Positions 1 through 44,645 of a stretch of DNA of 44,645 bases are shown one piece after another. Source of the DNA: a virus; IMG/VR virus record IMGVR_UViG_3300032677_000056, positions 1 through 44,645 of that record. One strand, 5' to 3'. The position numbers were made by a program, and so were the translations under genes. Position 1 is the first letter of the stretch. Every line of letters starts with the position of its first letter. The notes below the pieces were generated by a model. It had not been told where the DNA came from and did not search any database. It worked only from the letters and a program-made list of their open reading frames with translations.

Positions 1-127
1 CCTGTCGCGGTTGTAAGTGCCATCTGGACGCATGGGAGCGGCGATTAGTTCAAGAGCCTCACGAAACCTTTCGACCTCGGCTTCTAATTTCAATGCCCTC
101 TTGTTTGCAATTTGAAACTCTGAATCA
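1..127. repeat. Exact 127-bp repeat, left copy
   Basis: Bases 1-127 are identical to 44386-44512 and the two copies diverge immediately afterwards. Both encode the C-terminal part of a coiled-coil paralogue on the minus strand. An exact shared stretch of 127 bases starting at the first base of a contig is what a de Bruijn assembly with k=127 leaves at a repeat junction, so this may be an assembly boundary in a repeated gene family rather than a physical terminus. Confidence 0.9.
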
Positions 128-246
128 GTTTCTCCATGGTTCGCCGTATATATATATACATAAGCGTTATAGTCGCCGTTATGAACGTCAAAGGCCATGT
201 GTCTGGCTTCATCCGTCCTTGGCGTTGGTGATGTGTCGGGGTGCAT
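1..246 (-). CDS. Coiled-coil array protein, C-terminus cut by window edge
   Basis: Eighty-two codons are visible from an ATG at 246, and the frame runs off the window. The N-terminus reads MHPDTSPTPRTDEA, a start shared in outline with the neighbouring paralogues at 538 and 44329. The visible C-terminal half (from about residue 43) is identical to the C-terminal part of the protein encoded at 44338-44645. The middle segment is tyrosine-rich (NAYVYIYT) and unlike the other copies. No Shine-Dalgarno sequence precedes the ATG. Function is unknown. The shared alpha-helical half suggests oligomerisation. Confidence 0.7.
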   Translation of the reverse strand, partial: MHPDTSPTPRTDEARHMAFDVHNGDYNAYVYIYTANHGETDSEFQIANKRALKLEAEVERFREALELIAAPMRPDGTYNRDR

Positions 247-274
247 ATTCTTATTTAATGCGGTGTTGATGTTC

Positions 275-538
275 TTATTGGTTGTGGAGCTTTTCACGAT
301 ACCTGTCGGCAAGTCTGTGAGCTGTGAAAGCGGTTAGCTTCGGAGTCTGGAATGGAACTTTTTCTAGCTCAAAAAGGACTTTTTCCAGAAGCTCACGGAG
401 CCTTGCGACCTCGTTGGTTTTCTTATTCAGTTCGCGTTCTAGCTGGCGGGAGGTTTCTACTGGCACTACAAAGGCTTTTAAGCCCATGGCCTCGCAAGCC
501 TCATCCGTCCTAGCCGTGTCGGTTGTTTTGGTTTTCAT
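275..538 (-). CDS. Coiled-coil array protein with NEVARLRE cassette
   Basis: An 87-residue protein starting MKTKTTDTARTDEACE. The middle reads SRQLERELNKKTNEVARLRE, a heptad-like helix that is nearly the same as the visible N-terminal end of the protein at 44338-44645. The C-terminus is basic and different from other copies. I chose the ATG at 538; an upstream start at 568 would run into a perfect palindrome and is less likely. It belongs to the array of paralogues that spans both ends of the window. Function unknown. Confidence 0.75.
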   Translation of the reverse strand: MKTKTTDTARTDEACEAMGLKAFVVPVETSRQLERELNKKTNEVARLRELLEKVLFELEKVPFQTPKLTAFTAHRLADRYREKLHNQ

Positions 539-560
539 AGGCACAAAACCTATGCAACCA

Positions 561-577
561 GCTTGCAACTTGCAAGC
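561..577. promoter_or_regulatory. 17-bp perfect palindrome, operator-like
   Basis: GCTTGCAA-C-TTGCAAGC is an 8-bp inverted repeat around one central base, lying 23 bases before the ATG at 538. On the minus strand a weak promoter reading (TTGCAA, 17 bases, TAGGTT) places the palindrome over the -35 element. This looks like a repressor site, but no repressor has been identified and the promoter match is weak. Confidence 0.45.
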
Positions 578-585
578 ACCAATTT

Positions 586-792
586 TTAGTGGCTCTTCAA
601 ATACTCCTCAACCACTACGGCCTTCCCATCCACAGCAGAGAGATTGCCTTGAATAGCAGAGAGACGATCAACCGAAGAAGCCACCGAAATCGGTGAAGCA
701 GGATGAGAGCATCCGCAGAGAAAACCAAGAACGATGGCAATAAAAATGAGCGTAAATACGCCCATCCAAAACTGCTTCTCCTGTAAATTCAT
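586..792 (-). CDS. Small lipoprotein, outer-membrane spanin candidate
   Basis: A 68-residue protein with a short N-terminus, a hydrophobic segment (residues about 10-26) and a lipobox-like LGFLCGCS, so Cys26 would be the lipidated residue. The rest is short and polar. This is the expected plan of a phage o-spanin or small lysis lipoprotein that helps breach the outer membrane. Its ATG overlaps the stop of the holin-like gene (ATGA), which supports a lysis role. Spanins share little sequence, so the call rests on architecture and neighbourhood. Confidence 0.5.
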   Translation of the reverse strand: MNLQEKQFWMGVFTLIFIAIVLGFLCGCSHPASPISVASSVDRLSAIQGNLSAVDGKAVVVEEYLKSH

Positions 793-989
793 TTATTCCT
801 ATTCTTGTGATCTGCGTATAGGTCATACGCAAGTTTCGCAAAAGAGGCTAGTCCCACCAAGATACCGATAATCATGCTTGCTACACGAAGCTCTAGGTCG
901 AGCATGGGGTCTAGGCTGATAGCCGCCGCCGCAATAGGTGCGGTAAACCCTATGGCTCCAGTAGCGGCAGTATCAAGATGGTGCATCAT
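789..989 (-). CDS. Small two-helix membrane protein, holin candidate
   Basis: A 66-residue protein with two hydrophobic stretches (about residues 9-26 and 36-54) and a charged C-terminus (YADHKNRNK), the usual plan of a class II holin. Two ATG codons are adjacent (989 and 986), which recalls dual-start holins although here only one residue separates them. It overlaps the lipoprotein gene by four bases. The endolysin lies at 40759-41190, which is downstream on the same strand if the genome is circular. Confidence 0.5.
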   Translation of the reverse strand: MMHHLDTAATGAIGFTAPIAAAAISLDPMLDLELRVASMIIGILVGLASFAKLAYDLYADHKNRNK

Positions 990-991
990 GG

Positions 992-1312
992 CTATGCCGA
1001 TTTAGCAGGGGCTGGATACAGAGCTAGGATGGCGGCTTCAATAGCGGCGTTTCCCTTACTCACATTAAGAAGGGTGGACAGGCGAGCGTCCGTGTCGTCA
1101 TCCGAGAACTGACCGATAGAAGAATATGCAGGAGTGGTGTGCTGGTTCCAAAGGACAACATTCACATTCACCCCCTTGATACGAGCAATGGCCTGTTGCT
1201 GTGAGTTATCGTAATTCACGCTATAGTCAATGCTGGTAAGCGTAGTTGGCTGGATAGACTTTCCGTGAACAGGCTTTGGAGTGATAGTGATGGGTGAAGT
1301 TAGTGCGATCAT
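992..1312 (-). CDS. Small hypothetical protein after the fibre gene
   Basis: A 106-residue protein without recognisable domains. It is soluble, rich in Thr, Ile, Asn and Ala, with no signal peptide or membrane segment. It lies five bases after the fibre gene and two bases before the holin-like gene, so it is part of the same late transcript. A virion or fibre-associated role is possible from position only. Confidence 0.7.
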   Translation of the reverse strand: MIALTSPITITPKPVHGKSIQPTTLTSIDYSVNYDNSQQQAIARIKGVNVNVVLWNQHTTPAYSSIGQFSDDDTDARLSTLLNVSKGNAAIEAAILALYPAPAKSA

Positions 1313-1317
1313 AATTT

Positions 1318-3633
1318 TTAGAACCTAATATACCAAGGGAAACCAAGCAAGGCAGAAAGGAATCCTTTATTTGAATTTCCAGTTGGAATGTTAACCTCAA
1401 ATGCGGTTGATCCATTATACATTCCAGCATTCACATTTCCAAGTGAGTTTTGACCCCATGAGTATTGCAGGGATGCCGCAGACTTGTATGTTGCCTTTCC
1501 TTGGATAACGGCATGATCGTTGTACGCCGTGTCTTGGAAAACAACATTACCATACAAGACTGCATTTTCTACTCCTTGATTTCCAGAGAACAAGAAACCA
1601 TTGGTTGCGGTAATAGAGATGTTTTGGATATTTGAATTATTAGCAGTAACGCTATTGATGGTTGGATTTGCTGTTCCAGTATTGGCAACAATTCCAGTAT
1701 TCGGTGCAATAAACACATCTGTAGAGGCATCTGGAAGTGCTTGGGTTCCTACTGAATTTAATGGTCTAGTAGTGTATGTGTTGTTAGCCCACCAGTTTGC
1801 GAGATTGCTAAAGTCTCCATCATCAGCACCACCAGTAACTTGATCGTTGAACCATTGAGGGCTTAAAGCGGGCCATCCAAGATATGTTACTGATCCACCT
1901 ACTGTTCCACCAATAGGATACTGACCATTCCCTGTGTCATAATAGACTGTGGCATTTCCAAGTATAGAACCAAATGCCCTAGAGCTATCACGCATCACCA
2001 CATTCCCATCAATCACAGAAGTATTGGAAAGCTGTGAAGAATCATGCATGGAAACACTATCAGTAGTAGTTCCAGCCATGACTGAAGTTCCCTGCATATT
2101 TACCACTCCAGTTGATTGAAGCGTAAGTCCTGCACCAAAGTCAGCAGACCAGAAAGAAGCAGATGCACAGAAGCATTGATCGGCTCCTTGTGTGTTTTGC
2201 GTTACTTGGTTGTAAAGATTAACTGGGTTAGTAGAAGTAGGAAGGGCAGTTGCTTGAGTAGTAAATGCAGAATCCTGCCACCAGTTTAGAAGATTTCCCC
2301 AATCTCCATCTTCTTGAGCGTTATTGTAATAAAGAATTGTGAATGGATAAGTTAATCCTGCTCCACCATTGTAAAGATTGCTTACTTCTGTTGGAGACAA
2401 TGCACGGCTCCAAATTCCAACTTCATCCATTCCAATTCCATTATTTGGGCCAGCAGAAAATCCAGTATTTCCAGCTAAAATTCCATAATTTGAAGTAAAA
2501 TTATTTGTTATTCCATTTGAAGATGTAGCAAAAGAACCATTAACATAAAAAGAAACCAAATCTCCCGATCTAGTAACAGTTGCCATTTGCCATCCAGTTA
2601 AATCTTCTGCTGGATATGAAAGTAAAATTGCTACTTCTGACAATGCTAAATACAATCCCCTGCCTGTACTGGTTGGCTCCCAATCAATAGCAAGTCCAAC
2701 TCCTCCTTGTCCTGCAAAATTTTGTATTCCATATGCTTTACCATCAACCCAAAAATTAACTGTAAAATCATTAGAAAAATCAATTGGTGAATTAGTTGAT
2801 AACCATCCAGAACCATTTCCAACCGCATCTCCTCCAATAATTCCAGTTCCTAAAGAAATTCCACCATTGTTGGTAAGCGTATTTCCATTACCAGTTGAAT
2901 CAAGTAATGAAACACCTCCAGATCCATCGTTATTGAGGTTCCAGTAGGCTTTACATCCAACGGTAAGTGGTACAGGAAGAGGGTTTGTAAATGGATATGT
3001 GTTTCCATCTCCTCCATAAAAAAGATTAGATATTTCCGTTGGAGATAATGCACGATTCCAAAGTCCTGTTTCATCAAGACTACCAAAGAAATTTACATTA
3101 AAAGCACTATTATATTGATAACCTAAAGATGCAGTTGCGGTTATTGCGTACGATGAGGATGCTCCACCTCCAACATAATTTCCGTTAATGTATAATGATA
3201 CTGAAGTTCCATCATCTGTAACAGTTACATATTGCCATTGATTAACGACAATTTGTGCATTTGAAAGGTAGTCCCATGCTACTGCATTTCTTCCAACTCC
3301 TAAATATGGAGTAGTTGTTCCACCACCAGTAACAATTCCAATCATTAAATCTCCAACACTATCGCCAGAGAATATAATTCTATCATAACTTAAATCAGTA
3401 GGATAAATCCAACCAGAATAACTAAATGTGCTTGAAGTTATTGGTATATTTAACGATGAAAGATAATCTGATCCATTTAGAACTGCACATCCATCAATAA
3501 TGCCAGTCCCCAAGGTGACCTCATTATTGTTAGTAAGCGTGTAACCATTGCCTGTTGAGTCAACAAGACTGACTCCCCCGGAACCATCATCATTTAGGTT
3601 CCAATAGGCTAAAATGTTATCTGTAAGAGCCAT
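1318..3633 (-). CDS. Tail fibre or adhesin with duplicated LamG-like domains
   Basis: A 771-residue protein built from repeats. Residues about 2-215 and 224-430 are two copies of a concanavalin/LamG-like module, each opening with AYWNLN(D/N)DGSGGVS followed by a DSTGNG motif and ending at a WNRALSPTEISNL-type segment typical of LamG_3 domains. Two shorter repeats follow around residues 435 and 605, each with a DGD(W/F)xNLxNWW motif. Such modules bind glycans, so a receptor-binding fibre or capsid-surface adhesin is likely. Its start codon overlaps the stop of the preceding gene by one base. The N-terminus has no obvious virion-attachment domain, so the attachment mode is open. Confidence 0.75.
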   Translation of the reverse strand: MALTDNILAYWNLNDDGSGGVSLVDSTGNGYTLTNNNEVTLGTGIIDGCAVLNGSDYLSSLNIPITSSTFSYSGWIYPTDLSYDRIIFSGDSVGDLMIGIVTGGGTTTPYLGVGRNAVAWDYLSNAQIVVNQWQYVTVTDDGTSVSLYINGNYVGGGASSSYAITATASLGYQYNSAFNVNFFGSLDETGLWNRALSPTEISNLFYGGDGNTYPFTNPLPVPLTVGCKAYWNLNNDGSGGVSLLDSTGNGNTLTNNGGISLGTGIIGGDAVGNGSGWLSTNSPIDFSNDFTVNFWVDGKAYGIQNFAGQGGVGLAIDWEPTSTGRGLYLALSEVAILLSYPAEDLTGWQMATVTRSGDLVSFYVNGSFATSSNGITNNFTSNYGILAGNTGFSAGPNNGIGMDEVGIWSRALSPTEVSNLYNGGAGLTYPFTILYYNNAQEDGDWGNLLNWWQDSAFTTQATALPTSTNPVNLYNQVTQNTQGADQCFCASASFWSADFGAGLTLQSTGVVNMQGTSVMAGTTTDSVSMHDSSQLSNTSVIDGNVVMRDSSRAFGSILGNATVYYDTGNGQYPIGGTVGGSVTYLGWPALSPQWFNDQVTGGADDGDFSNLANWWANNTYTTRPLNSVGTQALPDASTDVFIAPNTGIVANTGTANPTINSVTANNSNIQNISITATNGFLFSGNQGVENAVLYGNVVFQDTAYNDHAVIQGKATYKSAASLQYSWGQNSLGNVNAGMYNGSTAFEVNIPTGNSNKGFLSALLGFPWYIRF

Positions 3634-3869
3634 TAGCTACGGACGATAGAGGTAATGTTGCTTGAACCATCGTAAGAGATGGTGATGGTTTTAAGAACCT
3701 CATCTCCATTTTTGATTACAATAGTCTGAGGCTTATCAGCGGCAACATAGTTGGAAAGCTCGTAGTCGTATCCAACGCCACTAACAGAATCAAGAATCTT
3801 GCAAAGCGTGATATTTTCTTGGTCTGCCGGATTTGAAATAGATGGATTATAAACAGAAGGAAAGCTCAT
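3633..3869 (-). CDS. Small virion protein with ENITLCKILD motif
   Basis: A 78-residue protein. Residues 10-26 contain NPxDxENITLCKILD, almost the same as the N-terminus of the next gene upstream (3910-4353). The rest is predicted beta-rich with Asp, Gly and Ser. It sits between the capsid module and the fibre, so it is probably a structural or adaptor protein. The shared N-terminus suggests a common docking segment. Confidence 0.7.
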   Translation of the reverse strand: MSFPSVYNPSISNPADQENITLCKILDSVSGVGYDYELSNYVAADKPQTIVIKNGDEVLKTITISYDGSSNITSIVRS

Positions 3870-3909
3870 ATAGTTTGTATATTATGTATTGTTAATTTGT
3901 GCAATCAAT

Positions 3910-4353
3910 TTATGCCCAGCTAATGCTTAGCACAACATCTCCTGCGCCAACTGCCCCACCAGCAGAAGCCGATGTGACGATTGCAAAGCTAATTCCATTA
4001 TGGAAAATAAAGGGAGAAACTCCTAATGCTAGTGTGATGGTCTGACCATTCTGCAAGGGAATAATGTAATCTGGGGAATTTGTTGTTGGATCTGGAGTAG
4101 TAGCCAAATCGTAAAACTTCACATACTTTGTCTGATTCGATACATTTGTAGCAATAAAGTTATAAACATTTCCAGCAGACGCCTTAACAGTTATTGCATT
4201 TGTGCTTGCTGTGCTAACCCTTGTATATGGCAAAAGGATGTTGTTAGCCGCAGGGCTTAATGCCGCAATCCCATCAAGGATCTTACAAAGCGTGATGTTT
4301 TCCCCATCGTTGGGGTTTGCTACGACTGGCTGATAAAAATCGTAGCCCGCCAT
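3910..4353 (-). CDS. Probable virion surface protein with ENITLCKILD motif
   Basis: A 147-residue protein sharing the N-terminal NPxDxENITLCKILD motif with the 78-residue neighbour. The remainder is beta-rich, with many Thr, Ser and Asn and a Gly/Ala run near the C-terminus (SAGGAVGAGD). No known family is recognised. The position just after the capsid gene cluster fits a head decoration or fibre-base protein. The A-rich AT leader of the 3870-3909 gap shows no gene. Confidence 0.65.
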   Translation of the reverse strand: MAGYDFYQPVVANPNDGENITLCKILDGIAALSPAANNILLPYTRVSTASTNAITVKASAGNVYNFIATNVSNQTKYVKFYDLATTPDPTTNSPDYIIPLQNGQTITLALGVSPFIFHNGISFAIVTSASAGGAVGAGDVVLSISWA

Positions 4354-4356
4354 AGA

Positions 4357-4653
4357 CTATTCCTCTTTACCGCCTTCTGCGTAATCCTCTCCAGAATCCT
4401 CCATCTCGGCAGATCCTTTCTTATCCTCCATAGCGGCAAGCTGTTCCTTAACGGCCTGCTTTGCACCCTTTGGCTTAGACTCCTCATCTTCCTTAACGTG
4501 GCGGCTAAGAATAGGGGTTTTCTCATCTCCGACAGTCAAGAGCATCATGTCATTGCCGTCGAACTTAAATGTGGCAATATCAGAGAACTCTACGCCCTCT
4601 TTAACGCCTGACGGAACATTGTAATCTTTGGGAACAGTGAAAATGAGTGCCAT
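4357..4653 (-). CDS. Small acidic protein downstream of the capsid gene
   Basis: A 98-residue protein. The first 50 residues look like a small beta fold (FTVPKDYNVPSG), and the C-terminal half is highly charged and probably disordered (ending DSGEDYAEGGKEE). It follows the terminator after the capsid gene and probably has its own promoter. A decoration or assembly role is possible by position but not shown. Confidence 0.65.
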   Translation of the reverse strand: MALIFTVPKDYNVPSGVKEGVEFSDIATFKFDGNDMMLLTVGDEKTPILSRHVKEDEESKPKGAKQAVKEQLAAMEDKKGSAEMEDSGEDYAEGGKEE

Positions 4654-4661
4654 AGTCCGTA

Positions 4662-4690
4662 GTGTTAATGCTTATACTAAACATCGTCAA
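4662..4690 (-). promoter_or_regulatory. Candidate minus-strand promoter with very short leader
   Basis: On the minus strand TTGACG (4690-4685), a 17-base spacer, then TAACAC (4667-4662). The -35 match is good and the -10 is weak. Initiation would fall within a few bases of the ATG at 4653, giving an almost leaderless mRNA. It follows the capsid terminator directly, which makes a new start here sensible. Confidence 0.4.
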
Positions 4691-4730
4691 GGGAAAAAGA
4701 AAAGCCCCACCAGATTTCTCCAGTGGGGCT
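4691..4730 (-). terminator. Rho-independent terminator after the capsid gene
   Basis: On the minus strand the stem AGCCCCAC / GTGGGGCT (8 bp, 4703-4710 with 4723-4730, 12-base loop) is followed by TTTCTTTTT. It lies just downstream of the capsid stop at 4750. This is the clearest intrinsic terminator on the minus strand and would uncouple capsid expression from the genes to its left. Confidence 0.85.
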
Positions 4731-4749
4731 ATCTTTGATTAACTATCTC

Positions 4750-5991
4750 TTAGGAGTAGGAGCAACCCACGAAGCTCACGTCATATGGGCATCTGCGGTG
4801 AATCACGGCACGACCCAAATAAGGAGCGATTGGGCGGCTTCCGCTCTGGAAGATTGCCAACCAGCGACCGATCTTGCCCAATGGGTTGTTCGTGGTATCA
4901 CGGATATTCAGCCAGAAAAATTGGCCAGAATAGTAGTACGGATAATCATCGAACGGAGCACCGGGGATGTTTGGGCCGACCTGCTGAACGCTCTCCTCGT
5001 ACACATCGGCGTGGAAGATGTACGAAACTTCGAACGGCGCAGTGTTATAGTTGGGGTTAACTTCCCAAGTATAGCCATTGGTCGTTTGATTCTGGATGTA
5101 GGGATAAACCTGTACCCAGTTGTTGTTGCTGAACACGAAGCGAGGAAGCTCCAGATCAATCATGTGATAGTATCCAGCGAACGAACGCTCGACACCGAGA
5201 GGAGCGATAAGCTCGCTAGGGGTGGCATAGCGGATGTCCTGACGGAGATCAGCATTATTGCGGAGGAGGTCACGGCTTGTCTCAGGACTGGTGATCAGAC
5301 CGAGAACAGGAACGCCATTTTCCTTACCAAGCGCATTGTGTCCTGCACCATCACGGATAAGCTGAACACGCAGAACATCAAGGAGATCCTGCGAGAGCTT
5401 AGCGGTTGGGGCGGGGATTGCGGTGTTGGTATTGCTGTTATACAGAGCGTTAGGGATGGTCGTGCCATTGATGGTAGCAGACGTATAAACAGTCTGAGTA
5501 ACATCACCAGCAACGATCTTGCCAGCAACACGGAGATACTCCGAGCGGCGGCGGTTATCCAGAACAGTCTTGGTCAACTGGGTGAGTTGATCAACAGTCT
5601 TGCCAACCTGACTCTCAATCTGGAAGGAAGTCTTCAGATCGTCCAAGCAGATGCAAGGGGTCTGGTAGCTCTGGGTCTGCAACTGCCAAGTGCGAACAGT
5701 CTGTCCGAACGCAAGGTTCGTAGGGCTAGGAACGCAACCAGCGGTGTTGTTGGGTTGTCCAAGACCAGAAGAGGTCGAGACGTTTGCCCAGTTGTTTTCA
5801 AACCCACCGGAGAGCACACGCTCAACTGTGAGTTCGGAGAGAGTCGTACCCATGCCGAGGGGGAACTTGCCCACACGGACGAGACGACCCCAAGGGCCGT
5901 CAACGGAGTAACGCTCCCAAATATCGACATTGAAACGAGCGGTTTCGCGCTCGAAAATGTCATTAACTGTAGAACAGGTAATAGAAGCCAT
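4750..5991 (-). CDS. Probable major capsid protein
   Basis: A 413-residue protein with the composition and length of an HK97-fold coat protein: an N-terminal arm (DIFERETARFNVDIWERY), a predicted helix with TVDQLTQLTKTVLDNRRRSEY around residues 130-155, and a long beta-rich C-terminal half. The gene stands alone between a hairpin-containing leader and a strong terminator, as expected for a gene expressed at very high level. No Shine-Dalgarno sequence precedes the ATG. The call rests on size, composition and isolated high-expression context, not on a specific motif. No adjacent protease or scaffold gene is seen; a scaffold-like gene lies at 31956-33167. Confidence 0.7.
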   Translation of the reverse strand: MASITCSTVNDIFERETARFNVDIWERYSVDGPWGRLVRVGKFPLGMGTTLSELTVERVLSGGFENNWANVSTSSGLGQPNNTAGCVPSPTNLAFGQTVRTWQLQTQSYQTPCICLDDLKTSFQIESQVGKTVDQLTQLTKTVLDNRRRSEYLRVAGKIVAGDVTQTVYTSATINGTTIPNALYNSNTNTAIPAPTAKLSQDLLDVLRVQLIRDGAGHNALGKENGVPVLGLITSPETSRDLLRNNADLRQDIRYATPSELIAPLGVERSFAGYYHMIDLELPRFVFSNNNWVQVYPYIQNQTTNGYTWEVNPNYNTAPFEVSYIFHADVYEESVQQVGPNIPGAPFDDYPYYYSGQFFWLNIRDTTNNPLGKIGRWLAIFQSGSRPIAPYLGRAVIHRRCPYDVSFVGCSYS

Positions 5992-6017
5992 GATGATTAA
6001 AGAATAAGGGGTTTGGT

Positions 6018-6037
6018 GGATAAGCGGATGCTTATCC
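6018..6037. promoter_or_regulatory. Perfect hairpin in the capsid gene leader
   Basis: GGATAAGC and GCTTATCC form an 8-bp perfect stem around a 4-base loop, 27 bases before the capsid ATG. No U-tract follows on the minus strand, so it is not a standard terminator for the upstream genes. It could stabilise the capsid mRNA 5' end, be a processing site or be an operator. Confidence 0.5.
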
Positions 6038-6106
6038 TGTTTGTTTGTTTGGAGAGGCGAATCCTCCTACGCCATCATTTCTGGAAGCGACCCCAGATAC
6101 GCTGAT

Positions 6107-6505
6107 TCAATGCCCTACATCAGACGATGGTAATTCGTCAATGTATTTTTTAATTCTTTGTAAATTTTCTGTGGTAATTAAATTGTACGTGAGTCGGATA
6201 ATCCTCCACCCAAGGAGGTTTGCCTCTAAGTATTTCTCTGAGTCTTTAATGAATCCAGCACCTCTAACGTGCCTTCCTCCCCATGCTCCACCCTCAATCT
6301 CAATGAGAACCATCTTGCCCATGTGGGCATAGTCGGCTCTCCACTTCCTAGTAGGGTGAAACCTATGCTCAGTTACTAATTCCTGCCCCTTGATCGACTC
6401 CCACAGAACGTCGAACTTTCTTTCGAGACTGCTTGGAACTCTTGGTTTTGGCAATGAGGCCTCTTTCGATGAGCCCTTTCGTGACTTTTCTTTTGAATTT
6501 TGCAT
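6107..6505 (-). CDS. PD-(D/E)XK endonuclease, DUF559/VRR-like
   Basis: A 132-residue protein. From about residue 55 it reads WRADYAH, then VLIEIEGGAWGGRH, then WRIIRLT. The R-x-D, I-E-I-E-G-G and following GRHVRG pattern is that of the very short patch repair/DUF559-like restriction-fold endonucleases that phages often carry. The acidic residues D58 and E70/E72 would bind metal. The first 45 residues are basic and are encoded on top of the C-terminus of the upstream gene in another frame (137-base overlap). A role in DNA packaging, recombination or host DNA degradation is possible. Confidence 0.65.
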   Translation of the reverse strand: MQNSKEKSRKGSSKEASLPKPRVPSSLERKFDVLWESIKGQELVTEHRFHPTRKWRADYAHMGKMVLIEIEGGAWGGRHVRGAGFIKDSEKYLEANLLGWRIIRLTYNLITTENLQRIKKYIDELPSSDVGH

Positions 6506-7361
6506 CTAGTTTATGGTAGAAGGATACTACGTTAAGGGCATTTTGAAGTGCCTGTTCCTCTGATTCTTCAGTCCCCTTAGTCAGGGCTGGAGAAGGATGT
6601 TCAAATGAGGAATCGCTCACAGGCGCACCCGTCGAAGGTTCTCCCTCCGCTCTAGTTCCCTCTCCAGCAAGACCATCATTAAGCAATACGCCTCGCTTAT
6701 CGGGATGATATACCACAGCACCATCATTTACGAAAGAGGGATCAACATTATTTTTTCTCCACTGATGCGGTTTGTCTCCAGTTCCTCTCCAGTCATGCTG
6801 GATAAGCTTGGTCTTATGCATTTTAGGGACAATGTCTGATGCCGCCCATACATCCCAAGCATATTCATCCACCCCATTTGAGCAGTTAAACAACCTAGGG
6901 GCAGTTATAGACAGGTTGCAATCATACACAGCTATTCCGCTCATATGATCAATGCCTCCGGGGATTTCGCTTTTAGAAAGTTCCACAAAATCTCCCATAA
7001 ATGGACGCTGACACTGCCTGTACTCAGCCTCAATTTTATCTATCCACCCCTCACAAAGAGGAATAGCATCTGGCTCCATGAATAGAAATGGCTGTCTTGT
7101 ATTTAGAATGGCATGCCAAGCAATAGCTTGAAATGCTCTATTGCAACTTACAGGCCAGCCACGTTCAGAGTGAGTGCATGGCAAAACATGTACCTTCCTA
7201 AAGCAATTAGACAGAGGCATCTCAATGTCTTCCGTGGTAACTCCACGGATGGGTGCAATTACAATCTCGTGATTCATGTAAGGCCCAAGCTGTTTAACAC
7301 GCTTAGCCCAACGCTTCATCAACTCTACGTCACCATCGTGGTATGCAATCGCTACAATCAT
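6369..7361 (-). CDS. Glycosyltransferase-like protein (GT-A type)
   Basis: A 330-residue protein. Residues 1-110 start MIVAIAYHDGD and lead to FLFMEPDAIPL, a position and pattern like the DxD metal-binding turn of GT-A glycosyltransferases, here ExD. The domain continues to about residue 230 (GDKPHQWRKNN). After that a low-complexity Ser/Glu/Gly linker and a basic tail (KTKSSKQSRKK) follow. The basic tail overlaps the nuclease gene by 137 bases out of frame, so either the tail is dispensable or the overlap is real. It has its own promoter. It probably modifies virion or host-surface glycans together with the gene upstream. Confidence 0.6.
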   Translation of the reverse strand: MIVAIAYHDGDVELMKRWAKRVKQLGPYMNHEIVIAPIRGVTTEDIEMPLSNCFRKVHVLPCTHSERGWPVSCNRAFQAIAWHAILNTRQPFLFMEPDAIPLCEGWIDKIEAEYRQCQRPFMGDFVELSKSEIPGGIDHMSGIAVYDCNLSITAPRLFNCSNGVDEYAWDVWAASDIVPKMHKTKLIQHDWRGTGDKPHQWRKNNVDPSFVNDGAVVYHPDKRGVLLNDGLAGEGTRAEGEPSTGAPVSDSSFEHPSPALTKGTEESEEQALQNALNVVSFYHKLDAKFKRKVTKGLIERGLIAKTKSSKQSRKKVRRSVGVDQGAGISN

Positions 7362-7374
7362 TTTCGTTGCGCCC

Positions 7375-7403
7375 TTTTTACTATAAGGGGCTTGTTATGT
7401 CAA
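7375..7403 (-). promoter_or_regulatory. Sigma70-like promoter close to its start codon
   Basis: On the minus strand TTGACA (7403-7398), a 17-base spacer, TAAAAA (7380-7375). The predicted start of transcription is near 7368, about seven bases before the ATG at 7361. This leaves no room for a Shine-Dalgarno sequence. Confidence 0.5.
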
Positions 7404-8455
7404 AGGGAAATAAAAGGCTGTGCCTTCACTCTAAGATGCCCTTTGCACTCTCCAACTTGTTCGTGGAATGACCTATAATGAACAATCTTGCCATCTGATT
7501 GCTTCTTGATGTGATCGCATGGGCAATGGGGGATACAGGCAATTTTAAGCCCTGCTGGATGCCACCTATGCCAGCACAGGAATAGATCCTGCGTTCCCTT
7601 CCCTTCATATCCATTGAAGTCTGCAAGCTGAAGAGCTTTCTTGGAAAGCAGAGTACAACCTAATCCGCACCAGTCGGATGGAACAATAGCCCCCTCGCCA
7701 ATGCCGGGATAAGCAAAGTCCATCCACCCCCTACGCCTCCATCCATGCTTGGCATTAACCTCCCAGATATTACCATCTGGAGGGCATGACTTCTTGATCC
7801 TTTCTCTAATCCTAGCCATTCTATTGCCTTCCTTATCAAGAATGGCCTTTCTCTTCTCTTGGTCGTGTGTGAAGTCCTTGTGGATCATGTGTGATGCCGC
7901 ATCAATCCTTTCCTTGCATTTGTCATGCACTAGCTTGATCCTAGGTTTTAGCTTCCTCTCATGGGGCAGGAAGTCCTCAGCTATTGCGTTCTGAGGGGTT
8001 CCAAATCCTCCCAAGAACAATCCATTCTGATAAGTGGCGGCGGCTATGTCGTAATAGCTCTGACCATCTGCATCGGGCATTTGAAGAGTCCATTCCAGAA
8101 CTCTAAGGGAATTAGCAGTCGGGATGGTGTCGCTTTCTACTGACCAACAAAGGTCTGATTTAATCCTTCTTGCAAACTCAAATGCGGCTCCTTGAAGTTG
8201 AGCAATTCTGATTTGCGCTGACTCCTTGTAATCTTTTGCATCTTCGGTTATCGGAAGGCGAATAGCAGTTACTTTCCACCCTTCTGGAAGATGCCCCTTT
8301 GCAAAGTTTTCAGCTTCCTTACTCTCTTCGCTTTTGTCGGTTGCAAAAATAAAGTGGCAATCATTATGGTGTGAACCAGCCGTGGCAATGGCTCGGATCA
8401 ACTGAGGCCAGCAATACAAATACGACTTGGTAGCAGCGGTAACTATTGAAATCAT
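7400..8455 (-). CDS. Glycosyltransferase family 2-like protein
   Basis: A 351-residue protein starting at the ATG at 8455, which overlaps the stop of the previous gene (ATGA). N-terminal MISIVTAAT, then LCWSVESDTIPT (about residues 100-112) is the likely nucleotide-sugar and metal-binding strand, and GLGCTLLSKKAL followed by GTQDLFLCWHRW near residues 265-300 matches the acceptor-side region of GT2 enzymes. A Cys/His-rich stretch, IPHCPCDHIKK, follows. The gene lies among tail genes, so its target may be a virion protein or the host surface. Confidence 0.65.
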   Translation of the reverse strand: MISIVTAATKSYLYCWPQLIRAIATAGSHHNDCHFIFATDKSEESKEAENFAKGHLPEGWKVTAIRLPITEDAKDYKESAQIRIAQLQGAAFEFARRIKSDLCWSVESDTIPTANSLRVLEWTLQMPDADGQSYYDIAAATYQNGLFLGGFGTPQNAIAEDFLPHERKLKPRIKLVHDKCKERIDAASHMIHKDFTHDQEKRKAILDKEGNRMARIRERIKKSCPPDGNIWEVNAKHGWRRRGWMDFAYPGIGEGAIVPSDWCGLGCTLLSKKALQLADFNGYEGKGTQDLFLCWHRWHPAGLKIACIPHCPCDHIKKQSDGKIVHYRSFHEQVGECKGHLRVKAQPFISL

Positions 8456-9906
8456 ATCCAACCAGCCCCACCAGTGTTGGCAACTAATCCATCCTGACCC
8501 ACCTCAATAAAATCAGCACCAGTTAATGTGATGGGGGAGCCATTAGAAAAGTATGAACAAGTGCTATGGCTTGAAGATGCAGAACCAGTTGTATAGCTTG
8601 TAAAGCCAAATACTCCAGAGACAGTTACAGTAGCACTATCTGAACCATTAAATATGGCTGGCAAACTATTTTGTTGAACTGACCATGTATCAAATGTTTG
8701 GCTTCCATAACTATTCACAAAAGAGGTACTTACTGGCCTTCCAAAGGTTTGACCAGCACTAATGTCATAATTAACAATTTGAGTTTGTGAGACACCATCT
8801 ATTTGGTAAATTCCCCAAGATGCCGCCCAAGCATTATTAAGAATATATCCAAATGGAGATTGAGCTACTGTGGCTGGAATAAGTGCAGGGCATCTAGGAG
8901 AAACCCTATAAACCCCAACGAGTGCGCCTCCAATCACATTATCATCTACCCATAGTGGATCATCATGCCCAAAAGTAAAGCCATTGTATGTGCTATTAGA
9001 AGATTGTCCCAATTTTACAAAGCCACCTAAATTATCATTTGTTGTCCAAGTGATATATTCTCCAGCAGTCACATTAGCGGCATTAGTGTTTGTGAAATTA
9101 TTATATATACTAGAATCACCATCAACCTGACTTGAATCACTTGTGGAGCTTCCTATATATGGGGAATATATTGAAAAATAAGTATAAGAATACAAAGTGT
9201 CTTCGTGAGTCCCAGTTGAATAACTACTTGAACTAGAAGAAATCTCAGAAATAAAAGATGCAGAATTCCACCTTACAGACATTTCCACCGGAACAACGAG
9301 TGAAAGATCTGTATTCCTTCCTTCCATGCTTGCGGAATCATATCCTATGTCCGTTAGGCGATGATTGCCCATTTTATAATTATAATTTAATGCAGTATGA
9401 TCTATTCCATAATATGTGGTATATGTAAAATAAGTGTCATATGAATAATCAGTGATGGTAGTAATTTGTGAAGAGGTTGATAAAGAATCAATCCAAAAAC
9501 TTTCCGTAGCAAATGTGTTATTATAATACGTTGAAGTTCCATAAGAAACACTACTTGTTGATACAAGATCAGAAATTGGCCCAGTATAGCCAGAATCTAT
9601 ATTCAAAAATGTTCCAATAATTGTGAGAGGCGTAAATGGACGCTGACCAGTACCAGCATATGTATCTGAAACTGTGGTAGAATATTGCGTGTTGTCATAA
9701 GTGGAAGATGACGTGACGGCAGAACTTAAAAAAGTTAACCCACTATTATCTGTGACCACATTGTTAGAATTATCTAAATGCGTTGATTGTTCATTTGCTG
9801 TGTAATACTCTATGCTATTTGTAAAAGTATAGGAAAGGGGGTCAAGGGTAATAATTGTCGTGCCAGTAGCATCATTCCCATCGAAACTATAAGCCACTGA
9901 ACTCAT
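8452..9906 (-). CDS. Ser/Thr/Tyr-rich tail or fibre protein
   Basis: A 484-residue protein dominated by Ser, Thr, Tyr, Asn and Gly, with long beta-rich stretches such as SSTYDNTQYSTTVSDTY. There are no signal peptide, membrane segment or catalytic motif. Composition and position downstream of two other structural genes suggest a distal fibre or spike component. The C-terminal 60 residues (GSASSSHSTCSYFSNG) resemble a small receptor-binding tip, which is speculative. Confidence 0.6.
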   Translation of the reverse strand: MSSVAYSFDGNDATGTTIITLDPLSYTFTNSIEYYTANEQSTHLDNSNNVVTDNSGLTFLSSAVTSSSTYDNTQYSTTVSDTYAGTGQRPFTPLTIIGTFLNIDSGYTGPISDLVSTSSVSYGTSTYYNNTFATESFWIDSLSTSSQITTITDYSYDTYFTYTTYYGIDHTALNYNYKMGNHRLTDIGYDSASMEGRNTDLSLVVPVEMSVRWNSASFISEISSSSSSYSTGTHEDTLYSYTYFSIYSPYIGSSTSDSSQVDGDSSIYNNFTNTNAANVTAGEYITWTTNDNLGGFVKLGQSSNSTYNGFTFGHDDPLWVDDNVIGGALVGVYRVSPRCPALIPATVAQSPFGYILNNAWAASWGIYQIDGVSQTQIVNYDISAGQTFGRPVSTSFVNSYGSQTFDTWSVQQNSLPAIFNGSDSATVTVSGVFGFTSYTTGSASSSHSTCSYFSNGSPITLTGADFIEVGQDGLVANTGGAGWI

Positions 9907-9907
9907 A

Positions 9908-10459
9908 TTACCAGCTCCAGATATAGGAAGGAGTGGGAGTGTTGGTAGGGCCAGAATATGTGATAAATGCCACTACGGGAACCGCCGATACCCAATTTTT
10001 TGCCAATAGATTGTAAGATTGAAAATTAATTATTACAACTGCTGGTATGGAAAATGAAGATGCCGCAATTCCAGATGTGGGAGTTTGACCCACAAATGGA
10101 GTGCTGGACGCTACAACTGTCACCCCTGTAACCACATTATTTGATGCCGTGCAAGCAAGTGAAATGTAGGTCGTGGAAGAAAGGCTTATTGAAATTGGAG
10201 ATAAGATGTTTGCTGGCAAAATTCCGCTAACGGTTCCCGGAGTTATGGTTACTGTTGCCGTAGATGGGGAAATTACAGAGATGTTTGCGTCAAATGGAAT
10301 ATTGGAAATTGCTCGCGCCGTCCAATTTTCCCTTGGTGGGAACTTCACCTCTTGACGTGCAAGCGGAGCAAATGACCCGCCTCTGCCAAATCCTCCAGCA
10401 AAGGTTGGATTAGAGGAATTTATTGGCCCGAACCCCTTGAATGAGATCTCTTCATCCAT
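9908..10459 (-). CDS. Tail-associated structural protein
   Basis: A 183-residue protein starting at the ATG at 10459, which overlaps the previous stop codon by one base (TAATG). N-terminal MDEEISFKGFGPINSSNPTF with a Gly/Phe-rich segment is followed by a beta-rich domain of Thr, Ile and Ser. No known family is recognised. Its place between two larger structural genes suggests a fibre adaptor or chaperone-like structural protein. Confidence 0.6.
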   Translation of the reverse strand: MDEEISFKGFGPINSSNPTFAGGFGRGGSFAPLARQEVKFPPRENWTARAISNIPFDANISVISPSTATVTITPGTVSGILPANILSPISISLSSTTYISLACTASNNVVTGVTVVASSTPFVGQTPTSGIAASSFSIPAVVIINFQSYNLLAKNWVSAVPVVAFITYSGPTNTPTPSYIWSW

Positions 10460-12096
10460 TATTTTATGAGAACTGATGTGACTACCTTCCTCCAAATGTT
10501 AGCCTTCCAGTATTCCAGCTCATAAGAAACCTTTTGATAAGTTCCAACTAGCCCCGTGTAATCGGTTGCCGTGAATGGATTTCCATTATTTGTAGTGGAA
10601 GGAACATAGTAAGTTTCATTAATCGGCCCATAGTATGCCGCCGCTGGAGTGTTAATGCCAGTGTCAAAATGAATATAAAAATTACTTCCATCTGAATCAG
10701 TTATGCAGTTTGGGATATCAAACCTAGCAAAAAATCCATTATACACGACATGAACTGATAGTGGATCAAATAATGTGTCTGTTGGAGCGGTTGGATCTGG
10801 AGTCCCATATGCATAAGTGGTTTCAAACTGCTGCACGGTTTGATAACTGCGCTCCGCCCTCATTACTGGAGTAACATTGTATTGCAATTGCCCGTCTGGA
10901 AAATTAAACAAACTTACATTAAATCCATACAAAAGATTAGGGCTTGCATAAGAAGCGGTTTTATATTCCGTTCTATTTGCTGGCAATGCGCTGATTTTAC
11001 TTTGTATTCTTATGGTTTTCCATTTATCTACAGGCTCGTCACGAGAGGATATAAGGCCGTTATCATAAGTAGGTGATACAGTTCCAGCATCAATAAGTTC
11101 TTTCGTATTGGTAATGAAAAGATTCAGATTTTCATCATACTGATATCCAGTAAGGATGGATAAATCGTCATACGAAGAATTGGTTAACTTTGATTTGGCT
11201 AAATCAAGTGGGATTTTATCTAACTTAACGGTATTCTTTGTTGGAGTTGGAAGATTGCTACCATATCCAACTATTGATTCATCTGTTGTGATGAGTCCAA
11301 ATTCACCCAATGCTTGTCCAGCAAGTTCATAAGGGCCAGTAGTTGAAACTGTTTTTAACTCAGACTTTGTTGATGAAAGTGCCTCTACCTCAGATTGAAG
11401 AACTGATGTTCCTCCGCTATTAAATGTGAGTGAGTCTGGGACAGCAGAAGGCAACACATACTGATCCTTAACCACCTGAGTGCCCATAAGACCGGGCTTA
11501 TTCTCATTACTGCCCTTGGGAGATCCGGGCAATGTTTCATAAACCACTTTGTGAGCCACAAACAAAGACCTAAGAGGATTATCCTCTGGTAGCTCCTGCA
11601 TCTCCTGTTGAACCATGTAGGCATAAGATCCCCCATCGACGATTGAATTGAATATCGGGTCTTTAGCTAGGATGGCTACCGCTGAATAGTCAGTGCGCTT
11701 AATGATGTATGTGCGGGAGTAAATCGGATACCCCGGATCGTCAAAGCTATAAGAGATGTTGTAGTTCCAAGGGTTTTGACTTGAATATGTGCGAGAGTTC
11801 GCCCAGTAGCGGTAGCAGAACTCGCCATCCTCGGTTGGCTTTTCAGCAACTAGGTAGAGGCTGGAAGGCCATTTATTTGCGTCCCTTCCTGTGTATGTTA
11901 CTGAACCATCCAAGGGCTGTGGGTTGAATGTTCCCTTCTCAATGCTTACCTTCTCAACAAGTATGATATGACCTTGGTCAGTAAACCCCCATCCTCCCTT
12001 CTTGTCGTTGTAATTTGGGACAAGCGGCGTAGGATACTGAGCCACTCCTGTTTCAAGGGGTGGGTGGGGAAATCTTGGTTGTTTTTGGGTAGCCAT
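10459..12096 (-). CDS. Large tail structural protein
   Basis: A 545-residue protein. The N-terminal 130 residues are rich in aromatic residues and Pro (RFPHPPLETGVAQYPTPLVP). A central region is moderately helical (LQSEVEALSSTKSELKTVS, about residues 225-245), and the C-terminal half is beta-rich with Tyr and Pro (NETYYVPSTTNNGNPF). No enzyme motif is seen. It lies directly downstream of the giant internal protein and upstream of two putative fibre genes, so a tail hub or fibre-base protein is the best guess. Confidence 0.6.
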   Translation of the reverse strand: MATQKQPRFPHPPLETGVAQYPTPLVPNYNDKKGGWGFTDQGHIILVEKVSIEKGTFNPQPLDGSVTYTGRDANKWPSSLYLVAEKPTEDGEFCYRYWANSRTYSSQNPWNYNISYSFDDPGYPIYSRTYIIKRTDYSAVAILAKDPIFNSIVDGGSYAYMVQQEMQELPEDNPLRSLFVAHKVVYETLPGSPKGSNENKPGLMGTQVVKDQYVLPSAVPDSLTFNSGGTSVLQSEVEALSSTKSELKTVSTTGPYELAGQALGEFGLITTDESIVGYGSNLPTPTKNTVKLDKIPLDLAKSKLTNSSYDDLSILTGYQYDENLNLFITNTKELIDAGTVSPTYDNGLISSRDEPVDKWKTIRIQSKISALPANRTEYKTASYASPNLLYGFNVSLFNFPDGQLQYNVTPVMRAERSYQTVQQFETTYAYGTPDPTAPTDTLFDPLSVHVVYNGFFARFDIPNCITDSDGSNFYIHFDTGINTPAAAYYGPINETYYVPSTTNNGNPFTATDYTGLVGTYQKVSYELEYWKANIWRKVVTSVLIK

Positions 12097-12098
12097 GC

Positions 12099-15000
12099 TT
12101 ATTTTGACTCGGAGTGGATTGTTTTATACAATACACTGCCCTCTTTCGCAAAGGACTTCATTTCGTTATGAAGCTTGTCCTTCTGCTCTTTTAGGATAGA
12201 TGTTGAGTTAGAGATTCGCTTCCAGATGAGGGGCCCGATGTTATCCTGCTCCTCTGGAGTGGCAACCCTAAACACGCTAATGCTGTCAGATGGATCTTTC
12301 ATCCTCTCTACACGCTGGAACAACACGTTAGGATGCTTGTATTGATTGCTAAGAGCCTTCTTGTCTGCCGTGGTTAGTATCTTCTTTTCAAGTCCTTCGG
12401 CATAAAGAGCCCTAGCTTCATCTTCTTTTCCTGCACGATGGAGCTCGTTGATCCTCTTGCGATAGTCAAACCTTATGTCCTGCTCTGGATTATATTGCTC
12501 TTTTGTTCCCAACTGCGCAGACAACTTCATGGCTGGAGAGACAACCAGCTTTCCTCCTGCGGCTCCAGCGGCAGTTGCTCCAATGTTGTAAAGTTGCCTA
12601 AAGATGGGAACGTGCTGGGGTATTCCAAGATCCCTAAGTGTTTCAGACTCATCTCCTCCAACTGGTTTTGGTATGCCATACATCTCCATTCCTTTCTCAA
12701 TAGCCGCACCAACTCCTAGGTCATACACAAACTGGTTCTGTTGTTTTAATGCAACTCGTGCATTTTCCAAAAGGCCAGCAGGCCCTTCAATCTTTCTGGT
12801 AAGATACACATTCTGGAAGCCAGATCTAAGGTCTAGCCTTTGACCAGTAAGAGATGCGTATGTGAATCCAGCGGCAGGGCCAACAAATGGATGCATTGAA
12901 ACAGTCTTGGCATCCTCCTTGATGTTGTTGAAGATGTTGGCGAATGAATCTCCATTTCTCCAGCCATTGAATGCGGCATCAAATCCAAGCTGTCTAAAGC
13001 CTCTACGCATATTCATCAACTGATAGAAGTCCAACACCCTATGCTTGTCGTCAGATGTGTCAAAGTTAGACCCAAAGTCGATTGCTCCAATAGGAGTTCC
13101 CGGCCTGCCCCAGAAATGACCAGTAGTAATCATGTTCACTAATGCTGGAACAAGAGTAGCCATTGCAAGGCCGCTGGCTTGGTATAACCTAGCCTTTAAC
13201 TGAGCCTCTGCGTCCTTTGGCTTGAATCCGGGGCTCATAAGCACAAGCCTTCTTGAAAACCTATTCATTGCTCTTCCTGCAACAACGAATGGGGACATGC
13301 CAAAATCCCTCATGTTTGATTCAAGCCTGCTCATCATCCTTCGGTTATATTCACCAATCTGGTTGATGAAATCTATTTTTGCCTCAGCGGAGTTTTCAAC
13401 CAGTCCACGATCAACAAGATTCTGGTATCTGCGATTCATAATAATGCGAGATGCCATGTCTGTGTAGTAAAGGAAGTCGTGCTGTGGCTTTGAAAGGAGC
13501 TTCATTATTCCTCCTTGATCAAAATGAGGCCGCAATCCAGACATCCTTGCTATTTCTGCCTTTTCTTTTCTTATTTTGGGGGTGTCTGCCTCGATTTCCT
13601 TAAGAACAGAGTAAATTTCTTGGATTGCATTCTTTGTATTTAAGAATGGAATCTTATTTATGACATCTGCTGTTGCAGAGTCCCTGCCCAGCGCAGAGGT
13701 TACAATGGAAAGAAGGTTTTTTGAGTGGACGATGGCATCTGTTGGGGCCGCCAGCTGAATTGCGTTGAATCCAGAAAAAAGAGGGTTTGCCTCTGGATGC
13801 TCAGTAGTGTCTAGGATTTGTTTAACCTGAGAAACCAAATCCCTTTGTATGTACATGTACTTTTTAGACCTAGTCACCTTTCCTGTCTTTGGGTCAAACT
13901 CAGGCCAATCCTCAATGTCCATCATGGCTGTTGGCTTTCCTTTAAGTTCCTCCACCCTCTCCCCTTTCTCTGGCATCACTGCAACTCCATTTTTCAGAAG
14001 TGCTTTGTAGAAATCAAGCTTGGTTCCTTCGTTGTAACGTGTTCCAAAAGAATTCTTAAGAATAGCCTCCACGTCAGTTGAGTAATCTGCGTTGAATGCG
14101 GCTTTCTTGGACAGCATATCCTGCTTAATGTCAGGATTGCGGTATTCCGTTGCAATAACGGACTTATATGGCCCATCCTCACGTTCAGAAGCTAGGAACT
14201 TGCTGGCATCGTTTTTAGAAAGAAGGTTGATACGAGCACCAAACACACGTCCACGCTCGGTGGGTGGCAAGCTGGTTGTGTTGTTTGCCTTTCTGTAAAG
14301 TTCATCCATTTCTGGGTGAACAATCTTCTTCCATCTTTCAATGTCCTGTTCAATGTCGGTTCCTTTAGCCGCCTCAACGTCTTTGGAATATTGATCCAAG
14401 TCATGCACTTTTTTGATTTCTTCCAGTGCCTCGTTTAGATCATCAATGTTTTCCTTTAGAGCCTTGATTTCCCCCTTTGTTCCCTTCGGAGCAGTCCCTT
14501 CGTCAAACTTTTGCTGAAGGTCATGCAACTCAGCGGTTTTGTCGCTAATCTGGTTTTGGATTGCGTCGGCTCCGCCAAGGATGTTGTCCTTAACAATGAT
14601 GTCGATAGTTGGTTTAATCCTATCGTGTTTTTCTTTAACTTCTTCGGAGGTTTTGGCAAGGTCATCAACGATCTTTTGCTGATCTGCTACTGCCTTTCCA
14701 TATTCTGCAAGCTTGATAGGGTCTGATTCCCCCTTCTTTTTACCATACTTTACGATCCTGTTAAGCTCCCTTTCAGCCACCATCAAATTCCAGTCTGCAT
14801 CAGCCACCTCTTTCTTTCCAAGTTCCGATACCTTGTACTTGTCTGGAAACACCTCGGAGATGATAGTGTTCACCCAAGGTTCAATAGCCCTTTTTGCCTG
14901 TGCATGGGCAGTCGCTTCCTCGAAAACCCCTGCATCCCTGAGCTTGGACACATTCCTTCCTTGAAGAGTGTCCATGAGCATCGTTGTGGCTTCCTTTACC

Positions 15001-16799
15001 CTGTAAAAGCCTTCTGCACCAACATCCCTAATGTTCTCAGCAACCCCTCTGAATCCCATTGCCCTTAGGTCATCTTGGAATAGGTCAAACTTCTGGATCA
15101 TTCTTCCCCATGCAGTCTGTTCCCTAGGGTCAGTTGACCTAGGAGCCCTTGCGGCAAGAGCAATTATGCTTGGGTTTGACTTTATTCTGTTTGATATTCC
15201 GCTATTGCCGGGTTGATTTTCGGACAAGTCCAAATCCACTTCATGCGAGTGAAGGTCAACGCCATCCTTATCTGCAAATAAAAACTTATCGGTGTTGAGT
15301 TGGTTGGCATTTTGGGCAATCTCATACCCCTCTCTTCGGCTTACAAACCTTCCCTTGTTCGTTGTGTAGCCAAACTCTGGGGCGTTTCTTTGCACGTTGT
15401 TCTTGTTGCCCTTGTGCTTGTTGTAGAAATCTTCGTCAATCTGGCCAGCGTCCTTGGCTTTTTCCAATGCCTCATCGTGGTTCTCACCAGTGAATGTTTG
15501 GTCATTTGCATTAAAAGCCGCATGGTCGAGCCTTTCTTCTCCACCTTCTTGTGCCGCTGGTATATTTATGGTCTTTTCGCCCTCAATTCCCTCAAGATTG
15601 GGGGCTTTCCCTTTGGCTTCTTTGTATCCCTGCATGATTGCAGACATGAGAGCCATTTCTGGGAGATCGCTAAGCTTAACTTCTGGCTTTTCTTTGGTCA
15701 GTTTTCCCCAATATTCAGCCGCCTGTGTTGCATATTGTGTTGCCGCCATGATTGGCGTTCCCACACCTGTTGCAACGCCAATTTTCTTAGCCACATCCAT
15801 TGCCGCCTGCAATGCACCTTGCTCATCCATCGTATTGAAGAACTGAGATCCAAGATTCTTGAGCGATTGATAGGCAAATGGAGCCATTACTGCCACATTT
15901 GCGGCTTTAGTAAGCGTTGGGAACTCTTTTTGAGCCTTCTCAATCGGGTCTTTAATGCCAAGTAGATCCTCAGATCCTTTAACAAGTGCAGAAGTGAGAG
16001 GCTGAACCACTGCTCCAGTCGCAATTCCAGCGGCGGCTCCCCCAAGGGGGGTGAGTGGTACGCTTGCGGCTTCTCCAACTGCGGCTCCAGCCTTTGTTGC
16101 CGCCAGCATAGGTACACCTTGCTCAACTAATTCAGACCCTACTGCAATAGCGGCCTGAGCAGGCTCCCTTACGGCCTTCTGTAGCTCCTCTATAACGCCT
16201 GCCGTTATAGGGAGATTGTTTTTTGCAATGTGCTGAATAGCGGGGGAGGGTGGAACTGCCCCCGATTCACCACTTACTTGCGCTTGCTTCCCCGCATCTC
16301 CTTGGATTTGTAGCCCTTTCCCATCTTCTTTCCCTTGGCCTCCATCTCCATCTTTTGCTTGGGCATCTTTTTCTTTGCCGCCATCTAACTCACCTCCTTT
16401 TTCCGTTGGTGCAATAGCACTCAGTTGAATGGTATCGCCGTTCCCTTCCCGCTTACTGGCGTTGTCATTCCCTCCACTGACTTGCTGGTCTTGGGGCCGC
16501 AGTTGCAGGGGACTTTGTACGTTGGCTTCTCGACGCTCAGCATCGACTTGTTGGTCGGCTTTTCGTCCCGCATTGCGATCCTCGTTGGCTTTTGGCTGAT
16601 TTTTGACTTCATTGTTTGTTTCACCTCCTTGTGTTTGTTTTAGATGTTCAACTACCTCGTTAAAAGGCACTTTATTGTCTTTTAGTGCCTTGAAAGCTGG
16701 ATCAATACCGGCAAGATGATCGTAAATGTCGTCATCTTTGACATTATTCTTCTTTAACTCTGAGATTCCGCTAAGAATCTGGGAATAATCTAGGGCCAT
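12099..16799 (-). CDS. Giant internal virion (ejection) or polyvalent protein
   Basis: A 1566-residue protein, the largest here. Residues 1-60 form a small helical domain, and 65-190 are highly charged low complexity. Residues about 200-300 are Ala/Gly-rich and hydrophobic (LAATKAGAAVGEAASVPLT), which could insert into a membrane. The remaining 1200 residues are mainly helical, with coiled-coil stretches near 740-800, and another hydrophobic segment occurs around residue 1230-1250 (MATLVPALVNMI). Short-tailed phages carry proteins of this size that are injected to form a channel. Phage polyvalent proteins have similar layouts. No lytic transglycosylase motif is obvious. Confidence 0.6.
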   Translation of the reverse strand: MALDYSQILSGISELKKNNVKDDDIYDHLAGIDPAFKALKDNKVPFNEVVEHLKQTQGGETNNEVKNQPKANEDRNAGRKADQQVDAERREANVQSPLQLRPQDQQVSGGNDNASKREGNGDTIQLSAIAPTEKGGELDGGKEKDAQAKDGDGGQGKEDGKGLQIQGDAGKQAQVSGESGAVPPSPAIQHIAKNNLPITAGVIEELQKAVREPAQAAIAVGSELVEQGVPMLAATKAGAAVGEAASVPLTPLGGAAAGIATGAVVQPLTSALVKGSEDLLGIKDPIEKAQKEFPTLTKAANVAVMAPFAYQSLKNLGSQFFNTMDEQGALQAAMDVAKKIGVATGVGTPIMAATQYATQAAEYWGKLTKEKPEVKLSDLPEMALMSAIMQGYKEAKGKAPNLEGIEGEKTINIPAAQEGGEERLDHAAFNANDQTFTGENHDEALEKAKDAGQIDEDFYNKHKGNKNNVQRNAPEFGYTTNKGRFVSRREGYEIAQNANQLNTDKFLFADKDGVDLHSHEVDLDLSENQPGNSGISNRIKSNPSIIALAARAPRSTDPREQTAWGRMIQKFDLFQDDLRAMGFRGVAENIRDVGAEGFYRVKEATTMLMDTLQGRNVSKLRDAGVFEEATAHAQAKRAIEPWVNTIISEVFPDKYKVSELGKKEVADADWNLMVAERELNRIVKYGKKKGESDPIKLAEYGKAVADQQKIVDDLAKTSEEVKEKHDRIKPTIDIIVKDNILGGADAIQNQISDKTAELHDLQQKFDEGTAPKGTKGEIKALKENIDDLNEALEEIKKVHDLDQYSKDVEAAKGTDIEQDIERWKKIVHPEMDELYRKANNTTSLPPTERGRVFGARINLLSKNDASKFLASEREDGPYKSVIATEYRNPDIKQDMLSKKAAFNADYSTDVEAILKNSFGTRYNEGTKLDFYKALLKNGVAVMPEKGERVEELKGKPTAMMDIEDWPEFDPKTGKVTRSKKYMYIQRDLVSQVKQILDTTEHPEANPLFSGFNAIQLAAPTDAIVHSKNLLSIVTSALGRDSATADVINKIPFLNTKNAIQEIYSVLKEIEADTPKIRKEKAEIARMSGLRPHFDQGGIMKLLSKPQHDFLYYTDMASRIIMNRRYQNLVDRGLVENSAEAKIDFINQIGEYNRRMMSRLESNMRDFGMSPFVVAGRAMNRFSRRLVLMSPGFKPKDAEAQLKARLYQASGLAMATLVPALVNMITTGHFWGRPGTPIGAIDFGSNFDTSDDKHRVLDFYQLMNMRRGFRQLGFDAAFNGWRNGDSFANIFNNIKEDAKTVSMHPFVGPAAGFTYASLTGQRLDLRSGFQNVYLTRKIEGPAGLLENARVALKQQNQFVYDLGVGAAIEKGMEMYGIPKPVGGDESETLRDLGIPQHVPIFRQLYNIGATAAGAAGGKLVVSPAMKLSAQLGTKEQYNPEQDIRFDYRKRINELHRAGKEDEARALYAEGLEKKILTTADKKALSNQYKHPNVLFQRVERMKDPSDSISVFRVATPEEQDNIGPLIWKRISNSTSILKEQKDKLHNEMKSFAKEGSVLYKTIHSESK

Positions 16800-16804
16800 C
16801 TGCT

Positions 16805-17758
16805 TTAGGGATTAGTGCTTGCTGGTTTGGGCAAGAACTTGTTTAGCAGATCTTTTGGGTTAGGGCTAGGTGTTTGAGTTGGCGACGGAGTTGGTGATGA
16901 AGATGCTCCTCCGTATCCCATCACGTCTTTAGTAGGGCCAAACCTTTCAGTGCCATATGGGAACCTTACGCCCACAGTCGTGCGTTGCAAATCAGCTTTC
17001 TTCTGGCCTTCCTCCGTTAATTTCTCATAAAGTGCTGGAGCCGCCTGACGAGCAGGCTCAAACATTGTTTCTTCTGCTTTCTCGGAGTCAATATTTCCAC
17101 TCTTATCAGTGGGGAGTGCATAGAAGTTAAAGTTGGTTGCCCCCTGATCGCCAGCATACTTGTTCCACCACTTCACATGGTTAAGATGCTCCATGTCTTT
17201 TTCCTTCTCAGCCTTCATTACAAGACCAGCACCAGTTCCAGCAAATGCATCCCTGTAGTCCTTAGTAGCCATAAGAGCCTTCTTAAGCTCTGGATACTTT
17301 GGGCTAGATGGATCAAGTGATTCAATGCCTGCGATTGCACTTGCCCTTGAAAGCTCCTGCCTCTCTTTCATTTCCTGTGCATTTCTTGCAGTTGTTTCTG
17401 CCGTGAGGCGAAGTTTTTCTAGCTCTAGGTTATGACGCTCTTTTTCCTGCTCTGAAATCTCTCTCATCTCATTAACCTGAGCGGCATTCTTTTCCATCCA
17501 TTCTTCATGGCCTTGCCTGCGAGCTTCTGATCTGGTCTTAAGCTCCTCAAGGAAGTCTTGACGCTTTGCGGCACGCTCTGATGCTTCTTCCCTAAGCTTC
17601 TCCAGTTCGTTTTCACGCATCTGCTGATGCATGGCGAGAGTGTCTCGGAATGCCTCACGCTGGGTGTTGAGGGCTTCGGTCACGTTTAGGAATGCCCCTC
17701 CGTAACGAGATCCTCCTCCGCCTACTGTGAAAACTGGATGAATGCCTTCGGTAGCCAT
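16805..17758 (-). CDS. Coiled-coil internal virion protein
   Basis: A 317-residue protein from the ATG at 17758 (MATEGIHP). Residues about 30-160 are a nearly continuous Glu/Lys/Arg-rich coiled coil (ENELEKLREEASERAAKRQD). The C-terminus is a Pro/Ser/Thr-rich tail (SSPTPSPTQTPSPNPK). Together with the neighbours on both sides it forms a block of internal or ejection-type proteins between the connector and the giant protein. No specific family is recognised. Confidence 0.65.
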   Translation of the reverse strand: MATEGIHPVFTVGGGGSRYGGAFLNVTEALNTQREAFRDTLAMHQQMRENELEKLREEASERAAKRQDFLEELKTRSEARRQGHEEWMEKNAAQVNEMREISEQEKERHNLELEKLRLTAETTARNAQEMKERQELSRASAIAGIESLDPSSPKYPELKKALMATKDYRDAFAGTGAGLVMKAEKEKDMEHLNHVKWWNKYAGDQGATNFNFYALPTDKSGNIDSEKAEETMFEPARQAAPALYEKLTEEGQKKADLQRTTVGVRFPYGTERFGPTKDVMGYGGASSSPTPSPTQTPSPNPKDLLNKFLPKPASTNP

Positions 17759-17759
17759 G

Positions 17760-18515
17760 TTATTGATCAAATAGTGATTTTGACTTAATCTTCATTTCAT
17801 TGAGCCCCATTACTTTTCCGGGGCCTCCAACTCCATATCCATATTCTGGATTTCGACCAGTAACCAAACCATTTGGCTTGTAATTATACATTAAATTATT
17901 CCATTCCATTGTTCTAGTTTTAGCATCAATTCCCATAGATGCCATTTTAATGGCTCTAGCTTCTTGTTCTTTTCTGATTTGTGGTAGAGTAGTTTCGGCG
18001 GCGGCATTGGTAGCATTCCTCACGTCACGAGTATAATCAGATCCCTCCTCCCAGCTATGAGGCCCTTGCCACTGGCTTCCAGCACCATCAATTCCAGAGC
18101 GCATCTTAAAACCTTCTTCTGGTGCATCTTTCACAATATTTCCGCTAATGTCTCTATGTTCTTTAGGGGACACATCAGTCGTATAGTATTGTTGTCCTCC
18201 AGCACCATAGTGTAGTTTTATGTCAGTAGATCCGGGGAGGGGAACGCCACGAGTTCCAGTAGTCATCTCGTGGATGGCTTTGTATGCATCCATCAAATCA
18301 TTCATTCCAGCCATTCCACTCTGAGCCGCATTCTGGGCACTAGGCCTGCCAACCACGCCACTGGAAGATGCGTTAAATCCCTTTGCCTCGTACTCATCAG
18401 TGGTGGGGGATGGTTGGTAAGAAAGCTGACCAATGTTAATGTCCATGGGCCTTTCTCCAGAATACTTATTCTGAAGGTTCTGTAGAAATTCCGAGTAGTC
18501 GAAGTCTTCGCCCAT
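17760..18515 (-). CDS. Structural protein of the connector/internal block
   Basis: A 251-residue protein, polar and Gly/Ser-rich, with an N-terminal acidic helix (GEDFDYSEFLQNLQNKY), a central Ala/Gly-rich stretch and no catalytic motif. It lies between the connector protein and the coiled-coil protein with two-base or shorter spacing. An internal virion or tail needle role is possible from position. Confidence 0.6.
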   Translation of the reverse strand: MGEDFDYSEFLQNLQNKYSGERPMDINIGQLSYQPSPTTDEYEAKGFNASSSGVVGRPSAQNAAQSGMAGMNDLMDAYKAIHEMTTGTRGVPLPGSTDIKLHYGAGGQQYYTTDVSPKEHRDISGNIVKDAPEEGFKMRSGIDGAGSQWQGPHSWEEGSDYTRDVRNATNAAAETTLPQIRKEQEARAIKMASMGIDAKTRTMEWNNLMYNYKPNGLVTGRNPEYGYGVGGPGKVMGLNEMKIKSKSLFDQ

Positions 18516-18516
18516 A

Positions 18517-19230
18517 TTAGATTAGGTTTTGGATGTAGGAAGGCGAGAATGCCTTGGTTTGAATGTCAACTTCGGCCTGTTCACCATCCTCCATTGAAAT
18601 TGTTTCCTCGTTCAAGCAACGATAGGCCAAGTCCCAATAGACTTGCGCCCTCTCAAGCTCGTTGATGTTCTCGTAGTTATACGCCTGCACACCATACCGA
18701 TATGCATTTCTGTTGGATGGAATGAGAAGATCAGTGTCGTTAACGAGAGGCACATATCCCCTCCTGACAATACAATACATGGTTCGATCCTCTGGCACTT
18801 TCCCAATCAGCCTATAACGCTGAGTGTCGGAAGTATTGCCACTGGGAAGCGGGGAAACAGGCGTGTTGCCCTGTCTGATAATCTGAAAGTCTCCCACATA
18901 CGTGTTTGGAAGCCACCCAAGTCCACCCTCAATCCAAGGGAACCAATCAGACATGATGTCTCCAATCTCACCAGTAAGATATGTTGGATCAATAGCCACG
19001 CATTTCAAGATGCTTTCAATCCCCGGAACTGTGTCGATATAGTAGTTTCCTCCGCCATCAATCTGGGGGGTGAAGGAATAAATAAATCTATTCCCCCTCC
19101 ACTGACCAGAAGTGATAAATCTCTCGTTGCAAAAATTGATTGCACTCGCTACAACAGGATCAGTCGCACCTATCGACGAAATATAAGGCGCAAGTAATGT
19201 TTTGGCCTGTGAAAAGGTGAGAGATGCCAT
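18517..19230 (-). CDS. Head-tail connector or tail adaptor protein
   Basis: A 237-residue protein. The N-terminal half starts MASLTFSQAKTLLAPYISSIG and contains FCNERFITSGQWRG. The C-terminal half has LIPSNRNAYRYGVQAYNYEN followed by ELERAQVYWDLAYRCLNEE, a helical pattern seen in small phage connector and tail-tube proteins that join the portal to the tail. It is the first gene of the tail block, as expected for an adaptor. The specific family is not certain. Confidence 0.6.
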   Translation of the reverse strand: MASLTFSQAKTLLAPYISSIGATDPVVASAINFCNERFITSGQWRGNRFIYSFTPQIDGGGNYYIDTVPGIESILKCVAIDPTYLTGEIGDIMSDWFPWIEGGLGWLPNTYVGDFQIIRQGNTPVSPLPSGNTSDTQRYRLIGKVPEDRTMYCIVRRGYVPLVNDTDLLIPSNRNAYRYGVQAYNYENINELERAQVYWDLAYRCLNEETISMEDGEQAEVDIQTKAFSPSYIQNLI

Positions 19231-19265
19231 GATCGGCTTTATCTACTCACTAACCAATGCTTTAG

Positions 19266-19514
19266 TCAACTAGATTCCTTCCAACTTTCCCTATCCTCTC
19301 CATTGTCAATGTTAAGTTCGGGACACACATGCTCATCCATGTAGGTGTCTAGCATCCCCCTGATTGCAAATTGGTTGCCAAACTTCGTATGGATGAGACG
19401 AGTCTGTCCCTCATCCTCCCTAGTAAGGATAATCACTCCAGCATCAAAGAACTCTGCCGCCAGCATCCGCATACTAACCACTGACATAGCCGCCTGAGTT
19501 TGCTCACTTTGCAA
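19266..19514 (-). CDS. Small hypothetical protein, TTG or internal ATG start
   Basis: An 82-residue frame if translation begins at TTG (19514), or 73 residues from the ATG at 19487 (MSVVSMRMLAAEFFDAG). It is acidic towards the C-terminus (DNGEDRESW). No domain is recognised. The TTG lies just after the stop of a 15-codon frame that has a strong ribosome binding site, so translation coupling could make the TTG usable. Confidence 0.55.
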   Translation of the reverse strand: MQSEQTQAAMSVVSMRMLAAEFFDAGVIILTREDEGQTRLIHTKFGNQFAIRGMLDTYMDEHVCPELNIDNGEDRESWKESS

Positions 19515-19517
19515 ATC

Positions 19518-19565
19518 CTACTGAGGGCCGTAATTAGGACTCTGCTCTTTCTTTTTGCGTGGCAT
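19518..19565 (-). CDS. Possible 15-residue leader peptide
   Basis: A short frame MPRKKKEQSPNYGPQ starts at an ATG preceded by GGGGAGAC, one of the few good Shine-Dalgarno matches in the window, and stops three bases before the TTG start of the next gene. It may act as a translational entry for that gene. It is too short to support as a functional protein. Confidence 0.3.
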   Translation of the reverse strand: MPRKKKEQSPNYGPQ

Positions 19566-19606
19566 GTCTCCCCTTTACCTTAACGCTGATAATCAAGCCA
19601 TGCTTT

Positions 19607-20299
19607 TTATTTATCTCTTAAAATATCCTCCATTTTCTCCACTATCTCAGGTTTTAATCCTCCCCAACTCCATTCTTGGTTGATGAATGTTGGAACTTCA
19701 GAAGGCAACTTCCAGCTATAACAATCATTCCTTTCTCTGTAAGCCCATGCACCATAAGAGTTAAACTCACTGAATCTAGCCTTTGGCCTTTTCCTTAACC
19801 ATGAATCAAGTGGCTCGCCATGCAACCCAAACATGAATTGCCTAAACTCCCTCAAGCACTTCCTGTCAAAAACAAATGGATGACGGCGCATAAACTCATA
19901 ATCAGGCCTCCATCCAATAGCTTCCTGCACTACAGGATACCAAGGAGTGTGTTCTTCTGGAACAGCCTCGTATAACCAGATTGGTTTTCCATTATCAAAC
20001 AAGTCATCTGGAGTTATTTCCCTAGTAAGCAGGCAATCAGAGTCCAAGCACAAGATATAATTTGAGGGACAATATAAGTCGCAATGGAGCTTGTCATTCT
20101 GTTGCCCGATATAATCATCGCCCCATCTATTAACCAGATGCACCTCCTCGCTTCCCTTTGGAAGCATGTCCAGATCTCCTGACGGAATACATAAATGAAT
20201 CTTGCCAAATCCTTTTGCATACTTCTTCAGAGAACGTAAGCAATAATTGAGCCACTGAAAATCTCCGTGATAGGAGCGGATAAAAATATCTACATTCAT
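19607..20299 (-). CDS. Glycosyltransferase-like protein, DUF6492 type
   Basis: A 230-residue protein starting MNVDIFIRSYHGDFQWLNYC, with ILCLDSDCLL around residues 85-95: a hydrophobic strand ending in a DSD motif that would bind the metal and nucleotide sugar. Later NQEWSWGG near the C-terminus may form part of the active site. The pattern matches the GT-A-like DUF6492 group. I chose the ATG at 20299, which overlaps the stop of the methyltransferase gene (ATGA), so the two are translated together and probably act on the same glycan. Confidence 0.6.
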   Translation of the reverse strand: MNVDIFIRSYHGDFQWLNYCLRSLKKYAKGFGKIHLCIPSGDLDMLPKGSEEVHLVNRWGDDYIGQQNDKLHCDLYCPSNYILCLDSDCLLTREITPDDLFDNGKPIWLYEAVPEEHTPWYPVVQEAIGWRPDYEFMRRHPFVFDRKCLREFRQFMFGLHGEPLDSWLRKRPKARFSEFNSYGAWAYRERNDCYSWKLPSEVPTFINQEWSWGGLKPEIVEKMEDILRDK

Positions 20300-20943
20300 T
20301 TTGGAACACAAAGGATGTCATACTGCATCCCATCTGGATCTGGATAGCAAGTAACATCATATCCATGATCGTACATAAATATCATAATGTCCTTTGACTC
20401 AACACCCTGCTTCTTTAAGGCATAATAATTGATCTCTATCCACATCTTGGGGCGGAATCTCTCAATCAGCCCCTTCGCTCCCTGCAAAGCCTTTAGCTCA
20501 TATCCCTCCACATCCAGCTTGATAAAATCCAATCTATCAAGATTCAATTCATCCAAGCACATAAGCTTTATAGCCTCGCCACTCTCTCCAATAGAACTAG
20601 CGCCCACGTTCTCACAAGTCTCCAAGAAAGCCTCTCCTCCGTGGCTACAGAGTCCGTAGTTGAATGCTTTGGCATCGGGGCAGTTGTGAACAAGGCACTG
20701 AAATGCTTTAGGGTTTGGCTCAAATGCAATCACTGTGCCAGATTCCCCAACCTTATTCAGATAAGCAATAGTGTGGTCGCCTATAAAAGCCCCGGCATCC
20801 ACCACAACATCTCCCTCGTTAATGTGCTCAAGAATGATAGGAATGGCATACTCGTCGTGATCCAATCTCCCTGACGATTCCACCCACGAAGAGATATGAG
20901 TGTCTCCCTCCAATACTGCAATCCCATTGGGGAGAATCTTCAT
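20296..20943 (-). CDS. FkbM-family SAM-dependent methyltransferase
   Basis: A 215-residue protein. VVVDAGAFIGDHT at residues about 47-58 is the S-adenosylmethionine-binding motif I with the glycine loop. Motif II-like VIAFEPNPKAF and the FkbM signature DFIKLDVEGYELKALQGA follow, then WIEINYY. FkbM enzymes O-methylate sugars or small molecules. The overlap with a glycosyltransferase gene suggests methylation of a virion- or host-associated glycan. Length is typical of the family. Confidence 0.85.
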   Translation of the reverse strand: MKILPNGIAVLEGDTHISSWVESSGRLDHDEYAIPIILEHINEGDVVVDAGAFIGDHTIAYLNKVGESGTVIAFEPNPKAFQCLVHNCPDAKAFNYGLCSHGGEAFLETCENVGASSIGESGEAIKLMCLDELNLDRLDFIKLDVEGYELKALQGAKGLIERFRPKMWIEINYYALKKQGVESKDIMIFMYDHGYDVTCYPDPDGMQYDILCVPK

Positions 20944-21104
20944 TACTTCCTATACCTAGCCAACATCTGGGCCTTCCTAGCAGACCACTGCCCCGGCTTT
21001 CCACCTTTTCCCCCAGACTTGATCTTGTTAAACAACTGCTTCCTCATCGTCGGCTTGGTATAGTTACCAGCCGCATTCACTTTTGACTTTTTACTGGTTG
21101 CCAT
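20943..21104 (-). CDS. Small basic protein, DUF5872-like
   Basis: A 53-residue very basic protein from the ATG at 21104. It contains KPTMRKQLFNKIKSGGKGGK and PGQWSARKAQMLARYRK, the pattern of the phage DUF5872 family. A longer frame up to 21203 exists but would run through a plus-strand promoter and hairpin, so I reject it. Its stop overlaps the ATG of the methyltransferase. The charge suggests nucleic-acid binding, but function is not known. Confidence 0.75.
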   Translation of the reverse strand: MATSKKSKVNAAGNYTKPTMRKQLFNKIKSGGKGGKPGQWSARKAQMLARYRK

Positions 21105-21113
21105 ATTGAAGGC

Positions 21114-21142
21114 TTGACAATTACACACTCCTGCCCAATCAT
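21114..21142 (+). promoter_or_regulatory. Plus-strand sigma70-like promoter
   Basis: TTGACA (21114-21119), a 17-base spacer, AATCAT (21137-21142). The -35 is perfect and the -10 matches four of six. Transcription would begin near 21149 and run into a hairpin-rich stretch that ends in a terminator at 21400-21445, which contains no gene. The promoter lies just upstream of, and divergent from, the DUF5872-like gene. Confidence 0.5.
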
Positions 21143-21148
21143 GCAAGC

Positions 21149-21440
21149 TGATTCTGGAAAACAGAATCGGTGTAACGACTGAAGATCGCTCCGGGCGGGT
21201 CACTCGTGAAGGTCAAGAGAACAGGAATTGCCGCCTGTTCTTAATTTGAGAATGAGCAGTCCCATGTTCCAAGGTTAGGCGAGAAGGACTCCAAATCCAT
21301 CTGCGCTAGGTTCGATTCCTAGGGGCTGTGCCATTCCTCTCACTCCAATCCACCCAGCAGATAAGGCTCCATAGGTCATACTTGAAGCCGAGGGAGTGCA
21401 GAAGCTCTAGTCTCGCCTAGGGCTTCTTATGTCTTTTTCT
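21149..21440 (+). ncRNA. Candidate small structured RNA with tRNA-like 3' half
   Basis: Between the promoter and terminator on the plus strand there is no gene but several hairpins: GATTCTG/CAGAATC near 21150, AGAACAGG/CCTGTTCT at 21218-21241, and the tRNA-like element at 21256-21333. In addition TAGGCGAGA in that element is complementary to TCTCGCCTA at 21411-21419, so the RNA could switch between a tRNA-like fold and a long-range pairing that would break the terminator hairpin. This is inference from pairing potential only. Confidence 0.4.
21256..21333 (+). tRNA. Degenerate tRNA-like element, Trp(CCA)-type loop
   Basis: The T-arm is perfect (CTAGG-TTCGATT-CCTAG at 21306-21322), and the 7-bp acceptor pairs (GCAGTCC with GGGCTGT, two G-U) and is followed by G and an encoded CCA. 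The anticodon loop CTCCAAA is that of tRNA-Trp. However, the anticodon stem has an A-A mismatch and the D-arm has at most three weak pairs, with the overall length two bases too long. It may be a decaying phage tRNA, or the kept 3' part of a tRNA such as is found at attachment sites, although no integrase is visible. Confidence 0.35.
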
Positions 21441-21445
21441 TTTCT
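21400..21445 (+). terminator. Plus-strand intrinsic terminator
   Basis: AGAAGCTCTAG and CTAGGGCTTCT form an 11-bp stem with one G-U pair and the 6-base loop TCTCGC (21400-21427), followed by TATGTCTTTTTCTTTTC. It ends the plus-strand unit that begins near 21149. Confidence 0.75.
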
Positions 21446-21522
21446 TACTTTTAATCATTTCCTTCTTTTCTTTTTGGGAGCAGGATGAGATTCTCCGTGA
21501 GCTCCAGCGAACGGCTTAGCTC

Positions 21523-21557
21523 TTGATGTAAACAAAACCCACTTTCCTTTACATCAA
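21523..21557. promoter_or_regulatory. 10-bp inverted repeat upstream of a plus-strand gene
   Basis: TTGATGTAAA (21523-21532) and TTTACATCAA (21548-21557) are perfect inverted repeats separated by 15 bases, ending 33 bases before the ATG at 21591. They may form an mRNA hairpin or a binding site for a dimeric regulator. Confidence 0.45.
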
Positions 21558-21590
21558 ACTCATAGTCATACATAAATTTACAACAATTCT

Positions 21591-21821
21591 ATGCTCAACC
21601 AAAACTCTCACCTCATAAATCAACAATCAATCTTCAAAGAAGCTTCCCAACTAGCTCTCAACGGAGAAGATTGCTCTCATCTAGTCCAACACCTAGATCC
21701 AGAATACTCCATGAGGCTAAGAGTGTTTGTCAAAGACTTGCCTGAGAATGTCAGAAAGCTATCCCTCTTCGGAAGAGCCAATCCACCCATTCCCAAAGCC
21801 AAACCTAAACGCAAGTCATAA
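21591..21821 (+). CDS. Small plus-strand hypothetical protein
   Basis: A 76-residue protein. The N-terminus is helical (SIFKEASQLALNGEDCSHLV), the middle has RLRVFVKDLPENVRKLSLFG, and the C-terminus is Pro/Lys-rich and basic (PKAKPKRKS). The A-rich leader TTACAACAATTCT lacks a Shine-Dalgarno sequence, like most genes here. The gene is isolated between a terminator and a repeat-rich gap. A basic tail suggests nucleic-acid contact. No family is recognised. Confidence 0.55.
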   Translation: MLNQNSHLINQQSIFKEASQLALNGEDCSHLVQHLDPEYSMRLRVFVKDLPENVRKLSLFGRANPPIPKAKPKRKS

Positions 21822-21937
21822 CAGAATCTCTATTCCCTTCAGTTAAGGGAGTCTTATCTCATTGTTCGTTTCTTGTTTCCAGAGTCTCTATTCACCCCAG
21901 ATAAAGTTGTCTTATCTCACTATTCGTTTCCTTAGTT
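21822..21937 (+). repeat. Imperfect tandem repeat, two units of about 58 bp
   Basis: Two units start with CAGA(A/G)TCTCTATTC at 21822 and 21880 and continue with TCTTATCTCA(T/C) and ATTCGTTTC (TTCGTTTC in the first). The first holds a CCCTT/AAGGG hairpin and the second an AGATAA/TTATCT hairpin at the equivalent place. They open a 429-base stretch without a gene (21822-22250), and no promoter is clear within them. Confidence 0.6.
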
Positions 21938-22094
21938 CGCTTTTGTCGCAAATTGATGGAAACGAGGGAATAAGGATAGTGTCACAGGGGTTTTATGGAA
22001 AATTTTATTAGGGAGGATTCTTCAAAATAGGCTAGAACACTTTGGGGCAAACACCCGGTGCACGTCAGTCCCTTTCTCCCCAAATAATAGATTC

Positions 22095-22278
22095 CTTGCT
22101 ACGCAAGCCCTTACCTACGCTTCGCTACCGCTCGTTATCGTCGTGCAATCTGCTTAGTGCCGGGACACTAACCATCTTGCTTACTAGATAACTCACTGGC
22201 CTATCGGCCTAGCTCCGCTTAATCAATAGCTGGCTAAAGCCAGTCATTGTCTAATGGCTAGGCTGGCTAACGCCAGCC
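22095..22278. other. Cluster of short hairpins, possible structured RNA or 3'UTR
   Basis: Five short palindromes lie within 184 bases: CTTGC/GCAAG (22095-22107), TAGTG/CACTA (22155-22170), GGCC/GGCC (22198-22209), CTGGC/GCCAG with loop TAAA (22230-22243) and GGCTGGC/GCCAGCC with loop TAAC (22261-22278). The last lies inside the end of the TerS candidate. No gene is seen in 21822-22250. The cluster could be the structured 3' end of the TerS mRNA or a separate RNA. Confidence 0.4.
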
Positions 22279-22751
22279 CATAACGCTTCCGCTCCTAAGC
22301 CAAGTATGTTCACCTGTAACCTACCACTCTCATCAGCCATATCCGGGAATATCTTCCCTGCCGCTGTAGCTAGATCAACCATCCTCCTAGAGTTATCCAG
22401 TGCTGTAAAGCCATCCATCTCAGCTAGGGCTTCGCTAGAGCGAGCTAGAGATGAGGCCATGTTGGTTCTGAATGTAGAAGCGTGGGAATTCAAAGCGAGT
22501 GCCAATGCATCACTAGAACGTGTTACAGGAGTTACATCCTTATGTGCATTCTCTCTTTTGATCTCTACGATAGCATCTGCTTTTCTGCGTAACTTTTCGG
22601 CATTGGTTGCAGTCTCCCAATGGTAGCGATTTGCCCACTGTCTTACTGTGGTATATTTCATGCCATGCAGGCGAGCTGTCTCTTTTAGATTACCTGTAGC
22701 GAGGTAGGTAGCTCTTACTTCTTCTTTGTCGATTGTTAGTGGGCTAGCCAT
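22251..22751 (-). CDS. Small terminase subunit candidate with N-terminal HTH
   Basis: A 166-residue protein. Residues 6-46 read like a helix-turn-helix: KEEVRATYLATGNLKETARLHG then KYTTVRQWANRYHW, a pattern common in phage small terminase subunits that recognise the packaging site. The rest is helical (ALAEMDGFTALDNSRRMVDLATAAG), suited to ring formation. Length fits the family. It is encoded about 8 kb from TerL, which is unusual, and it might instead be a phage DNA-binding regulator. Its promoter sits immediately upstream. Confidence 0.5.
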   Translation of the reverse strand: MASPLTIDKEEVRATYLATGNLKETARLHGMKYTTVRQWANRYHWETATNAEKLRRKADAIVEIKRENAHKDVTPVTRSSDALALALNSHASTFRTNMASSLARSSEALAEMDGFTALDNSRRMVDLATAAGKIFPDMADESGRLQVNILGLGAEALWAGVSQPSH

Positions 22752-22763
22752 TTGAATTTAGCG

Positions 22764-22792
22764 ATTCTGTCATATGAGTTACACGATGTCAA
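22764..22792 (-). promoter_or_regulatory. Sigma70-like promoter of the TerS candidate
   Basis: On the minus strand TTGACA (22792-22787), a 17-base spacer, CAGAAT (22769-22764). The start of transcription would be near 22757, six bases before the ATG at 22751, so the mRNA would be nearly leaderless. Confidence 0.5.
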
Positions 22793-22889
22793 TCCTTTGG
22801 CTCTAGCTCCTTCGTCGCCTTGAGCATGATGTAAGTAGCTGGCGTTGCCAGAGTTGTGGCACGCAGTTCTGTCTGCGTTACAGCTCTCT

Positions 22890-23120
22890 CTATCTCCTTG
22901 CCTTCCTGCGTGTCTGTATTCCAGCTATAGCTTCGCCACTTCGCAATCTAACTCTCTTTCTGTTTTTCTGGATCTCTTGTCTTTCTTCACTAGATTGGGC
23001 AGGGTTCCGTCTTGTGCTTGTGCAGGCTAAGCAAGTGGGTTCCGTTGGCTCTTCTCCCCATGCATGGCTATTCTTTTGCGTCTCCCTGTGATCTGTCGTT
23101 GCTTGCGGGATTATCGTCAC
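22890..23120 (-). CDS. Doubtful small basic protein, GTG start
   Basis: A 76-codon frame beginning at GTG and ending in an Arg/Lys-rich tail (RRKARR). It has a single CxxC-like pair (CLAC) and no other motif. Purine-rich coding on the minus strand agrees with the local strand bias, but no start signal is visible and it lies in a region dominated by hairpins. Treat it as a possible gene only. Confidence 0.25.
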   Translation of the reverse strand: MTIIPQATTDHRETQKNSHAWGEEPTEPTCLACTSTRRNPAQSSEERQEIQKNRKRVRLRSGEAIAGIQTRRKARR

Positions 23121-23158
23121 TGTTACCTTAGCCCATGCCTACTGTCGTCGGAGTTCTA

Positions 23159-23200
23159 TTTTTTCCTCACGGCTTACGCCTATCTGTGATGAGGAAAAAA
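23159..23200. terminator. Bidirectional terminator-like hairpin
   Basis: TTTTTTCCTCA (23159-23169) pairs perfectly with TGAGGAAAAAA (23190-23200) around a 20-base loop that itself holds a GGC/GCC mini-hairpin. The A/T-rich base of the stem gives a U-run on either strand. It sits at the point where the purine-rich strand switches from minus (left) to plus (right), so it may insulate the two sides or be part of the candidate RNA to its right. Confidence 0.55.
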
Positions 23201-23520
23201 GTAGCCCACCTAGCCAGATCGGCGATGGGAGGTAACGACGTTCCGAATCCCGAAGAAAGCAACGTCCAGCTCAACTGGGTGAGACAGCAAATCACCGTCG
23301 CCATGGGGGGAGGAAGGCCGAACCCAAACCTTGCGTATAGCCTTGGCACAAAGCACGACGGGGGACTAATAAGTCCCTGCCCATCTGGAGTGAATCCAGA
23401 CGAGATCCTCCCTCGAAAAACGAGAAAATCGAGCCATTGCGGTAGAGTGGCTTCCAGCTATCGACGCTGATAATCGAAGGACACGCTAGGGAGCGGCCAG
23501 AGATTAGATTGAGAGCTTCC
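23201..23520 (+). ncRNA. Candidate structured noncoding RNA upstream of the operon
   Basis: This part of the 882-base gene gap (22752-23633) is purine-rich on the plus strand and folds locally many times: GGGA/TCCC enclosing GG(T)AAC/GTTCC near 23227-23251, CCAG/CTGG near 23267, GGGACT/AGTCCC with loop AATA near 23361-23376, TCTGGA/TCCAGA near 23384-23400, CTCG/CGAG near 23412, GGTAG/CTATC enclosing TGG/CCA near 23441-23462, and GGGAGC/GCTTCC near 23490-23519. A 111-codon frame crosses it but has no family resemblance. Phages carry large RNAs such as GOLLD and ROOL near tRNA genes, but I cannot match this to a known class. Confidence 0.4.
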
Positions 23521-23633
23521 TCTTGACAGATTACGTTAGACGGCGTGAGTGATAGAGGAAATCGGCTCTAGTTAGATTTATTTTTTTTACGTTAGTAAAC
23601 TCGTGCGTGAGCACACAACCAACATTAAATATT

Positions 23634-23744
23634 ATGTCCGATTACATAAACACCGAAGACGCTCTCGCTCATCAAGAGTGGGTAGCAGATAACTACGTAG
23701 TAGATCTGGAATCAGGTCGCATCGTCAAACAGGAGGAAGCATGA
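23634..23744 (+). CDS. Small acidic protein, first gene of the amidoligase operon
   Basis: A 36-residue protein, MSDYINTEDALAHQEWVADN then a short C-terminus ending KQEEA. It is acidic and soluble. The leader ACATTAAATATT is A/T-rich. Its last codons form AGGAGG, a ribosome binding site for the next gene, and the stop overlaps the next ATG (ATGA). No family is recognised. The overlap supports real translation. Confidence 0.55.
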   Translation: MSDYINTEDALAHQEWVADNYVVDLESGRIVKQEEA

Positions 23745-23836
23745 ACTACAATTTCAAGCTTCTCTTTCTGAACATCATCACTATCATCTTTGTTGAAGCG
23801 TGGATGATAATGATCGCCTACATGCTTCTCAGTTAG
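23741..23836 (+). CDS. 31-residue single-span membrane peptide
   Basis: MNYNFKLLFLNIITIIFVEA followed by WMIMIAYMLLS: almost entirely hydrophobic, one membrane segment. AGGAGG five bases before the ATG is the strongest Shine-Dalgarno match in the window. It lies between the acidic 36-residue protein and the amidoligase. A membrane anchor for the operon products is conceivable. Confidence 0.6.
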   Translation: MNYNFKLLFLNIITIIFVEAWMIMIAYMLLS

Positions 23837-23888
23837 TACACACACATAAAAACCGAGTTGGTCGCTCGTTAACTGTACCAATCGCAGT

Positions 23889-25226
23889 ATGGATAAAAAG
23901 ATAGACAGCAAAGCAATCGCAGGAATGTCTCAACATCGTTCTCCTGCATTCGTATCAGCATACCTTGACATGATGCTAACGCATCGCATGCCGGGATTAA
24001 GAATCATAGGTATGATGACTTTTTTAGAAGAAAACATCTTACGAAAAGCATGGGATCGCTTGGAAGAGAATCAAAGCAAGCCGTATATCAGTCAGGAGAT
24101 GCGCAAGAAGGCAATGCTTGAGTTCTTCAATGTTGCCAAAAGCGTGAGTAAGATTCGAAAGTATCGTAAGTTCATCAAGCTTATGAGTCACTTCGATGAC
24201 TACATCATGAGCTTAGATCGCAACCAGATTGCAACAATGATAGCTGGAAAGGGCAAGAAGGACATCCAGATATACATTGGAAGTTATGCCAAGCGTTTCT
24301 TCAGCTACAATCCTCCATATCATGATAAAGGTGTGAAGCCTCTACATGATCAGTTGCCTCTGTATGCATGCTCTGGTGAGCTTGAAGCGGAGGAAATGGA
24401 CTATCACAAGATCGTCAAACTATCTCGTGGTGCATCTAACACGGGCGGTTACTGGAAGCAGAGCAACAAGCTTAACTTCTCCAGAGATGGCGGAGGTCAG
24501 CGTGAGACTCAGTTCCACATTGATCCTGTCCGTGCCAAGATCGTCTGCGGATTAGTCACTCGGCTTGGTGGACATCGCCGTAATGGTGGTCACATCCACA
24601 TCAACTGCAAGTATGACTACGCCACTGGTAAGCGTGTGTTTGACGCATTGCGTTATCACTTGTCCTGGACTCGCTGGCTTGTCAGCGGTGTCAGGCGTAA
24701 TCATACGTGGGCTCCTGTGAGCGGTACGGAACAGACGTTTGATCGTGCCATCGGTCACAAACAGGCCGCAGTCACAGCCAACACATGGCATCGCACTGGC
24801 ACTGTAGAGATGCGTGTATGGGGTACGACTAACAAACCAGAAGAGTGGCTTGGTAGAGCAAAGCTCATGCAGGCTATTGCCAAGTGGTCAGAGGCATTCA
24901 ACTGCACTCCGAACGATACGCCTTATCCTATCACGATGGACACGGCGCATCTTGCATGGCCTCAGTTCTTCTCTTGGGCATCTCGCAATGCTCCAGAGGG
25001 TCTGTGCTACGCTCTTAAGACTATGCGTAAGAAGTTGCGTACGGCTTCCACTCCGTCAGTAGATAAGCAAGCTTGCGAGGCATTCCTCACTGCATGGGAG
25101 CAGTCAGGTCGCACTTGCCGATGCTATCGCACTCGTCAGCCAGTCAGTCGCCCAGCCACCATTGATATCAGCGGAAATTCGCTAGGTATCGCTCAACCCG
25201 TAACAAATTGGATAACAGGAAACTAA
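23889..25226 (+). CDS. Amidoligase-like protein (COOH-NH2 ligase fold)
   Basis: A 445-residue protein. Residues 1-155 are a helical N-terminal domain of unknown origin. From about residue 160 the amidoligase_2 pattern appears in order: GELEAE (163-168, the conserved GxExE strand), SRDGGG (198-203), GGHIHIN (233-239), an Arg-rich helix (LSWTRWLVSGVRR), and TVEMRVWGTT (305-314). These match the acidic and basic residues that bind ATP and metal in glutamine-synthetase-like COOH-NH2 ligases. The enzyme would join a carboxylate to an amine. The next gene is a class II amidotransferase that can supply ammonia. Substrate unknown. The family call is firm; the function in the phage is inference. Confidence 0.75.
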   Translation: MDKKIDSKAIAGMSQHRSPAFVSAYLDMMLTHRMPGLRIIGMMTFLEENILRKAWDRLEENQSKPYISQEMRKKAMLEFFNVAKSVSKIRKYRKFIKLMSHFDDYIMSLDRNQIATMIAGKGKKDIQIYIGSYAKRFFSYNPPYHDKGVKPLHDQLPLYACSGELEAEEMDYHKIVKLSRGASNTGGYWKQSNKLNFSRDGGGQRETQFHIDPVRAKIVCGLVTRLGGHRRNGGHIHINCKYDYATGKRVFDALRYHLSWTRWLVSGVRRNHTWAPVSGTEQTFDRAIGHKQAAVTANTWHRTGTVEMRVWGTTNKPEEWLGRAKLMQAIAKWSEAFNCTPNDTPYPITMDTAHLAWPQFFSWASRNAPEGLCYALKTMRKKLRTASTPSVDKQACEAFLTAWEQSGRTCRCYRTRQPVSRPATIDISGNSLGIAQPVTNWITGN

Positions 25227-25230
25227 TCAT

Positions 25231-26226
25231 ATGTGTAAATTAGCAGGATGGACATCGTCCAAAGATCAGCCACTTAGCAAACAAGCCGCAGACTTAGCAC
25301 TGCAGGCCGCTCATGAAGTCATCATTCGCTCAGAAAAGGATGGCTTCGGCTATGCACAATCAGGATCAACTGGGCTTCGTGCCAAGTTCGTCCAGCCGTC
25401 AGAGTTCGAGAACATGGATTCGCTTACTAATCTGTATCGCAGAGCCGGGAACGCCGCTTCCGCATTCTCAACCAGTTATCGCACTTCTCAGGAAGGATCG
25501 TATGTAAATAACAAGCATATAATAGTTCATGGTCGTACTGCCACATGCGGTGTCAATCTTCAGAATGTGCATCCGTTTCGCCGTAAAGGTTGGACGCTTG
25601 CGCATAACGGAGTTGTTAACTGGGCAGGTCAGAAGTCAAAGGATCACGACTCGGTTAGTTGTGACTCTGAGCATCTTCTCATCTGTATGGCAGATCACAC
25701 TCCTATGCTTCAGCGTAAGGAGGCACTTAACCACATAACTGGTTATGCCGCATTCTTGGCTCTGAATCCACAAGGTAAGATGGTAGTTGCCGTAGATGAT
25801 AGAGCTTCGCTCTATGCAGGCATTACTAGCAAAGGGCGTTGGATCTTTGGTACGAACAAGGCCATCGTGGAGGCAATAGCAGATGCATGGAACGCTAAAG
25901 GCGTACAGGCTTATCCTATTGATAAATGGACATGGATGGAGTTCAACGCTAACGAGTTGTCTGATCCTGAGCTTTCAGAATGGAAGCACAAGGATGCTAC
26001 AAGTCATCAGCTTGGATTCGCATCTCGCAGTATCGGCAAGACCTATCAAACCTATTCAAACAACTACGGCTATCGTAGTCCGTATGAAAGGCCTACAACG
26101 ATCCTATCGGCAGAGCAAGCCGATCATCAGCGTGGAGTAATCGAAGAAGACTTCACGCTATATCCTGACGAGCAGGAGATCATAGACGCTCAACTATCAG
26201 GCATCCCTGACTACATGGGAGAATGA
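25231..26226 (+). CDS. Class II glutamine amidotransferase
   Basis: A 331-residue protein. Cys2 directly after the initiator Met (MCKLAGW) is the expected N-terminal nucleophile once Met is removed. HGRTATCG (100-107), NVHPF (112-116) and AHNG (124-127) are the signature segments of the Ntn-hydrolase GATase-II domain. A DSE (145-147) follows. The glutaminase domain covers about residues 1-230, and the C-terminal 100 residues are Tyr/Ser-rich and acidic with no synthase domain, so it must work with a partner. Four bases separate it from the amidoligase, the obvious partner. Confidence 0.85.
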   Translation: MCKLAGWTSSKDQPLSKQAADLALQAAHEVIIRSEKDGFGYAQSGSTGLRAKFVQPSEFENMDSLTNLYRRAGNAASAFSTSYRTSQEGSYVNNKHIIVHGRTATCGVNLQNVHPFRRKGWTLAHNGVVNWAGQKSKDHDSVSCDSEHLLICMADHTPMLQRKEALNHITGYAAFLALNPQGKMVVAVDDRASLYAGITSKGRWIFGTNKAIVEAIADAWNAKGVQAYPIDKWTWMEFNANELSDPELSEWKHKDATSHQLGFASRSIGKTYQTYSNNYGYRSPYERPTTILSAEQADHQRGVIEEDFTLYPDEQEIIDAQLSGIPDYMGE

Positions 26227-26309
26227 AGAATCGCCAAACACTCGTCGAAGCAATCATTGCTTTGATATGTTCGGTTCTCATTGCTTACTGGTCTGATAAG
26301 TATAAGTAA
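26223..26309 (+). CDS. 28-residue membrane peptide ending the operon
   Basis: MKNRQTLVEAIIALICSVLI then AYWSDKYK: a single membrane segment with a basic end on each side. Its ATG overlaps the amidotransferase stop (ATGA), and a strong terminator begins nine bases after its stop. It is too short for a family assignment. With the 31-residue peptide upstream it suggests that the enzymes act at the membrane. Confidence 0.6.
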   Translation: MKNRQTLVEAIIALICSVLIAYWSDKYK

Positions 26310-26317
26310 AATGCACA

Positions 26318-26352
26318 GGGGAGTCCGGCTAACGCCGGGCTCCCCTTTTTTA
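26318..26352 (+). terminator. Strong terminator of the amidoligase operon
   Basis: GGGGAGTCCGGC and GCCGGGCTCCCC form a 12-bp stem with one G-U pair and the loop TAAC, followed by seven T (one interrupted by A). Its inner part, GGCTAACGCC, also forms the core of the hairpin at 22261-22278. Confidence 0.9.
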
Positions 26353-26392
26353 CTGCATCGGCTCGGCTTCGCCTCGCCTCGCTTTTCCGCCG

Positions 26393-26436
26393 AACTTGTT
26401 AGGGCGACCAGAGCCTAACTTGTTAGGGCGACCAGA
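26393..26436. repeat. 20-bp direct repeat, two copies, period 24
   Basis: Two identical 20-base units beginning AACTTGTTAGGGCGACC lie at 26393-26412 and 26417-26436 with the four bases GCCT between them. They sit between the operon terminator and the stop codon of the first minus-strand gene at 26438. They may be a protein-binding site, or a replication slippage product. Confidence 0.75.
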
Positions 26437-26437
26437 A

Positions 26438-26641
26438 TTATTCCTTGCCCTTGTTAGGATCTCTTATCGGGATCTGGATGAAAGGCATCGGTTCAATGCC
26501 ACGGCTTGCTAGCCACTTATCACAGGCTTCGCCAACGATCTTAGAGAGGTTGTTAAGATAATCATCCCAATCATCCTGAGATCTGCGGGTTTCAATGTGT
26601 AGAATTTCGTTATGCGGGACGTAGTTCTTGTGTGCTGGCAT
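26438..26641 (-). CDS. Small hypothetical protein
   Basis: A 67-residue protein from the ATG at 26641 (MPAHKNYVPHNEILHIETRR). The middle (DYLNNLSKIVGEACDKWLAS) is helical and the end is basic. It follows the 50-residue gene after one base beyond its stop. It is the last gene of the minus-strand replication-associated block. No family is recognised. Confidence 0.6.
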   Translation of the reverse strand: MPAHKNYVPHNEILHIETRRSQDDWDDYLNNLSKIVGEACDKWLASRGIEPMPFIQIPIRDPNKGKE

Positions 26642-26642
26642 C

Positions 26643-26795
26643 TTATTTCTTCCTCTTCTTACAGAAGATAAGGCTCCAGTTATCCCTGTATTGCTGTGAT
26701 GGAGGCCGGGTTCGGCCTTCAGAAGAAGCATCAATCTTCTTTTGCATGGATAACATGCGTGGAGACAGCTTGGAGTATTCTACCTTTTCGCTCAC
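26643..26795 (-). CDS. 50-residue basic protein, GTG start
   Basis: The frame MSEKVEYSKLSPRMLSMQKK leads to a basic C-terminus (FCKKRKK). The GTG start overlaps the stop of the previous gene (GTGA) and its stop is followed at once by the next ATG, the same tight packing as the neighbours. It is probably a real small protein of unknown function. Confidence 0.5.
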   Translation of the reverse strand: MSEKVEYSKLSPRMLSMQKKIDASSEGRTRPPSQQYRDNWSLIFCKKRKK

Positions 26796-27130
26796 TCAGT
26801 AATGATGGCTGATGGCTTCTTAGGCTCGTTGAATACGGAGTCGAGGAACTCGTCAATGGCGCAGAGAATACAAGCCTCCTTATCCTCATCTGGTGATCCG
26901 TGCATAAATCCCTCTGCATCCTTGGTGGACACGTAGATAAAAGCTCTAACTCCAGCTAAAAGCGTGAAGGCCTGATAAGAGCTTGCAAACAGCTTTGCAA
27001 TGCGGAGAGCCTCTTCTGGCGAGCACACGGAGCTAACTTGGCAGATCTCCCTGTTTTCCGAGTCAATAACTCGGTCTGCATCTGCGGCGAAGGGGAGGGT
27101 GAATTCAATGGGGTTGTCTGTTACGATCAT
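26792..27130 (-). CDS. Small hypothetical protein
   Basis: A 112-residue protein. It starts MIVTDNPIEFTLPFAADADR, has a helical middle (SPEEALRIAKLFASSYQAF) and an acidic end. No motif is recognised. Its start overlaps the stop of the upstream gene by four bases. Confidence 0.6.
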   Translation of the reverse strand: MIVTDNPIEFTLPFAADADRVIDSENREICQVSSVCSPEEALRIAKLFASSYQAFTLLAGVRAFIYVSTKDAEGFMHGSPDEDKEACILCAIDEFLDSVFNEPKKPSAIITE

Positions 27131-27276
27131 CGTTTATAGGTTGTTAGGATTGGTCTGACTAGGTCTGCTATCTGCTTTGTTTTACCGAGAGTGTTGTATT
27201 CCTCAATCTTCTTAAACGTGGAAAGCATGAGGTCTATTTCCGCACGGAGGTTGTTCACCAAGTCTTCTTCGTCCAT
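27127..27276 (-). CDS. Small helical protein
   Basis: A 49-residue protein from the ATG at 27276 (MDEEDLVNNLRAEIDLMLST). It is helical and ends in TTYKR. The stop and the next start overlap (ATGA). A longer frame up to 27327 exists but would need a non-ATG start inside the upstream gene. Function unknown. Confidence 0.5.
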   Translation of the reverse strand: MDEEDLVNNLRAEIDLMLSTFKKIEEYNTLGKTKQIADLVRPILTTYKR

Positions 27277-27283
27277 GATTGAA

Positions 27284-27514
27284 TTAAAGATTTGAGGCGA
27301 TTGCATTGCGTTGCTTCTGTAACTCAATTTCCTTCTTGGTTTCCACTAGGGAGATTTGATTGAGCATCATAACGCAATCAGTTTGGTGATCCCTGTAGAA
27401 CAAGGCTATTGCCTTCTCAGTCTTCTTTCTGACTGATTCAGCGAGGATATATGCGCCTAATGCTAGGCTAAAGACGATTCCGAAGAATCCGACTGCGATT
27501 ACGAATATTGCCAT
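27284..27514 (-). CDS. Small membrane protein with cytoplasmic helix
   Basis: A 76-residue protein: an N-terminal membrane helix (AIFVIAVGFFGIVFSLALGA) followed by a charged helix (KKTEKAIALFYRDHQTD, then ISLVETKKEIELQKQ) that could form a coiled coil. It resembles i-spanin or small envelope proteins in layout only. The 79-base gap upstream (27515-27593) contains an ACGTAG/CTACGT hairpin with a 5-base loop but no clear gene. Confidence 0.6.
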   Translation of the reverse strand: MAIFVIAVGFFGIVFSLALGAYILAESVRKKTEKAIALFYRDHQTDCVMMLNQISLVETKKEIELQKQRNAIASNL

Positions 27515-27593
27515 TTTAGTTGGGTTGAGGTGTTCAACATGGGTGTACCGAGAACCCAGTACGTAGCCATCCTACGTCTCTATGCCCTCAAGA

Positions 27594-27833
27594 TTAAGAT
27601 TTACGTGATTTTTTGCCTGAGCACTTCCACTTAGCACGGCTTAAGCGCAAGGGGGAGTTCTTATCCTTTGCGGCGGCAGGATGCTTCTTCATCTGCCCAT
27701 AAGAACGTGCACAATACGAATCTCCCTTGCTTGTGCCGGGAGCGATGCTGTAGCCCTTTGCCCCATACCTAACAGTCTTCTTCTTGCCAGTCTTGGGGTT
27801 GGTTACTACCTTCTTGAATTTCTTCTCAGTCAT
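27594..27833 (-). CDS. Small basic conserved phage protein (SYCARS motif)
   Basis: A 79-residue basic protein. KGYSIAPGTSKGDSYCARSY is followed by KDKNSPLRLSRAKWKCSG. I recognise this combination from small proteins of several phages, where its role is unknown. Two cysteines (about residues 41 and 70) could bind a metal or form a bond. It lies two genes from the helicase. Confidence 0.6.
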   Translation of the reverse strand: MTEKKFKKVVTNPKTGKKKTVRYGAKGYSIAPGTSKGDSYCARSYGQMKKHPAAAKDKNSPLRLSRAKWKCSGKKSRKS

Positions 27834-27838
27834 AAGTG

Positions 27839-28084
27839 TTAGAAGTTGATGTCCTCGTCCTCAAACTGGTTCTGGGCTGGCTTGGAAGGGTAGGCTTTAC
27901 GCTCACGCTTCTCGGACACTTTGCCAGAAAGGAACTGGTTTCCGTTCTTGCTGGTCTTATTCCAAGCACTGATCTCCCACTCCTTGCCATTAAGGTCGGT
28001 GAAGGTTCCAGTGAAGTTAGGGGCTTTGGGGTTGGTTCCCTTGTTACTGAACAGCACGAAGCTGTTTTTATTGTCGTATGGCAT
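27839..28084 (-). CDS. Small beta-rich protein, DUF736-like, near replication genes
   Basis: An 81-residue protein with NFTGTFTDLNGKEWEISAWN and KTSKNGNQFLSGKVSE, a beta-strand pattern like the small DUF736-type phage proteins, and an acidic C-terminal tail (QNQFEDEDINF) such as is found in single-strand DNA-binding proteins. A role in single-strand DNA handling is possible because it directly follows the helicase gene. The leader is A/C-rich without a Shine-Dalgarno sequence. Confidence 0.55.
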   Translation of the reverse strand: MPYDNKNSFVLFSNKGTNPKAPNFTGTFTDLNGKEWEISAWNKTSKNGNQFLSGKVSEKRERKAYPSKPAQNQFEDEDINF

Positions 28085-28101
28085 GTTGTGTTTTGTTTTG
28101 T

Positions 28102-29355
28102 TTAGTTCCTCTCATCGAACCGAAGGTATTCGGATCGGAATGAGAGAGGTATTCTTCCAGTTGCGGTTGCTCTTGACAAGGCAATATTCAACCACCAATC
28201 GGAAGGATTTTCTTCATCTCGCTGGATCTTGAGGAACAAGTCACAATCATGTTCGATGCCCCTTGATTCACGTGATGCCCCATCTGCATTGAGTTGGGTA
28301 AGGGCGATGATAGGGATGCCTAGTTCCTTTGCAAGTATTTTTATCGTGCGTGATGATTCAGCCACTTGCTGTTCCCTGCTGTCCTTGCGGTTGAGCGGTT
28401 CGATTAGCTGGATGTAGTCCACGACGAGAAGCTTGATGCCATGCACGGCAACCATGCGACGAGCGGCGGCTCGCAGTTGCAGTGGATTGATACTGCTCTC
28501 ATCACGAATGAAGATAGGTAGCTTGCTGACTTGTCCAATGCCCCACCTGATCTTGTCCATGAGTCCCTTTGTGGGATTCTTGGATAGTTCGCTGATGTCG
28601 GCTCCAGAGCATGATGCCACAAGCCTGTCCGTTAGCTCTCCGCTTCCCATCTCAAGCGATATGATGCCCACTGGCACATCCGTGAAGGCGGCTCTCATTG
28701 CCATGTTTAAGGCCAGAGCCGTTTTACCGCCCTTCGTTGGGGCTCCAATCACAATCACCTGACCATTACGGAATCCACCAGTGATGTCGTCCAGAGGCTT
28801 AATGCCAGTCGTGATGCCCATGAGCTTGCCTCGGTTCATCACCATCTCCTCATAGACTGACAAGCGGTTGTGAGCGGCCTCCTTGACTGTCTCAATCCTC
28901 CCCTTGCTCTCCGCATCGGCGGCAACGGCTACAAGAGCCTTCTGCACGATCTCGGACAGATCCTCGGATTCTGCTGGATTGCTGGCAGACTGAATGATCC
29001 TCTCGGCGGCACTCACGGCAAGCCTTGCAGTGTGCTTGTGGCGAAGTATGTCTAGGTACTGCTTCCAGTTGGAGGGAACGCATGGGAAGATGAAGCACTC
29101 GGATAAGAATGCCGCCCCTCCGCACATCTCAAGCGTTCCAGAGTTGTTCATATGTTCGGTAAGGGTTACGAGGTCGCAATCCTTGCCTTCCTTCCAAAGC
29201 TCAAGAACGGATTCAAAGATCCGCTTGTGAGCAGGGTGATGAAATAGCTTGGGCGTTGCATAGTCTGCGGCTTCATTGAGAATACCGGCACACTGAATAA
29301 CGCTTGACAAAAAGGCCTTCTCAGCCTCTTCCGAATATGGAGTGGCCTTAGTCAT
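28102..29355 (-). CDS. dnaB: Replicative DNA helicase, DnaB-type
   Basis: A 417-residue protein with the two-domain plan of DnaB. Residues 1-100 resemble the N-terminal primase-interacting domain (AEKAFLSSVI). The RecA-like ATPase domain has Walker A GAPTKGGKT (204-212), a Glu-rich helix after it (ISLEMGSGELTDRL), and Walker B LLVVDYIQL (309-317), followed by IALTQLN. It would unwind the phage replication fork. The gene overlaps the nuclease gene by eight bases. No primase or polymerase gene is seen, so host enzymes are probably used. Confidence 0.9.
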   Translation of the reverse strand: MTKATPYSEEAEKAFLSSVIQCAGILNEAADYATPKLFHHPAHKRIFESVLELWKEGKDCDLVTLTEHMNNSGTLEMCGGAAFLSECFIFPCVPSNWKQYLDILRHKHTARLAVSAAERIIQSASNPAESEDLSEIVQKALVAVAADAESKGRIETVKEAAHNRLSVYEEMVMNRGKLMGITTGIKPLDDITGGFRNGQVIVIGAPTKGGKTALALNMAMRAAFTDVPVGIISLEMGSGELTDRLVASCSGADISELSKNPTKGLMDKIRWGIGQVSKLPIFIRDESSINPLQLRAAARRMVAVHGIKLLVVDYIQLIEPLNRKDSREQQVAESSRTIKILAKELGIPIIALTQLNADGASRESRGIEHDCDLFLKIQRDEENPSDWWLNIALSRATATGRIPLSFRSEYLRFDERN

Positions 29356-30058
29356 TCTTATTCTTGCGTGTACGCTTTGGCTTGGCCTCCTTAGCCTCCT
29401 TCATTGCCCAATAAAGCTCTAACTGCTTCTTGAACACGAGCCAGTCGTAAAGGAGTTCGGTCTTCCATACCACTTGGAAGTCACCCTCCTCCTCCTTGCC
29501 AATCCTGACGATGGCATGATCCTTGATCCTCATGGTGTTGAGTTGTCCATGATTCTCATCCCATAGCTGTGCATAGCCAGCCACTTGCCTCCAGTACGGA
29601 TCGTTAATCCGCTTACTGGTCTTTAGGTCGATCAGCACGTGATCTCCGTTAGGCCTCTTGGCAACAAGGTCAATGGTTCCCCCATAACGCAATGCGTCAT
29701 GGACAAGCTGAGTCTCGGTAGCGACTTTCTCAAGCCCCTCTCCATCCCACCATTCTAGGAACTTGGAATAGCATCCCAAGGCCTTGTCGATCTTGTCCTG
29801 CTCGTAGTCCGAGAGATCGCAGACAAATCCATTTAGGAATGCCTCGCACATGAAGTGAGCGATTGTGCCGATGTCGGCGGCACGATCACGCTCCTTGCGA
29901 TAGTCCTTGCCCTCCGTTCCGAGCTTCCATGCCCATGCAATGAGAGCCTCTGGAGATTCACCGATCTTGCAAATCGTGGAGCCTCCGGGCACTTCTTCTC
30001 CGCTCTTGGTGTGATATTTTTGATGAGGTGCATTACGCACCAATTTGACTTTTTCCAT
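29348..30058 (-). CDS. PD-(D/E)XK exonuclease, Cas4/RecB-like
   Basis: A 236-residue protein. H68 in GTIAHFMCE, E115, D130 in GGTIDLVA, and the D144-x-K146 of VLIDLKTSK form the RecB-type active site, and QVAGYAQLW (158-166) is motif QxxxY. These residues chelate metal and cut DNA. Such proteins are used for recombination or for making single-strand ends for an annealing protein. The ERF protein at 39751-40479 is the likely partner, although encoded far away. It overlaps the helicase gene. Confidence 0.8.
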   Translation of the reverse strand: MEKVKLVRNAPHQKYHTKSGEEVPGGSTICKIGESPEALIAWAWKLGTEGKDYRKERDRAADIGTIAHFMCEAFLNGFVCDLSDYEQDKIDKALGCYSKFLEWWDGEGLEKVATETQLVHDALRYGGTIDLVAKRPNGDHVLIDLKTSKRINDPYWRQVAGYAQLWDENHGQLNTMRIKDHAIVRIGKEEEGDFQVVWKTELLYDWLVFKKQLELYWAMKEAKEAKPKRTRKNKND

Positions 30059-30059
30059 T

Positions 30060-30230
30060 TTAGTATGCCCTCACAGGCTCTTGAATTTCCCCTTCGATCT
30101 CAATGCCGCAATTAGGGCATTGACTTGGTTCGATACTAGCTTCTTGTCCTAGAAGAGTGACGATGAACTCGTTCTCCTCTCCGCATGAATTGCAGACAAG
30201 CATGTCGCAATACTTCTTGGTGTTTTCCAT
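30060..30230 (-). CDS. Small zinc-ribbon protein
   Basis: A 56-residue protein from the ATG at 30230 (MENTKKYCDML). It has CNSCGEE and, after about 20 residues, CPNCGIE, two CxxC pairs of a rubredoxin- or zinc-ribbon-type knuckle. It lies between TerL and the nuclease with one-base spacing. It may bind DNA or a protein partner. Confidence 0.65.
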   Translation of the reverse strand: MENTKKYCDMLVCNSCGEENEFIVTLLGQEASIEPSQCPNCGIEIEGEIQEPVRAY

Positions 30231-30263
30231 GTTGTTGTGCGAGGAGGTTGTGCCTCGCAACAA

Positions 30264-31952
30264 TCACGAGTAGTCGGATTCCAAATCGTTATCAAGAATA
30301 AAATTCTCCCATTCTGGATCGTCCTCTCCACCATACCCAACGGCATTGCCCAATCCATTGTTGTTGACGAAGAGATAAACTAGAAGGCTTAAGGCATCGG
30401 CTCTGTCTGGAGATCCTCCCTTCGTGCGTTTCTTCAAATCCTTCTTCGATTCCAGCAAGGTCTTCTCATTACGAAGCGTGTAGATACGAGCACATAGCTC
30501 CCTAGCAGTGAGATCATCCAGACCACGCAATCTCCCTGCCATGATAATTGTCCTGATTTGCCCCCATAGTTGGCTCACACGATTGGCGTAGATTTCCCTC
30601 GCAGAGCGAGAGTCCTCCATGCTTATCGGGGTGTCCGATGGAGATCCACCAAAGCTAACCCTCCTAAATCCGTTCTTCCATCTTTGCTGGATGATGTCTG
30701 CTATTGCGGCTCCTGCACCAGTTGCGTCAATAGCAAAGTTCTCGGGGTCGATATTGCGCTTGACAAGTTCCTGTATGGTCTGATCAGCCACTTGATATGC
30801 CAGCGGATAGTTATCACTCTCCATGAGTTGAATGCGGATGATGTCTCCTAGGGATAGCATCATCTCGCCATCCACGGCCTTGCCCATCGTTGCAAACCTT
30901 ATGATGCAATCATCGCCATCAGTAGTGAAGGCGGGGTCTAAGGCGGCAATCTGAACCAAGTCCCCACCTGTCCAAATTACTTTATCCCTAGCCCCGCCCT
31001 CATTGATGGTTGCTTGATCCAAGATGGTATTTTTAGCACCAGACTTAGACCACATGCCTCGGCAGTAACTATTCCACTCAAGGCTACCTTCGCCGAATAC
31101 TGAGCGGATGGTGTTGACGTTGTCAATTCCAAATAGATAGGGGTAGATGGTTTTGCCAGCCTTGATGTTTGGGCTCTTGAGTCCATCGAATCTCACGCAT
31201 ATACCAGACTTTGTCTCCCAATGCTCATCGTCATCTTGGATGCTGTTCCACCCCATGCGTGGCTCACAGAATAATCCATGAGAGTCGAATTGGCTGGAAG
31301 CGTTGGCAATGGCAATGAAATGGTAGAAGTCCGTACCCACTGCCAAGTTTGCACGAGCCGAGAAGATAGCAGGGTTGGTTTGTGCGGCCTCGTCCACCAT
31401 GATTATCATTCTGGGTAAGTGCACCCCCTGCAATGTTCCAACGGCCTTCTCAATAGATCCACTTTCCACGGCAAGAGCCATAATAGCCGATCTATCGTCT
31501 CCTTTCTGGAACTGGATCTTGGTCTGGGAGTCCACCACGTTAAGACCGAATAAAGGGCTTACAGGGCGAATGAAGCGCATAGCCTCCGCCCACACACGTC
31601 CACGCAATGACTTAACTGTGGCTGAAGTCAGAGCCACTCTGGTTGCCATGGGCCGAGCCAGATACTCCACAATAGAGAGGAGGGTAAAGGTGAATGTCTT
31701 GCCTGCACTGGCACATCCAGTCACCCCTATCTCGTTGTAGTTAGTCCATGCCCATAAAGCCATCTCATTCCAATCATTCCAGCTTCTTATCACGTCAGGC
31801 CAGATTAACTGGATAACGTGCTTGATATGCCTATCCCTAGACATACCTGAGAACTTGGAAGGATCTTTCTCAGCAACCATAAGGAGCTCAACCTCAAGTT
31901 GAGACACCTTAGGGTATTTGCTTAGATCCAGACCATACGTCTGGACGGACAT
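30264..31952 (-). CDS. terL: Terminase large subunit
   Basis: A 562-residue protein. The ATPase domain has Walker A GCASAGKT (79-86) and Walker B IIMVDEA (183-189), followed by a motif III region (IANAS). The RNaseH-like nuclease domain has IAALDP (D339), FAIDATG (D409) and PDRADAL (D516/D519), the three acidic sites of terminase nucleases. It packages DNA into the prohead through the portal and cuts the concatemer. It begins three bases after the scaffold-like gene. Confidence 0.95.
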   Translation of the reverse strand: MSVQTYGLDLSKYPKVSQLEVELLMVAEKDPSKFSGMSRDRHIKHVIQLIWPDVIRSWNDWNEMALWAWTNYNEIGVTGCASAGKTFTFTLLSIVEYLARPMATRVALTSATVKSLRGRVWAEAMRFIRPVSPLFGLNVVDSQTKIQFQKGDDRSAIMALAVESGSIEKAVGTLQGVHLPRMIIMVDEAAQTNPAIFSARANLAVGTDFYHFIAIANASSQFDSHGLFCEPRMGWNSIQDDDEHWETKSGICVRFDGLKSPNIKAGKTIYPYLFGIDNVNTIRSVFGEGSLEWNSYCRGMWSKSGAKNTILDQATINEGGARDKVIWTGGDLVQIAALDPAFTTDGDDCIIRFATMGKAVDGEMMLSLGDIIRIQLMESDNYPLAYQVADQTIQELVKRNIDPENFAIDATGAGAAIADIIQQRWKNGFRRVSFGGSPSDTPISMEDSRSAREIYANRVSQLWGQIRTIIMAGRLRGLDDLTARELCARIYTLRNEKTLLESKKDLKKRTKGGSPDRADALSLLVYLFVNNNGLGNAVGYGGEDDPEWENFILDNDLESDYS

Positions 31953-31955
31953 GGA

Positions 31956-33167
31956 TTAGCGGAAGTAGGAGCGGATAGAATCCATTGCTCCCTTGGGCTT
32001 GCCAGTAACCTCGTTAATGTCGGATGTTCCACGCTTTGGCGCAGGGCTAATAGCGGCATCCTTGCTTACACGAGCCTTATACTTGGCAATCTCAGCCTTC
32101 AGCTTGGCATTCTCCTCAACTGCATCCTTTGCAATAACTGCAAGGAACGGAGTAAAGGCCATCTCATTCTCGGAAGCTGTTCCAAGAAGGATGTTCTTAA
32201 CCGCACTCAGGCGAGCATCCACCTTTGAGTTGTGATCCTCGTCATCACCCTTCTTGAAGTAGTCGAGCTTCTGGGCAATGTGACCAGTCACACGATCATA
32301 GGTTTTAAGAATGTTGGCTTGAGTCTGCTCGTACTTAGCCGCCTCATCCATATTGATCTTATGGGCCGTGGCACGGAAATCAGTTAAGGCTCCCTCTAGG
32401 CTGTTGCGAGCTTTGTCTGCACTCTCAATCTTGGTGAGGAATGCCGCCGCCGCCGCACCAGATGGGATGTGCTCATCAATGAACTCAATGCGCTCCTTGC
32501 CCTTAAGACTAAGAGCCTTTTCCGCAAGAGATCCATCTTCTGCATAGTCCTTTGCGAATTGCACTGCATCCTGAACAGCCGCCTCATAAGGGGCTTGGAA
32601 CTTCTCCTTGAACTTGGGACTACGCTCAAAAGCAGTACGCTCAAGCTCTTGCTCCAATGCATCCACCCTGTTCTGGTACTCAGTAAGCTTCTCGTCACGA
32701 GTCTTGATCTCAAGCTCTGCTGATTCAGCCTTGCGGCGAAGCTCTGCAAAGTTGTCATCCTTGCTCTTCTTGCCCTTAGGCTTCTCTTCAGATGCAGGCT
32801 CAGGATCTTTGGAAAGATCAATGTCGGACAGGTCAAAGGATGAGCTAGATTCTGGTTTATCCTCTGGTTTCTCAATCTCTACCGGGTCTTCTACCGGGCC
32901 AGTGTTTTTCTTATCCTCCATTGCGCTAAGGAAGTCGCTAACGCTCTGCTCAGGAACAACATCCACTCCGATAGGAGCAGGAGTCCCCACGGCATCTGGA
33001 ATGTCCTTAAGGTTCTTGAAGTCAGTCTTAGCTGGAAGCTTGGGCTTATTCTTGAACTGTTTCTCCAACTGCGAGAGGTCGGATGGCTTCTCTAGGTTGG
33101 GGCTGGTTGCGATGACTGTGTCGGCAGGCATCGTTGTGGTTGTTGGTGCTGGTGTGTTGGTGTTCAT
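31956..33167 (-). CDS. Scaffold-like coiled-coil protein
   Basis: A 403-residue protein with a low-complexity N-terminus (TPAPTTTTMPADTV, then a Glu/Lys/Ser-rich stretch), a coiled coil near residues 145-190 (ESAELEIKTRDEKLTEYQ) and another near the C-terminus. High charge, elongated helices and position between the portal and TerL suggest the capsid scaffolding protein. It lacks a sequence signature. Note that it is not next to the capsid gene. Confidence 0.5.
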   Translation of the reverse strand: MNTNTPAPTTTTMPADTVIATSPNLEKPSDLSQLEKQFKNKPKLPAKTDFKNLKDIPDAVGTPAPIGVDVVPEQSVSDFLSAMEDKKNTGPVEDPVEIEKPEDKPESSSSFDLSDIDLSKDPEPASEEKPKGKKSKDDNFAELRRKAESAELEIKTRDEKLTEYQNRVDALEQELERTAFERSPKFKEKFQAPYEAAVQDAVQFAKDYAEDGSLAEKALSLKGKERIEFIDEHIPSGAAAAAFLTKIESADKARNSLEGALTDFRATAHKINMDEAAKYEQTQANILKTYDRVTGHIAQKLDYFKKGDDEDHNSKVDARLSAVKNILLGTASENEMAFTPFLAVIAKDAVEENAKLKAEIAKYKARVSKDAAISPAPKRGTSDINEVTGKPKGAMDSIRSYFR

Positions 33168-33170
33168 AAA

Positions 33171-33443
33171 TTATTCGGTGTAGTTGGGCTCAAATACCTT
33201 CTGCTCCTCAACTGCACTAGCAAGTTGCTTAAGGTCATAAATAAGGGAGGCTCTGCCTGCATCATATCCAAACAATACTGTGGCTTTGTCTGATAGCTGT
33301 AAAAGCCCAGATCCGTTGCCAAGTGTGGATGCCGCAGTGTTCTTTTCAAGAAGATCAATAGCCATCTTCATAATGGGATCTTCAAGAAGCTTTCTAAGTC
33401 CTTCGGCTAGTTCAATGTTTGAACGCCATTCTGTAAATGTCAT
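33171..33443 (-). CDS. Small head-module protein
   Basis: A 90-residue helical protein (WRSNIELAEGLRKLLEDPIM). ATVLFGYDAGRASLIYDLKQ in the C-terminal half is a pattern I associate with small proteins next to phage portals and terminases. Spacing to both neighbours is three to six bases. The role is unknown. Confidence 0.55.
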   Translation of the reverse strand: MTFTEWRSNIELAEGLRKLLEDPIMKMAIDLLEKNTAASTLGNGSGLLQLSDKATVLFGYDAGRASLIYDLKQLASAVEEQKVFEPNYTE

Positions 33444-33449
33444 AGTTGT

Positions 33450-34730
33450 TTAGTCTAGTAGGTCTGCTTGCTTGGGAAGTTTTTCATCGCTGAAGATGAT
33501 GTCATTTTCCTCGGCGTTTTCAATCTCTTTTAATGCGGCAGGGAGAGCGTCGGTATTAACCTTGATGTCGAGGCCTTTAACGCCCTTGGCATGTTCTTGG
33601 CAGTTCTTGATTGCCTCCTCCATAGTATCTCCCATGCCAATGCAATCTCCCACCTCGCACATCCTCACTCCAGTTGTGGGGACGATATAGGTCATATCTT
33701 CCACCTTGCAAGCATTACGCCACTTAATCCACCTCTCCACTTCTGGATCACATGATACTGGGAGCCAGCGTTCCTCGGCAAAAGAAGACTTGATGATAGC
33801 CAATGCTCCGTACTTAGCCCTCCATACTGGATCAACCAATACGCCATTAGCACCAGCTTCCACGATTTCACCCACGTTATCCACCATTTCCCAGACTAGG
33901 GCAGACGGAGGAGCCGGGCAACGTGTGGTAAGGTCGATAAGGTATGGAGTACCTTCTTCCGTGACTCGGATCTCAGTGGAGAAGAACTGCTTGTATCCCG
34001 CTTCTTTAAGGAATGGAGTAAGCAGTTCATTAACCACCTTCACTGGTTCAGATAGCTTTGCGTAGTCTCTAACGGCTCCCACGTATCCGCAGTCCTTCAC
34101 TTCCACGCCAGTCAAGCATGTGGATGGGAACTTACCATCAATGCAATATCCATCGTATCCAGCTTCAACCACAGACTCCACCTTATGCTCAATAACGAAC
34201 GGAAACACATTACAGAGGCCTCCTAGAGCGTCCCATAGCTCATTTACACGTTGCTCTGAGTGAGCCCATGAAGGAGAATGGAATGTTTCTGCAACGCCTC
34301 TGAATCCAGAGATCTTCACATAAACGTCATCATTTTGCTCCAGATACTCACGTAGGGCAGGCATGCCAGTGACAAGAGCACATTTACCCACAGGAAGTCC
34401 AAGCTCCCTCATGGTTTCTTTAGCCCTCCATCTCTGGACTTCAAGCTTCTCGCCTAGGCCAGCCGCCCATACAGGAATGCCCATAGAGCGGATATGCTCG
34501 GCTAAATACATGAACCCCACATCGGGAATCACTACGAAGTCCACGTCTAGGTTTTCCTCCCAGTTACCCACCCTTTCCACGCCCTTAAGTCCTTCTCCGA
34601 GGAAGGCAGGGCCGGGGATTGGGAATGAGCGATCAGAGTAAGGCACAAAGTACCTCACGTCATGCTCTTCAGCCAACCTAACGGCAAATGCCGTAAAGAG
34701 GCCGTGATCAATTACTAGACATTTAGACAT
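33450..34730 (-). CDS. ATP-grasp ligase in the head module
   Basis: A 426-residue protein. Residues 1-95 are a Rossmann-like N-domain (KCLVIDHGLFTAFAV). The ATP-grasp part runs about 100-335: K139 in VYVKISGFRG, FVIEHKVE (180-185), then FSTEIRVTEEG (E253) and YLIDLTTR (D266, R270), the metal- and phosphate-binding residues of ligases of the carbamoyl-phosphate synthetase/PurK type. Such enzymes join a carboxylate to an amine or thiol using ATP. There is no obvious substrate. Its location between portal and scaffold is odd, and it may act with the amidoligase or on a virion protein. Confidence 0.75.
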   Translation of the reverse strand: MSKCLVIDHGLFTAFAVRLAEEHDVRYFVPYSDRSFPIPGPAFLGEGLKGVERVGNWEENLDVDFVVIPDVGFMYLAEHIRSMGIPVWAAGLGEKLEVQRWRAKETMRELGLPVGKCALVTGMPALREYLEQNDDVYVKISGFRGVAETFHSPSWAHSEQRVNELWDALGGLCNVFPFVIEHKVESVVEAGYDGYCIDGKFPSTCLTGVEVKDCGYVGAVRDYAKLSEPVKVVNELLTPFLKEAGYKQFFSTEIRVTEEGTPYLIDLTTRCPAPPSALVWEMVDNVGEIVEAGANGVLVDPVWRAKYGALAIIKSSFAEERWLPVSCDPEVERWIKWRNACKVEDMTYIVPTTGVRMCEVGDCIGMGDTMEEAIKNCQEHAKGVKGLDIKVNTDALPAALKEIENAEENDIIFSDEKLPKQADLLD

Positions 34731-35061
34731 TGTTCAAATCGTCGTGCTGAATATCCCTGATGGAATGAATCAAGTTCTTAAAGGTGAGGGCTTGGTCTGA
34801 ATCCTTTCCGTGGAAAGTGCGATTAAGCAGATAGTATTTCTCGTAGATAAGGCTGATGATCTGCTCCGTAGCCTCTGTCTTGCCAGCTAGGAAGCGATCC
34901 TCAATATCCATGTTCTTCATTTTCTCATCCATGTAGCGTGATGCTAACGAGGAGGTGTCTTCATTTATCGCAGAGTATATCACTGCGGTGAGGGATGCCA
35001 CACGATTGCGTAGCGACTCTATCGTAGCAGGGTCATTAGCCCCGCCGCTTTGGTTTTGCAT
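34723..35061 (-). CDS. Small helical head-module protein
   Basis: A 112-residue protein. It contains long helices (IESLRNRVASLTAVIYSAIN, then ALTFKNLIHSIRDIQHDD). No family is recognised. It overlaps the ATP-grasp gene by eight bases and follows the portal gene after 18 bases. The leader AAACCAAAACATAAA is A/C-rich. A structural or assembly role is likely by position. Confidence 0.6.
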   Translation of the reverse strand: MQNQSGGANDPATIESLRNRVASLTAVIYSAINEDTSSLASRYMDEKMKNMDIEDRFLAGKTEATEQIISLIYEKYYLLNRTFHGKDSDQALTFKNLIHSIRDIQHDDLNNV

Positions 35062-35079
35062 TTTATGTTTTGGTTTGGT

Positions 35080-37308
35080 TTAGGGTGCTAGGCTTGAATA
35101 CTTACTAGCCAGCTTGATCTTGTCAACTGTTAATCTTTGAGCCGTACGCTGATCCTGCAACATCATCTGATGCTGAGCCTTGGCCTGCTTAATCTGAGCA
35201 TCGTTCTGGAACTTAGCCCTATCAAGCATGATCTTGTTCTGAGCAACCAGCATCTTGGCATCTTGGGGTTGTTGAGCCTGCTGTTGTTGCGCCTGCTCCA
35301 TATCCCTTTGCTGGAGGTCTTGAGCCATGCGATTAACCTGATCGGCAATCTTCATAAGCTCGCTGACTTGCTGGTTGATGCTATCAAACTGCTCCTTGCG
35401 TGTAGGATCTTCCTCAAGATATTTGAGGTGAGTAAGCACATGAGGAATAAGCCCTTGGAAGATTCCTGCGGCCTGACGAGGATCTTGCCTCTGACCCTGC
35501 AAGGCTTCCACCACGTCATTAGCATAGTGCATGTGAACTTGCAGATGGACGAAATGGTTCTGATCTGGGTCGATAAGCACCTGACCACCTGATGCAAAGG
35601 CATTGTTTTCGAGGGATGAGATCGAAAGATCCTGACCCTCTGGCTTGGTTTCTTCTGGGATACCAAACGTCTCCACCCCGGTCTGCCCGGCAATAGCGGC
35701 AATATTGGCGTTAATAACACGCTTACGATTGCTTTCTGGTAGCTGTGGCAAGTATTCTTGGATCATCTTCATTGCCTGCATACGAGCGGCAGAGCTTCCC
35801 TGACCAATGGATCGGGTGGCTTTAACGCTCTCAATGTCTAGCAATGCCGCCGCTGGAACACCACGCCTCATGCAAGCGTCTTGGAATGCGAGAGCCTGTG
35901 GCCCTCCCTGATCCTCTTCAACGATGTTTGGGTTAGATGCACGACGATAAACCTCATGGTAGTGAACGTCCAGAGCTTGGAGATAAATCTCAGCACGAGT
36001 ATTTGTGAGCCTGCTCTTTTCTCCGATCTCAGCCTCAACCTCCTTGTTGCCCTTCTTTCTTCCACCAGCAACAGTGGGTAGGAATGATCCGATCTCATCA
36101 CTTTCCTGAGACTGGAACATCTGAGCCGTTTGCATGGCGGCATTTAGGTTAGCACTGACGTTAACCTGAGTTAGCTGAAGCCCCGGAGGGAGAATGCGAT
36201 AAGGCCCAATCTGGACTGTCTTAAGCTTCTCAGCATCAGCCGCAGTCTGGGGCTGGAACATGATGGCGGAGCCCACAATAACACCTTCGCAAAGGCTATT
36301 GTTGATGCGATTCATGGCCTCGGCATACTTGTAAACTTTTTGCCCTAGGCCTCTTACGCCATGATAATATCCGTTTCCTACGCCATTCAAAAAGACTGTG
36401 AAGGCGTTGCTGAAGTTCTTGTAGCAGGACTGCTTTGCACAGAGCCACTCAGTAGAGTTGAGTCGGTCAAATACGTAGTGGCTGATCTTGCCGTCATACT
36501 CCCTGACATACATATGGGCGATCTTAATCACCTTGCTCTTGGCATAAGAGTAGTATAGGGCATTGTTCTTAAGCTCTTTCTGATACCACTCCCAAGGACG
36601 ACGCTGATCAGCTTCGTCGATACGAGCCTGCATAATGGCATCCCTGCACTCCTCTACGTCCCATCCACCACGCTCTGCGGCTTCCTCGTCATCAATATAA
36701 CGATAGAGCTCCTCAGTGTAGATGTCGTCCAGCACGTAGCAAAACTCCCATTCATTCCAATCCACACTAGCACCCTTGGGAACTACCAACTGCCAAGGCT
36801 CAACGGCCTTAGCCCTAAAGTCCATTCCATCCCCCCAGAACATACATGCCTGTCCGTGGATAACTAATTGCTTCTGACAGATCTGGTGCTGAGCCAAGAA
36901 GTTGGGATTGGTCTTATCCAGTAGCTTATGGAACTCATCAGAGATGATTCTGCTCCACTCCTCCCTCTTGCCCATATCTGGCCCATGCTGGGTCTTAATG
37001 GTGGCATAGTTCCCAACGGAGGTGAGGATGTCAAAGTAAGGGATAACTGCATTCTCCACCTTTGCCTCTGCATGACCCCAATTCACGTTAATGCGGTCTG
37101 ACTGACCCATCTCACGAAGCTGTTGCTCGTTAAACGGAGCATTGCCATCAATAATTCCTTGGATCTGAGCCCTGCGATATGAAGCTATCTGATCGTCATC
37201 AACCAGAGTATAGAGCATCGAACGAGCAGAACTAGCATCATCTATCCTCGTTTTAGGAGGAGCCTCATCTGGTTCTGGATCGTTTAGTCCGTATGGCTGT
37301 GTACTCAT
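35080..37308 (-). CDS. Portal protein
   Basis: A 742-residue protein of the size used by short-tailed phages. The N-terminal 350 residues are mixed alpha/beta (RAQIQGIIDGNAPFNEQQLR, then EWSRIISDEFHKLLDKTNPN). A helical stem follows, with RNSLCEG-like and EIGEKSRLTNTRAE segments near 310-440. The last 130 residues form a Gln-rich coiled coil (QQRDMEQAQQQQAQQPQ), the barrel or crown helix region of long portals. It makes the dodecameric ring through which DNA enters. Its ATG overlaps the previous stop by one base. Confidence 0.85.
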   Translation of the reverse strand: MSTQPYGLNDPEPDEAPPKTRIDDASSARSMLYTLVDDDQIASYRRAQIQGIIDGNAPFNEQQLREMGQSDRINVNWGHAEAKVENAVIPYFDILTSVGNYATIKTQHGPDMGKREEWSRIISDEFHKLLDKTNPNFLAQHQICQKQLVIHGQACMFWGDGMDFRAKAVEPWQLVVPKGASVDWNEWEFCYVLDDIYTEELYRYIDDEEAAERGGWDVEECRDAIMQARIDEADQRRPWEWYQKELKNNALYYSYAKSKVIKIAHMYVREYDGKISHYVFDRLNSTEWLCAKQSCYKNFSNAFTVFLNGVGNGYYHGVRGLGQKVYKYAEAMNRINNSLCEGVIVGSAIMFQPQTAADAEKLKTVQIGPYRILPPGLQLTQVNVSANLNAAMQTAQMFQSQESDEIGSFLPTVAGGRKKGNKEVEAEIGEKSRLTNTRAEIYLQALDVHYHEVYRRASNPNIVEEDQGGPQALAFQDACMRRGVPAAALLDIESVKATRSIGQGSSAARMQAMKMIQEYLPQLPESNRKRVINANIAAIAGQTGVETFGIPEETKPEGQDLSISSLENNAFASGGQVLIDPDQNHFVHLQVHMHYANDVVEALQGQRQDPRQAAGIFQGLIPHVLTHLKYLEEDPTRKEQFDSINQQVSELMKIADQVNRMAQDLQQRDMEQAQQQQAQQPQDAKMLVAQNKIMLDRAKFQNDAQIKQAKAQHQMMLQDQRTAQRLTVDKIKLASKYSSLAP

Positions 37309-37970
37309 TAAAGATGTAGTTGGGATTGCGCCTCATCTAAGCTGTCATTTTTAAGCCAGCACCAGTTGGGACGCTTGTTAGTAGTATCGGAATTTTCGCC
37401 AGAGAGCAATATATTTTTCTTGACATGTACGATGGCATCATTCCTGCACCCACATACACCGCAGTTCTGAAGCATGTAGTCCTTAGTTGTTGTCCTACTG
37501 CCCCTTACCTCTCCTACCAAGTCCAAAATAACCCTAGCACCTCCACACCCCATGCAAAAGGATGCATTCATATTATAGTAGCACCTAGAACAGATGTCAG
37601 CCCTTCTTTCAGCCTCATTCTGATCCACATACACATCCTCCCCCTTAACGGCCTCCATAGCCATTTTGGACAGAGATGTGATGCCCTTTAAGATGTTTTC
37701 GAATGAAAGGACAGGAGTGATGCCTTGGGCGGGGGTTCCATCAGTGTAATGACACCACCCTGCTGGCATTTTCTGGCATAACTGGTTCTCTACCAAGTCC
37801 TGCCAGTTATCTGGAAGGGGAATGTTGTTATCATCGTAGTGCCTCTTAACAGCCCCTAATAGGTCAGCCATCGTGTGGAATCCGCTCATCTGGTATCCAT
37901 TCTCAGGCACAGTAAAGCGGAACCCACCGGGGGGATTCTGATTAGTTATTGATAGTTTCTGTAAGATCAT
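37308..37970 (-). CDS. Cysteine-rich, zinc-finger-like protein upstream of portal
   Basis: A 220-residue protein. The C-terminal half has CSRCYYNMNASFCMGCGG and later CGVCGC, eight or more cysteines in CxxC pairs that would bind zinc. The N-terminal half starts QNPPGGFRFTVPENGYQMSG. I recognise this layout from small proteins next to phage portals, but the job is unknown. The start overlaps the previous stop (ATGA). Confidence 0.65.
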   Translation of the reverse strand: MILQKLSITNQNPPGGFRFTVPENGYQMSGFHTMADLLGAVKRHYDDNNIPLPDNWQDLVENQLCQKMPAGWCHYTDGTPAQGITPVLSFENILKGITSLSKMAMEAVKGEDVYVDQNEAERRADICSRCYYNMNASFCMGCGGARVILDLVGEVRGSRTTTKDYMLQNCGVCGCRNDAIVHVKKNILLSGENSDTTNKRPNWCWLKNDSLDEAQSQLHL

Positions 37971-38182
37971 GGTAATCGGCAGTTAAGCTCGTCCTTTAGT
38001 CGGCGAATCTGTTCTACAAGCTCGGCTTTAGAAGCATCGTTCCTATCGTGGGCATACCATCCAGCCAGGAATGCCACGCTCATATAGTCACGATGTTGAT
38101 CCACTGCTCGGCTAAATGTACGCACTCCTACAGAGTTGTACCACTCCTCAAAGTAATCCACGCTATTCATCGTCTGTTTCAT
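37967..38182 (-). CDS. Small hypothetical protein in a coupled gene chain
   Basis: A 71-residue protein (SVDYFEEWYNSVGVRTFSRA), with helical character and a polar C-terminus. Both ends overlap neighbours by four bases (ATGA), so it is translated with the HExxH gene before it and the zinc-finger gene after it. Function unknown. Confidence 0.6.
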   Translation of the reverse strand: MKQTMNSVDYFEEWYNSVGVRTFSRAVDQHRDYMSVAFLAGWYAHDRNDASKAELVEQIRRLKDELNCRLP

Positions 38183-38484
38183 ACCACGGAGCCTCCTCGT
38201 CCATGTCCGGCAGTTCGTTGGGAAAACAGATCATATGCTTGACTGAGTAATTCTCCGTACTCATCAACTGTATCTTCTTTGAGGTCAGGAACTCGTGCAT
38301 GTAGAAGCTCATGGGCCAACACAGACAAGAGACTGCAAGTGCATCCACGATTGATTGTGATGCGCCTTGTTTTGTATGTGCATAGCCCATCGTTGATTTT
38401 TCCATTTGTGACTCCTGTGTGTCCATATCCAATTTCCCATTGTTCTCCATTTATCTCAGCTATGGCAATGTTTTCAAATTTCAT
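38179..38484 (-). CDS. HExxH metallopeptidase-like small protein
   Basis: A 101-residue protein. LSVLAHELLHARVP (about residues 52-65) is the HExxH zinc-binding helix, and a later acidic residue in VDEYGELLSQ could be the third ligand, as in ImmA/SprT-like peptidases. The C-terminus is Gly/Arg-rich. Such domains cleave repressors or act in stress regulation. In a phage it may remove a repressor or process a virion protein. ATGA overlaps at both sides. Confidence 0.6.
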   Translation of the reverse strand: MKFENIAIAEINGEQWEIGYGHTGVTNGKINDGLCTYKTRRITINRGCTCSLLSVLAHELLHARVPDLKEDTVDEYGELLSQAYDLFSQRTAGHGRGGSVV

Positions 38485-38555
38485 CTTGGTTTATACGTTT
38501 CAATCATTATGCCTATGCAAATAATTGTTAGCATCAGAACTAGAGTGTTATTCAT
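38481..38555 (-). CDS. 24-residue membrane peptide between coupled genes
   Basis: MNNTLVLMLTIICIGIMIET then YKPR: one membrane segment. Its ATG overlaps the stop of the previous gene and its stop overlaps the ATG of the HExxH gene (ATGA both times), which strongly suggests that it is translated. It is too short for conventional gene finding. Confidence 0.6.
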   Translation of the reverse strand: MNNTLVLMLTIICIGIMIETYKPR

Positions 38556-38752
38556 CGGATTGTTACGATCATTCCCTTGCGCTGAATATCGCAAAAGTCT
38601 CCGTTCCTAACGACCATGTATTCGATATTTCCCCGCTTCATGTCGTTAATTACGTTGTTAAGCCACTGAACTTCCTGCGGAAGGGCCATGTTGTATGGGC
38701 CAGCCAGAGTGTTGAAGTTAGGGTCAATAGTGTGTCCTTCGATGTTTTTCAT
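38552..38752 (-). CDS. Small hypothetical protein
   Basis: A 66-residue protein (MKNIEGHTIDPNFNTLAGPY). It starts within the stop of the upstream gene (ATGA). It is mixed alpha/beta, with YMVVRNGDFCDIQRKGMIV at the end. No family is recognised. Confidence 0.6.
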   Translation of the reverse strand: MKNIEGHTIDPNFNTLAGPYNMALPQEVQWLNNVINDMKRGNIEYMVVRNGDFCDIQRKGMIVTIR

Positions 38753-38988
38753 TTGACTAGCTTATAGTGTGGTGTTGGGTAAGTGGATTGATAGCTTTTC
38801 TTAACTTGGAACTTTTTGGTTTCCATGATTCCTGCATCAACAAGTTTTTTTATTCTTCTTAAGGTTTCTGCCGTGGCAAGACCCCATATTTTTTCCCATT
38901 CTTTTCGTGGGTAAAAACCTTCTTCAACCTTTTCCTCAATAATACATTTGTTTCTGGCAATAATGTCTGCCCATTTATTTCCGTTCAT
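38749..38988 (-). CDS. Winged-helix-like small DNA-binding candidate
   Basis: A 79-residue protein from the ATG at 38988 (MNGNKWADIIARNKCIIEEK). The segment WEKIWGLATAETLRRIKKLVDAGIME has the spacing of a helix-turn-helix followed by a wing (KKFQVKKSYQSTYPTPHYK). This is the only small regulator-like protein in this half of the window, so it may bind the palindromes seen elsewhere. Low specificity. The start overlaps the phosphoesterase stop. Confidence 0.5.
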   Translation of the reverse strand: MNGNKWADIIARNKCIIEEKVEEGFYPRKEWEKIWGLATAETLRRIKKLVDAGIMETKKFQVKKSYQSTYPTPHYKLVK

Positions 38989-39761
38989 AGTGGCAACCTC
39001 CAGTCTTGGTTGAACTCGCTTCTTGTGAGGAGCCACACGGCTGAGTCTTTTGGTCCGATCTCTCCGTACACGATTCCTTGCCGCCATCCGAGTGTTGCTC
39101 GGCGACATTTTGCATAATCCATTTCACCTCTTCTCGTAAGCGTTCCAGCGCAATAGCCTGTGCTTTCTCGAAAAGTTCTGCCTTCTGCCTGTTGGCTTCG
39201 ATGTGTGTGACCAAAAATGACGTTGCCTCCGTACATTTCTGCCATATCCCTTGCACTATTTTCGTTATAGATTGTCCCATGCGTGAAGGTGACATTTCCG
39301 ATAATAAGCCTCTGGTAAACTCCGTCGTATGGGATACGCCTACATCCAATCTTGATAAAAGACTCATCAATGAATGTTGTAGCCTGCTGTGCGGCGTAGG
39401 CAACGAGTGCGTTATTTGAATTGAGAAATCGGGGAATTCGGTCTTCATGGTTTCCGTCCAGCACATGAGTTGGTCTATACTCTCTAAGGAAAGCAATTCC
39501 GCCGTCAATGTCTGGGGCAACTGGCTCCGATTCATCCGAAGTTCCATGTGCACCTGATCGGAATGCGGTTGTATCGCACCAATCGCCCAAATGCACACAT
39601 ATCGTCGGATTCCACTTGTCTCGCATGGTAAGTACGGCAGATACAGCCGTAGGATCAGCGTACTTTCCGTGGGAGCAGGATACTGCCATAAATCTTTCAT
39701 ATTTCTTTGCAATATTGGGGGCGGCTTTCGCCACCCCCTTTTTATTGGATTTAGGCTTCAT
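38985..39761 (-). CDS. Calcineurin-like metallophosphoesterase
   Basis: A 258-residue protein from the ATG at 39761. Motifs in order: SCSHGKY (28-34; the usual first Asp is missing, H31 is kept), HLGDWCD (57-63), LDGNHEDR (101-108), FTHGT and FGHTHRSQQ. These are the metal ligands of the calcineurin/Mre11-type family. The missing Asp would weaken one metal site, so activity may differ. The neighbouring ERF gene suggests a role in DNA processing. It overlaps the ERF gene by 11 bases. Confidence 0.8.
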   Translation of the reverse strand: MKPKSNKKGVAKAAPNIAKKYERFMAVSCSHGKYADPTAVSAVLTMRDKWNPTICVHLGDWCDTTAFRSGAHGTSDESEPVAPDIDGGIAFLREYRPTHVLDGNHEDRIPRFLNSNNALVAYAAQQATTFIDESFIKIGCRRIPYDGVYQRLIIGNVTFTHGTIYNENSARDMAEMYGGNVIFGHTHRSQQAEGRTFRESTGYCAGTLTRRGEMDYAKCRRATLGWRQGIVYGEIGPKDSAVWLLTRSEFNQDWRLPL

Positions 39762-40479
39762 TAGGAGTGATGGAAACAAGCTCCCACTTGGATGGATCTT
39801 TACGATTTGGGGCAACACCTGCATCAACAACAATGCCCTCCTTGCCACACTTCGTAGCTAGGTCGTAGAGGTTCTTGTCGAACGTGAGTGCCTCAATGGT
39901 CTTGCCGCCATCATTGAACTCAACTCCGTAGAGAGTCCACTTCTTGGCAGAGCCTTCCTTGCTCTGAGCGGCAATCTTGGTGATTGATGGCAATACTCCC
40001 TTCCAGACTGTGGAAGCCGATGTCGATGCCGATGTGGTAGGATTCCTGTCAATAGACTTGGCAATGGCAGGACGATCCTCCTTCTTGAGAAGGCCACTTG
40101 AATCATTGCCATCCAGATCCTCCTCGGTGGCGAGGCCTAGAACTGCGGCAAGTGAGTACCTCCGAGCGTACGTGATGCATCCCCCAACGCCCTGACTGGA
40201 CTGATCCTTGAGAGGTAGGAGGAGAGTTGAAGATGTGGAGTATCCACCAACGTGAATGATGGTAGTAGTCACCCCTGCAAGGCCGTCCTCAAACACTGGA
40301 GTCTGGCTGATAGCCAATCCATGCTTGAGAAGAATGGGTCGTGATGCCTCTACGATTGCGTCTAGTGGTGCATAGGAACTCTTGAAGTAAGGGTTCTTGG
40401 CTGTCTTGGGAACATTTGATAACTCCCCGATTGCGGCAACGAGTGCCGATGCATACTGCATGTGTGCGGTTGTTTCCAT
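39751..40479 (-). CDS. erf: ERF-family single-strand annealing protein
   Basis: A 242-residue protein. The ERF signature is present: NPYFKSSYAPLDAIVE (about residues 29-44), and GVGGCITYARRYSLAAVLGL followed by ATEEDLDGN (residues about 95-124). The C-terminal 120 residues are a Ser/Thr linker and a mixed fold. ERF proteins anneal single strands and help circularise or recombine phage DNA. The RecB-like nuclease at 29348-30058 is the likely partner. The leader AACCAAAACAACAAA is A/C-rich with no Shine-Dalgarno sequence. Confidence 0.85.
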   Translation of the reverse strand: METTAHMQYASALVAAIGELSNVPKTAKNPYFKSSYAPLDAIVEASRPILLKHGLAISQTPVFEDGLAGVTTTIIHVGGYSTSSTLLLPLKDQSSQGVGGCITYARRYSLAAVLGLATEEDLDGNDSSGLLKKEDRPAIAKSIDRNPTTSASTSASTVWKGVLPSITKIAAQSKEGSAKKWTLYGVEFNDGGKTIEALTFDKNLYDLATKCGKEGIVVDAGVAPNRKDPSKWELVSITPNEA

Positions 40480-40493
40480 TTTGTTGTTTTGGT

Positions 40494-40637
40494 TTATCCT
40501 CTATCGTCCACCTCAATCATTGAGTCGTCGATAGAGGAAATTGCTTCGTCTAAAGTTGAGCGGAGTGATTCAAGAGTTTCAAGAAGAAGTTCAAGCTTCT
40601 CCTCTGGGCTCATTGGTGCTGATACTGGAGTGGTCAT
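40494..40637 (-). CDS. Small acidic coiled-coil protein
   Basis: A 47-residue protein (MTTPVSAPMSPEEKLELLLE), helical and acidic with heptad-like leucines and an Asp-rich end. A promoter and palindrome lie just upstream and it starts the recombination operon. The frame can be extended to 40724, but the ATG at 40637 fits the promoter better. Function unknown. Confidence 0.6.
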   Translation of the reverse strand: MTTPVSAPMSPEEKLELLLETLESLRSTLDEAISSIDDSMIEVDDRG

Positions 40638-40661
40638 GGACGATGAGAATACGCATGGATG

Positions 40662-40690
40662 GTCATAGGGCAATAAAAGAATTGTTACAA
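40662..40690 (-). promoter_or_regulatory. Minus-strand promoter of the ERF operon
   Basis: TTGTAA (40690-40685), a 17-base spacer, TATGAC (40667-40662) on the minus strand. The -35 and -10 each match four of six. It starts the transcript of the 47-residue gene, ERF and the coupled chain. A palindrome overlaps the -35, which suggests repression. Confidence 0.4.
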
Positions 40691-40699
40691 TTTTGTAAC
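40684..40699. promoter_or_regulatory. 16-bp palindrome over the -35 element
   Basis: GTTACAA-TT-TTGTAAC is a 7-bp perfect inverted repeat with two central bases. It covers the -35 of the minus-strand promoter and lies next to a plus-strand promoter, as an operator between divergent promoters would. It differs from the palindrome at 561-577. Confidence 0.5.
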
Positions 40700-40709
40700 A
40701 CAAATAGTC

Positions 40710-40737
40710 TTGACGTAAAAACAAATGTGAGTAAAAT
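40710..40737 (+). promoter_or_regulatory. Plus-strand promoter, antisense to the endolysin gene
   Basis: TTGACG (40710-40715), a 16-base spacer, TAAAAT (40732-40737), five matches in each element. It points towards the endolysin on its antisense strand, and no plus-strand gene follows. If active it would make an antisense RNA that could delay lysis. Such a role is inference. Confidence 0.45.
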
Positions 40738-40758
40738 TCCCACCGAAGGTGCTTCTAA

Positions 40759-41190
40759 CTAGGCTAATCCTGTAACTTTTCTCAAATCTTCAGTCCTAGC
40801 CAACCATCCCTTTAAGTATTTCTTTGATGAAGGACGAGATTCAGCAAGTGATTTATAAAATGATTCTTGTATATCTAAAAATTTAGAACCATTGATTCCA
40901 GACTGAGCCTTGATCTTTGTAGCTCTTCCAACTCCACAATTCACACAGCAATTAAAAAATATCCAATCAAACTGAGGAGCGTACTCATTGCAATGAAGGT
41001 TGCAATACTCCGTCCAGTAAATACCTGTAGCTTGTTCAGCGGTTAGGTTTTTGATGTCAACATGAGGGTGGCTACGCTGGTCGATCCCGTATTTTGTGGC
41101 TCCTCCGGGATCGCTTTCGTCATTCTCGTAGGTTGTTCCCTCCCACTTAAAGATCCAAGGTATGATCTCGTTCTTGAACCTATCTGTCAT
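40759..41190 (-). CDS. Endolysin, GH108-type
   Basis: A 143-residue protein from the ATG at 41190 (MTDRFKNEIIPWIFKWEGTT). EGTTYENDESDPGGATKYGI (residues 17-36) is the signature of glycoside hydrolase family 108, with Glu17 as catalytic acid. The C-terminal part matches the PG-binding-like region of that family (YLKGWLARTEDLRKVTG). It would cut the glycan strands of peptidoglycan. No signal peptide, so it needs a holin; the membrane protein upstream overlaps it by 11 bases. Confidence 0.85.
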   Translation of the reverse strand: MTDRFKNEIIPWIFKWEGTTYENDESDPGGATKYGIDQRSHPHVDIKNLTAEQATGIYWTEYCNLHCNEYAPQFDWIFFNCCVNCGVGRATKIKAQSGINGSKFLDIQESFYKSLAESRPSSKKYLKGWLARTEDLRKVTGLA

Positions 41191-41548
41191 TTGAATCAAA
41201 GTATCGTGGCTTAACCACTCGCTGATTCACCTCTACCTCTGGAGCTTCTTCGTTGGAGTCTATCTTCTCGTCGTCGTCAACGTGCTGGATAGCTGAGATT
41301 GCTTTCCAGTCCATGACTGCTGTGCCTGTGATGAGAGTCGTCACAACCGCACCAAAGAACATCACAACCAAATTGGCTAGTTCTACGATTTCCTTTGCCT
41401 GTTCGCTGTGGCTCAGAATTAGGAACGCAGAAGTAGCAAAAACAATTAGGACACAGGCAGAGCCGAATATCGCATAGACACACTTTTTGGAATCCAGAGG
41501 CTTCTGCTCCAGCTTCTCCTTGATTACAGATGACCGAGAATTGCCCAT
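41180..41548 (-). CDS. Two-helix membrane protein, holin candidate
   Basis: A 122-residue protein. Two membrane helices (YAIFGSACVLIVFATSAFLI, about 24-44, and LANLVVMFFGAVVTTLITG) are joined by a charged loop, with a long charged C-terminal tail (HVDDDEKIDSNEEAPEVEVN). It overlaps the endolysin and the upstream gene. This layout suits a holin or a pinholin. The 66-residue protein at 789-989 competes for that role. Confidence 0.55.
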   Translation of the reverse strand: MGNSRSSVIKEKLEQKPLDSKKCVYAIFGSACVLIVFATSAFLILSHSEQAKEIVELANLVVMFFGAVVTTLITGTAVMDWKAISAIQHVDDDEKIDSNEEAPEVEVNQRVVKPRYFDSNDR

Positions 41549-41952
41549 GCGAGTCCTCCAACGACGATTCCGATACCGCTAGCGAAGAGGAACTCATAGG
41601 CAATCAAATTGGGTGGAAGGAATGAAGCGAAGCGGATAGCTACCAGAAACCCGATAGCCCCGGCTAGGGAGGAACAGATGCAAAGGAGGAGGTGGAGATG
41701 ATGCAGGGCTGAATCACGCTCTTTTGTTACTATTGCAAGGCGATTCTCCGTATCGTGTAGCTTGGCAGTCTGGGCATTAATAGCGTCCTGCACTACGATA
41801 AGCTCTTTCTTGGCAAGGTCAGCGTCAGCCTGTGCTTGGTGTACGAGCTTCCTCTGATGCTCTACTGTGGAAATGATGTCTGCCTTGGTAATGGTGGTAG
41901 CCACCATTGATGGGGTGGTAAGAAGCATTAGGGATAGGAGGGTGCGTTTCAT
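41524..41952 (-). CDS. Membrane protein with signal and coiled coil, lysis-related
   Basis: A 142-residue protein from the ATG at 41952. A signal-like N-terminus (KRTLLSLMLLTTPSMVATT) is followed by a helical coiled coil (EHQRKLVHQAQADADLAKKE, about 30-85), then two membrane helices (LLLCICSSLAGAIGFLVAI and YEFLFASGIGIVVGGLAWAI). It is probably an envelope protein of the lysis block, perhaps an i-spanin-like or holin-regulating protein. The 25-base overlap with the next gene supports coupling. Confidence 0.55.
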   Translation of the reverse strand: MKRTLLSLMLLTTPSMVATTITKADIISTVEHQRKLVHQAQADADLAKKELIVVQDAINAQTAKLHDTENRLAIVTKERDSALHHLHLLLCICSSLAGAIGFLVAIRFASFLPPNLIAYEFLFASGIGIVVGGLAWAILGHL

Positions 41953-41995
41953 CAAGCCCCCTTATACCATCTGCAACTATCAAACTCAAGTAGTT

Positions 41996-42700
41996 TTAAG
42001 ATTCCTTGAGCTTCTGGATTTCGTCTCGGAGGTAGCGGAGGCAGTTGCACACCTCTCCAAACATTTCATCGTGATCTAGTGGGTATTTCCCATCTCCTTC
42101 GATCCATTTAAGTGATTTCTCAATCTCATCCTCCAGCGGCATCTCCTCTTTCTTTGTCTCATCTACTAATTTACTACTAAAACATTTATGATTAGTAGTT
42201 GGCAACGGGCGACGAGTGCGATATCGCATGGCCTCTTGATCTTCTGGCGTTGCTCCGATCTCGTGGTTCCATACCTTAATCCACACTCCTTTTCGATTAT
42301 GGTGTTTTAACTGAACCTGATCCCCCTCGCAGATCACCTCGTCTGGGCCAAGCAATCGCCATTCGGGAGCGGGTTCAACTGTTGCAGATTTTGGAATAGT
42401 TGGTTCCTCATAGACAGACGGGGCACATTCCCAGCATTGATCTTCTGGAACGCTTACAGAGCATGGTTTTTTCGAAACTGGTTCCTCTGGCGCGGGGGCG
42501 AGTGCGGCTTCTTTCTCTATCTCCGCAACCTCTTTTTTGAGCCAAGTGACTTTTCCGAACGAGTCGTTTTCGTAATCAATATCGGCTAACCGTATGGCCT
42601 CTTCTGCGGCTTCAATAGCTCGGTTCAAAAGCCCTCGGAGCCTTGCGACCTCGTTGTTATTGATCGTTGTCATTGGCGGATTGTCTGCGTTCGTTGACAT
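41996..42700 (-). CDS. Coiled-coil array protein
   Basis: A 234-residue protein from the ATG at 42700 (MSTNADNPPMTTINNNEVAR). The NEVARLRG helix is followed by a second helix and an APAPEEPVSK linker (residues about 65-75). After this comes a separate domain: WRLLGPDEVICEGDQVQLKH and WIKVWNHEIGATPEDQEAMR. The C-terminal 60 residues are acidic and helical. A frame from 42808 also exists, but paralogue comparison favours 42700. The 97 bases before the ATG contain no gene that I can support. Function unknown. Confidence 0.65.
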   Translation of the reverse strand: MSTNADNPPMTTINNNEVARLRGLLNRAIEAAEEAIRLADIDYENDSFGKVTWLKKEVAEIEKEAALAPAPEEPVSKKPCSVSVPEDQCWECAPSVYEEPTIPKSATVEPAPEWRLLGPDEVICEGDQVQLKHHNRKGVWIKVWNHEIGATPEDQEAMRYRTRRPLPTTNHKCFSSKLVDETKKEEMPLEDEIEKSLKWIEGDGKYPLDHDEMFGEVCNCLRYLRDEIQKLKES

Positions 42701-42797
42701 ACTATCGGAGTGTAATAATTCGGTTTTATTAGCTTTGAGTAATTGCTTCCTGCGCGTGTCTGTGTTGCGTCTGCGGTGTCCGCAATCGTGGTAGATG

Positions 42798-43586
42798 TCA
42801 GTTTCCATATTCTCGTAGCCCTGCTTGGCAGAGTTCTTCGTGAGCTTTTGCTAATTGGGTTTCTAGGTTGTAGATCCACTTGGGATCGACAAAGACCTTT
42901 CCTTGTTTTAGCTCGGAGTTCTCCTCACGGAGTCTTATCAGTTCATCATCCTGCTTGTTTATGATGTCCTCGTATCGGTCTAGGGACTCACGAAGCCTTG
43001 CGGCCACGTTGGTTTCTCCACGAATATCTGGTTCAAAGCGGAACTGATATACCTTAAACAGGGTCTCTGGATCTTCCTGCTCTTCCTTGCTACCAATCAG
43101 CTTTCTCCATTCTGGCTGGCTCCACTCGTTTTCCGGTGAGTATATTTCTAGCTTCTCAACGTATTTACGGAGCCTTGAGACCTCGTTGGTTGTCTCGGCG
43201 AGTTCGCGTTCAGCAGCTTCCTCTAGTGCTGGAGAGAGTTCTTTGTCTGGCCTGTGGAGTTTAATGACATCTTCCGCGAGTGCGCCGTATCTTTTGCGTT
43301 CCTCCTCGGTCAGGTCGTTGCAAGCGGATCTTGCTTCGGCGGCAATGCGGGTTCCCTCGCTCACGGGTTCCTCTGGCGCGGGGGCGAGTCGGGCATCATC
43401 GACTATTTTTTGAGCCTTCAACCACTTGCAAGTTGCGTTTGAATACTCGGATTGAAGAAACGCCACCTGCCTATTTAGCGTTTCATTTTCCTCACGGAGC
43501 CTTGCGACCTCGTTGGTTTTATCGTCAAGTTGCTTTCTGTACTCAACGCAAGCATCCAATGCTTTGTTAAAAATGTCAGGGTTCAT
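42798..43586 (-). CDS. Coiled-coil array protein with three NEVARLR cassettes
   Basis: A 262-residue protein with three variants of the cassette: TNEVARLREENETL (near residue 25), TNEVSRLRKYVEKL (near 132) and TNVAARLRESLDRY (near 190), each a heptad-repeat helix. Between the first two is an APAPEEPVSE linker and an acidic region. It is the largest member of the array and looks like an internal duplication. No enzyme motif is present. It may form an elongated oligomer. Confidence 0.7.
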   Translation of the reverse strand: MNPDIFNKALDACVEYRKQLDDKTNEVARLREENETLNRQVAFLQSEYSNATCKWLKAQKIVDDARLAPAPEEPVSEGTRIAAEARSACNDLTEEERKRYGALAEDVIKLHRPDKELSPALEEAAERELAETTNEVSRLRKYVEKLEIYSPENEWSQPEWRKLIGSKEEQEDPETLFKVYQFRFEPDIRGETNVAARLRESLDRYEDIINKQDDELIRLREENSELKQGKVFVDPKWIYNLETQLAKAHEELCQAGLREYGN

Positions 43587-43642
43587 TTGGTGAATAGGTA
43601 TTTAATTAGTTGGTAAATTGCGAAACCTGAAAAGAGTGCCAT
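43583..43642 (-). CDS. Possible small membrane peptide, start uncertain
   Basis: A 19-residue peptide (MALFSGFAIYQLIKYLFTK) whose TGA overlaps the next ATG (ATGA). The same frame extends upstream with hydrophobic residues (IIFPHTLLEW) but has no ATG, GTG or TTG start, so it could be a longer single-span protein that starts at an unusual codon. The 97-base gap (43587-43683) has no other gene. Confidence 0.25.
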   Translation of the reverse strand: MALFSGFAIYQLIKYLFTK

Positions 43643-43683
43643 CCATTCTAATAATGTGTGAGGAAAAATAATACTTATATTTA

Positions 43684-43893
43684 TTAGTCTTGTTTGTCAT
43701 GGTTTCTCATGCATATTTCAAAGGTCTCTGCAAAGTTGGTCTCTGCAAAGTTGTGTAGTTGTTTAATTATTGACTCGGCTTTCTCGGCTCGCTCTTTCCA
43801 ATGAACGGCCATCTCGTCGCCACGTTTTGCGGCGTCCATGATCATCTCCTTGAGCCTCTCGACCTCGTTGGTTTGTTCGTTAGTTGAGTTCAT
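43684..43893 (-). CDS. Coiled-coil array protein, short member
   Basis: A 69-residue protein (MNSTNEQTNEVERLKEMIMD). It has one cassette variant, TNEVERLKE, followed by a helix (EKAESIIKQLHNFAETNFAE). Its start overlaps the end of the next upstream gene by 14 bases. Function unknown. Confidence 0.65.
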   Translation of the reverse strand: MNSTNEQTNEVERLKEMIMDAAKRGDEMAVHWKERAEKAESIIKQLHNFAETNFAETFEICMRNHDKQD

Positions 43894-44329
43894 CGTATTT
43901 TTGTTTTAAGTTATCCAGTTCCATTTGTGTTGGGTTCTCGCTAGTTGCCCAGACTCGGTATCGCTCCACTATCTCACGGAGCCTTGCGACATCGCGTTCT
44001 GGTTTTTCCAAAAGAGCCAGCGCAAAAGTGTTTTGAGTCTCTATGCGTTCTTTTAGCTCCTCCCTAAGCCTTGCGACCTCGTTGTGGTCTCTGTCTGAAA
44101 GCTGACTTTCTTTTGGATATTGGTTCGACTCGTGGAATATCCACCACCATTCTTCTTTGGTGATCCAGCGGACGGCTCCTTTGTCCACCATGCAGACACT
44201 TCCATCCTCCTTAGTTAGAAAATATCCCGTAACTTTCCTGTCAGGATCGCAAAGCAAGGAATCAACTTTTGATTTGCATATTCCTTTTTCTAGTTCGTAG
44301 CTCGGCGTTGGTGTGGTGTCGGTGTTCAT
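43880..44329 (-). CDS. Coiled-coil array protein with WWW-type motif
   Basis: A 149-residue protein (MNTDTTPTPSYELEKGICKS). Residues 30-70 hold a small domain (CMVDKGAVRWITKEEWWWIF) and then two cassettes, HNEVARLREELKE (about 83-95) and ERDVARLREIVERY (about 114-127). The N-terminal MNTDTTPTP matches the start of the protein at 1-246. Function unknown. Confidence 0.7.
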   Translation of the reverse strand: MNTDTTPTPSYELEKGICKSKVDSLLCDPDRKVTGYFLTKEDGSVCMVDKGAVRWITKEEWWWIFHESNQYPKESQLSDRDHNEVARLREELKERIETQNTFALALLEKPERDVARLREIVERYRVWATSENPTQMELDNLKQKYDELN

Positions 44330-44337
44330 AGTAAGCG

Positions 44338-44645
44338 TTATTGAGCGTTATTGAGTGCTTCCTTTGCTAGTAACTCACAAGCTCTCCTGTCGCGGTTGTA
44401 AGTGCCATCTGGACGCATGGGAGCGGCGATTAGTTCAAGAGCCTCACGAAACCTTTCGACCTCGGCTTCTAATTTCAATGCCCTCTTGTTTGCAATTTGA
44501 AACTCTGAATCAATCCATCCATTAATGTCTTCAATTTCCAATCTTTCGGATTCAGATTTAGTTAATTCTTTTTGCAACTGAGAATTTTCGGCACGGAGCC
44601 TAGCGACCTCGTTGGTTTTCTCGGTAAGTTCGCGTTCTAGCTGAC
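44338..44645 (-). CDS. Coiled-coil array protein, N-terminus beyond window end
   Basis: The frame is open to the end of the window (44645), so the N-terminus is missing. The visible part begins QLERELTEKTNEVARLRAE, then SQLQKELTKSESERLEIE, then the EFQIANKRALKLEAEVERF segment shared exactly with the gene at 1-246. The C-terminus (ACELLAKEALNNAQ) completes what is cut off there. It carries the longest helix of the array. Confidence 0.75.
   Translation of the reverse strand, partial: QLERELTEKTNEVARLRAENSQLQKELTKSESERLEIEDINGWIDSEFQIANKRALKLEAEVERFREALELIAAPMRPDGTYNRDRRACELLAKEALNNAQ
44386..44512. repeat. Exact 127-bp repeat, right copy
   Basis: Identical to bases 1-127. The following bases differ (AATCCATCC here against GTTTCTCC there), so the repeat is not simply the window end joined to the start. 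It lies within a coiled-coil gene. Confidence 0.9.

Follow-up and report, generated by a model that had tools for sequence, protein, structure and literature searches.

The DNA analyzed here, called the window, is the whole of IMG/VR virus record IMGVR_UViG_3300032677_000056 (positions 1 to 44,645), a 44.6-kb phage record. Nearly all of its genes lie on the minus strand, and an operon of five open reading frames (ORFs) runs on the plus strand from 23634 to 26309, followed by a terminator. The first ORF (23634 to 23744) encodes an acidic, soluble mini-protein of 36 aa, MSDYINTEDALAHQEWVADNYVVDLESGRIVKQEEA, from an ATG start; a 45-aa form starting with GTG at 23607 is also present in the program-made ORF list. 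The second (23741 to 23836), which is ATGA coupled to the first and has a good Shine-Dalgarno sequence (AGGAGG), encodes a single-pass membrane mini-protein of 31 aa. After a leader (23837 to 23888) come the genes for a 445-aa carboxylate-amine ligase with the predicted glutamine synthetase (GS) fold (23889 to 25226) and for a 331-aa class II (N-terminal Cys) glutamine amidotransferase (25231 to 26226). The last ORF (26223 to 26309), ATGA coupled to the glutaminase gene, encodes another single-pass membrane mini-protein, of 28 aa. The operon ends in an intrinsic terminator-like hairpin with a T run (26317 to 26346, plus strand; 13 pairs, 10 of them G-C), which was the top site in a terminator scan of the region and whose stem is identical in the related contigs L001, L002, and L005. 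Thus, the five ORFs, the ATGA overlaps at 23741 and 26223, and the strong terminator described by the first-pass annotation were all found again when the sequence was re-read. The inverted orientation, too, is general: the cassette lies on the strand opposite to the large terminase gene in the window and in 15 of 15 related records that have both.

In L001, the membrane ORF and the ligase gene are separated by an extra ORF of 53 aa, whose end is also visible directly before the ligase gene of L002; to judge from the sequences, it was apparently lost from the window by deletion. The element AACCGAGTTGGTCGCTCG before the ligase gene was considered as a repeated promoter-like element and rejected, since it is present in a single copy in the window and is exact only in L001. 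Just past the operon terminator, a tandem 24-nt repeat, GCCGAACTTGTTAGGGCGACCAGA (26389 to 26436; 96% identical), is kept in L001, L002, and L005.

The non-coding stretch before the operon (22853 to 23619) forms a single giant hairpin of 235 pairs, rod-like and imperfect, with minimum free energies (MFE) of −337 and −342 kcal/mol for its two strands (z = −7.4 and −11.7, each from 20 shuffles). ORFs inside it look spurious. The hairpin is nearly identical in L001; it was detected in no other viral contig in one exact 29-mer scan and matched no Rfam family. A conserved folded RNA before the operon was also considered and dropped: the folding signal is strong in the window, but 400-nt windows from relatives gave no consistent counterpart and no Rfam family was found. 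Further upstream, two tandem 51-nt copies (21822 to 21930; 80% identical, spacing of 58) lie in the intergenic region after a 76-aa plus-strand ORF, and a single tRNA-Trp gene (21256 to 21333) shares the plus strand with the cassette.

The assignment of the 331-aa protein as a class II glutamine amidotransferase was upheld by both profile and fold. It scored 34.1 bits against the curated GATase_6 cut-off of 27 in Pfam (3.3e-8) and likewise passed the GATase_4 cut-off. Cys2, the RTAT motif, and the AHNG motif noted before are all present, and Cys2, HGRTAT, HNG, and CDS are invariant in an alignment of its relatives. The structure model (pLDDT of 71.9) is good in the domain and poor over the last ~65 residues; the modeled fold aligns with PurF (Z = 20.9), with the GlmS glutaminase (Z = 20.0), and also with asparagine synthetase and EgtC. 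The protein thus consists of a glutaminase domain and a low-confidence tail. Since it has no acceptor domain, a partner would be needed. A dN/dS of 0.08 between the window and L002 indicates strong purifying selection.

The ligase was harder to place. Searched as a single sequence, it was recognized by none of the Pfam, PHROG, and NCBIfam families and, at an E value of 1e-5, hit no phage record. In particular, it does not reach the curated cut-off (22 bits) of PF12224, Amidoligase_2, which was matched by only 2 of 14 ligases of the clade (best E value, 0.0022). The first-pass annotation had named such a lack of matches as grounds for giving up the amidoligase identity; at the Pfam cut-off the lack is real, but it is overcome by profile and structure evidence. 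Ligases encoded beside more distant glutaminases of the same type do pass PF12224 and are genuine Amidoligase_2 proteins. When a profile of these outgroup ligases was compared with the window family by using hhalign, the core from DG onward aligned with an E value of 1.8e-7 and a probability of 93.8, whereas an unrelated control profile gave an E value of 0.29 and a probability of 0.2. The DG, GxHxH, RR, GTxExR, and W motifs are in register between the two profiles; GxExE lies outside the aligned block and corresponds by eye. The window ligase has the GxExE, DGxxxxE, GxHxH, RR, and ExR motifs in the order found in Amidoligase_2. The GxExE, GGHIHIN, and RVWGT segments reported before are indeed there, and G163/E164/E166, G233 to H237, and E307/R309 are invariant among the relatives.

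In an alignment of 14 family members, the helical N terminus is variable and the core is conserved, starting at CSGELEA and reaching about residue 385, in line with a catalytic core of residues ~154 to 391 and a helical N terminus of residues 1 to 150 (model pLDDT, 79.9). In a structure comparison with the core, all 50 PDB entries listed were GS, GCS2/YbdK, GmaS, PafA, or Dop, with Z-scores of 9 to 12.6 over 160 to 225 residues. Foldseek gave a modest best E value (7e-3; probability, 0.99), for the Pup ligase PafA with Pup peptide, whereas the Z-scores place GCS2/YbdK ahead of PafA as fold neighbors. The fold of residues ~154 to 391 is thus common to the ligase and the solved structures of GCS2/YbdK, glutamine synthetase, and PafA/Dop, but identity is only 6 to 16%, and since the substrates of these enzymes differ, the fold does not give the substrate. 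Because of the profile match to true Amidoligase_2 proteins and the core fold, we regard the ligase as a putative divergent, Amidoligase_2-like GS-fold ligase that is not a PF12224 member by cut-off; the earlier amidoligase assignment holds for fold and family relationship, but Pfam alone misses it. Its core is under strong purifying selection (dN/dS of 0.11, window versus L002). The N-terminal 150 residues evolve several-fold faster (dN of 0.25 versus 0.025 in the core, same pair). The 155-residue N-terminal domain that had been taken as new is helical, as described, but its novelty is better understood as that of a poorly conserved, fast-evolving part of the ligase. A ligase-profile search of solved-structure sequences returned only coiled-coil noise against this helical part.

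Ligase and glutaminase genes lie side by side in all related contigs that span the two, usually with the ligase gene first; the order is reversed in L042 and L043. Their divergences correlate (r = 0.926; 0 of 2,000 permutations). Co-occurrence in other phages is therefore complete where testable, which excludes that the two enzymes never occur together, the other outcome that the first-pass annotation would have held against the pair. Since the terminases of cassette carriers fall to about 30% identity and the ligases likewise, the pair is an old, stable part of the lineage rather than a recent acquisition, and the earlier label of an accessory module fits badly with its retention across the whole phage lineage. 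A pattern search of 84,980 cellular genomes found no ligase relative, bacterial genomes gave only two weak fragments related to the glutaminase, and models of anti-phage defence matched neither enzyme. On lysogeny independence, as proposed by the first-pass annotation, the scanned window proteins included no recognized integrase. The minus strand encodes a terminase-like protein (Walker A/B by eye) at 30264 to 31952 and a portal-like protein at 35080 to 37308; searches of 50,697 phage records (at an E value of 1e-5) and of the Pfam and PHROG families matched neither, and the phage lineage (IMG/VR relatives of 44 to 74 kb) appears to be uncharacterized. Possible glycosyltransferase-like genes (by eye; one DUF6492) and a gene for an FkbM-type methyltransferase are present among the structural genes (6369 to 8461 and 19607 to 20943, minus strand) and may serve surface-glycan modification.

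The mini-proteins recur beside the pair. A hydrophobic mini-ORF comes after the glutaminase gene in 11 of the 17 distinct contigs, where dinucleotide shuffles would give 0.04, and before the ligase gene in 7 of 14, where 0.17 would be expected; some of the contigs are related to one another, which makes these counts partly dependent. A strict Shine-Dalgarno filter was dropped from this survey because it was too harsh and missed the window's own 28-aa ORF. The latter belongs to a family alignable in seven contigs, with a basic N terminus (usually with L-x-E), a hydrophobic run, an acidic residue, and a basic end, and differs from its L002 copy by five synonymous and no non-synonymous changes. 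Of the upstream membrane ORF, the L048 and L049 copies are alignable with each other (71%), and the window copy is only 14 to 19% identical to them. Homologues of the 36-aa acidic protein are found upstream of the ligase gene in L048 (65%) and in L049 and L080 (54%), so that three lineages including that of the window have the protein, with a dN/dS of about 0.2 to 0.3; two matches in phage records had an E value of 2 and were dismissed as chance. The membrane mini-proteins are absent from several contigs of the larger-genome clade (L054 to L059) and are thus not obligatory. Since mini-ORFs are mostly not found beside eight outgroup amidoligase-GATase pairs (three candidates, one of them in a low-specificity region), they look like a trait of this lineage. 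Their recurrence strengthens the link to the membrane that had been proposed from the window alone.

Gene sets of this kind are known from other phages. An amidoligase, GATase, ATP-grasp, and gamma-glutamyl cyclotransferase cassette of LUZ24-, phiRIO-1-, and phiEco32-type phages goes back to Iyer et al. 2009, as cited in PMC3890496 and PMC5498523. In LUZ24-like phages, genes for a COOH-NH2 ligase, an amidoligase, a GATase, an ATP-grasp protein, and an AIG2-like protein are described as encoded together (PMC3890496); in Pseudoalteromonas phages, the set is termed a "peptidoglycan modification cassette" and proposed to block superinfection (PMC5498523), and the cassette genes of phage HP1 are described as transcribed immediately on infection (PMC7082346). 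Peptidoglycan modification against superinfection is the usual proposal for such pairs, and in the passages on phage amidoligase-GATase sets that we retrieved, neither enzymology nor experimental proof of a change in host peptidoglycan was found. The window resembles these cassettes in that a class II glutaminase and a GS-fold ligase are encoded together, and LUZ24-like phages also in that the cassette runs opposite to the late genes. However, the window clade has two enzymes only, without the PF14395 ligase and the cyclotransferase (PF06094): neither gene was detected in the window or in any of 20 relatives, several of which are fragments, whereas the same search detected PF14395 in control phage W01 and PF06094 in nine control genomes. 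Other differences are the ligase score, which falls short of the Pfam cut-off, the additional membrane mini-proteins, and an ATP-grasp-like gene that is located next to the portal gene and restricted to the closer clade. This gene (33450 to 34730, minus strand) encodes a 426-aa protein that is ATP-grasp-like by eye, has no family match, and is kept at 63 to 73% identity in that clade. Its position is odd for a ligase, and its product is possibly a capsid- or cassette-related enzyme; being confined to the closer clade and located beside the portal gene, it was not counted as a cassette member. Minimal Amidoligase_2 and GATase pairs, as in Arthrobacter phage Ottawa, ctUh1700, ctgrD200, and OM43 phages, share with the window the adjacent order of ligase, then glutaminase, but their ligases clearly score with PF12224 and mini-ORFs are mostly absent. 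On sequence grounds, the window pair is best described as a divergent, reduced version of the known two-enzyme cassette. What is fresh is the group of tiny, conserved proteins that accompanies it; the retrieved passages on phage cassettes make no mention of these.

What could such a cassette do? The general chemistry is, with good confidence from motifs and models, amidation by glutamine hydrolysis and ATP-dependent carboxylate activation. The N-terminal Cys of the glutaminase, after removal of Met, would free ammonia from glutamine; the GS-fold ligase would use ATP to activate a carboxylate and join it to the ammonia passed on to it, giving an amide. The tiny membrane proteins encoded at both ends of the operon may anchor the pair to the inner membrane or regulate it there. 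Because of these proteins and of precedent, the likeliest acceptor would be a carboxylate within the peptide moiety of peptidoglycan or of its lipid-linked precursors, as for MurT-GatD in Gram-positive bacteria, where ATP-dependent carboxylate activation is likewise described as coupled to a glutaminase (PMC3267633). MurT is Mur-ligase-like, unlike the window ligase, so the two systems are analogous in their working but not homologous. GatD, moreover, is not known to belong to class II (N-terminal Cys). An amidated wall might make the cell more or less vulnerable to other phages or to lysins of the peptidase type, whereas the phage's own lysin, identified by family search as a GH108 muramidase, would stay active since it cuts glycan rather than peptide. 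For this reading in full, a membrane-associated amidation cassette that acts on an envelope carboxylate and confers a superinfection benefit, we estimate a probability of about 0.45; against it stand the contigs without mini-proteins, the lack of PF14395 and PF06094 in the window clade, and the ligase score below the Pfam cut-off.

Alternatively, the pair could act in small-molecule metabolism, making an amidated metabolite or shifting host nitrogen or glutamate pools. Such pairs are called auxiliary metabolic in OM43 phages (PMC10580990), where exclusion is mentioned for related phages, and a role in nitrogen metabolism is proposed for the planctomycete phage Phage-ZRK32, which is described as promoting host growth on nitrate or ammonium (PMC10945688). 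GCS2/YbdK and GS, among the nearest folds of the ligase, act on small molecules, but the membrane mini-proteins are hard to explain in this way and the operon has no transport or biosynthetic genes, so that we consider this role rather unlikely. The PafA match and the fact that three lineages conserve a tiny acidic protein in this operon would instead suit something like a reduced tagging or peptide-modification system that amidates or ligates either a host protein or a co-encoded peptide, be it the 36-aa protein or a membrane mini-protein; so would the acidic residue conserved near the C terminus of the 28-aa family. Yet the Z-scores favor GCS2/YbdK over PafA, and neither mini-protein is present in every contig that has the pair, so neither can be the sole substrate; the 36-aa protein, found in three lineages only, was rejected as an obligatory tag. 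Modification of a peptide or protein is thus quite improbable.

Phages with modified bases use amino-transfer chemistry, and the stability of the pair in the lineage is as expected for genes acting on phage products. Amidation of a virion protein or of phage DNA bases is nevertheless very improbable: the cassette lies on the opposite strand, its terminator separates it from the late genes, and the scanned window proteins included none recognized as the product of a base-hypermodification gene. Exclusion proteins and small toxins are commonly short single-pass proteins, and the upstream membrane copies vary strongly between lineages; the mini-proteins could therefore be independent peptides of this kind that merely share the transcript of the enzymes. 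Against this speak the translational coupling with the glutaminase gene and the fact that mini-proteins recur at one and the same position; we consider it unlikely.

If, in contrast, the membrane mini-proteins, and perhaps the 36-aa protein, are dedicated, overlooked parts of phage amidoligase-glutaminase systems, they might place the complex at lipid-linked precursors or serve as its peptide substrates, an idea that we put forward tentatively and that, if true, would make the cassette a membrane-bound phage amidation machine. Many phages carry amidoligase-glutaminase pairs, and the proposal for their role is 15 years old. The tiny conserved membrane partners point to the membrane as the site of action, and this lineage offers a small unit of four or five genes for expression, muropeptide analysis, and superinfection assays.
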